DNA from: a virus
Virus record (IMG/VR): IMGVR_UViG_3300044616_000369
Span: 1-33,710 of that record
Reading direction: 5' to 3' (one strand)
DNA: 33,710 nt
The notes under the pieces are model-generated. The model saw only the letters and a list, made by a program, of their open reading frames with translations. It did no database searches and was not told the DNA's origin. Numbering within the stretch: the first letter of the stretch is position 1; every line of letters starts with the position of its first letter. Both the position numbers and the translations under genes were made by a program. Shown here piece after piece: positions 1 to 33,710 of this stretch.

Positions 1-1
1 C

Positions 2-244
2 CCTGACGCGATGGGAGGCGAGCCAACTGCGGCAAATGCGGTTCTCATGTGCGTCGAATGCCACCGGGAAAAAACAAATATTGATGTTACGAATATCGCG
101 AAGGCGAAGAGACGAGAAGCGCTACATTTGGGCGTCCGCAAAAAACCGAGCTTCGTTAGCCGTGGATTTGCGAAATTTACAAAAGCGCCCAAAGAGCCAC
201 TAAAGCTCCCGCCGCGCAAACCGATGTTTAGAGACAAGGATTGA
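2..244 (+). CDS. HNH endonuclease, C-terminal fragment (5' end outside window)
   Basis: The reading frame is open from the window edge, so the first in-frame ATG at 11 is not the true start. The visible text GGEPTAANAVLMCVECHREKT matches the second half of an HNH nuclease core: the Asn after the turn, the Cys-x-x-Cys-His pair and the Lys-Thr that follow it. After that comes a basic tail with IAKAKRREALHLGVRKK, common in phage and prophage HNH proteins. The first His of the motif (DH or HH) must lie upstream of the window. Probable DNA nicking or cutting enzyme, possibly packaging-associated or a homing type; the fragment cannot decide. The next small gene starts 4 nt after its stop. Confidence 0.75.
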   Translation, partial: PDAMGGEPTAANAVLMCVECHREKTNIDVTNIAKAKRREALHLGVRKKPSFVSRGFAKFTKAPKEPLKLPPRKPMFRDKD

Positions 245-248
245 TGCA

Positions 249-350
249 ATGGGGCCGGAAGACACACGCGAGTTGATACACATCTTTCAAGCGCTGTTGA
301 TTGCCGGCATCTGCGGCATCACGACGTATCTCATCATCGGTGATGAGTAA
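249..350 (+). CDS. 33-aa predicted membrane microprotein
   Basis: An ATG 4 nt after the HNH stop opens 33 codons ending in TAA. The peptide has a charged N-terminus (MGPEDTRELIH) and one hydrophobic stretch, about residues 12-30 (FQALLIAGICGITTYLIIG), long enough for a single membrane helix. The TAA stop shares its last A with the ATG of the next gene (TAATG), which suggests translational coupling. An upstream AAGGATT can serve as a ribosome binding site. The function is not recognised. Its place in a tight + strand run, and the hydrophobic profile, make a real gene more likely than chance, but it is very short. Confidence 0.5.
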   Translation: MGPEDTRELIHIFQALLIAGICGITTYLIIGDE

Positions 351-475
351 TGAGATGGTTCAAAAGGTTGAAGCGTAACTGGGGCAACCCTGGACGCTAC
401 AAGGAAAGCCCGGTCGCGAGACGCCCACGCGTAAGGGTCTACATCATGTTGGGCGGGCAGAGGATCACGCTATGA
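350..475 (+). CDS. 41-aa highly basic microprotein
   Basis: It starts in the TAATG overlap with the preceding gene and ends with TGA inside the ATGA overlap at 472-475, so it is coupled on both sides. The peptide (starting MRWFKRLKRNWGNPGRYK) contains about eleven Arg/Lys among 41 residues and essentially no acidic residue beyond one Glu, giving a strongly basic product. No domain is recognised. A nucleic-acid-binding accessory role is possible but unproven. Support comes from the head-to-tail overlaps rather than from homology. Confidence 0.5.
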   Translation: MRWFKRLKRNWGNPGRYKESPVARRPRVRVYIMLGGQRITL

Positions 476-804
476 ATGCTATGACTGACATGCAGATTGC
501 CGGTGACGCGCTGACGCTGCGCCTGGAGACGATTGCGATTAACGCCGTCGTTGCGGCGCAGATTGCCAAGGGTCGCGGCCATCTGCCGTGGCTGGATGAA
601 GATACGCGCCGCAAGTCGATTATCGCTGGCTATCTGAACATTCCGGCTGCTGAAGAAATTCAGGCTGAGAACTACCACTATCAGGTTGTCGCCCAGACGC
701 AGGCTCCGAAAAATCCGAAGATTGAGGCGATTGAGAAGACGCTCGCCGACGCGCTCAATATCGACGATGAGCCTGTGAAAGCAAAGGTTAAGCAGGCCGC
801 GTAA
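472..804 (+). CDS. Conserved-looking phage protein of unknown function, 110 aa
   Basis: The ATG at 472 overlaps the previous stop (ATGA) and has a good AGAGGA ribosome binding site about 9 nt upstream. The protein is soluble, with an Ala/Ile-rich helical N-terminal half, a central HLPWLDEDTRRKSIIAGY segment, and a Lys/Ala-rich tail (EPVKAKVKQAA). Codon choice is GC-rich and regular, as expected for a real gene. No family can be named from the sequence. It is the last gene before a strong hairpin at 808-825 and ahead of the excisionase/integrase pair, so it probably ends the small + strand transcript that begins with the HNH gene. Confidence 0.7.
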   Translation: MNAMTDMQIAGDALTLRLETIAINAVVAAQIAKGRGHLPWLDEDTRRKSIIAGYLNIPAAEEIQAENYHYQVVAQTQAPKNPKIEAIEKTLADALNIDDEPVKAKVKQAA

Positions 805-807
805 TCA

Positions 808-825
808 GAGGGGCTACGGCCCCTC
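808..825 (+). other. Strong hairpin with UACG tetraloop after the 472-804 gene
   Basis: GAGGGGC at 808-814 pairs perfectly with GCCCCTC at 819-825 around a TACG loop, giving a C(UACG)G-type stable tetraloop in RNA. It lies 4 nt after the TAA stop. There is no U-tract on either side, so it is not a canonical intrinsic terminator. It may stabilise the 3' end or weaken read-through into the excisionase/integrase genes. Confidence 0.45.
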
Positions 826-856
826 CCTACCCTCAAACATAGGTAAATTTACGCAC

Positions 857-1192
857 ATGCTGTTCTTGACGATGGACGATGTCGCGGGCCGTCTGCACGT
901 GTCCAAGCGCTGGCTGCAGGGATATGTCAGCGGCAAACCGCTTGGGCGTATCGTTGGAAAGAAGCGGCTCTTTACGGAAGCCGACGTGATGATGATTTGG
1001 GAAGCTATGCCATGCCCCTCAAGCTCTACCCCGGCGCGAACCGCTCGCCAAACTACCGGATACGCGGCGTCCTCAATGGAATTAGAATTGACCAAAGCAC
1101 GGGAACTTCTGATTTCGACGCGGCTCGAAAGGCTCTCCAAAAACTTGAAGTTCAAATCGAATGTGGAGCCTTTCGTGAGAAGGCGCGGATAG
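857..1192 (+). CDS. Excisionase-like helix-turn-helix DNA-binding protein
   Basis: A 111-aa product. Residues about 5-50 read as a winged-helix/MerR-type HTH of the excisionase class: MDDVAGRLHVSKRWLQGYV, then a short wing with KPLGRIVGKKRLFTEADV. The C-terminal half (starting PCPSSSTPARTARQTTG) resembles tails I know from rhizobial phage excisionase-like proteins. The first ATG is used, but the ATG at 872 would still keep the whole HTH; neither has a strong ribosome binding site. Its last 181 nt run in another frame inside the integrase gene, an intimate arrangement that fits a directionality factor made together with its integrase. Alternatively it could be a small repressor. Confidence 0.7.
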   Translation: MLFLTMDDVAGRLHVSKRWLQGYVSGKPLGRIVGKKRLFTEADVMMIWEAMPCPSSSTPARTARQTTGYAASSMELELTKARELLISTRLERLSKNLKFKSNVEPFVRRRG

Positions 1193-2007
1193 TCACTTTC
1201 TCTCAGGCTCTCAGGCTCTACGTCGCGGAGACGAAGCAAGAGCGTCATTTGATGAAGTTGCTTGATTATTTTGGGCCGCGCGACATTACCACGATTACGG
1301 CGCAAGACATTATGCGGGCGTCGCATGAGTTGTGCCCGGATGTGTCGAATGCGACGCGCAATCGGCAAGTCTATACGCCGATGGTCGCTATTTTGCGGAT
1401 GAACGGGATTTCTCTGATTGTGAAGCGTCCAAAGGGAGCGCAGGGCAATCGTCGGTCGTTTTTCTTCACGCCGGAAGATGTGACGCGACTGATTGAGGCG
1501 GCGAGCGAACAAGATGCGGAGTTTGGGCTGTTTTTGATGTTTTTGCTTTATACCGGCGCACGTTTGGGAGAGGCGATTTCGCTGACATGCGACAATCTGC
1601 ATTTGAGCGAGGCGCGGGCGGTGTTTCCGAAAACCAAGAATGGGCAACCGAGGCTTGTTTATTTGCCGCCGCAGCTTGTTGCGGGGTTGGCGTCGCATCC
1701 GCGCGGCTTAGAGCGCACGGGCAAGGTGTTTCGATTTATTAAGGACAGGCGGATATATGACCGTTTGACGCGGGCTGAGCAGGCGTGTGGGGTGATTATT
1801 CCTGACGGCGTGTCGTTTCACGCTTTTCGTCATACGTTTGGGAGTTGGATGCGCCGTTATGGTGGGTTAGACACGTCGGGATTGGTTGCGACGGGTGCGT
1901 GGCTGTCACGCGCGTCTGCTCAGATATATGAACATGCGGATGCGAACGAGGCGGCGAAGCGGGCTGATTTGCTGCCGATGGTAAAATCCTGGGCAATTCA
2001 TGGGTAG
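1012..2007 (+). CDS. int: Tyrosine recombinase, phage integrase
   Basis: A 331-aa product with start at ATG 1012; an in-frame ATG at 997 would add five residues, but the protein from MPLKLYPG already holds the expected N-terminal arm-binding region. A core-binding segment spans about 60-140. The catalytic domain shows Arg184 in TGARLGE, a Lys in KTKNGQPR near 207-209, His270 and Arg273 in HAFRH, Trp297 at the second His/Trp position, and nucleophile Tyr306 in ASAQIYEHA. All key residues are present, so the enzyme should be active. It would integrate the phage at an attB site. The gene starts inside the excisionase-like gene; the sequence after its stop is the natural place to look for attP. 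Confidence 0.95.
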   Translation: MPLKLYPGANRSPNYRIRGVLNGIRIDQSTGTSDFDAARKALQKLEVQIECGAFREKARIVTFSQALRLYVAETKQERHLMKLLDYFGPRDITTITAQDIMRASHELCPDVSNATRNRQVYTPMVAILRMNGISLIVKRPKGAQGNRRSFFFTPEDVTRLIEAASEQDAEFGLFLMFLLYTGARLGEAISLTCDNLHLSEARAVFPKTKNGQPRLVYLPPQLVAGLASHPRGLERTGKVFRFIKDRRIYDRLTRAEQACGVIIPDGVSFHAFRHTFGSWMRRYGGLDTSGLVATGAWLSRASAQIYEHADANEAAKRADLLPMVKSWAIHG

Positions 2008-2302
2008 TCAGCGTCTACAAACAGTAAAGCGAGTAAAAACAGATGGTTCTGAAATCGTTCACGGCCTTGAACAGGCTTGACGGCTATTTTCCAGCCTTTT
2101 TGGAAAAGCCGCTTTTACCATGTAAATTCAATACTTACGACAATCTGGCGAGATACGCGGATGTCGGAACAACGCAAGAACGCGCACCAGAATGTGGGGT
2201 TATCTTGGGCACTACCCAAGAATTTACCCAGAACATTCGATTAGAGAATTGGCGTAGGTTGCCATCCTGTTCGTGCGTATCTTTACAGGGGGGTGTCCGC
2301 TA
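2008..2302 (+). other. Noncoding stretch behind integrase; candidate attP/regulatory region
   Basis: No convincing gene is seen in these 295 nt. Two structures stand out: a hairpin at 2082-2110 (TTTTCCA pairs with TGGAAAA, extended by GGC/GCC across a 2-nt bulge, followed by GCTTTT), which may act as a weak terminator for int, and a perfect 7-bp dyad at 2203-2221. The attachment core cannot be identified without the host sequence. Confidence 0.4.
2203..2221. promoter_or_regulatory. Inverted repeat, possible operator upstream of LuxR-type gene
   Basis: TCTTGGG (2203-2209) and CCCAAGA (2215-2221) are perfect inverted copies around CACTA. The dyad lies about 80 nt upstream of the HTH regulator start and is not followed by a T-run, so an operator is more plausible than a terminator. 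The binding protein is unknown; the neighbouring regulator or the excisionase-like protein are candidates. Confidence 0.35.
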
Positions 2303-2569
2303 ATGCGCCTCTCCCTCCTATACGACGATCCTATGGTTAAGGCTGTGCTTGAGGAAGCGGAGCGGAAAGATCAGGAGCGCTTGGCTCAGCTGACGCCAAC
2401 TCAGCGGGCCATCCTGCCCCTCATCTGCGACGGTCAGCCAAACAAGATAGCGGCCCATGAGCTTGGCATCTCTCAGCGGACGCTGGAGAACCACCGGGCG
2501 CAAATCATGGAACGTACCAGCTGCAAGACGTTTGCTGAGCTAGTCCGTCTTCATGCCAGGGCTGGCTAG
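2303..2569 (+). CDS. LuxR/FixJ-type helix-turn-helix regulator, stand-alone
   Basis: An 88-aa protein. The ATG at 2303 is preferred over a GTG at 2273 because AGGGGGG at 2287-2293 lies 9 nt upstream. Residues about 31-85 form a LuxR C-terminal HTH: LTPTQRAILPLICDGQPNKI, then AAHELGISQRTLENHRAQIM, with the usual Leu-Thr-Pro start, Gly turn and V/L-ENHR recognition helix. There is no receiver or autoinducer domain, only about 30 extra N-terminal residues. Likely a phage transcription regulator next to the integration module. It converges with the - strand series, overlapping its last gene by 4 nt. Confidence 0.85.
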   Translation: MRLSLLYDDPMVKAVLEEAERKDQERLAQLTPTQRAILPLICDGQPNKIAAHELGISQRTLENHRAQIMERTSCKTFAELVRLHARAG

Positions 2570-2766
2570 AGAGGCTTCCTGACGCACTTGAGCTTCCAAT
2601 ACTCATGTTCGTCAGGCGCTAATGGTGACTGGGCTATTTTAAGCTGGCTCGGCAATCCGCAGACGACAACAGGTTCGGCGAGGGTCTGATACGCTCTCGC
2701 CGTTCTTGTATCGCAGTCATTTGGATTGATAGCCGCCGAGCAGATAAAAACGACGGCATATATCAA
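2566..2766 (-). CDS. Small Cys-containing exported-type protein, 66 aa
   Basis: It starts at a TTG that overlaps the stop of the preceding gene (TTGA), with no better in-frame start. The N-terminus MIYAVVFICSAAINPND is short and hydrophobic, followed by a Cys pattern (CDTRTARAYQTL, VVCGLPSQLK, LKCVRKPL) that may form disulfides. This resembles small exported phage or prophage proteins I have seen without an assigned function. It is the terminal gene of the long - strand run and meets the LuxR-type gene tail to tail. The start codon and function are uncertain. Confidence 0.55.
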   Translation of the reverse strand: MIYAVVFICSAAINPNDCDTRTARAYQTLAEPVVVCGLPSQLKIAQSPLAPDEHEYWKLKCVRKPL

Positions 2767-2993
2767 TTTGGCTTGCCGCCCTTGATGACGCCGAGCGGCA
2801 CCTCAGAATGAATGCCAATTGATAGCCGGAGGCGTTTCAGCATCTCCATGCCTTCGGCCATCAGCTCCGGCTCCTTGAGGTTCCTGACGGCCTCTAGCAG
2901 CGTGATATAGGCCAAGGTGCGGGCCGCCGTTCTGTCGCCTACCATGAAAATCTGCCCGTCAGGCGCTTCGATAAATTCAATATCATCGTCCAT
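2763..2993 (-). CDS. Hypothetical phage protein, 76 aa
   Basis: The ATG at 2993 follows the previous stop by 1 nt and has GGGGAG about 8 nt upstream. The N-terminus is acidic (MDDDIEFIEAPDGQIFMVGD), then comes a helical region (RTLAYITLLEAVRNLKEPEL) and a short basic end. No domain is recognised. Spacing with both neighbours supports a co-transcribed gene in the tail of the lysis/late transcript. Confidence 0.65.
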   Translation of the reverse strand: MDDDIEFIEAPDGQIFMVGDRTAARTLAYITLLEAVRNLKEPELMAEGMEMLKRLRLSIGIHSEVPLGVIKGGKPN

Positions 2994-2994
2994 G

Positions 2995-3261
2995 TCAGGC
3001 TCCCCTCACCCAAGCGTCAGCGTCGTCTACCGGCGCGGCGACGTATTTCGGTTTACGGACGATTTCACGCGTATCGGTTCTAACGTAGCCTGATGAAACG
3101 CCACGCTCGGCAACCTTAAGCTGGAGATAAAGCTCAGCAATCCAGCAAACGGCATCGTCAAAGGCTTCAGCAAGCCCGAGATTATGGTCAAGCAGCGCGT
3201 CATGTATCCCTCCGACTAGCTCATTCGTTTGATGCAGTTTGCGGATTTCATTTCTCGACAT
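2995..3261 (-). CDS. Hypothetical helical phage protein, 88 aa
   Basis: The start overlaps the 3' end of the metallophosphoesterase gene by 14 nt. The protein is mostly helical with an acidic central part (LGLAEAFDDAVCWIAELYLQ) and a C-terminal GYVRTDTREIVRKPKY strand-like segment. No family is recognised. Co-directional overlap with the phosphoesterase suggests joint expression, though not a proven joint role. Confidence 0.65.
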   Translation of the reverse strand: MSRNEIRKLHQTNELVGGIHDALLDHNLGLAEAFDDAVCWIAELYLQLKVAERGVSSGYVRTDTREIVRKPKYVAAPVDDADAWVRGA

Positions 3262-4312
3262 CAGCCACCTGTTCCTTTGAGGCCACGTAATCGTCTCTGA
3301 TGGCGTCTAGGAGCTTGACGCCAATCTCTACTGTCGGGGCGCACCAGACGCGGGCGCGTGACGTTTCCGGCTCTCTCGGGTCAACGATTATGAGAGCGCT
3401 AGCATGCACCTTCTGGGGCGGGAAATTGAGCTGCTTGGCGTAGTGATCCACCTGTTTGTAACCACTCACCCGCACAAGCTGGCTGACCATGCCGTCGCCG
3501 TCGTTGCACAGCCCTTGGTCGCCGCCGCTATGCAGATGGCCGGAGACAAGGATGTGGTCACGATGGCCGAAAGCTAGCTCGCGCCGCATTCCGTGATTGA
3601 TGTTGTATTGGCTGCGTCCTGGGAAATCGTGCCGGGCGTTGACGCGGGTAATCGCGCCGCATGGTGACTTGAGGGCTATGCGGACGCCGTGATCCTCAGT
3701 AACCCCGCCAGCGTGGCGCAGTATCCAATTCAGGGGATTTTCCAATCCGCTCCCGTTCCAACAGTCGTGGTTGCCGAGAACGCAGAAAAGGTTGTCGTGC
3801 TGAGTGAGCAACCACTCGGCCAGCATGATGGCCTCGTGTACCGAGGTTGACTGATGAGCATATAGGCGCGCAAGCCGACCAACCCAGAAATTCGCGATGT
3901 CTCCAATATGGCCGGATAGGATGGCAGGATGCTTTGCCAATTCCACATGAGCGCGAAGCAGCCGCATATTACAGCCGTCAGCGTCCACATGCGGATCACC
4001 CCATACCCATAATCCGAACGGGCCGTCGATATGGACATCAACCGGGATAAGTGTTCGCGCATCGTCGGCGGCGATTGACCTGTCACCTTGCGCCGTCCTT
4101 GCTTCTAAAAGCTCGTCAATGGTCGGGAGTGACGACGGGAGTTTCGGAGCCGTGAACTTGGGGATTACTTTCTCTAGGTGACGCATCCGGTGCTGCATGG
4201 CCCGGCGGGAGATGCCGAGAAGATTTGCCGCTCCTGAAATCGTGCCGGTTTGATCATACGCTTGACGGGTTCGCTCTACTTCCTGCTCAGAAAGAGGCTG
4301 CTGCGTCATCAT
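3248..4312 (-). CDS. Metallophosphoesterase with N-terminal HTH
   Basis: A 354-aa protein. Residues 24-46 look like a Fis-type HTH (ISGAANLLGISRRAMQHRM). The calcineurin-like domain shows all metal-ligand blocks in order: Asp106-x-His108 in GDPHVD, Asp138 in GDIAN, Asn181-His182 in GNHD, His228 in NARHDF, and GHLH at 258-261. It should hydrolyse a phosphomono- or diester with two metal ions; the substrate is unknown. The ATG at 4312 overlaps the stop of the holin-like gene (ATGA), with a second ATG one codon later. The HTH suggests action at or on DNA. I know of similar fusions in other phages, so the architecture itself is not new. Confidence 0.9.
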   Translation of the reverse strand: MMTQQPLSEQEVERTRQAYDQTGTISGAANLLGISRRAMQHRMRHLEKVIPKFTAPKLPSSLPTIDELLEARTAQGDRSIAADDARTLIPVDVHIDGPFGLWVWGDPHVDADGCNMRLLRAHVELAKHPAILSGHIGDIANFWVGRLARLYAHQSTSVHEAIMLAEWLLTQHDNLFCVLGNHDCWNGSGLENPLNWILRHAGGVTEDHGVRIALKSPCGAITRVNARHDFPGRSQYNINHGMRRELAFGHRDHILVSGHLHSGGDQGLCNDGDGMVSQLVRVSGYKQVDHYAKQLNFPPQKVHASALIIVDPREPETSRARVWCAPTVEIGVKLLDAIRDDYVASKEQVADVEK

Positions 4313-4533
4313 TTACCGCCATTCGTAAAATGGGTGAGCCATTTGATGATGATTTGGCTGCTCAGCCAGATGCAGCCCAGAATGGGCAACCATAGGGCTG
4401 CGGTTTCGCTAGCGTCTTTTAAGTGAAATGCCGGACTAATAATCGCCGCTCCTGAAATCGCCGCAGTAACCTTCTCGGTTGTGGTTTCAAATAACGCATT
4501 CACAAACCCCCACACCGAATGATCTTCGTTCAT
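4309..4533 (-). CDS. Small membrane protein, candidate holin
   Basis: A 74-aa product. The ATG at 4533 shares TAATG with the stop of the lipoprotein gene, which favours it over a start five codons earlier. After a short polar N-terminus (MNEDHSVWGFVNALFE) there are two hydrophobic stretches, about residues 24-38 (VTAAISGAAIISPAF) and 48-68 (ALWLPILGCIWLSSQIIIKW), and a short basic end. Size, two possible membrane helices and a place in the lysis cassette fit a T7-type (class II) holin that would release the endolysin. The 57-aa membrane protein at 4911-5084 is the rival candidate. Confidence 0.6.
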   Translation of the reverse strand: MNEDHSVWGFVNALFETTTEKVTAAISGAAIISPAFHLKDASETAALWLPILGCIWLSSQIIIKWLTHFTNGGK

Positions 4534-4742
4534 TATCGCACCCTGCAAGCGTCTCGGAATTTGCCGTAGTCAGTAACCAGACGACGAAGCTCAGCGTCTT
4601 TGTGCAAGGCGCGCATTTCGGCAGCGGCTCGTTTCATCTGATCAGCGGAGTAGTTGATCAGAGGCGGGCAACCGCCGCCTCCGGTCGATTGGCAGGCGGC
4701 GAGGCTAAAAGCTGCCGTTGTCAAGACGATCAATCGTTTCAT
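4533..4742 (-). CDS. Rz1-like outer-membrane spanin lipoprotein
   Basis: A 69-aa protein with a signal sequence and lipobox: MKRLIVLTTAAFSLAAC, cleavage expected before Cys17. The mature part has GGGGCPPLINYSADQM and a C-terminal LVTDYGKFRDACR, the pattern seen in short o-spanins (Pro-containing, helix at the end). It should be lipidated in the outer membrane and pair with the inner-membrane partner encoded just upstream. AAGGA lies 6-7 nt before the ATG. Its first 38 nt overlap the end of the partner gene in another frame, the classic Rz/Rz1 embedding. Confidence 0.8.
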   Translation of the reverse strand: MKRLIVLTTAAFSLAACQSTGGGGCPPLINYSADQMKRAAAEMRALHKDAELRRLVTDYGKFRDACRVR

Positions 4743-4914
4743 CGTCAGTCCTTGGCTGTGCGATTATCTCGCCACGCTTTTTATCTATAGCGGCCTGCTC
4801 TTCCAGCTTATGCAGTCTCTCCTCTAACGTGCCTTTTTCGCGCGCCAGAGAGAGAGCAAAGATAAGCGTTGTGAAGCAGAATGCGCCGACTATGCCGGCT
4901 ATCAGGATCGTCAC
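4705..4914 (-). CDS. Rz-like inner-membrane spanin
   Basis: A 69-aa protein: one N-terminal membrane helix (ILIAGIVGAFCFTTLIFALS, about residues 3-22) and a charged coiled-coil-like periplasmic part (EKGTLEERLHKLEEQAAID). This is the i-spanin plan, though shorter than lambda Rz. The start is GTG, overlapping the upstream stop as GTGA, so translation is probably coupled. With the overlapping lipoprotein it would join inner and outer membranes in the last step of lysis. Confidence 0.75.
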   Translation of the reverse strand: MTILIAGIVGAFCFTTLIFALSLAREKGTLEERLHKLEEQAAIDKKRGEIIAQPRTDDETIDRLDNGSF

Positions 4915-5084
4915 AGATCACGCGTCCCGCCGGTGACATTCCAGTCCTTGGCGGCGATGAGGCCAAGGCCGACAAGAGCGCCCTGCAGATCTTCCCAGTT
5001 GACGGTTTTCGTCTGCCAGGCGTTCCACAACACGGTCAGCAAAGCGAGGATACCGGGGATCGTCGTCATCCAATTCGTAAACAT
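4911..5084 (-). CDS. 57-aa membrane protein of the lysis cassette
   Basis: The ATG at 5084 has AGGAGT 6 nt upstream, so it is chosen over an earlier in-frame ATG at 5123. The N-terminal half has a hydrophobic helix (TTIPGILALLTVLWNAW) and the second half a conserved-looking LVGLGLIAAKDWNVTGG. I recall this pattern from small proteins beside phage endolysins. The function is not established; an antiholin or second holin role is possible. The stop overlaps the GTG of the i-spanin gene. Confidence 0.65.
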   Translation of the reverse strand: MFTNWMTTIPGILALLTVLWNAWQTKTVNWEDLQGALVGLGLIAAKDWNVTGGTRDL

Positions 5085-5094
5085 AGCTATACTC

Positions 5095-5238
5095 CTAGTT
5101 GCAGGGATTTGATGTGCGGTCACGCGCGATACATTCGGCGTATTTGGCTGTTTCGCAGCCCGTCAGAAACGCAGCACCGATTAGGATGCAGGCCAGCATG
5201 GCAAGCGCGAAGAAGGTATGAGCGAGTTCTTTAAGCAT
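5095..5238 (-). CDS. Tiny lipoprotein, 47 aa
   Basis: The ATG at 5238 follows the endolysin stop, with GAGGCGG just upstream. The product has a long hydrophobic signal (ALAMLACILIGAAFLTGC) with a lipobox ending at Cys28, leaving a mature lipopeptide of only 20 residues, CETAKYAECIARDRTSNPCN, with three cysteines. It is probably lipidated. In the lysis cassette it could be an additional outer-membrane factor or an inhibitor of re-adsorption; neither is shown. The gene ends before the ribosome binding site of the next gene. Confidence 0.6.
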   Translation of the reverse strand: MLKELAHTFFALAMLACILIGAAFLTGCETAKYAECIARDRTSNPCN

Positions 5239-5245
5239 GTCCGCC

Positions 5246-5671
5246 TCACGCGATTGATGGAGGCTTTTTGCCGGCGTTCAGGTCGGCCAAAGTCAGCCCG
5301 CCAGTCCATTGCAGATGTGCGTATTCCTTGAAGGTTCGCCAATCACCGGCGTATTCAAGGCCGAGCTTCTTCCCGATTTCGCCACATCTCTTAAAAAGAG
5401 CGATGTCTTTCCATTGAGGCTTGCCGTTTACGATTGGGCAGAAATCAAACGCTAGACGCCAGTTGTGCCAGGATTTGCCGGCACGAGCATTCGTCACCCT
5501 TGGGCCAGGAGCCGTGCGACCTTGGGCATAAAGCGCGTTCTGAGAGGCAAAGTCCCGGTAGGTGGAGGTGATGATCACATCAATATGCTGACGCTTGCAC
5601 TCGGCGATAAACTCTCGACACAGGCGGGCGACGTGCGGGTGAAGGTCGTCAATGTTTCTGGAGTTGATCAC
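5246..5671 (-). CDS. Endolysin, M15-family peptidoglycan L,D-endopeptidase/carboxypeptidase
   Basis: The preferred start is GTG at 5671 (MINSRNIDDLHPHVARL), with GGGG 7 nt upstream, giving 141 aa. The ATG at 5698 would add nine residues but lies in the loop of an intrinsic terminator hairpin. Zinc-peptidase motifs of the M15 (VanY/CwlK/T5 endolysin) family are present: ITSTYRDFASQNALYAQGR, then His and Asp ligands in SWHNWRLAFDF, and the catalytic Glu plus third ligand in KEYAHLQW. It cuts peptide cross-links or stem peptides of peptidoglycan at lysis. There is no signal peptide, so export needs a holin. It opens the lysis cassette. Confidence 0.9.
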   Translation of the reverse strand: MINSRNIDDLHPHVARLCREFIAECKRQHIDVIITSTYRDFASQNALYAQGRTAPGPRVTNARAGKSWHNWRLAFDFCPIVNGKPQWKDIALFKRCGEIGKKLGLEYAGDWRTFKEYAHLQWTGGLTLADLNAGKKPPSIA

Positions 5672-5682
5672 GGCGTTGCCCC

Positions 5683-5714
5683 AAAGAAAAAGGGCCACGC
5701 CATCGGCGCAGCCC
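5683..5714 (-). terminator. Intrinsic terminator between virion genes and lysis cassette
   Basis: Read on the - strand, a 10-bp stem (GGGCTGCGCC with GGCGTGGCCC, two G-U wobbles in the middle, 3-nt loop) is followed by TTTTTCTTT. It lies downstream of the 652-aa virion protein gene and overlaps the region just before the endolysin start. It would reduce late transcript flow into lysis genes unless antiterminated. Confidence 0.75.
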
Positions 5715-5740
5715 TCTAACGGTTGCTATTTGATTTATGA

Positions 5741-7699
5741 TTAGAACCGAGCCGCACCTTGCGCGCCGAGGTTTAACAAGCCCCGGATAACCCCAAGCTC
5801 TACGGCGTTATTACGCTTGCGCTTGTTTTTGAGCGCATCCGTGACACGCGGCAGCATGGTTGACAGGTTTTCGCTGCCAGTAATCGGCAAGAGACGCTTA
5901 GCAAGCTCGTTACGCACGGCCTCTGTGTTTCCGGTCATTGAGTTCCAAACACCACGAGCGCCGGCAGTCGCCGCCCCCTTGACGTTTCCAGAAAGAAGAT
6001 TGCTGAGAATTGCCGGATCAATACCCATGTCGGCAGCGTCAGCTGCATTCTCTACCGTCTTAGAACCGCCGGAAGCCTCAGTCAGCGTTGAGTGCATACG
6101 ACGCTCACGATCAAGCCGCGCCATCATGTCACTAAGGCGTTCAGGAACCGCGAAGGCTTCCATCTTGGCCTGAGTATTCGGTGAAAACTTAGCCCGATTA
6201 GCCCCCGGAGCCGCGTTATTGACGATGCGCGTCTCTAGCGGGTCTACAAAGCCAGCACGGAACGGAGCCTGCTGGTCAGCCGGCATAGACAGGAAGCCAG
6301 GGACAACATCCTGAGACAACGCAGAGCCAGCGGCTTCTTTGCCAGACTGAACCGCCTCAATCTGTTTGCTCTGCTGGCGGAAACGATCACGAGCGGCGGC
6401 ATAGGGATATGAAGCATTTGCGAGAGCATCATCAAGTGCATCTCTCACAGGTTTAAGCTCGCGCTGCTGCGTCGGATTGGCGCTGTCAATCATGCTATCC
6501 ATATCGCGCTTAGCCCTGAAGGCTGAGCGGAAATCAGTCAGCGTCTCATCCCCGTTTGTGAGCATTCCACGCGCCCGGCGGATAATCGCCTCAACGGTGT
6601 CGTCAGGGAGATTTGAGCCACCTGGCAGTCCCTTACCCACGCCCGGCTCTAGATAATTGTCGGCAACGCCTATGGCTTGCGACGGATCGACGAACTCAGC
6701 GCTATTTCGGGCATTGCCGTAATTTACGTCCGCCTCAACCTTACGCTGCGCGCGTAAATCTTTTTCAGTCTGAGCCGCCGTCTTTGGGGCGTCAAACCCT
6801 TCACGAAGGATATTTACGACACGATCAGGCTGATCGGATTGGCGGGTATGGAGAAAGTCTAACGCTTCCTGACGACCGTTGCCCGGCGCTTTTGTTACCG
6901 TTGAAAGAATACGACGGCCCTCGTAATCCAGCGCGTCAGCAAGCGTATAAGGCTGCCCTGAGGAGGCGTTGACTTCATCAAGAATGTCCTGAGCGGAGCG
7001 ACCGGTGCGCTCAACCGTCTGAGCAATCTTTCTATCAGCATAGGCACCCGGATTGCGCCACGCCTCAAGGTTAGACAGAACCGGAGAAGCCGCCATCTTA
7101 GCGCCAGCCGTAGCCAGCGGAACAGCTGCGCCAGCTAGAGCGCCGCCTGCCCCACCTTTGAACGCCTTATTGAGTTTGTCGTTGAACGTGTCGCCTTCAC
7201 CGCCACCGGCTACAGCACCGTATCCCGCGCCCTCGGCTGAGCCAGCCGCTATCATCTTAGGAAGCGACATGCCTTCCTTGAGGAGCGTCATGCCAGTCTT
7301 AGCGCCGACGCCACCAGTAGCCAGACCGCCAGCAAGCTCCGCGACTGTGCCAAATGCACCAGCTCGGCGATTAGCTTCTTTCAGACGCTCATCCTCAAAC
7401 GCCTTTTCATACTTGAGACGTTCATTAAAGCTCGTCGGGGAGCCGGGATGCAGCAGCGATCCGAGGCCAGCGCGGGCATAGGCTTGAGCATCGTCGTACC
7501 AGCCGAGCGTCTGACCTTGAGCGAATTTGCGCTTGTAATCATCCATTGGGCCGTAGAGGTCGGCGTTCTGTTTCAGACGCTGTTGCGCCGCCTCATGGTA
7601 TTTGTCGATATGCGGGACAGCCTGCAGAGCTGACGCCTGATCTTCGGCGTCAACCTCAAATTTCCGACCGTCATCAAGCTCAATCTGGAATATCGGCAT
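5741..7699 (-). CDS. Large internal virion / DNA-ejection-type protein, 652 aa
   Basis: The N-terminus MPIFQIELDDGRKFEVDAED with QASALQAV is a short domain seen at the start of several phage virion proteins. A helical region follows, then a Gly/Ala-rich hydrophobic part, about residues 110-205 (ELAGGLATGGVGAKTG, GAGGALAGAAVPLATAG), that could insert in a membrane. A long charged helical C-terminal half completes it. Size, composition and place at the end of the virion genes fit an ejection protein that leaves the capsid with DNA, like T7 gp15/gp16 or P22 gp16/gp20 by analogy; I see no direct homology. No catalytic motif is recognised. Confidence 0.65.
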   Translation of the reverse strand: MPIFQIELDDGRKFEVDAEDQASALQAVPHIDKYHEAAQQRLKQNADLYGPMDDYKRKFAQGQTLGWYDDAQAYARAGLGSLLHPGSPTSFNERLKYEKAFEDERLKEANRRAGAFGTVAELAGGLATGGVGAKTGMTLLKEGMSLPKMIAAGSAEGAGYGAVAGGGEGDTFNDKLNKAFKGGAGGALAGAAVPLATAGAKMAASPVLSNLEAWRNPGAYADRKIAQTVERTGRSAQDILDEVNASSGQPYTLADALDYEGRRILSTVTKAPGNGRQEALDFLHTRQSDQPDRVVNILREGFDAPKTAAQTEKDLRAQRKVEADVNYGNARNSAEFVDPSQAIGVADNYLEPGVGKGLPGGSNLPDDTVEAIIRRARGMLTNGDETLTDFRSAFRAKRDMDSMIDSANPTQQRELKPVRDALDDALANASYPYAAARDRFRQQSKQIEAVQSGKEAAGSALSQDVVPGFLSMPADQQAPFRAGFVDPLETRIVNNAAPGANRAKFSPNTQAKMEAFAVPERLSDMMARLDRERRMHSTLTEASGGSKTVENAADAADMGIDPAILSNLLSGNVKGAATAGARGVWNSMTGNTEAVRNELAKRLLPITGSENLSTMLPRVTDALKNKRKRNNAVELGVIRGLLNLGAQGAARF

Positions 7700-7710
7700 T
7701 TCGACTACTT

Positions 7711-8877
7711 TCAGTTGATTTGGCGGATGCTTTTGACTTTTCTAGACTGAGCAGGAGCTGCCCGACCGTCGTTATTTTTATAACCATCGGCCATTCTCTG
7801 AAGTTCGCTAATGCTGTCGTCGTATAGTTTTTGCAGCATAGGACGGTCTGCTGGATTTGATCCGGCAATCAAGCTCTGAATATGCTGAGCGCGCATCTGG
7901 GCTTTCTGGATAAGCTGAGCATCCTCATCGCCGGGCATTGGCGTGAAAATACGCTTTTTGTCAGCCATCTCAGCAGGCCCGACGACAGCGCCAGAACGTG
8001 GCCGAACGACGCTATCAACAAAACTATTGGCCTGTGCATCGCCCGTTAGATATTTGTCTCCGGCCCATGAGCCATTAAGCGCCGGGATCATATTTACCCG
8101 CGCCTTGTAGCCGCTTTTCAGATCACCCGAATATTTCGGGTCTGACAGGATTTTATGGGCCGCAATAGCTTCCTTTGCATAGGTAAGGTTCTTGTCTTCA
8201 GTCTCTGTGCGCTTGGCATTCTCTGGATCAACGCCGCCTTTACCAGCGCCTCCAATCGGGACAACGTCTGTGCTGCCGGGAGTAGCCCAACCCTTACCGC
8301 CGCCGGGAAGGTCTACCATCTGAGGCGTCGCAGCGGCTTTAGCCGGCGGGGCGAGAAGATGGTCAATCTGAGCCTGCTTGTAACGACGATCAAGCTGAGC
8401 ATCCGGGGTATTCGCCAGCGCCTGATTGACGATTAGCTTTTTGATGCCTTCCGAGCCGATGGCGTCAGCCACCTCCGGCTTAATGCCCAGACCAGCCAGA
8501 TATTGCGGATCAGACAGCTTGGCATCAACCGACGCCTGACGGGCCTGTTCGTTCTGTTCCTGCTGAGCGCGGACAGCCATTAGCCGAGCCTGAGCGGCGT
8601 TCTGAACGTCTCCCTGAATGCCACCCATATACTGAGGGGCTTGGGCGATGATCGTGGCGCGTTCCTTCGGCGTCATACGCTGACCGGCGGCGACCAGAAG
8701 CATACCAAGCTGGCCCATGCGGTTCATCATGGCGTTTTGGTAATCCTGCGCCTGTGCGTTCTGCAGCGTCGGCATAGCGATGGCGGATGCAGACGGCGTC
8801 GGAGAATTTACAGGCTGGCCGGATGATGGCTGACCACCCAAAATACGCGAAAGGAAATCTTCGTTAAAAATAGCCAT
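7711..8877 (-). CDS. Internal virion protein, 388 aa
   Basis: The protein is rich in Gln, Ala and Met (QNAMMNRMGQLGMLLVAAG near 50-70, then NAAQARLMAVRAQQEQNEQA), mostly helical, with a glycine-rich linker near 190-220. The composition is typical of internal or ejection proteins of podoviruses. The ATG at 8877 overlaps the stop of the transglycosylase-like gene (TAATG). No enzyme motif is visible. It sits between a virion muralytic enzyme and the 652-aa protein, so the three probably form the ejection apparatus. Confidence 0.6.
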   Translation of the reverse strand: MAIFNEDFLSRILGGQPSSGQPVNSPTPSASAIAMPTLQNAQAQDYQNAMMNRMGQLGMLLVAAGQRMTPKERATIIAQAPQYMGGIQGDVQNAAQARLMAVRAQQEQNEQARQASVDAKLSDPQYLAGLGIKPEVADAIGSEGIKKLIVNQALANTPDAQLDRRYKQAQIDHLLAPPAKAAATPQMVDLPGGGKGWATPGSTDVVPIGGAGKGGVDPENAKRTETEDKNLTYAKEAIAAHKILSDPKYSGDLKSGYKARVNMIPALNGSWAGDKYLTGDAQANSFVDSVVRPRSGAVVGPAEMADKKRIFTPMPGDEDAQLIQKAQMRAQHIQSLIAGSNPADRPMLQKLYDDSISELQRMADGYKNNDGRAAPAQSRKVKSIRQIN

Positions 8878-9530
8878 TACATCCCCCCGCCAAGCAGGCC
8901 AGCAAGCGAGGCTTGATGCACCTGATCGTGCAGCGCCTTCATCTGCCGCTTCATTTCGTCGTCGTATTCGGTGTTTTTCTGCTCTTCATCGGCCATAGCC
9001 TGGCGCAGCCCGAGCAGACCGTATGGAATAGTTTTCTCTGCCTTCGGCTTCTCTTTGAGGATGTCCTCAATGCTGTATGGCTGCTCCTGGTCAGCCGCCG
9101 TATAAGACAGCGGCGCGGACATAGGCTCTTCGGAAACGCCGTTCGCCGCTAATGGAGCCTGACCGCTCATCTCGGCAACGTGGTTGGCAACAGAACCGAA
9201 ACCATCGCTAGACTTGTAATGCCCAGGTGAGCCGGCGTTCACCGTCGAATACAGGTCAAGTAGACCCATTCCCGGCTTGAACCCGCGCGCCGCCAGAAAT
9301 TTCATCGTGGCGTCAATCTGGTTCTGGGCTGACGGGTTTGCCGTATCAACGCCAAACTGCTTACGCTCATTCGGGCCAAACTGGATGAGGCCGAAATACT
9401 GACCGCCCTTCCCGCCCCAGACACCTGGACGGCCAGAGCTTTCGTAGTTCATCACTTTGAGAAGGTCGTCAGCGTTATAGCCGGCAGCCTGCGCTTTCTG
9501 CCGCAGGTAGGCGATGTCCTGTGGCGTCAT
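8877..9530 (-). CDS. Virion-associated lytic transglycosylase-like protein
   Basis: A 217-aa protein. The N-terminal half (about 1-105) looks like a lysozyme/SLT fold: catalytic Glu30 in VMNYESSGRPG, then GGQYFGLIQFG as the second SLT block, and a later LDLYSTVNAGSPG matching the third. The C-terminal half is a charged helical tail ending GLLGGGM, probably for virion attachment. It likely opens a hole in peptidoglycan during infection rather than acting at lysis, as it is placed among ejection protein genes. It is coupled by TAATG to the next gene. Confidence 0.75.
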   Translation of the reverse strand: MTPQDIAYLRQKAQAAGYNADDLLKVMNYESSGRPGVWGGKGGQYFGLIQFGPNERKQFGVDTANPSAQNQIDATMKFLAARGFKPGMGLLDLYSTVNAGSPGHYKSSDGFGSVANHVAEMSGQAPLAANGVSEEPMSAPLSYTAADQEQPYSIEDILKEKPKAEKTIPYGLLGLRQAMADEEQKNTEYDDEMKRQMKALHDQVHQASLAGLLGGGM

Positions 9531-9532
9531 CG

Positions 9533-10585
9533 TTACTGCATCCTTGGGTTGCTGTAGCTGCTAGGGAACGGCGACGCGCCGAGAAGGCCGAGGCCGAGGG
9601 AGCCAAGTCCGCTAAAACCACCAGAGCCAAGCATCGAGAGGCCGCCCAAGCCAAGGCCGAGAGCCGTAGTCAGCGGGCTGCTGGATGATTGTTGCTGCGG
9701 CGCGTATCCGATGCTCGTCGTATTAGAGCTGCCGGTTGAGCTAGTGTTATGTGGGGCAGAGGAAACCGTCTGGTTATACGTCTGCTGAGCCTGCAGAGGA
9801 TACTGGTTCTGATACTGCCAGAGGGCCATGTTCTTATCCAGCGCACCCTGCAGCGTCTGCTGGCCGAGTGAGCCGTAGGTGAGCAGATTGTTAATGTCGG
9901 CAGCATTCGCGCCACGCGCCGTCGTGCCAAGATTAGCCATCGCGTTTCCGCCGGCCAGAGCATTGGCCGCGTTCTGCTGAGCAGCGGCGTTCTGCCTCTG
10001 AACATCGGAGCCAAGCAAGCTCGTGGCGTTATTGTAGCCGGACTGAAGAAGGTTCGCGATTAGGTTATTCGTGTTCAGGTTATTCTGAGCCGTCGCTACG
10101 CCTTCCTGAACGCCGTGGCGGGAGCCGCCAAAAGCTCTCGCGGCAATCGCCTGATCGTCAGTCTGTTTTAGAGACTGATCAAGGTTCTGCTTGCTCAAGT
10201 CCTGAACGCTGTTCACGACATTATTGATATACGGGTTCATATACTGGCTGATGCCAGACAGACCACCAGAAAGCGTCGCCGGAGCAATTTCATTCATAGA
10301 ACGATCAATAGCGCCCTGCGCCTGATCGTAATATGGCTGAGCGCCTCCAATGCTGTCACGGATCATTTGGCCGGCAGCCTCCTGATCGTTGTTCAAGCCA
10401 GCGGCTAGCGGGGCGTTATACTGCGGCGTTCCAGCAGCAACGATATTCTTGGCGTTGTTGATGCCGAATTGAGAGGCATTTGTCAGCCAGTCAGGAATAG
10501 TCGTGCTTTGAGACGTATTTGAGCTGCTAGATTGAACGCTCGGCATCGGGTAATACATCGAGCCGCCGCCGCCACCTTTCGACAT
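9533..10585 (-). CDS. Gln/Asn/Ser/Gly-rich virion structural protein, 350 aa
   Basis: It starts with MSKGGGGGSMYYPMPS. The middle is helical and rich in Asn, Gln and Ala (NNVVNSVQDLSKQNLDQS, DAQ/NAAAQQNAANALAGG), and the C-terminus is a Gly/Leu/Ser-rich hydrophobic tail (LGLGLGGLSMLGSGG). The pattern resembles an internal or ejection protein with a membrane-active end. GAAGGGATAAAGAAA before the ATG contains an acceptable ribosome binding site. No fold is recognised with certainty; it could also be a tail needle or plug component. Confidence 0.6.
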   Translation of the reverse strand: MSKGGGGGSMYYPMPSVQSSSSNTSQSTTIPDWLTNASQFGINNAKNIVAAGTPQYNAPLAAGLNNDQEAAGQMIRDSIGGAQPYYDQAQGAIDRSMNEIAPATLSGGLSGISQYMNPYINNVVNSVQDLSKQNLDQSLKQTDDQAIAARAFGGSRHGVQEGVATAQNNLNTNNLIANLLQSGYNNATSLLGSDVQRQNAAAQQNAANALAGGNAMANLGTTARGANAADINNLLTYGSLGQQTLQGALDKNMALWQYQNQYPLQAQQTYNQTVSSAPHNTSSTGSSNTTSIGYAPQQQSSSSPLTTALGLGLGGLSMLGSGGFSGLGSLGLGLLGASPFPSSYSNPRMQ

Positions 10586-10589
10586 TTCT

Positions 10590-10964
10590 TTATCCCTTCA
10601 AGTCACATTCGAACGTCACGCATCTCGGCTTAAACTCAGGCGGGAAACGCTTGAGAAAACCTTTTCGTGACACAGAGGTTAGAGACGAACAGCCGTTTTC
10701 AATACCGAAAGCCTTGACCTTCGGCAGATAAATCTCAAACAGCCTGTTTAGGTTTCCAGCTGCAATAAACAGATGCAGGACACGTTTCTGCGGATACTGG
10801 ATAATCTCAGTTACAACGCAGCATTGGTCGTCACCAAAATATTGGAAACGACCCGACTTGATACCTTCCGCGATGTCTTCTCTTGTGTGGGTATGCCCGC
10901 CGAGCGCAAGAGCCTTATCGAAAAGCTCCGGCAATGTTTTAGAGAGGCGGCTGGATTGTGCCAC
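10590..10964 (-). CDS. Small phage protein with acyltransferase-like fold (tentative), 124 aa
   Basis: The start is GTG at 10964, overlapping the previous gene by 26 nt. The order of a REDIAEGIKSGRFQYF segment, a VTEIIQYPQKRVLHLFIAAGN strand pair and a C-terminal AFGIENGCSSLTSVSRKG is like a small family beside nozzle genes in marine and rhizobial podophages that I associate with a GNAT-like fold. The acetyl-CoA loop is not clear, so activity is doubtful. The role is unknown; possibly a virion or head-completion accessory. Confidence 0.55.
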   Translation of the reverse strand: MAQSSRLSKTLPELFDKALALGGHTHTREDIAEGIKSGRFQYFGDDQCCVVTEIIQYPQKRVLHLFIAAGNLNRLFEIYLPKVKAFGIENGCSSLTSVSRKGFLKRFPPEFKPRCVTFECDLKG

Positions 10965-11190
10965 GGGTCGCCACAGCCGTTTGCAATACGCCAGAGTTGT
11001 TGACCGTCACCTCGTAGACAGTGCCATTCGGAGCCTGCAGCAATATCTGCTGCTGAACAGTATTCGGGCCGGCGAGATTAGACAGCCGGCGCGCCAAGAT
11101 AGACATGAAAGAGGTGAAATATTGCGGGTCATACTTGCCGGGAACAACGCCGAATGATGGTAGCGGTGTCGGCTTAGTCGGTGTCGTCAA
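10939..11190 (-). CDS. Small structural or accessory protein, 83 aa
   Basis: The start is TTG at 11190 inside a TTGA overlap with the nozzle-like gene stop, with an excellent GGAGG 6 nt upstream that supports this unusual start. The N-terminus is Pro/Thr-rich (TTPTKPTPLPSFGVVPG), then a helix (YFTSFMSILARRLSNLAG), then beta-like text (ILLQAPNGTVYEVTVNNSG). No family is named. It lies between nozzle and internal protein genes, so a virion part is likely. Confidence 0.6.
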   Translation of the reverse strand: MTTPTKPTPLPSFGVVPGKYDPQYFTSFMSILARRLSNLAGPNTVQQQILLQAPNGTVYEVTVNNSGVLQTAVATRGTIQPPL

Positions 11191-13007
11191 CGGCGACCTC
11201 CAGCGGACTGAATGTCAAACCGCATCTGCCCGACGCTCCAGTAATCGTCGTTTGTAGCTTCAATACGCAGGCGGATGTCACGCCCAGAAACGCGGGTATC
11301 GGTATAGCCATCAGACCTCGGGCTGTACGGGCCAAACGTCGCTTCATTCTGGCTAGGCGCATAGCGTGACTTGAAGGCAATGGAATAGTTCGTCACATCG
11401 CTATCCGGGTCAGACGATACGAGCGCCTGATTGACCTCGATGTATTTGTCGCCCTGCCCGAAATCTAGGACAGCGGTTTCAGCCCAGACGTTTCCGACAC
11501 GAGATGCGCCGTCATCCAGCCAGCCGTCCTCAAACTGGTAGACGTTGTCGTCTGTCTTAGCACCAATCGGATAGCTAGCCGTAACCGCGCCAACCGCAGC
11601 CGTCACACTTCGCTGCCCCTTGATCCAAAAGTTCTCTGCATAGTTCCAGATTACGTAATTGTTGCACTCGTTATCCGCAGAATGAATATCAGGATAATCA
11701 AACCAGAACTCAGGATAGGCTCCGTTCTCATGCATGTGAGAGCGGTAATTTCCATAGAGCGGGTCGTAGTTCTGCTTGATGTCGTTCCACATTGGACAAT
11801 CAAGCAAGCGGATCGCGCCGCCGGAATAGACCCAGAAACCTTCCTCGCCGAACCACACAGTATATGGGCCTCCGCTAGAAATGGCATTCGGTGATGAGAA
11901 TGTCGTAGACCCTAACTTTTCGACGCCGTAAAAATACGGAGCGCCGACATAGCGCATGAGGAAGCACTCATGCTGCGTCAGGATTAGGATGCCTTCCTTG
12001 ACGCGGACGCCGGTAATAATCGGCGACGAGGCTTCAAGGTCGATATAGCCAGCCTGTCCGGTAGAGACGTTGAACGTCCAGCCGTTATAGTCTTCCAGAT
12101 CAGACCAAGCCACGCGACGCGGGTTGCCGCCAGCACCTAGAAGCACCACAGCGCGCTCAGAGGTCACGGCGACTGCGACATTATCTATCGGGGCATTCGA
12201 CGGGACATCCATTTTCGGGACGACGCCGGTAGTTGGCGCAAGATGTAGTAAGCGACCATCCGACGAGCAGACGCCGAGCAAGTCTTGACCAAAAGATGCA
12301 AACGACCAGTGGTCTGGTTTACGGAAGATTGGCGGGTTAGTGGAGCGCTGACGACCATAGTTATCTTGGCCGACCATCCATTTGCCGGTATGGACGCCAG
12401 ATTGGGTGCCAGAGGTATTAACCGCCGTCCCGTTCTTGCCGCCAGAAGCTAAGCAAATCTGGAACGTGTCAGTGCTTACCGGGAGAACGTAGTAATCAGT
12501 GCCAGACGTGATGCCGGTCGGCAATGCGCCGGTCGTCGTGAAATTGACCACGTCATCCGAGGTAAGGCCGTGGCTCGTCCATGTAATAACTGCCGGGCTG
12601 GCAATGGTAATTGTAACAGTCGCGCTAGAGGCTACCGTCGTTCCCGCCGTGTCGGAGATAGGATCAACATCCGTTCCCCAGTCCAATGAGCCGTAACCAC
12701 CGCCGGACACAGCGTTCATGGAAACAAAGCTTGCCGGCGTCACGTCAGATGTTGAGCCAAACAGGACAGCTACACCATCCTCGTGACCGATTGCCGTCCA
12801 TTCACGAGCGTCATTATCGCGCCACTGGAACAGCATCCGAACCTTAGAAGGCAGAGGCTCTGATGTAATACGGGTATTCCCGCCAATGGGCATAATCGCG
12901 CCTGAGAGCCAGCGCACGTTTGACGTTTCCCACCAGCTGTTAGGAACATCGTAAGGCGTTGCCTGACGGATCACACCAGGCTTGAATTTGACCGGAACGA
13001 ATGTCAA
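11187..13007 (-). CDS. Tail nozzle / DNA-stabilisation-type virion protein, 606 aa
   Basis: The N-terminus (FVPVKFKPGVIRQATPYDVP, then WWETSNVRWLSGAIMPIGG) is typical of podovirus nozzle or packaged-DNA-stabilisation proteins (P22 gp10-like, T7 gp12 functional counterpart). Beta-propeller-like repeats follow (RRVAWSDLEDYNGW, WFGEEGFWVYSGG, SHMHENGAYPEFWFDYPD). Residues about 122-208 are an inserted module (ITWTSHGLTSDDVVNFTTTG, GTDYYVLPVSTDTFQI) of the kind annotated as E1-FCCH-like in phage proteins. The start is TTG at 13007, with GAGG 5 nt upstream and no better start. It should sit below the portal and adaptor and hold DNA in. Confidence 0.75.
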   Translation of the reverse strand: MTFVPVKFKPGVIRQATPYDVPNSWWETSNVRWLSGAIMPIGGNTRITSEPLPSKVRMLFQWRDNDAREWTAIGHEDGVAVLFGSTSDVTPASFVSMNAVSGGGYGSLDWGTDVDPISDTAGTTVASSATVTITIASPAVITWTSHGLTSDDVVNFTTTGALPTGITSGTDYYVLPVSTDTFQICLASGGKNGTAVNTSGTQSGVHTGKWMVGQDNYGRQRSTNPPIFRKPDHWSFASFGQDLLGVCSSDGRLLHLAPTTGVVPKMDVPSNAPIDNVAVAVTSERAVVLLGAGGNPRRVAWSDLEDYNGWTFNVSTGQAGYIDLEASSPIITGVRVKEGILILTQHECFLMRYVGAPYFYGVEKLGSTTFSSPNAISSGGPYTVWFGEEGFWVYSGGAIRLLDCPMWNDIKQNYDPLYGNYRSHMHENGAYPEFWFDYPDIHSADNECNNYVIWNYAENFWIKGQRSVTAAVGAVTASYPIGAKTDDNVYQFEDGWLDDGASRVGNVWAETAVLDFGQGDKYIEVNQALVSSDPDSDVTNYSIAFKSRYAPSQNEATFGPYSPRSDGYTDTRVSGRDIRLRIEATNDDYWSVGQMRFDIQSAGGRR

Positions 13008-13015
13008 TGGAGCCT

Positions 13016-13369
13016 CTACTTTAGCTTGGTCAGCTTGTAGTGCGTCGTCAGATAGCTATCGACGAGATTATCAACCAGATTAGATATAGCCCTGATATTG
13101 CCAGCCAGCTTGTCGCGGTTCTGATCAATCGACTTTGCCTCAGAGGCGATATGCTCGGCGATGTCATCTTTATTGACCACCGCCTGCTTAACGTCGCCAA
13201 TCAAGCCATAAGCTCCCTGATGCGCCTCTACGATGGCGTCAACATTGTCGATTAGGTTGTCGTAGAAATCACCGAGGACGCCGTGTCGGTAACCGGATGT
13301 TTCGGCCCAGTGGGCAAGATGGACAGCGTTTCGCGTAGCAAAGACGCGAGAGACAAGCTCTTCGATCAT
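13016..13369 (-). CDS. Dps/ferritin-like phage protein (DUF5856-like), 117 aa
   Basis: An all-helical protein. The N-terminal pattern VSRVFATRNAVHLAHWAETS followed by LGDFYDNLIDNVDAIVEAHQ has His/Asp/Glu positions like a ferritin-like helical bundle and resembles DUF5856 proteins of large phages. The C-terminal half is another pair of helices (AEHIASEAKSIDQNRDKLAG). Metal binding is possible but the ligand set is incomplete by eye. GAGGGA lies before the ATG. Its place between fibre and nozzle genes suggests a virion or packaging accessory. Confidence 0.6.
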   Translation of the reverse strand: MIEELVSRVFATRNAVHLAHWAETSGYRHGVLGDFYDNLIDNVDAIVEAHQGAYGLIGDVKQAVVNKDDIAEHIASEAKSIDQNRDKLAGNIRAISNLVDNLVDSYLTTHYKLTKLK

Positions 13370-13376
13370 TTATCCC

Positions 13377-14054
13377 TCACGACCATGAAATTGTAATGTA
13401 GCCAGCTGCCCCGCCGCTACCGCCGGATTTGTCTTGGAAAACCCAAGCACATGTTGTTTCACAGCAGTAAACGCAGTAGGGGCCGCATCCACAATATTTT
13501 GTGCATGCACATTGATAGACATAATCAAGGCCACCACCGCCGCCGCCGCCACCCCCGCCAATAGAAGCATATACGCTCTCATTTTGATGCGTTAATATAC
13601 TGTTTTGGTTTTCGTCAGTAACCGTCCATGTAAAGCTCTGAGGCGTACCGTAAGAACCACCACCAAGACTTGGGCTACCACCAGCGCCGCCAGCAGAGGA
13701 TATGTAGTTTCCGAATGAGGTTGTTCCGCCTTGACCTCCAGGAGCCCCTCCAGAGTAATTGCCGCTCTGTCCTGCTTGGCCGCCCTGACCACCTACGACA
13801 GTTACAGTGAATGAATTAAATAATGGAATTGTGAAATTTTGGCTTCCGTAAAGTGTAGTGCTGCCAGACGTTACTGGATTTGTTATTCTTTTTGCTGAGA
13901 AATCAGAAAATGATATTGGCCCGCTTGCCGGCGTGTAACCTCTGTAATTATTATCGGTGTACCAGCGCTTATTATAATATGACCCTAAACTATTCCCGTA
14001 TCCAAATTCTGAATTTATTGCGCTCATGCTGATGGCGCTTGTCGGGAGTGTCAT
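13377..14054 (-). CDS. Glycine-rich tail-fibre/adhesin with Cys-rich segment
   Basis: A 225-aa protein. The N-terminus PTSAISMSAINSEFGYG is the short motif that begins many phage fibre proteins. Residues about 85-135 are glycine-rich (GGQGGQAGQSGNYSGGAPGG), residues 166-175 are ten consecutive Gly, and residues 182-202 hold eight Cys (CACTKYCGCGPYCVYCC core). It ends with GGSGGAAGYITISWS, the usual end of glycine-rich adhesin domains. A receptor-binding tip is likely. The gene is more AT-rich than the nozzle gene beside it, suggesting acquisition. GAGGGATAA precedes the ATG. Confidence 0.7.
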   Translation of the reverse strand: MTLPTSAISMSAINSEFGYGNSLGSYYNKRWYTDNNYRGYTPASGPISFSDFSAKRITNPVTSGSTTLYGSQNFTIPLFNSFTVTVVGGQGGQAGQSGNYSGGAPGGQGGTTSFGNYISSAGGAGGSPSLGGGSYGTPQSFTWTVTDENQNSILTHQNESVYASIGGGGGGGGGGLDYVYQCACTKYCGCGPYCVYCCETTCAWVFQDKSGGSGGAAGYITISWS

Positions 14055-14063
14055 TTATCCCTC

Positions 14064-14393
14064 TTATGGAACAGGGTAGAATATCGAATAAAGGGCGGCA
14101 ATAACGGGAGGCGCAGGAGTTTCGCCATCTACTGACCAGATTTTTTCATCTGTGTAATACCTATATTCTATTGTAGTATCAGCCATGATTTTGCCGTCAG
14201 GCACAGGAGTGGTAAACGTCATCACTGAAAAGACGCCGGGGTATTGTTTTTTTTCTTCAGGATTATTCGGATCAGGAACATCAAAGACATTTGGGAAATA
14301 TTTATCTTCCCATTTATAACCATCATTTGCCAGATTATATATGTCCCACCTATAGGCTGTATAATCCGGCTGATTGGTAATAATAACAGTCAT
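14064..14393 (-). CDS. AT-rich fibre-associated protein of unknown function, 109 aa
   Basis: The product is rich in Tyr, Pro and Asp (YTAYRWDIYNLANDGYKW, FDVPDPNNPEEKKQYPG) and looks like an all-beta domain. The ATG overlaps the stop of the S74 fibre gene (ATGA). Base composition is visibly AT-richer than in flanking packaging and head genes. It could be a small fibre part or a fibre chaperone; nothing in the sequence decides. Confidence 0.6.
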   Translation of the reverse strand: MTVIITNQPDYTAYRWDIYNLANDGYKWEDKYFPNVFDVPDPNNPEEKKQYPGVFSVMTFTTPVPDGKIMADTTIEYRYYTDEKIWSVDGETPAPPVIAALYSIFYPVP

Positions 14394-15325
14394 TGTCTTT
14401 CCTCAAGAGCTTCGACCTTTGCCGATAGCTCCTTTACGGCCTCAATAAGAACGCCGACAATATTACCGTATGCGACAGATAGCGTTCCATCATTTTCATG
14501 CACGACCTGGGGCAGTATCTCGCGCATTTCTTGAGCTATCACTCCTACGCCGGGCTTGTCGTCTTCAATACGGTTGTAGAAGACGCCACGCATACGATTA
14601 ACAATCGTCAATGGCTCAGCAATAGTTACAACGTCCTTCTTCAGACGAGCATCGGAGTAGGCTGTTATATTGCCTACGGATGTAAAATTGCCGCTTGTGT
14701 CGGTATTAAACGCCCATGCACCCGCGCCGACGCGGTAAATACCACAAGTATTGCCGTTGTTATACAGCATATAATTGTAGCCGTCTGTATCAGTAAGATA
14801 CAGCGAAGGGCCTGTGTTTGAAATTGTCAGTGCGCCTGTAATCGTGCCGCCAGACAAATTTAATTTCAGAGCGTCTGCCGTATCGACATAAGCCTTAGTC
14901 GTAGCATGTCCTGACGATACAGGAGTTGCAACAGTTGCCGGGTTCGTGAACGTAGCTGAACCGGCTACGCTTAGATTGCTGCTTAATGTCGTAGCTCCAG
15001 TCACGTTTAAGTTGCTTGAGAGCGTCGCCGCGCCTGTCACGCTCAGGGTGGTGCCAAACGATGCAGAGCCTGTCGTGGTCAGAGAGTTAAGCGTGCTTGC
15101 ACCCGTAACAAGCATAGTGCTGTCAAAAGTAACCGCACCATTTACCCTTAATGTCTGGCCGAACACCATCGGGCCAGCTGCTGTCTGAGATGTCGTCAGG
15201 GCGCGTGACAGCATGTGAGTGTCAATGATGTCAAAGTCCGCATTGACGTGGGTACCCCAAGCATTTGTATCGCTACCCACCTCAGGCTTTAGGATGTTGT
15301 AGGTAGGGGTATATGTATTCGCCAT
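14390..15325 (-). CDS. Tail fibre with C-terminal S74 intramolecular chaperone
   Basis: A 311-aa protein. The N-terminus NTYTPTYNILKPEVGSDTNA followed by WGTHVNADFDIIDTH is a virion-attachment type seen in fibres. Residues about 55-128 are six 11-12-residue repeats (LSVTGAATLSSN, LNVTGATTLSSN and variants), expected to form a beta-structured shaft. The C-terminus is a peptidase S74 domain: Ser224-Asp225 in AYSDARLKKDV, with the nearby Lys, then GVGVIAQEMREILPQVV and a final coiled coil (VKELSAKVEALEERQ). The chaperone trimerises the fibre and cuts itself off before Ser224. Confidence 0.9.
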   Translation of the reverse strand: MANTYTPTYNILKPEVGSDTNAWGTHVNADFDIIDTHMLSRALTTSQTAAGPMVFGQTLRVNGAVTFDSTMLVTGASTLNSLTTTGSASFGTTLSVTGAATLSSNLNVTGATTLSSNLSVAGSATFTNPATVATPVSSGHATTKAYVDTADALKLNLSGGTITGALTISNTGPSLYLTDTDGYNYMLYNNGNTCGIYRVGAGAWAFNTDTSGNFTSVGNITAYSDARLKKDVVTIAEPLTIVNRMRGVFYNRIEDDKPGVGVIAQEMREILPQVVHENDGTLSVAYGNIVGVLIEAVKELSAKVEALEERQ

Positions 15326-15326
15326 G

Positions 15327-15782
15327 TCAGATCACCGTTGTCAGGTAAGGCGCGGGGTCGTTTTTCGGCACCCAGATTGAAGGGTCATCAGGCTGATCAG
15401 GCGTCAGCCAAAGAATATATGCGTTTTGAGAATACGTGTCTGGTGCTTCAGTCGCTGCAAGGGCCATAGAACCGCTAATCGCGGCTACCATTGCGGCAAC
15501 GTCTTCCGCTTCGACGGCGGATAATGCCAATTCCGTGTTAAATATAACAAACGCAGCTGTATCAGCCGGCTCAGTAGCAAGGAGTGCCGCTACCGTAATA
15601 CCGTCAATGGATATATCAGCAGTGTCTGCAGCTTCAGTCGCCGCTAGATAAAGCGCCGCACTGCCGTCCATCAGGAACGCAGCAACGTCCTGCGCCTCGG
15701 TCGCCGCTAGGATCAGCGTGCGGGTATTGGCATCACCCGATGACGCTAATGCAGCACCAGCTAGCGGGGCAAATCCGAGCAT
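15327..15782 (-). CDS. Repeat-containing virion protein, 151 aa
   Basis: Five copies of a motif close to LAATEAxDxA occur about 21 residues apart (near residues 25, 46, 68, 87 and 108), alternating with hydrophobic beta-like text. It starts MLGFAPLAGAALASSG and ends in a Trp/Pro-rich tail (WLTPDQPDDPSIWVPKNDPA). I recall proteins with the same start in rhizobial phages, always near fibre genes. A beta-helical spacer or fibre base is a reasonable inference; no enzyme motif is seen. It is preceded by AAGGAA about 10 nt before the ATG. Confidence 0.6.
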   Translation of the reverse strand: MLGFAPLAGAALASSGDANTRTLILAATEAQDVAAFLMDGSAALYLAATEAADTADISIDGITVAALLATEPADTAAFVIFNTELALSAVEAEDVAAMVAAISGSMALAATEAPDTYSQNAYILWLTPDQPDDPSIWVPKNDPAPYLTTVI

Positions 15783-15795
15783 TTACGGGCGTTCC

Positions 15796-16287
15796 TTAGA
15801 CAGCGGGAGCCGGATCGACAATCTGCGGCCCATTCGGATCAACCGGCCACACAACGCTCGTGACAGACGCGATGAAAGCGTCAATATCAGTCGTCGCTTC
15901 CATGTCGCTAATCGCAAGCGCGCATGTCGTCCGCACGGCTTCGCGGTACGACAGCCAATCAGCCGGGATTTCCGTGCCGATTTCCGTTTTGCGCGTGACA
16001 AGCCAATCTGACGGATCAAGCATCGTCCAAGCAGTCTGGCGAAATTGCGAAGCCCATGTCGTTTTGAGGCCAGCCAAGTCTTTCGGGATCGCCGTCCATG
16101 TTCCATCCGGGTTCTGGCTTACCCAGTAGAAACGATCATCAGGCCGTGGGTAATCCGGTATTTCCGTAATCCCGATAGCCGCACGCATTTCCGGCGTGGC
16201 CAAGCGCAGCCAGTTGGCGGGAAACGAAGTTCCATCATGCTCAAATGGCGTGTCCAGTTGGAGGACACGATTATCAAGAATAAACAT
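15796..16287 (-). CDS. Phage tail-fibre assembly/APC-like protein, 163 aa
   Basis: The ATG at 16287 is chosen because GGAGGG lies 5 nt upstream; an upstream start would lie deeper in the HNH gene. The C-terminal part has the pattern of phage tail assembly chaperone-like (APC/DUF4376-type) proteins: DWLVTRKTEIGTEIPADW, LSYREAVRTTCALAISD, ending VVWPVDPNGPQ. The N-terminal part (FEHDGTSFPANWLRLATPEM) is also known from such proteins. It probably helps fold or attach one of the neighbouring fibres. It overlaps the HNH gene end by 14 nt. Confidence 0.65.
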   Translation of the reverse strand: MFILDNRVLQLDTPFEHDGTSFPANWLRLATPEMRAAIGITEIPDYPRPDDRFYWVSQNPDGTWTAIPKDLAGLKTTWASQFRQTAWTMLDPSDWLVTRKTEIGTEIPADWLSYREAVRTTCALAISDMEATTDIDAFIASVTSVVWPVDPNGPQIVDPAPAV

Positions 16288-16861
16288 ACTGGCCCTCCAG
16301 CCGGTTAAATTTGCGCTGGTTTTCACTAGCTGGCAGATATTGAAGATTATTCAGCACATGCAACCCGCAAACGGTTTTTCCATTCAGCGGTATGATGTGA
16401 TCCACGTGATAGCCGTCTGGACACTTTGAGTAGAAAGCCTTGATAGCTTCCATATCTGCCCATGATGGCGTCCGTTGTTTCTTTGCGGCGCGATGAGCGG
16501 CGTAATAGCTAGTGATGCGTTTTCTATTCCGCTTGCGCCAGTTGTCGTTCGTGGCGTTTACCTTTGACGGGTTATCGATGTATTTCTGCCGCGTTCTAGC
16601 GCGCTGGGCGTCCGCGTCAGAATGATATAAATGGCGGGATACGGCGTTTTTGCGCTCGCGATTGTCCTGCGCCCACTTGGTTTGCGCGTCTTTGTTTAGC
16701 TTATTTTTATCCGCACGACACTGAACACATTCATTATTGCAAACATACCGATCAGCATAATGGCCGTATTTACACGGCTTACCTGTGCAGTAAAACCGCT
16801 TATCTGCACTAATTCTATTAAACGCCGGAGGTGTAGTGTTCTGTGCGAACATGCTTTTCAC
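16274..16861 (-). CDS. HNH endonuclease within the tail-fibre block
   Basis: A 195-aa protein. The N-terminal zinc site CTGKPCKYGHYADRYVCNNE continues to CVQC, then comes a Lys/Arg-rich helical middle (RKRNRKRITSYYAAHRAAKK), then the HNH core: HVDHIIPLNGKTVCGLHVLN followed by NLQYLPASENQRKFN. All catalytic positions are present. The start is GTG at 16861 in a GTGA overlap with the LamG fibre stop, or ATG at 16852. It overlaps genes on both sides, so it is likely a free-standing homing nuclease carried as a passenger; an intron is not evident. Confidence 0.85.
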   Translation of the reverse strand: MKSMFAQNTTPPAFNRISADKRFYCTGKPCKYGHYADRYVCNNECVQCRADKNKLNKDAQTKWAQDNRERKNAVSRHLYHSDADAQRARTRQKYIDNPSKVNATNDNWRKRNRKRITSYYAAHRAAKKQRTPSWADMEAIKAFYSKCPDGYHVDHIIPLNGKTVCGLHVLNNLQYLPASENQRKFNRLEGQYVYS

Positions 16862-19269
16862 CGTGCCAGTGAGTATTTGAAGGGGTTTTCCGCGAAGGCG
16901 GCGTATATTATCGTGTTTGTGCTGCCATTAACTGAAGCTGATGAAGTTCTAATTTTGAAGCCGTTAGATGTGAAATCAAGATTAGTAGATGAAAATTCAG
17001 CGTCAGACGTATCGGCAACAAGAGAATTGCCTATGACGTTGTAAATCTGCCGCGCGGTATCCCAGATATACCAATCGTAACCAGCGCCGCCAGTAGATGC
17101 GTTTTTCACCATTATGTAACGCGGCCTAAATCCCGTAAAAACAAACGGCCCATCAGCCGAACCATTCCCCGTATAGCTACCAAAGGCGCTGTAGCCCGCG
17201 ACGGCGGCGAAGCAGTAGGCGACCGCTGTATCTGATGGATTACAAGCGACGTTTGTTCCCATAGAGAACACTGACGAAGTTGGCGCGGTGTTTGCCCAAA
17301 TGCTTGTGTTGTTCGTCTGTGCAATTGTCGTATTCAACTGCTGGAAATAAGCGGCCATATTAGTCATGCCGCTATGGACAACGCACCAGTTGTTACCGGC
17401 AGTTGAACGGCTTTTAACGATAATCATGTTTGGAACGACGCCGAGGCCATGACCAACCGTAAAGTTGCCAGACGCCGGACAGGTAAACGTAACCACACTA
17501 AAACCAGCCGTCGCATTAGCGCTTACCGTGCTGGTGATAGTGCCGGAGGTGTTGCTGGAGCCTGCGCCGTTGGCTTTCCAGTTCCACGCCACATAGGTTT
17601 TATTCAATTCGTTGACTGTTACAATCGACGACGAACCTTGCGTCAGTGTAAAGCCGCCTGAATTAAACGCACTGACATACCCGTTTGCGTTGTTGGTTAC
17701 TTCGGCAGACGTGCTGCTAGGCGTAAGTGATTTGCCAGCGGTTCTAACGGCGTCCAGAATGAGCGCGTCATACGCCATACTGCGTGATTTCACCCAAACC
17801 GTATCGGGCTGGAAGGTTAAGCCTGTAATCGAGCGATTATTGTTCCCGTCGCCTGTCCACAGGCTGATGTCCATATACGCATTACCCGCCGCAATCGTAG
17901 GCGTCGGAAGGTTCTGCGTGTTGAGCGCCTTGAAGCCGGAGGGAGGCGTGTGGGTGAATGGGCGCTGGCCGAAATTAACGTCAAATGTTGACGAATTGCT
18001 AGAAGATCCATCAGATACAAAGGCAAATAAATTTGCGCCTGCATAAGTTATCGCACCTTGACTGACATTATCACGGTAGAACGTGACTGTTCCGCTATCA
18101 ATATCAACAGCAACGCCAATCGTGTTTGTCGTGTATGCGGAGCCGTAAGCGCTATTCACGCCGTTTACATATTTTGTGCCGTCAGAATAATAACTACAAG
18201 CCGTCCCCGTAAAAGCATTCATGGTGGTGGAATATGGCGCGATACCATTGAGCATTCCACCCGCAGTTGAGGATGCGCCAGTCTCCCAATAATATTTTCC
18301 TGACGACGGGAGGGCTATCGTTGCCATAGAATAGCCCGCGCCAGCAACGCCGGTCACTGTCGTCAGATTACCATTCGACAGTGTTGGGGTAGAGCCGGTG
18401 ACGACAGCTAACGGATTAAGCGTCGCATAATTGCCAACATTATACACGCCATCCGTAGTGTAAGGCGTCGGCGTGTCAATCATGCTGTCGTATGTAACGC
18501 CAGCCGTGATTGAAATGTTATTCGTCACCCAATAGTTGCCGTTGGGGGAACTGTCTTTGCCTATACCGCTATTGCCGCCGCCAGCGGTTGTCAGCGCGCT
18601 GTTGTCCGCGAATTTCAGATAGAAGCCGTTTGTGCCATACGTTCCGGTGTAGGCTTTCGGCTTCCAGACGCCCGTTGTCGCGTCTGTCTCGCCAAAGCTG
18701 GATGGCGTGAGCGCTTGGCCGTCTATTAGATAAACGTCAGCCATATAACCATCAAATTCGCGAGAACTTGTGTATGGCTGCTCGGAGCCTATACTATGTT
18801 GCGCGGTGCTATTTACGCCTGTGTCGGCATTTTGCGTTGGATTGTTTGTAGTCCCAAACGCGGTGACTTCGGCGCCATTTACATAAACTCTTATGCGATT
18901 ATTTGCGGTGGCCTGCGTCGTATCAACTGCAACCACTATGTGATACCACGCGCTTGTGTCACGGAATACCTGTGTGGTGATGCGATAGTTTGTTGCATAG
19001 CCCGATATGGACAGAGTGTCTGCGGCAAGCAATGTCACGGCGAAGCTATCAGTATCCGTTCCTGTATTTGAAACGCGATAAAAAACGCCCTGCTCTGCAC
19101 TAAGCAAGCCACGCTTAATCCACGCGCTAAGCGTAAATGTTTTACGGTTCCCTGCGGTTCCCGGCGTCCGGCTTAGATACGCGCTTGCCGAACGACGAAA
19201 GCGAAGGCTGCGGCTGATCGTGTAGCCGCCAGTCTTTTTCGAGAAGATAAGGTCTTTTGCGCTAAACAT
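16858..19269 (-). CDS. Large tail fibre with LamG- and SPRY-like lectin domains, 803 aa
   Basis: Domains in order: a short N-terminal anchor ([20 protein letters not shown]); a LamG/concanavalin-like domain, about 20-215 (TFTLSAWIKRG, WYHIVVAVDTT, RIRVYVNGAEV, REFDGYMADVYLIDG); a SPRY-like domain, about 310-445 (GKYYWETGAS, IGVAVDIDSGTVTFYRDN, DVNFGQRPFTHTPPSGF); and a two-part C-terminal domain, about 465-803 (FQPDTVWVKSRS, VVPNMIIVKSRS, FRPRYIMVKNAS), of the DUF7483 kind seen in phage fibres. It should bind host surface glycans. It is coupled to the upstream fibre gene by TAATG. Confidence 0.8.
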   Translation of the reverse strand: MFSAKDLIFSKKTGGYTISRSLRFRRSASAYLSRTPGTAGNRKTFTLSAWIKRGLLSAEQGVFYRVSNTGTDTDSFAVTLLAADTLSISGYATNYRITTQVFRDTSAWYHIVVAVDTTQATANNRIRVYVNGAEVTAFGTTNNPTQNADTGVNSTAQHSIGSEQPYTSSREFDGYMADVYLIDGQALTPSSFGETDATTGVWKPKAYTGTYGTNGFYLKFADNSALTTAGGGNSGIGKDSSPNGNYWVTNNISITAGVTYDSMIDTPTPYTTDGVYNVGNYATLNPLAVVTGSTPTLSNGNLTTVTGVAGAGYSMATIALPSSGKYYWETGASSTAGGMLNGIAPYSTTMNAFTGTACSYYSDGTKYVNGVNSAYGSAYTTNTIGVAVDIDSGTVTFYRDNVSQGAITYAGANLFAFVSDGSSSNSSTFDVNFGQRPFTHTPPSGFKALNTQNLPTPTIAAGNAYMDISLWTGDGNNNRSITGLTFQPDTVWVKSRSMAYDALILDAVRTAGKSLTPSSTSAEVTNNANGYVSAFNSGGFTLTQGSSSIVTVNELNKTYVAWNWKANGAGSSNTSGTITSTVSANATAGFSVVTFTCPASGNFTVGHGLGVVPNMIIVKSRSTAGNNWCVVHSGMTNMAAYFQQLNTTIAQTNNTSIWANTAPTSSVFSMGTNVACNPSDTAVAYCFAAVAGYSAFGSYTGNGSADGPFVFTGFRPRYIMVKNASTGGAGYDWYIWDTARQIYNVIGNSLVADTSDAEFSSTNLDFTSNGFKIRTSSASVNGSTNTIIYAAFAENPFKYSLAR

Positions 19270-20759
19270 TATGCGAAAGCCTGCACAGCGGAGCCATACC
19301 AGTTCGTGCCGTCAGCGAAGAAGGCGATGATGTCGCGGCCAGTTGTAGCCGTTGTCGTGATCGTCGGAGCCGTGCCAGCGGGCCATTTGACGCTCGTGAA
19401 CGTCGCCGTGCGGGAGCCGGTGCTGTCCTGCACCAAGATCAGGACAAACGATTTGCCAGCCGTGGCGGTCGGCATCGTAAACGTGCAGTTGCCGGTCAGC
19501 GTAACCGTCTGGAACGTGCCGCTCGTCAGATCAATCGTCTTGGTCGTGCCGGAGTTGCCGATTGCGACAACCGCTTCCGTGTAGTTCGTAATCGTCGGAT
19601 TGGTGCCGAACACAAGTGCGCCGGAGCCGGTTTCATCCGTAACAGCCGCCGCTAGATTGGCAGACGACGGCGTTCCGAGGAACGTGGCGACGCCAGAGCC
19701 GAGAGACGTGATGCCCGTGCCGCCGTTCGCGACCGGGAGCGTTCCAGTCACGCCGGTCGTCAGAGGCAATCCGGTCGCATTGGTCAGCGTTCCAGACGAA
19801 GGAGTGCCTAGCGCGCCGCCGTTGACGACAGGAGCGCCAGCAGAGCCGACAGCAACCGCGAGAGCCGTCGCTACGCCGGTTCCGAGGCCGGAGACGCCGG
19901 TAGAGATAGGAAGGCCGGTAGCGTTCGTTAGAGTGGCGCTAGACGGTGTGCCAAGCGCGCCGCCGGGGGCAACGTAATCGGTTCCCGCCGCAGCGTTCGC
20001 CAGAGCGCCGCCGGAGTTCGCTTTCAGGATCGACGTGCCAGAGGGAGGCGCGAGATAATCCGTGCCAGCCGTAGCCGCCGAGACAGAACCTCCGCCTGCG
20101 CCCTTGAGAATGCCGCTTGCGCTAATCGCAGCCTGATAGTCCGTTCCGGCGGTCGCGGCGGACACCGAGCCGCCGCCCGCGCCTTTCAAAATACCCGTGG
20201 CCGAGATAGCCGCCTGATAATCCGTGCCAGCCGTCGCGGCGGTGAATGCCGATGTGCCGTTGCCCTTGACGATACCCGTCAACGTCGTCGCGCCGGTGCC
20301 GCCATTGCCAACCGGGAGAGTGCCGGTGACGCCGGTGCTGAGCGGCAATCCCGTGGCGTTCGTCAGCGTAGCCGCAGACGGCGTGCCAAGGTTAGGCGTC
20401 GTCAGAACCGGGGAGTTCGTCAGCGCCAGAACCGTGCCGGTGCCGGAGGTCGTGTAATCAGCCGTCCAGACATCAGCAGCCAGCGCCGAGATATACACAA
20501 CCGCAGAACCAGACAGGCTAATCAGCGAACCCGTGGACGACTGCCCGATGGTGCGGCTCAGCGTCGTGCCAGACGACGTGTAGGAGCCGGTGCCGTATTC
20601 CCAGGCCGTGCCATCCTCAATGACATAACTGACGGTGTCACCGTTCTGAACACCAGCAGCCGAGAAAGACTGATAGCCGGTGACAGCCGAGCCGAGCGTG
20701 ATGGTTCCCGTGCCGGTCGTGGCCGTGGACATCTTTGCACGGTTATACAGTTTCGCCAT
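19269..20759 (-). CDS. Repetitive tail fibre, 496 aa
   Basis: The N-terminus [20 protein letters not shown] followed by [19 protein letters not shown] is a widespread phage fibre start. The shaft contains repeats of two kinds: [20 protein letters not shown] with GTLPVxNGGTG (near residues 124-158, 269-300 and 317-349), and four 27-residue units with [20 protein letters not shown] near residues 158-265. The C-terminus ([34 protein letters not shown]) is a globular tip common in fibres. It probably forms the trimeric proximal fibre. Confidence 0.85.
19965..20290 (-). repeat. Four tandem ~81-bp coding repeats in tail-fibre gene
   Basis: The 19269-20759 gene contains four adjacent units of about 27 codons, each with an ATAGTDYxAxI-like end and an ILKGAGGG or ILKANSGG core. 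The two central units are almost identical at the protein level. Copy number may vary by recombination or slippage and would change shaft length. Confidence 0.7.
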
Positions 20760-20777
20760 GATGGATAACCCGTTCTA

Positions 20778-21185
20778 TTAGCCGTGCGTCAGGGTGCCAG
20801 AACTTAGTGTGACCGTTTGTCCGGTAGATACTGACGTGGCGTTGATGATGATGTCAGTCGCCGAGGTGCCGACCGTCAGACCGGAAACAATCACGTTGCC
20901 GGCGTTGTCGCGGATTTCTGCCTTTGCAGCCGTGCCGGTGCCGGTGGCGGTCGCGGTAATCGGAGTGCCTGAGATGGTGAACACCGAGCCGGAAACCGTG
21001 CCAGGCGTCGCGCTGAGCGTGAACGTCACCAAGACGCCCGTAGCGCCGGAAAGCGCAGACGTGCCGACAACGATTGAGCCAGCGGAAGCCGTGCCAGTGG
21101 ATGACGCAGCAGTTTTGCTGGCAATCAAATCAGCAACCAACTGCATACGATTTGTCTTTAGAGTTGAGCTATATGTAACAGCCAT
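20778..21185 (-). CDS. Thr/Ser/Ala-rich virion protein, 135 aa
   Basis: The N-terminus MAVTYSSTLKTNRMQLVADL followed by IASKTAASSTGTASAG leads into an Ig-like all-beta region (GVLVTFTLSATPGTVSGSVF, AEIRDNAGNVIVSGLTVG, DIIINATSVSTGQTVTL). I recall this arrangement in small phage proteins between adaptor and fibre genes. It may be a head decoration or fibre base protein. No exact family is named. The ATG is followed by a good coding signature; the ribosome binding site is weak. Confidence 0.65.
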   Translation of the reverse strand: MAVTYSSTLKTNRMQLVADLIASKTAASSTGTASAGSIVVGTSALSGATGVLVTFTLSATPGTVSGSVFTISGTPITATATGTGTAAKAEIRDNAGNVIVSGLTVGTSATDIIINATSVSTGQTVTLSSGTLTHG

Positions 21186-21201
21186 CTTGATTTACCCTGT
21201 G

Positions 21202-21891
21202 TCAAAAGCTCTTTCGAGCAGCCACTAATTTTGTCTGCGACCGGACTGCCCGATCAGCTTCGACCTCAATATCTGCCATGACGGTTTTATAAATTCCGTC
21301 CCAGAGCGCGATACGCTCATCATCCTTGAGATACGGGGCGGAATGAAGAAGAGAGCCATACAGATACAAATCTGGGTAACGTGACAGCACCCAGTTTGTC
21401 GTAGTCGTATTGTTCAGTGGATTTAGCCGCTGGTAATACCAAAGGTCTAACTTGTCGGGATTGGTCTGACCCGGAGCCGGGAATATCCGTATTCTGTTGC
21501 CAATTATCGTGTAGTAAGTCGTCAGGCCAGAATGGTCGTATGTCGTCTGCGTAGAAGGCGGGGCCATGTTGTCCCAGCCACGAGCCAAAACATCCTTAGA
21601 CTGGTCAGGGGAAACATAGACAAAGCTTTGCGACGTATCCTGAAACATCAGCTGATGGATGGATACAAAATCATTTGGGAGCGGAACATAATTGTCAATA
21701 ACGGTCGCTTGAGAGCGGCCAATCATATAAGGATGTCTGACGCGCGCCATGTCACGCTGGATGCGAGACGTTGCAAGAACGACGAAATCAGGAATAACGG
21801 CAGTCAAATCCTGCCTATTAAGGGTGTCGGCAATCTTGTTGCACAATCCCTGGTAAGTCGCATTAAATGCCGGGTCTGCAAAAACAGTCAT
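21202..21891 (-). CDS. Portal-nozzle adaptor protein, 229 aa
   Basis: The ATG at 21891 lies in a TGATG overlap with the preceding gene, so it is preferred over an upstream in-frame start at 21909. The text QGLCNKIADTLNRQDLTAVI, then LATSRIQRDMARVRHPYM, VPLPNDFVSIHQLMF, and NRIRIFPAPGQTNPDKLDLW followed by YYQRLNPL matches the phage adaptor family (P22 gp4-like/SU10 adaptor): N-terminal helices, a beta insert and C-terminal helices that sit on the portal ring. Its place after portal and capsid genes fits. It would bridge the portal and the nozzle protein at 11187-13007. Confidence 0.8.
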   Translation of the reverse strand: MTVFADPAFNATYQGLCNKIADTLNRQDLTAVIPDFVVLATSRIQRDMARVRHPYMIGRSQATVIDNYVPLPNDFVSIHQLMFQDTSQSFVYVSPDQSKDVLARGWDNMAPPSTQTTYDHSGLTTYYTIIGNRIRIFPAPGQTNPDKLDLWYYQRLNPLNNTTTTNWVLSRYPDLYLYGSLLHSAPYLKDDERIALWDGIYKTVMADIEVEADRAVRSQTKLVAARKSF

Positions 21892-22199
21892 CAAACTCTG
21901 CCTTTCCAAACCCTAAATGCTTTGTTGTCCGGGTCGTTACACCATTTCCGCCAAGCGGCTTGGTCGTGATACCAACCCTCGCGCATTGCTTGTTCAACGA
22001 CAGTAACCGGAACTCTGGCGACGTGCTTTAGGTCGCCACGCGCCTCGTGCTCATCAGCTAGGATTTTTGCGCTCTCGATTGCCGGCTCAACGTCTTCGAC
22101 AGTCTCAATGGTGAAATCGCCCCACGGGTCGTTGTCCTCATTCGTATGAAGGACGCGGGCAACGGTTCCATTTTGGTCGTAGATGACCTTCTGAGACAT
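21891..22199 (-). CDS. Conserved podophage head-region protein, 102 aa
   Basis: The ATG at 22199 is chosen because the longer frame (to 22277) would run through the terminator at 22211-22241. The C-terminal block VARVPVTVVEQAMREGWYHD followed by AAWRKWCNDPDNKAFRVWKG is typical of a small protein found between capsid and adaptor genes in podophages; the role is unknown, probably head completion or gene-order conserved accessory. Its stop overlaps the adaptor start (TGATG). Confidence 0.7.
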   Translation of the reverse strand: MSQKVIYDQNGTVARVLHTNEDNDPWGDFTIETVEDVEPAIESAKILADEHEARGDLKHVARVPVTVVEQAMREGWYHDQAAWRKWCNDPDNKAFRVWKGRV

Positions 22200-22210
22200 T
22201 CCATGATCCC

Positions 22211-22241
22211 ATAAAAAAAGGGCCGCTCGAAAGCGACCCTT
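22211..22241 (-). terminator. Intrinsic terminator after the major capsid gene
   Basis: On the - strand, AGGGTCGCT and AGCGGCCCT form a 9-bp stem (one G-U pair) around a TTCG loop, followed by TTTTTTTAT. It begins about 23 nt after the capsid stop. Partial termination here would give more capsid mRNA than adaptor and fibre mRNA. Confidence 0.85.
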
Positions 22242-22263
22242 GTTGTCAGAACGTGTTAGATGA

Positions 22264-23235
22264 TTACGAAGAAGCAATGTCCGGCATTTTGCCGTGCGCT
22301 TTTTCGTTACGCATTTCTAGACCGTATTCCGCCAGGATCATCTTCGTCTCGGCGTCGCCGACACGGGCAATGTCCACGGTCTGGAACGGACGGAAATACG
22401 ACACAGCCGCAAATTCCGGGTCAAGCATAAACACAGCCGAAACCTCTTTCGAGGAAATGGTGCGCTTACGCAGCCAGCGGGAGGGGACAATCTTCACGTC
22501 ACCGAAATCGGAACGATAGATGTCAACCGTATTGACAGCTTCCGCCTTACCAACCGGGATCTGCGAACCAGAGCGGCCAGTGAAAGACGAAATCTTACGC
22601 TTGATCACCGGGCGAACCATGACAACCTTCGGCTCAGCGCCATTCTCATAGCACGTCTGCAGGAGGTCGTTGAAGTTCGTCTCAGTCAGCGCAACCGAAG
22701 TCGTGCCGTCCGTCAGAGCAGCCGTTTCCGACGCCGCATTCGCATACGACGTGCCGCCAGCCGAGACGTTGGTGGTGATCCAATGCTCCAGAGCGCGCGT
22801 AGTGCGAGCCGTGGTGTCATTGCCAGCAGCGCGGGGCTGTTTGCCGACAAGGATGCTCTCCATGTCACGCTTCAGAGCCTTCGAAATGAGGGCCATCTGA
22901 TGCGCCATTTCCGAGCGCTTGCCAGCCGGGTCAGACGCTTCCTGCGAACCGGCAACAGTCGCGTCACGGGCAGAAATCTGCGTCGTGTTCGACAGACGGA
23001 CGGTAGCGGTAGCAGCCGAACGTGAGAGCTCAAATCCTTCAAGCTGAGCATTAGCCGTATCAACATTCGGCAAACTTTCAGTCTGCCAATCAAAGATACG
23101 GTTCGACACGTTCCGACGACCCACGCTGCTGATAAACGGGGTGTCAAAGGGGTCGATATTATATATCGTATTCGACAAGTCTTCACGATTGGCCGTAGCC
23201 GTATAGGTCGTGAAGGCGTTAGTAACCTTCGCCAT
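22264..23235 (-). CDS. Major capsid protein, DUF5309/SU10 type
   Basis: A 323-aa protein with start at ATG 23235, AAGGAAC upstream; a TTG two codons earlier is ignored. The N-terminus NAFTTYTATANREDLSNTIY followed by NIDPFDTPFISSVGRRNVSN and RIFDWQTESL is the signature of the DUF5309 family (SU10-type major head protein, HK97 fold). Later blocks are KRSEMAHQMALISKALKRDM, TCYENGAEPKVVMVRPVIKR and IVPSRWLRKRTISSKEVSAV. It forms the head shell. A downstream terminator and an upstream scaffold gene are as expected. Confidence 0.9.
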   Translation of the reverse strand: MAKVTNAFTTYTATANREDLSNTIYNIDPFDTPFISSVGRRNVSNRIFDWQTESLPNVDTANAQLEGFELSRSAATATVRLSNTTQISARDATVAGSQEASDPAGKRSEMAHQMALISKALKRDMESILVGKQPRAAGNDTTARTTRALEHWITTNVSAGGTSYANAASETAALTDGTTSVALTETNFNDLLQTCYENGAEPKVVMVRPVIKRKISSFTGRSGSQIPVGKAEAVNTVDIYRSDFGDVKIVPSRWLRKRTISSKEVSAVFMLDPEFAAVSYFRPFQTVDIARVGDAETKMILAEYGLEMRNEKAHGKMPDIASS

Positions 23236-23247
23236 TTTCAAGTTCCT

Positions 23248-24270
23248 TTAGATAAGGCTTTCGAAGACAGACGCCGCATCGCGGACGCTGCCGGACTTGG
23301 CGAGACGTTTCTTCGCTTCAACATAAGCCCGTGTTTGTGAGTTCTGAGGCTTAGCCGGTGGTGGAGATGTTTTAATCGCCTTTTCAAGCGGCGTGTCAGG
23401 ACGCGGCTTTGAGCTTTTCAGCTCGCGCCAGCGCATGGCGTCATAGGCCATAGCCACAAGTCTTGCGTCGTAAGCCTGGTTAATTTCCTCTTCGGAAAAA
23501 CCACGGTTCTGCAGATACGACCTGACTTTAGGCTTGTCTCGCTCGTATGATTTGGCGTCTTTCCACTCAGGGACATACTCAGTGAGCTTTTCAGCATTGC
23601 TCTGCACATAGGCTTGGAGCTTTTGCTGCTGCTCAAGCGCCGACATCTCATTCATGCGCTTCATTTCTGACTGCGCTGCCTGATAGTCGCCGAGCTTTCG
23701 CTCGTAAGCATCTCTCAGCTTCAGATACTGTGCCGGGTCTGTGTCGATCAGTGACGCATCCGGCGCTTGCGGAATTGCTGACTGCAGCTGCTGCGTAATC
23801 GCCGGCAGGAGCTGTGCGTAGATTTCACGCTCACTCTTTGCCTGCTCAATTTCTGCAGTAAACTGCCGCCGCTCTTCCGCTAGGGCTTGTGTTTTACGGG
23901 TGTAATCGGCTTGCCGGAGAATGCTGTCTTTCAATTCCTGCTTGGTAAACTCAACCGTCTTGCCCTCTATTTCAAGGGTGACGACCGGCTTATCATCGGA
24001 CTTGTCTTCAGCCTCTTCGTCCTGCTCGTCGTCTGAACCTTCTTCACCATCGTCTTCGGACTGATCATCCTCTGACGCCGTCTCTTGGTCTTCCGGTTCA
24101 TTGTCGTCTTCCGCATCAGCTTCAGACGACGCTTTGGCTACCTCTTTCTTCTCTGGTTCATTCTGTTTATCGGGAGACTTGCCCGACAGAAGAGCCTCGA
24201 ACGCAGACGTAGCCTCTTCCAGCGATCCGGTGCTTTCGCTTGCCGCATCGTCCAGATTTTCATCAACCAT
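23248..24270 (-). CDS. Scaffolding protein, 340 aa
   Basis: The N-terminal third is extremely acidic (runs such as EDDNEPEDQETASEDDQSED). A short beta segment follows (VVTLEIEGKTVEFTKQELKD, then SILRQADYTRKTQALAEERR), then long coiled-coil text to about residue 300 and a basic C-terminus (AYVEAKKRLAKSGSVRDAAS). Acidic N-terminus, coiled coil and basic capsid-binding end directly upstream of the capsid gene are the classic scaffold plan. A 7-bp dyad (24273-24279 with 24291-24297) lies just upstream of the ATG. Confidence 0.85.
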   Translation of the reverse strand: MVDENLDDAASESTGSLEEATSAFEALLSGKSPDKQNEPEKKEVAKASSEADAEDDNEPEDQETASEDDQSEDDGEEGSDDEQDEEAEDKSDDKPVVTLEIEGKTVEFTKQELKDSILRQADYTRKTQALAEERRQFTAEIEQAKSEREIYAQLLPAITQQLQSAIPQAPDASLIDTDPAQYLKLRDAYERKLGDYQAAQSEMKRMNEMSALEQQQKLQAYVQSNAEKLTEYVPEWKDAKSYERDKPKVRSYLQNRGFSEEEINQAYDARLVAMAYDAMRWRELKSSKPRPDTPLEKAIKTSPPPAKPQNSQTRAYVEAKKRLAKSGSVRDAASVFESLI

Positions 24271-24304
24271 TTGATTGCTCGGGGTTGCTTAGCAATCGGA
24301 GTGT

Positions 24305-24568
24305 CTATCGACGCTTATCGAAGCGTTTTTCGACTTTTTCCTTGCTAAGTTTCATGTTCATCAGCATGGCCTCCAGCCTGCCTTTGAACGTCCTCGCGCC
24401 TCGTACGAGGCCATACGCCTCTTCTCTCTCTTGAGGCGTCTTCAACTCACCATTTGCCCAGCATTCGATGCTGTAATTTTCGAGGTCGGACATCGCCACC
24501 TTGAATGCTTCGGACATGAGTATTTGTTCCGCCGAGTTGCCTAGGCGGATTATTTCTTCATCAGTCAT
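24305..24568 (-). CDS. Small helical head-region protein, 87 aa
   Basis: It lies between portal and scaffold genes. It is helical and charged: MTDEEIIRLGNSAEQILMSE, then a central EREEAYGLVRGARTFKGRLE and a Lys/Arg-rich end (KLSKEKVEKRFDKRR). A small protein in this position is common in podophages; the function is unknown. Six nucleotides separate its ATG from the portal stop. Confidence 0.65.
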   Translation of the reverse strand: MTDEEIIRLGNSAEQILMSEAFKVAMSDLENYSIECWANGELKTPQEREEAYGLVRGARTFKGRLEAMLMNMKLSKEKVEKRFDKRR

Positions 24569-24574
24569 TCGGTG

Positions 24575-26881
24575 TTAGGCCGTGCCGACTGGCGCTGGCA
24601 TTGGTTGCTGCTGCCCCATGCCTATCTGAGATAGAACCTGTGCAGAGGCGACCTTTTCATTATCAATAAGCGTCTGTGCCAGCGTCTGGATGTCTTGGTG
24701 CGGCTTACGCGTCATCTCAATGATGGCGGGCCAATCAACCTGAACGCCGCTCTTTGCTGCAATGTCTGCAGCCTTTAGAATAATGTCGGCTTCCATCTGG
24801 TCGCGCTTCAAATCAGCGTCTAGCTGTAGCTGAGCGCGGTCAATCGCAAGCTGCTGGAGCTTGGCGTAGGTGTCAGCTTGTGCCTTAGCCATTTCGACTT
24901 CGGCCAAAAGCTGGTTGGGGTCTTTTTGTTGAGCCTGAGCAGCCGCCTGTGCTTGAGCAAGCTGCGCCTCTTGTTCAGCGCTAATCGGCGAGAAATACGC
25001 GTCCGGGTTCTTATACCCAGCCTTGCGGACAATCTGGCTTAGCGTGTTCTGATACTGGCTCAGCTTCACAAGCGGATTGTTCACGCCCATCGTCTGAATG
25101 ATTTGTTCCTGCTTCTGGGCAACCGTCGTCAGGAACGCCATCTGCTGAGCATCGTCGCCACGGCCAAGGGCTACAGACACGGTGCAATCCATGTCGGCGT
25201 CCCAAGTCGTCGGGTCAATCGGCACCCACGCGCCGCGCAGTCGGATGAGTAACGGCTTATCCTGATGACGGGTAATCAGCTTTAGAAGACCGGTAAATAG
25301 CTGCTTCATGCCCGTCTCAGAGAAGATGCGGGCAATCAATTCTGTGCGCTCTTGAGCGGCACTAATTTGGGCCGTAACCGCAGCCCGTGTCGTGGACTGA
25401 AGAAGCTCAGCATCCAAACCTTGGCTAGCAGGGGTTACGCCAGTCCTCTGGGCTTTAACCTCGTCTAGATAGTTAATAATCGGCATTGCCGACTGGCCGA
25501 CAAACGGCGTGGACATATCCTGAACCGCACCGATTTGACGCGCGCGGACGACAGCGCCAACCTCTTTGTTCAGGACATCGTCAATATTGACCTGTCCCTC
25601 AACAACAACAGTCCTCGGAAAGATAGACTGAGCCAGGCTGTCCAGCGTAGCGCGAAGCACGTGGCTTTTGATTTTCTGGATATCCATAGTCACATCGGCG
25701 AGCGAGTGACCGAAAATCGTATGCGGTTCTGGGTCTGGGCAGAAAATCGCAATCGGGACGTGGTCAACGACCTCATCCTTCAGGACATAGCAGGTTGAGC
25801 CAACCGCGTGGATGCAACGTAGCTCAGCAATACCGTCACCGTCTTTGTCAATACGCATGTAAAGCTTCATGAACTTTACGCGTTGACGAGCCGGATCATT
25901 GTTCGGGTCTGGATACTGAGAGCCGAAATTGCGCTCTTGCTCTTCCATCTGAGCAATCCAGAGGTTGTCTTCCCCTGGCTGGCCATGCTCAAGAATGTCG
26001 TCCAGGTCGTATCCCATCTCGACGAGGTCTGAGACAGGCACCAAATCACGGTAGCCGCATATATCGAAATACTGGTCAAGGTCACGCGCGCGACGGTCAA
26101 CAATAAAGCACTCGGGCGGCAGAGCGCGGACACGGTATTTCTTCTGGCGGTCAATCATGCGGACGTAGATTTTATACGTCTGCGGGTCTAGCGGAGACGC
26201 CAGCGTTTCGGGATAAATTGAGGTAAATTCCGCGCCTGGATTTTGCTGGCGGAAAAGTAAAACCTCATCCTCAGTCAAGCCTGAGAAGCATTTCTCAACC
26301 ACTCGGTCGTCGTTTTCAGCCCACCAAGTGACAATGCCTGTCTTCTTCAGAAGCGCATCCTTGAACGCGCTATACAATATCTGAAAGCCTGGGTTCATCT
26401 CCTGAAAGACGAAATTCACAGCATCCGACGCCTGCTCAGCAGTGGCGACATCTTCAGCCGTGCGTGGCATGTATTCAACGACACGCTGTCCTGACGTAAA
26501 AATACGCATCAGGCTTGGCAGGATTGACTGGATGGTATCGCGCACCTCAGACAGCACAATCTGAGAGCGACCATCTTCCTCGTCACCAAACGGCGCGGCC
26601 CGGTAATATTCAGCAGCCTGAACGCGGACAGGCGTAATGAACGTATCAATATAATCTTCAGCAGACTGAACAGCCGTCATAATGCGAGACTGATACTCTT
26701 CCTCGCTCATCGGCTCGCGCTGCTCTTCTACAGCATCTTCTTCAGCATCGTCCTCATAGCCGCCTTCAGACATATCTTCCGCGTAGTCTTCATCAGCCGG
26801 GTTTGCCGGCGTCATCGACACAGCAGTTTCTTCCGCCACAACCATTTCTGATTGCGGGCGGCGGCGTCTACGACGGGCCAT
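24575..26881 (-). CDS. Portal protein, 768 aa
   Basis: A basic start (MARRRRRRPQSEM), then an acidic stretch (DEDYAEDMSEGGYEDDAEED), then the portal core: RSQIVLSEVRDTIQSILPSL followed by MRIFTSGQRVVEYMPRTAED, LKKTGIVTWWAENDDRVVEK, YRVRALPPECFIVDRRARDL and a C-terminal long helix (AQAQAAAQAQQKDPNQLLAE). These are hallmarks of large podovirus portals of the P22 gp1-like group. It forms the dodecameric DNA entry ring and docks terminase and adaptor. AAAGGA lies before the ATG. The N-terminal acidic extension is unusual in length. Confidence 0.9.
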   Translation of the reverse strand: MARRRRRRPQSEMVVAEETAVSMTPANPADEDYAEDMSEGGYEDDAEEDAVEEQREPMSEEEYQSRIMTAVQSAEDYIDTFITPVRVQAAEYYRAAPFGDEEDGRSQIVLSEVRDTIQSILPSLMRIFTSGQRVVEYMPRTAEDVATAEQASDAVNFVFQEMNPGFQILYSAFKDALLKKTGIVTWWAENDDRVVEKCFSGLTEDEVLLFRQQNPGAEFTSIYPETLASPLDPQTYKIYVRMIDRQKKYRVRALPPECFIVDRRARDLDQYFDICGYRDLVPVSDLVEMGYDLDDILEHGQPGEDNLWIAQMEEQERNFGSQYPDPNNDPARQRVKFMKLYMRIDKDGDGIAELRCIHAVGSTCYVLKDEVVDHVPIAIFCPDPEPHTIFGHSLADVTMDIQKIKSHVLRATLDSLAQSIFPRTVVVEGQVNIDDVLNKEVGAVVRARQIGAVQDMSTPFVGQSAMPIINYLDEVKAQRTGVTPASQGLDAELLQSTTRAAVTAQISAAQERTELIARIFSETGMKQLFTGLLKLITRHQDKPLLIRLRGAWVPIDPTTWDADMDCTVSVALGRGDDAQQMAFLTTVAQKQEQIIQTMGVNNPLVKLSQYQNTLSQIVRKAGYKNPDAYFSPISAEQEAQLAQAQAAAQAQQKDPNQLLAEVEMAKAQADTYAKLQQLAIDRAQLQLDADLKRDQMEADIILKAADIAAKSGVQVDWPAIIEMTRKPHQDIQTLAQTLIDNEKVASAQVLSQIGMGQQQPMPAPVGTA

Positions 26882-26891
26882 TCAGTATCCT

Positions 26892-27482
26892 TTAAGCCAT
26901 TTCAGCGGCTCTTTTCTTGTTCGCGCATGATCGCGAACAGCAAGCCGTGGTTCTGTGTCTGTTGGCAAGAAACTCCTTGCCGCAGTGAGCACACGTTCTT
27001 TTGTCTGTATTGTATGTCTTAAAATATACGCTCATTGAGCAAGACTTTGAGCAATACTTAGCCTTCTCTGGCCAATACGTCTCAAATTCTTTTCCGCATT
27101 TTTGGCATGTCGCTTTTGATTTCTGCTTTGACGACCATGCGGCAATGCCGTTTTTCTTATGCCACTCTACGCCCTCTGGACTTGAATGCCAGTCCTTTGC
27201 GGCCTCTCTTGCTTTCTCTAGACCTGCATCCAGTATTTTTCGCTGTTCTGGGTCGTTCAGGCGTTTTACAAGATGCTCTCTTGCGTGATCTTTTTTAAGA
27301 ATAATCTCTAAATTTGATATGTCGTTATTAGTCCAATCATCATCTTTGTGATGAATGTCGTAACCATTCGGTATTTTGCCGTTGTGCTTTACCCAGATTT
27401 GGCGATGCAATAGCCGTTCGCCATTTATCTTTTCACGCGAAGCCAGGTATCGACCAGTTGATTGAACGTAATACTTGACCAT
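26892..27482 (-). CDS. HNH homing-type endonuclease with two zinc ribbons, between terL and portal
   Basis: A 196-aa protein. The N-terminal region has LLHRQIWVKHNGKIPNGYDI, then the HNH core HHKDDDWTNNDISNLEII with His44, His45, Asn57 and His66. The C-terminal half carries two Cys4-type zinc sites: C126-x2-C129 with C144-x3-C148, and C164-x2-C167 with C181/C182-x3-C186. This is the plan of free-standing HNH homing nucleases that bind DNA through zinc ribbons. The gene is AT-richer than terL and portal, consistent with recent insertion. Its ribosome binding site is buried in a hairpin (27490-27511). Confidence 0.9.
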   Translation of the reverse strand: MVKYYVQSTGRYLASREKINGERLLHRQIWVKHNGKIPNGYDIHHKDDDWTNNDISNLEIILKKDHAREHLVKRLNDPEQRKILDAGLEKAREAAKDWHSSPEGVEWHKKNGIAAWSSKQKSKATCQKCGKEFETYWPEKAKYCSKSCSMSVYFKTYNTDKRTCAHCGKEFLANRHRTTACCSRSCANKKRAAEMA

Positions 27483-27489
27483 CTTACAT

Positions 27490-27511
27490 CCTCTGCCATT
27501 GTTAGGCAGAG
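27490..27511 (-). promoter_or_regulatory. Hairpin covering the ribosome binding site of the HNH gene
   Basis: On the - strand, CTCTGCC and GGCAGAG form a 7-bp stem around TAACAAT, extended by one U-G pair. The GAGG 7 nt before the ATG at 27482 is inside the 3' arm. The stem starts 5 nt after the terL stop. There is no U-tract, so sequestration of the ribosome binding site is the best reading. Confidence 0.6.
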
Positions 27512-27515
27512 AGTA

Positions 27516-28907
27516 TCAGCAGATGGATACGCGCCGCAATAGGGGTTGACCCGGCGTCCACCTTAATGCACGACCCCCGACGAGCGCCCCCTGACCGGAA
27601 AATGTCAAGCAAAGTGCGTCCGCGAGGTCGGGACTACGCATTCCGCGCTTCTTCAGCTCGGACTTGCTCTCAACCTTGATTTTACCGTTGCTTGAAAACG
27701 AATAGGTCGGGGCGATTAGCTCAGCCCGTAGGTCATCGTCTTTCGGCAGTTTAACAGCTCTGGTTTCTAGCCAGTCCTTGGCAGCTATCCAGAGTTCGTC
27801 CCTCAGTCGATACGCCGATTGATTGAGCGCATTGCTCTCGGAGACGTTGACATCGCGAACATTATAACCCAGTTCGCGCAAACGATCGGCAACACCGCCA
27901 CCAAGGCCGATGCTATCGACACAAATTTCCACGGGGTTGTCCATCTTAGCTTCATGGACAATCCGCCCCACCGTTCCCATTAAGTCTTCACCAGACCAAT
28001 GGCGCATTTCAATAACGACGTTTCCGCGCCGCTTGCAGATGACCGACCTATCCGCGCCATATCGGGCAATATCGCAGCCAAATATCAAATCCGCCTGCGG
28101 GTCGAGCGCAACATCTCGCGACATTGCAGCGTCCACAAGGTCAGCTGCAATAAGGCTATCGTCATCACGTAAAGCGAACTCACCAAGAACGCGAACACGA
28201 AAGGCATTCGAGTTCTCGCCGTAGGTGTTTTTAATCTGCTCAACGAAGTCCTGACTAACGAGCCGGTTGTCCATGCAACTGACGTGCATCGTTCGCCAGT
28301 CAGACTTTAACTGATGATGCGTCTTAAAGAATAAGCCAGTGTTTCGGGTCGGGTTCCCGATTAAAACGGTCGTCGCCGAGTGGCCCGACATGGAGCCGGC
28401 GGCGCTTTCAAAGACTGCCTCTGGAATGGCGCTTGCCTCATCGCAGATAAGCAGAACATTTTCAGAGTGGATACCCGCCAGTGCTTCTGGGCGCTCGGCA
28501 GAGCTAGTTCGAGCAGAAATAAAGCTGCTCTCAGGAGCGCCTTTCTGAACAACCCGGTCAGTGAATATTTCAATGGTTTCTCTCAACGGCTCCGGCAGGC
28601 GGTTTGCCCAGTGACGAACCTCAGAGAACAACGCATCAAACAACTGTGCCGCCGTAGGAGCCGTACAAACGGCCTTCTGGGGCATTCGGGTCAAAAGGTG
28701 CCACAAGAGCAGCCAAGAACACGCCGTAGACTTGCCGACGCCGTGGCCGGCTCTCACCGAGATGCGGCGCTCACCCTTGGCGACTAAAGTTAGAAACTCT
28801 CTTTGCCAGGGAAGCGGCTCGGCCTTCAGAACCTTCTCAACAAACAAAACCGGCTCATCGCGATACGCCTGAACAAACTCAGCGTAGACTGTCGAAATGT
28901 CAGTCAT
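27516..28907 (-). CDS. terL: Terminase large subunit
   Basis: A 463-aa protein. The ATPase domain has Walker A GHGVGKST (residues 54-61), Walker B VLLICDEAS with Asp156-Glu157, and motif III near VLIGNPTRNTG. The RNase H-like nuclease domain has Asp279 in FGCDIARYGADRS, Asp331 in ICVDSIG, and Asp427/Asp430 in RSPDLADAL. All key residues are present. The enzyme cuts concatemers and pumps DNA through the portal. The gene overlaps the preceding unknown gene by 8 nt. An HNH nuclease gene follows it immediately, the common insertion spot for homing nucleases. Confidence 0.95.
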   Translation of the reverse strand: MTDISTVYAEFVQAYRDEPVLFVEKVLKAEPLPWQREFLTLVAKGERRISVRAGHGVGKSTACSWLLLWHLLTRMPQKAVCTAPTAAQLFDALFSEVRHWANRLPEPLRETIEIFTDRVVQKGAPESSFISARTSSAERPEALAGIHSENVLLICDEASAIPEAVFESAAGSMSGHSATTVLIGNPTRNTGLFFKTHHQLKSDWRTMHVSCMDNRLVSQDFVEQIKNTYGENSNAFRVRVLGEFALRDDDSLIAADLVDAAMSRDVALDPQADLIFGCDIARYGADRSVICKRRGNVVIEMRHWSGEDLMGTVGRIVHEAKMDNPVEICVDSIGLGGGVADRLRELGYNVRDVNVSESNALNQSAYRLRDELWIAAKDWLETRAVKLPKDDDLRAELIAPTYSFSSNGKIKVESKSELKKRGMRSPDLADALCLTFSGQGALVGGRALRWTPGQPLLRRVSIC

Positions 28908-29664
28908 TGGCCCTTTCGCCGCCTATCATATTAAGGCGTGGGTTCATTTGCGTTAGTTCAGGCAAATGCCCCGCTCCGGCAAAATAAACGCCAGGCTTAG
29001 CATTTAAGAGCGCCTGATTTCTGGCGTCCTCAAATCGCTTCGCATATTGGCCGAGCTTGTTTGGGTATTCTTGCCAGTTATCCGGCCACATCAGGCTTTC
29101 GCCGGTTGTAAAGAACTTCTGTAAATTCTCCGGCGTGGCTGGCTGTTTCGCTAAATCAAGGAAATTCACATCTCCCTGAGAACCGCCGCCGAGGAATTTC
29201 TGAAGCGTTTCCGCGTCAAAGTTCCTATCCTTAAAATATCTGGCCCTAGCCTGATTTTTAAGGATGCTGTCAAAGATTGTGCTTTGCGGGTCAGCAAACA
29301 ACTTTGGATAGCCATTTGCCTCTACGTTACTAAACAGGCCAGACAAAAACTCTTCTGGGTAGCCCTTTACAGACTGAGCGACCTGATCATCCCAAGAGCC
29401 GCGATAATTTTTGTTTCCTAAAAGGCCGGCTGTAGATTTTATGTCTTTGCCGTCGCCCTCGTAATAGGCCCCGTAACGCTTGGCTACCTCTTGAACCTTT
29501 CGACGTAAATCTGCCGGAAGCTCTATCGGGCCACCATGCGATGAACCAATAATTATCCTGTCGCCGTCGACAATAGCTCCGTAAGGCGCAGAACCTAACA
29601 GCCCCTGAGAACCACCTGAAGGCTGATCACTTAACAGCCCAGGCAGACGCTTATTGGCTTTCAT
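28900..29664 (-). CDS. Unknown protein coupled to terL, 254 aa
   Basis: The start (TGATG overlap with the upstream gene) and end (8-nt overlap with terL) are both coupled. The N-terminus has LPGLLSDQPSGGSQGLLGSA, then DGDRIIIGSSHGGPIELPAD and a helical region. The C-terminal part DLAKQPATPENLQKFFTTGE, then MWPDNWQEYPNKLGQYAKRF and PGVYFAGAGHLPELTQMN, resembles segments I recall in large virion or polyvalent phage proteins. No catalytic motif is recognised. It is not a typical terminase small subunit. It may be a virion protein carried in the packaging operon. Confidence 0.65.
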   Translation of the reverse strand: MKANKRLPGLLSDQPSGGSQGLLGSAPYGAIVDGDRIIIGSSHGGPIELPADLRRKVQEVAKRYGAYYEGDGKDIKSTAGLLGNKNYRGSWDDQVAQSVKGYPEEFLSGLFSNVEANGYPKLFADPQSTIFDSILKNQARARYFKDRNFDAETLQKFLGGGSQGDVNFLDLAKQPATPENLQKFFTTGESLMWPDNWQEYPNKLGQYAKRFEDARNQALLNAKPGVYFAGAGHLPELTQMNPRLNMIGGERAND

Positions 29665-29885
29665 CAGTTCGCAGATGCCTCACGTTCACGACGGCGCTTC
29701 TCGGCCATAAAATTCCGCATATACTCTTTGCGGTCAGTCTTAGGCTTGGCGGGCTGAATTAGTTCCGACGCCACCTCAACCGAACGACGCTCAAGAGCGC
29801 TTACCAGTCGTTCTAGCGCCTCAACCCGATGCTCAAGCTGCCGGACATACTGATGCGTCATAGACGCCGATACAAAGTCAGCCAT
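29664..29885 (-). CDS. Coiled-coil protein with basic end, 73 aa
   Basis: The ATG at 29885 is chosen for the AGAGG 7 nt upstream; a start at 29912 would add nine hydrophobic residues. The product is a coiled coil (YVRQLEHRVEALERLVSALE) followed by a basic C-terminus (DRKEYMRNFMAEKRRREREA). This could bind nucleic acid as an oligomer. It is coupled to the next gene by TGATG. The function is unknown; a packaging accessory is possible because of the neighbours. Confidence 0.65.
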   Translation of the reverse strand: MADFVSASMTHQYVRQLEHRVEALERLVSALERRSVEVASELIQPAKPKTDRKEYMRNFMAEKRRREREASAN

Positions 29886-29944
29886 CAGAGCCTCTAAACA
29901 CAATTCCGCCACCAGTTTGCGGAAAACGCAAAACCGGATTTTTA

Positions 29945-29960
29945 TTTTTTATTTTTTTTC
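29945..29960. repeat. 16-nt A/T-tract repeat, copy 1
   Basis: TTTTTTATTTTTTTTC is identical to the stretch at 30711-30726. The two copies flank the + strand lipoprotein gene and the convergent basic-protein gene. Just upstream (29917-29933) is a TTTGCG/CGCAAA dyad that, with this T-rich run, could stop + strand transcripts. Confidence 0.6.
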
Positions 29961-29975
29961 AAAGCATTACGCTCG

Positions 29976-29996
29976 GCGGGATAGGTATATTCCCGC
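29976..29996 (+). promoter_or_regulatory. Dyad over a -10-like box, candidate promoter/operator of the lipoprotein gene
   Basis: GCGGGA (29976-29981) and TCCCGC (29991-29996) are perfect inverted copies, and the centre contains TATATT (29986-29991), a plausible -10 box. No good -35 box is visible. It lies 55-75 nt before the + strand lipoprotein ATG, the only + strand gene in the right half, which needs its own promoter. Confidence 0.35.
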
Positions 29997-30050
29997 ACTA
30001 AGCGATTTAGCCTTACGCGGTCTAGCCTCTCGCTATTGAGGGAGGCGTCT

Positions 30051-30482
30051 ATGAACCGCGTTATTCTATTTCTCTTTGCGATTACCCTGACCGGATGCGC
30101 CGGTAGGCAGGCAATGAACGACATCACAGCCGCCTGCACACGTTCAGACGGAAACATCTCATCCGACTGCGCTAGAAATCACCCTAGCTTCGCAAACCTG
30201 CCAAGAAACGCTCAAATGCAGGTAACGCACCGCGTCGTCATCAACGAGCAGCTAAAAGCCGGCAAAATCACCCAGGCTCAAGCCGACCTCATGCAGCAGG
30301 AATACGAAAGCAAGCTGCTGGCAAACGAAGCCGCCGCAAACGCCCAGGCGTCACAAGCCACCAGCAACGCCATGATGTCCACCAGCGCCTACCTGCTCGC
30401 CGCAGACGCCGCCAGTAGGCCAAGGCAGACCAACACGACCTGCAACGCGTTCATGGGGACGATGAACTGCCGGAGCTACTAA
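30051..30482 (+). CDS. Lipoprotein with SHOCT-like segment, solitary + strand gene
   Basis: A 143-aa protein. The ATG at 30051 has GAGGGAGG at 30038-30045. The signal sequence NRVILFLFAITLTGCAGRQA has a lipobox LTGC with the lipidated Cys15. Residues about 65-85 (NEQLKAGKITQAQADLMQQE) resemble SHOCT oligomerisation motifs, an Ala/Ser-rich helix follows, and the C-terminus TTCNAFMGTMNCRSY has a Cys pair common in proteobacterial lipoproteins. It is opposite to all neighbours and has its own spacing, so it looks like a moron expressed in the lysogen, perhaps changing the cell surface or excluding other phages. That role is inference. Confidence 0.8.
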   Translation: MNRVILFLFAITLTGCAGRQAMNDITAACTRSDGNISSDCARNHPSFANLPRNAQMQVTHRVVINEQLKAGKITQAQADLMQQEYESKLLANEAAANAQASQATSNAMMSTSAYLLAADAASRPRQTNTTCNAFMGTMNCRSY

Positions 30483-30711
30483 GACGTTTCCGCTCACGAT
30501 ACCGCCGCTGCTTCTCAGCAGCCGTCAGCGCGTTACCGGAAATCGGTCGGCCACGCTTCTTAGCGTTACCGTTATTCGGCAATTTCGGTAACGCTTCGGC
30601 TATTTTTGGTAACGCTTCATTCGCGCTACGACTATCTAACGGAGCCGTTACGCTGCGAGTACGGAAACTGCGATTTGGCTTTGGCTCGGTTGAGATGAAG
30701 CGAATTGCCAT
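30451..30711 (-). CDS. Small basic protein with KKRGRP and AEKQRRYRERKR, 86 aa
   Basis: The ATG at 30711 is directly preceded by an A-rich tract rather than a ribosome binding site. The middle holds a short repeat EALPKIAEALPKLP, then KKRGRPISGNALTAAEKQRR followed by YRERKR, a pattern I know from small phage and plasmid proteins that carry a GRP hook and a basic helix. It ends in a Ser-rich tail. Probable nucleic-acid binding. It converges with the lipoprotein gene, overlapping by 32 nt. It lies between terminase genes. Confidence 0.65.
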   Translation of the reverse strand: MAIRFISTEPKPNRSFRTRSVTAPLDSRSANEALPKIAEALPKLPNNGNAKKRGRPISGNALTAAEKQRRYRERKRLSSSGSSSSP

Positions 30712-30726
30712 TTTTTATTTTTTTTC
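30711..30726. repeat. 16-nt A/T-tract repeat, copy 2
   Basis: Identical to 29945-29960. On the - strand it lies directly before the ATG of the 30451-30711 gene. Spacing between copies is 766 nt. Confidence 0.6.
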
Positions 30727-30846
30727 TACAGGAACAGGGTGGGTGCTGCTGCAGCCGCCCCCTGGGGTGGTCGCACTATAGGGGGGGGTCTAAGCGGCCC
30801 GCCGTTCTAGGGCTACACACGCTATCCTTGGGTAGCACTCACCTAA
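30712..30846. other. GC-rich noncoding gap after terminase small gene
   Basis: Apart from the A/T tract at its left edge, this gap contains C5TG4 at 30758-30767, an eight-G run at 30781-30788 and a hairpin GCTATC/GGTAGC at 30821-30836. No gene or terminator T-run is seen. Its place beside terS makes it a candidate for a cos or pac element, without direct proof. Confidence 0.35.
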
Positions 30847-31542
30847 CTACTTGTTCTTATTGACTGTGTTCTCCCCTATTAAGGTAGGGGTAACGTCTAT
30901 TACGCTGTGTTCTATAGCTTTGGCCTCACGAGCCTGCGCCGTTAAATCCATAAGCACACGCGCTGCTGTAGCGCCTATATCTGCTGTGACTTCAACGCTT
31001 TGCTTCTCACCATATTTCTTGGGAGCCAGCTTAGCTGCACGCCATTGACGCGCCCAGATACGCAGCTTGACGACGTTGTGATCCTCTGGCGTCGCTAGAT
31101 CAGCCATTTCAACGATGTCGTCGGCTGTAACCTCTTGCTGAGCCTCGCGCGCCTGCGCGATAGCTATCCGAACGTCTTCGTTCCTCTGCATCTCCAGATA
31201 GACTTCCTGCCATCTCGGCATGTCTATCGGTTCGCATATCTGCTTGATTGACAGTCCCTCTGTCAGCTCATCACAGACGCGCTGGAGTATGCCTTCCTCA
31301 TAAATGGTAGGACGCTTACGATTAGGATGCCAAACGCTATCAGTGGGCTTCTCTGCCTCGTTACCGGCGTTCTTGGCTACCTTGCTAACCCTAGCTGGCT
31401 TTGCTTCACCCTTGGCGATTAGCAGCGCTTCGTCTAGCCCGCCTTTGATCTTCTCAAAAGCCTGAGAGCGCTTGCCGGTATTTCTATCCTTAACGCTTAC
31501 CGGCTTCTTAGCTTTCCGGGCTGAATTAGCCTCGCCAGCCAT
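30847..31542 (-). CDS. terS: Terminase small subunit
   Basis: A 231-aa protein from ATG 31542; the longer frame to 31605 would need a TTG start. The N-terminal third is basic and disordered-looking (ANSARKAKKPVSVKDRNTGK). A DNA-binding HTH region follows (RVCDELTEGLSIKQICEPID, MPRWQEVYLEM), then the family's central block VTADDIVEMADLATPEDHNV followed by VKLRIWARQWRAAKLAPKKY. The C-terminus binds the large subunit in this family. It recognises the packaging start site. In related phages it lies close to terL; here about 2 kb of other genes separate them. Confidence 0.85.
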   Translation of the reverse strand: MAGEANSARKAKKPVSVKDRNTGKRSQAFEKIKGGLDEALLIAKGEAKPARVSKVAKNAGNEAEKPTDSVWHPNRKRPTIYEEGILQRVCDELTEGLSIKQICEPIDMPRWQEVYLEMQRNEDVRIAIAQAREAQQEVTADDIVEMADLATPEDHNVVKLRIWARQWRAAKLAPKKYGEKQSVEVTADIGATAARVLMDLTAQAREAKAIEHSVIDVTPTLIGENTVNKNK

Positions 31543-31583
31543 ATCTACCTGCACTTGCCAATCCTTTGACGGTTGTTGGCTGA

Positions 31584-31667
31584 ATTGAGCGGCGTCAGAG
31601 GGCAAAATTGTATGTGGCCCGTCTCTGCTTGGGCGCGAAAGCCAGCTCGTTAAGGCCGCCGCTCAAT
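31584..31667. repeat. 11-bp inverted repeat upstream of terS
   Basis: ATTGAGCGGCG (31584-31594) and CGCCGCTCAAT (31657-31667) are perfect inverted copies 62 nt apart, in the noncoding region before the terminase small gene. This could be a binding site for a dimeric protein, such as TerS at a pac/cos site, or a regulator. Confidence 0.45.
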
Positions 31668-31673
31668 GGGCTG

Positions 31674-31709
31674 CAAAAGAAAAACCCGCCGGCATTTCTG
31701 CTAGCGGGT
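31674..31709 (-). terminator. Intrinsic terminator after the early - strand genes
   Basis: On the - strand, ACCCGC (31709-31704) pairs with GCGGGT (31689-31684), with a 2-bp GC/GC inner stem beyond two mismatches, followed by TTTTTCTTTTG. It lies about 105 nt after the secreted repeat-protein gene stop and separates early genes from the packaging genes. Confidence 0.65.
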
Positions 31710-31812
31710 CACATGATTGGAGCCATCGAACCATGTTCGCGCAAATCGCGCGTTACCATTTATGCCTGATTTGCCCGGCCACTGCTATTAACTGCGTCTA
31801 GGCTGTGGACAA

Positions 31813-32052
31813 CTAATGCCTCGGCCCTACCCGCTGAGCGCTGAACACCTCGCCGTTGTTCCCGTAGAAATACGTCGTGTTGCCAGCCTTTAGAGACGTG
31901 CCGACGTTGTTGCCGTCCCGGTCGTAGTAGAACGCCGATGAGCCAGCCGACTGAGCCATGCCAATGTCCTGGCCGTTGTCGCCGTAGAACAGAACCGTCT
32001 CAGCCATTGCCGGCGTCGTCAGCATGGTTAGCGCGATAATCAGCTTACGCAT
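31813..32052 (-). CDS. Secreted repeat protein, 79 aa
   Basis: A clear signal peptide MRKLIIALTMLTTPAMA precedes a likely cut before Glu18. The mature 62 residues consist of about three units of a YG/YD-rich motif: LFYGDNGQDIGMAQSAGSSA, then FYYDRDGNNVGTSLKAGNTT, then YFYGNNGEVFSAQ. Each unit looks like a small beta hairpin, as in short beta-repeat surface proteins. It is probably periplasmic. The start overlaps the XRE gene end by 8 nt and has GAAGG upstream. The function is unknown; an envelope effect in the infected cell is possible. Confidence 0.7.
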   Translation of the reverse strand: MRKLIIALTMLTTPAMAETVLFYGDNGQDIGMAQSAGSSAFYYDRDGNNVGTSLKAGNTTYFYGNNGEVFSAQRVGPRH

Positions 32053-32296
32053 CTACCTTCTCCCGAATGACTAGGTCATAGCCCATTGCGTTGATAACCG
32101 CCTGCAGCTCAGATATGCGCGGATTACGCTCGCCTCGCCGCCATTTACGCATAGCTGACGACGTTACGCCAGCACGTTTTGCCAAATCTTCTTGGCTCCA
32201 TAGCTCTTCGTTCATCTTGCGCCAGATGAAGCGAATGAACGGATGCACAGCTCTATCCTCAACCGGGGGCACTTTCTGGCGCTGATAGAGCTTCAT
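32045..32296 (-). CDS. XRE-family HTH regulator, 83 aa
   Basis: The ATG at 32296 is preferred (GGAGAGAAGGA directly upstream, ATGA overlap with the preceding gene) over a frame extending to 32437. The HTH is WSQEDLAKRAGVTSSAMRKW followed by RRGERNPRISELQAVINAMG, residues about 35-75, a complete helix-turn-helix of the Cro/C1 type. There is no oligomerisation or peptidase domain, so it is Cro-like in size. It probably controls early genes. Its operator is not evident. Confidence 0.85.
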   Translation of the reverse strand: MKLYQRQKVPPVEDRAVHPFIRFIWRKMNEELWSQEDLAKRAGVTSSAMRKWRRGERNPRISELQAVINAMGYDLVIREKVDA

Positions 32297-32562
32297 TCCT
32301 TCTCTCCCAAAGCGGCGCGGGCGGCGTCCGCTGCGGCCAGCCAGCAGCTTTGACGTTCCTCGCCAAGTTCGTCCCATGTCGGCAGCGGCTTTCCGTCGAA
32401 CGTTTTGCCGCCAGCTTGGATGCAGTAAGCGTCCCACATAATTTTAGCCAAAAGCCCACTTGTCATTTCAGACCTCACAAATTTGAGTGTGAATAATTCT
32501 GCCTCAAGTTCCGCGATGCGGGCTTTCAGCGCAGTTATCTTTTGATCTTGATAAAAGCCCAT
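32293..32562 (-). CDS. Small phage protein with N-terminal coiled coil, 89 aa
   Basis: The N-terminal coiled coil is ITALKARIAELEAELFTLKF. The C-terminal block MWDAYCIQAGGKTFDGKPLP followed by TWDELGEERQSCWLAAADAA is a pattern I recall in many small rhizobial prophage proteins of unknown function. The stop overlaps the XRE start (ATGA). GGAG lies upstream of the ATG. It is part of the early microprotein run. Confidence 0.7.
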   Translation of the reverse strand: MGFYQDQKITALKARIAELEAELFTLKFVRSEMTSGLLAKIMWDAYCIQAGGKTFDGKPLPTWDELGEERQSCWLAAADAARAALGEKE

Positions 32563-32564
32563 GC

Positions 32565-32759
32565 CTACTTCTCCACCGTCGCGCGGGCGTCACGCCCTTT
32601 TTCAAACCCGTCCATGTGAGCAATGGTAAGACACTCATTCAAGTCAGACACTTCCGCTTCAAGTTCTTTAATGCGGGCGGCGGCTTCCTTAACCTCATCC
32701 AAGGCATACCGCTTGGCGATTACCTCAAGCCGGGTGATCAGCGCATTGGTGTCAGTCAT
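32565..32759 (-). CDS. Coiled-coil microprotein, 64 aa
   Basis: Mostly a coiled coil (ALDEVKEAAARIKELEAEVS, DLNECLTIAHMDGFEKGR). The ATG overlaps the stop of the 39-aa membrane protein gene (ATGA). Coiled coils occur in both this and the next gene product, so they might interact. The function is unknown. Confidence 0.65.
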   Translation of the reverse strand: MTDTNALITRLEVIAKRYALDEVKEAAARIKELEAEVSDLNECLTIAHMDGFEKGRDARATVEK

Positions 32760-32875
32760 AGCTGCTTCGCCTTCGCCTTCGCCTCAACCCACATGATGAA
32801 CAGGCCAGACGCTAGCCCAAAAGCAAAAAAGCCAAGATACAGCCCGGCGTCAAACACCATCTCCGAATACGTCAT
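32756..32875 (-). CDS. 39-aa single-pass membrane microprotein
   Basis: ATG at 32875, TGA at 32756-32758, overlapping both neighbours by 4 nt (ATGA on each side). The peptide has an acidic N-terminus (MTYSEMVFDAG), one hydrophobic helix (LYLGFFAFGLASGLFIMWV) and a basic tail VEAKAKAKQL encoded by a short GCGAAG repeat. Topology would put the C-terminus in the cytoplasm. The function is unknown; the flanking overlaps support a real gene. Confidence 0.6.
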   Translation of the reverse strand: MTYSEMVFDAGLYLGFFAFGLASGLFIMWVEAKAKAKQL

Positions 32876-33072
32876 TTGCTATCTTTCCGTTCCCGAATAG
32901 CCGCAGCTATCGCCTTACGCCGTTCTGCTAGCTGTATTTTCCCAACCACATACCGGCTCTCTATCGGCCAATCCTCAACCAGCTTGGCGCATAGCTCCCG
33001 CTCATCTTTGCGGATACGTTCCACCAGAGCCTCAAACTCAGGCATGAACAGCCAGTAATTGCCGCCGCTCAT
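32872..33072 (-). CDS. Hypothetical helical phage protein, 66 aa
   Basis: The ATG at 33072 overlaps the preceding stop (ATGA); an internal ATG at 33045 is the alternative. The body FEALVERIRKDERELCAKLV followed by EDWPIESRYVVGKIQLAERR resembles short proteins in rhizobial and other alphaproteobacterial phages, ending in AIAAAIRERK. No function is known. Confidence 0.65.
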   Translation of the reverse strand: MSGGNYWLFMPEFEALVERIRKDERELCAKLVEDWPIESRYVVGKIQLAERRKAIAAAIRERKDSK

Positions 33073-33596
33073 CCTCTCGGCCTTTCCATGAAATCGAGGA
33101 CAACCTCCAAAGCGCTAACAAGAATGCCAAGCACCCAACCGTCACCAGCCCTGCCTTTCGGACAGCCTGCGTTGTAGAACCGCTGAGCCGTTTCATTGAC
33201 GCCACGACCTTCGCCGCAAATTTGGCTCAGGATTGCGTAGCCAGTCTTAGAGGTACCCCTATAGCGCGCCAGTCCATTCAGCCATTGCACGGCCTCTTGT
33301 ACGCGTTCTGGAAGCGGTTCTACTGCGCCACCTCCATCAACGCGGGTGCGTGAGTAGTCGATAGCCTGTTGCTGGCCGATTGCAGCCGCTTCAAACCGCC
33401 GGTTGAACTCCATGCCGGCGATGCGCTGCGCCTCCGTGATCCTGCCCAGATGTGCTAACATCGCGATTGGATGCTCGCGGACGTTGCGGACGATACGCAG
33501 CTTCGCGCCGCGCTCATACGGATCGTCCACGTCATCGACAGCCAGGACAGCCTGCGGATACTGCTGAGCTAGTGAAACTGGTTTCTTACGGCTCAT
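33069..33596 (-). CDS. Unknown early phage protein, 175 aa
   Basis: The core DDPYERGAKLRIVRNVREHP followed by AHLGRITEAQRIAGMEFNRR is a pattern I recall from hypothetical proteins of Hyphomicrobiales phages. The C-terminal half (VQEAVQWLNGLARYRGTSKT, NETAQRFYNAGCPKGRAG) is helical and might contain an HTH-like element, so a DNA-binding or antitermination role is conceivable. It is not assigned. The start and stop are coupled by ATGA to its neighbours. Confidence 0.7.
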   Translation of the reverse strand: MSRKKPVSLAQQYPQAVLAVDDVDDPYERGAKLRIVRNVREHPIAMLAHLGRITEAQRIAGMEFNRRFEAAAIGQQQAIDYSRTRVDGGGAVEPLPERVQEAVQWLNGLARYRGTSKTGYAILSQICGEGRGVNETAQRFYNAGCPKGRAGDGWVLGILVSALEVVLDFMERPRG

Positions 33597-33710
33597 AACG
33601 GCCCCGACATTGCACTCGTCGCCTTTAACTCGGCCATTAACGCTTGGAACCGTTGCTGCATCCGGGCGCGCTCTTCGTCCGAGCGTTCAGGCTTGTCGGA
33701 CGGCGGCGGT
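33593..33710 (-). CDS. Partial gene, C-terminal 38 residues (5' end beyond window)
   Basis: The - strand frame is open from the window edge to a TGA at 33593-33595 that overlaps the next ATG (ATGA). The visible end is PPPSDKPERSDEERARMQQR followed by FQALMAELKATSAMSGPL, a charged helical tail after a Pro-rich linker. The identity cannot be determined from this fragment. The overlap and codon pattern support a real gene. Confidence 0.6.
   Translation of the reverse strand, partial: PPPSDKPERSDEERARMQQRFQALMAELKATSAMSGPL

Follow-up and report, generated by a model that had tools for sequence, protein, structure and literature searches.

The gene at 13377-14054 on the minus strand of the window (the whole stretch of DNA analysed here, a 33.7-kb IMG/VR virus record) encodes a small glycine-rich fibre-tip adhesin whose last glycine loop carries eight cysteines within 21 residues, in a tip that differs in nearly every relative. 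The reading we favour, and hold with moderate confidence, is that of a receptor-binding glycine-stem tip protein in which the Cys segment forms a disulfide-braced, protruding hairpin. The tip loops that set phage host range are commonly presented as variable loops carried by a glycine lattice. A family in which such loops are braced again and again by Cys pairs, and in which one member places eight Cys in a single loop, suggests that some adhesins use disulfide-stapled fingers as a compact binding scaffold. Two points become directly testable, namely the oxidation of the tip in virions and a possible role of the co-inherited 109-aa gene upstream as a dedicated folding helper.

Sequence, predicted fold and gene neighbourhood

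Translation of the gene gave exactly the ten glycines and eight cysteines that the initial annotation, made from the sequence alone, had placed within 13449-13560, a span that covers both. Gly166-175 is uninterrupted and is followed by Cys182, 184, 188, 190, 194, 197, 198 and 202, the only cysteines of the protein, in a dense, CxC-rich arrangement (CxC-x3-CxC-x3-C-x2-CC-x3-C) that includes no His (Table 1). Such a density arose in 0 of 20,000 shuffles of the tip protein, and any other six-frame ORF of the window reached at most six Cys per 21 residues. With 38 Gly in 131 residues, the protein has a glycine-rich domain whose stems are long both in its first loop (L1, with GGQGGQAGQSG) and in its last (L6, preceded by Gly166-175); a Gly run is common to the family, typically of 5-8 residues and often interrupted, and the ten uninterrupted glycines of the window are the longest run among the relatives compared.

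The reading frame is conserved on both flanks of the Cys segment across about 21 relatives, and in-frame read-through past the segment leads to the family C-terminus, GGSGGAAGYITISWS in the window and GSGGAPGYIRLDWS, GSAGAAGYVSVSWS and others in relatives. The Cys codons are a synonymous mixture of TGT and TGC, and of the alternative frames over the segment one has stops inside while the other is an unrelated Ala-rich reading with no family match. A frameshift artefact, which the initial annotation had raised as a threat to its own claim, was rejected for a single indel, since the family C-terminus is kept in the same frame and the alternative frames give stops or no family match. A 70-aa ORF (13370-13582, minus strand) with a signal-peptide-like start (MRAYMLLLAGVAAAAVVALIMSINVHA) overlaps the polyglycine and Cys segment in another frame; it had no family match and is probably a by-product of the GGC-rich run.

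Table 1. Parts of the tip protein and genes around it, in window coordinates.
Feature	Position	Strand	Basis
Glycine-rich fibre-tip protein, 225 aa	13377..14054	-	About 21 relatives by profile; AF2 mean pLDDT 90.2
N-terminal module, aa 1-57 (MTLPTSAISMSAIN...GPISFSDFSAKR)	13884..14054	-	Family-conserved (alignment); short helices 10-17, 23-26, 49-52 predicted
Beta-strand part, aa 58-87	13794..13883	-	Predicted strands 64-68, 72-75, 81-87; family-conserved
First glycine loop L1, aa 88-110	13725..13793	-	Alignment
Gly166-175, ascending stem of last loop L6	13530..13559	-	Alignment; Pam3 L1/L6 GGGGxGG stems
L6 hypervariable tip, aa 176-210, predicted beta-hairpin	13425..13529	-	Predicted strands 176-187 and 198-208; variable among relatives
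Eight-Cys segment CACTKYCGCGPYCVYCCETTC, aa 182-202	13449..13511	-	Translation
Conserved C-terminal closure, aa 211-225 (GGSGGAAGYITISWS)	13380..13424	-	Alignment
109-aa protein, directly upstream of tip gene	14064..14393	-	Homologues 26-27% aligned identity; no Pfam or PHROG match
Tail fibre with C-terminal S74 intramolecular chaperone domain, upstream of tip gene	14390..15325	-	Pfam PF13884 5.9e-12
Weak tail-fibre-assembly/tail-assembly-chaperone match, upstream of tip gene	15796..16326	-	phrog_4697 8e-6, phrog_4912 9e-6
117-aa DUF5856-like protein, downstream of tip gene	13016..13369	-	94-95% identical in relatives with differing tips
Virion structural protein, downstream of tip gene	11187..13007	-	phrog_3287 5e-65; 95-96% identical in relatives with differing tips

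Searches of Pfam and NCBIfam gave no match for the tip protein, PHROGs gave a weak minor-tail match only, and the PDB held no meaningful match by sequence; we infer its tail-fibre identity from position and fold. The structure prediction proposed in the initial annotation was run as an AlphaFold2 monomer model, built with a shallow alignment of 11 family members, which places the Cys segment in a hairpin with pLDDT lowest exactly at the Cys tip (about 63-72 for aa 181-200). Foldseek returned the cyanophage Pam3 fibre as the best PDB match of this model (7ypx_A, E 1e-3, prob 0.97), followed by the Bxb1 tail tip, with TM-scores to Pam3 that are low (about 0.25) and thus support a fold class rather than a superposition. 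The model of the sister protein in L048 matches Pam3 weakly (E 0.07), and in the viral library BFVD the best matches of the tip model were mostly glycine-rich phage proteins. Pam3 gp24 combines a TNF-like domain with a glycine-rich domain of six loops, in which L1 and L6 are central and have GGGGxGG stems, conservation drops distally and receptor binding is proposed for the hypervariable tip (PMC9608196). In these terms Gly166-175 would correspond to the L6 stem and the Cys segment to the L6 distal tip; the N-terminal module is presumed to be an attachment module that docks the protein to fibre or tail, and the strands of aa 58-87 are presumed to belong to a TNF-like/jelly-roll sandwich.

The tip gene sits within the fibre region of a record that encodes an integrase (Pfam Phage_integrase 9e-15) and a terminase sharing 70% identity with that of Sinorhizobium phage phiM5 and 69-74% with those of two Manatee Spring phages, identities that make an alphaproteobacterial host plausible. 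The equivalent place of the structural gene at 11187-13007 is annotated 'phage stabilization protein' in some relatives. The DUF5856-like gene carries the label 'starvation-inducible transcriptional regulator' (phrog_858) and lies within the structural cassette; related genes occur in many other phage contigs. Elsewhere in the window, an 803-aa protein with LamG-like, SPRY-like and DUF7483 domains (16858-19269, minus strand) is probably a second carbohydrate-binding fibre, and it too is strongly diverged among otherwise near-identical relatives. Free-standing HNH/endonuclease VII-like genes lie in the fibre region (16274-16861, minus strand) and near the terminase (26892-27482, minus strand), as well as at the same fibre-region place in relatives (L043:1865-2401, L045:6459-6977), and might help the fibre cassette to be exchanged. 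In the close relatives L041 and L042 the fibre region also encodes another glycine-rich protein, of a different type (L042:5377-6243, 288 aa, 0 Cys), which was not found in the window.

A conserved stem with a hypervariable tip

The neighbouring structural gene (11187-13007) was used to gather 17 contigs, in which its copies are 68-96% identical. The four nearest, L041, L042, L043 and L044, share 95-96% identity with the window over this gene and 94-95% over 13016-13369, and only 40-47% over the tip gene. Alignment of about 21 relatives shows conservation of the N-terminal module, of the glycine stems and of the C-terminal closure. Between the last Gly run and the closure, by contrast, nearly every relative has a sequence of its own, from a few residues to about 50 in length. 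Judged from these alignments, the pattern looks like that of a receptor-binding tip under selection for variety. Alignment, model, Pam3 match and tip divergence together support the proposal of a glycine-stem adhesin whose tip is variable and probably binds a receptor, and the Cys cluster does lie, as had been suggested, in a variable loop. Loop variation driven by a diversity-generating retroelement was rejected, as no RVT_1 reverse transcriptase was present in the window or in 10 related records, some of them fragments.

Among phage records, tblastn with four family members found Burkholderia phage JC1 only (E 1e-5, residues 1-84), together with four weaker matches at E 0.07 or higher that lay within the N-terminal part and did not reach the tip; no prophages were found in genome contigs with either the family profile or the neighbouring gene. 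The search for the Cys spacing in other phage adhesins that had been proposed was run as a scan of viral contigs for the exact spacing of the first seven Cys; it returned at least 120 stretches, with no glycine-stem adhesin among the matches listed. Likewise, no described Cys-rich glycine-stem tip was found in the open-access literature.

Cysteine patterns and competing readings of the Cys segment

A tree built solely from the N-terminal and beta part, without the loops, united the window, L041, L048, L050 and L051, the five members whose L6 is Cys-rich, in one clade (support 90/88). Cys- and aromatic-rich L6 tips are thus a trait of this clade and the window is its extreme case, such that the cluster is unusual, as first noted, in having eight Cys in one loop, but is not isolated. 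In the four sisters Cys104 at the L1 tip and Cys182, 210 and 219 (L048 numbering) are invariant, and the L1-tip motif GN-C-NGG stands where the window has GN-Y-SGG. L048 has exactly two Cys beyond these four, C191 and C204, which are opposed in its predicted hairpin 173-196/199-224 (191+204 = 395 = 196+199). With Cys assigned to L1 and L6 by eye from the alignment of 21 members, an odd L6 Cys count coincided with an L1-tip Cys in 8/8 cases, compared with 2/13 of the others (Fisher p 2e-4, uncorrected for kinship). L044 possesses both an L1 Cys and an odd L6 count, neither of which occurs in its close sisters L043 and L045. L097 and L098 are exceptions to the coupling, with a Cys in L1 and none in L6. 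Because Cys in relatives are gained and lost in pairs, mainly as L1 plus odd L6, disulfides are favoured over metal, and an L1-L6 disulfide is physically sensible given that both loops are central in the Pam3 lattice.

The window differs from its sisters in that the L1 Cys is lost, replaced by Tyr, and the L6 Cys number eight, an even count. Seven of the eight fall on even positions, that is, on one face of a hairpin, and pairing them first to last in nested order gives position sums of 384, 382, 385 and 384; this symmetry alone is seen in 26% of random placements, and together with the parity bias in 1.7%, a post hoc figure. Without an L1 Cys and with an even L6 count, a self-contained disulfide-braced L6 hairpin is therefore favoured for the window.

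The Cys-rich state is also accompanied by a gene. A 104-109-aa gene of one family lies directly upstream of every Cys-rich tip in the five-member clade and upstream of 0/8 Cys-poor tips compared (tblastn), where the gene immediately before the tip is that of the S74 fibre. Position and co-inheritance make the 109-aa protein a candidate chaperone or co-factor of the Cys-rich tip, although a single evolutionary event in this one lineage may account for the association. The sisters, unlike the window, also have a gene directly after the tip (L041:5697-6254, L048:2599-3216, L050:1665-2222, L051:3932-4492); it is 2OG-Fe(II) oxygenase-like, with an HxD motif and a weak, below cut-off match to Pfam 2OG-FeII_Oxy_3 (E 0.004), and its PHROGs label, 'DNA endonuclease V' (E 2e-29), is possibly a misannotation.

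Under the favoured reading, the conserved N-terminal module would presumably dock the tip protein to fibre or tail, the beta-sandwich would lead into the glycine-stem lattice L1-L6, and the distal loop tips would contact the host. The L6 Cys segment would protrude as a beta-hairpin whose disulfides must form late, because cytoplasmic assembly is reducing, and so would close after the virion exits the cytoplasm, making the stapled hairpin a rigid finger whose aromatic side chains may bind the host surface. Some of the bracing in the sister proteins probably links the L1 tip to L6, whereas in the window it would be contained in L6 or lie between trimer subunits.

Among the other readings, the strongest, though we consider it unlikely, is that the Cys hold Zn, Cu or Fe in a metal-thiolate site, which would either stiffen the L6 tip or make the receptor contact. 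Metallothionein-like CxC/CC motifs are one precedent and the metal sites found in certain phage spikes and fibres another, the dense, CxC-rich spacing fits them, and the window, unlike its sisters, has no partner Cys in L1; yet the segment holds no His, the tip protein matches no profile of a metal-binding family, and the L1 plus L6 partners or additions in twos seen in sisters and other clades fit disulfides. Of the two options raised at the outset, a disulfide knot or a metal site, the former thus gains from the paired behaviour of the Cys, while the latter is less favoured and still live. A wider version, in which the tip is a metal-binding thiolate cluster or a redox-switched thiol/disulfide patch that tunes receptor contact with help from the 109-aa protein, we regard as quite unlikely.

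Similarly improbable, though also still live, is that the Cys segment cross-links trimer subunits rather than bracing one hairpin. The trimeric state of Pam3 gp24 (PMC9608196) and the lack of an intra-chain L1 partner in the window would suit inter-protomer disulfides, but the even Cys number and the hairpin-compatible register permit internal pairing. It is more doubtful still that the segment is a neutral by-product of fast tip turnover, by recombination or slippage at the GC-rich stem, with Cys that have no structural role: tips are indeed exchanged very fast in this family, many relatives are without Cys and no identical twin of the window tip was found, but eight Cys in 21 residues are not given by chance in the shuffles, Cys co-occurrence is patterned across clades, and Cys-rich tips characterise one clade, in which an upstream gene is inherited along with them. 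A sequencing or frameshift error at the ten-Gly GC-rich run that precedes the segment has a negligible chance of explaining it, given the same-frame C-terminus, the mixed codons and the alternative frames described above.

Comparison with known glycine-rich tips

The window protein most closely resembles Pam3 gp24 (7ypx). Both have long Gly stems in L1 and L6 and a hypervariable distal tip on a conserved stem, and the predicted strands of the window protein would form a beta-sandwich that precedes the glycine-rich domain at the C-terminus, as in gp24. The likeness of the sandwich to the TNF-like domain comes from predicted strands and from the Foldseek match, high in probability but low in TM-score. 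Pam3 gp24 further possesses a long N-terminal trimeric helical bundle, whereas the window protein has a short conserved module with a few short predicted helices only; gp24 is a trimer, and we suggest that the tip protein may be one too. A dedicated TFA-like chaperone, gp25, lies beside the Pam3 fibre, and no gp25 homologue was identified in the window, where the 109-aa gene without family match adjoins the tip gene and the weakly matching TFA-like gene lies at 15796-16326. The window L6 carries eight Cys, while the text of the Pam3 paper makes no mention of disulfides (PMC9608196).

Glycine-rich phage proteins from uncultured Caudovirales, mycobacteriophage minor tail proteins and phrog_754 show fold-level similarity and a weak profile match (E 0.0016), but differ from the window protein in their N-terminal modules. 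The initial annotation had pointed to T-even gp38, a comparison that was right in kind, although the closest solved structure is Pam3 gp24 and membership of the gp38 group is unsupported, with no gp38 structure in the best 50 PDB Foldseek matches of the tip model and no sequence match either. In the sections of the source drawn on here, gp38 of S16, PP01 and T2 is a tip protein in its own right, in which hypervariable receptor loops on a glycine lattice determine host specificity, features that the window protein appears to share, and those sections describe a beta-helix domain before the PGII sandwich, unlike the window protein, and no Cys cluster (PMC12892980). The T-even gp38 sits on the tip of the gp37 trimer; in the window the S74 fibre gene lies just upstream of the tip gene. 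T-even gp38 is a more distant analogue than Pam3 that follows the same logic. The glycine-rich architecture is a known one and the Cys-packed L6 finger an unusual version of it, probably disulfide-stapled.
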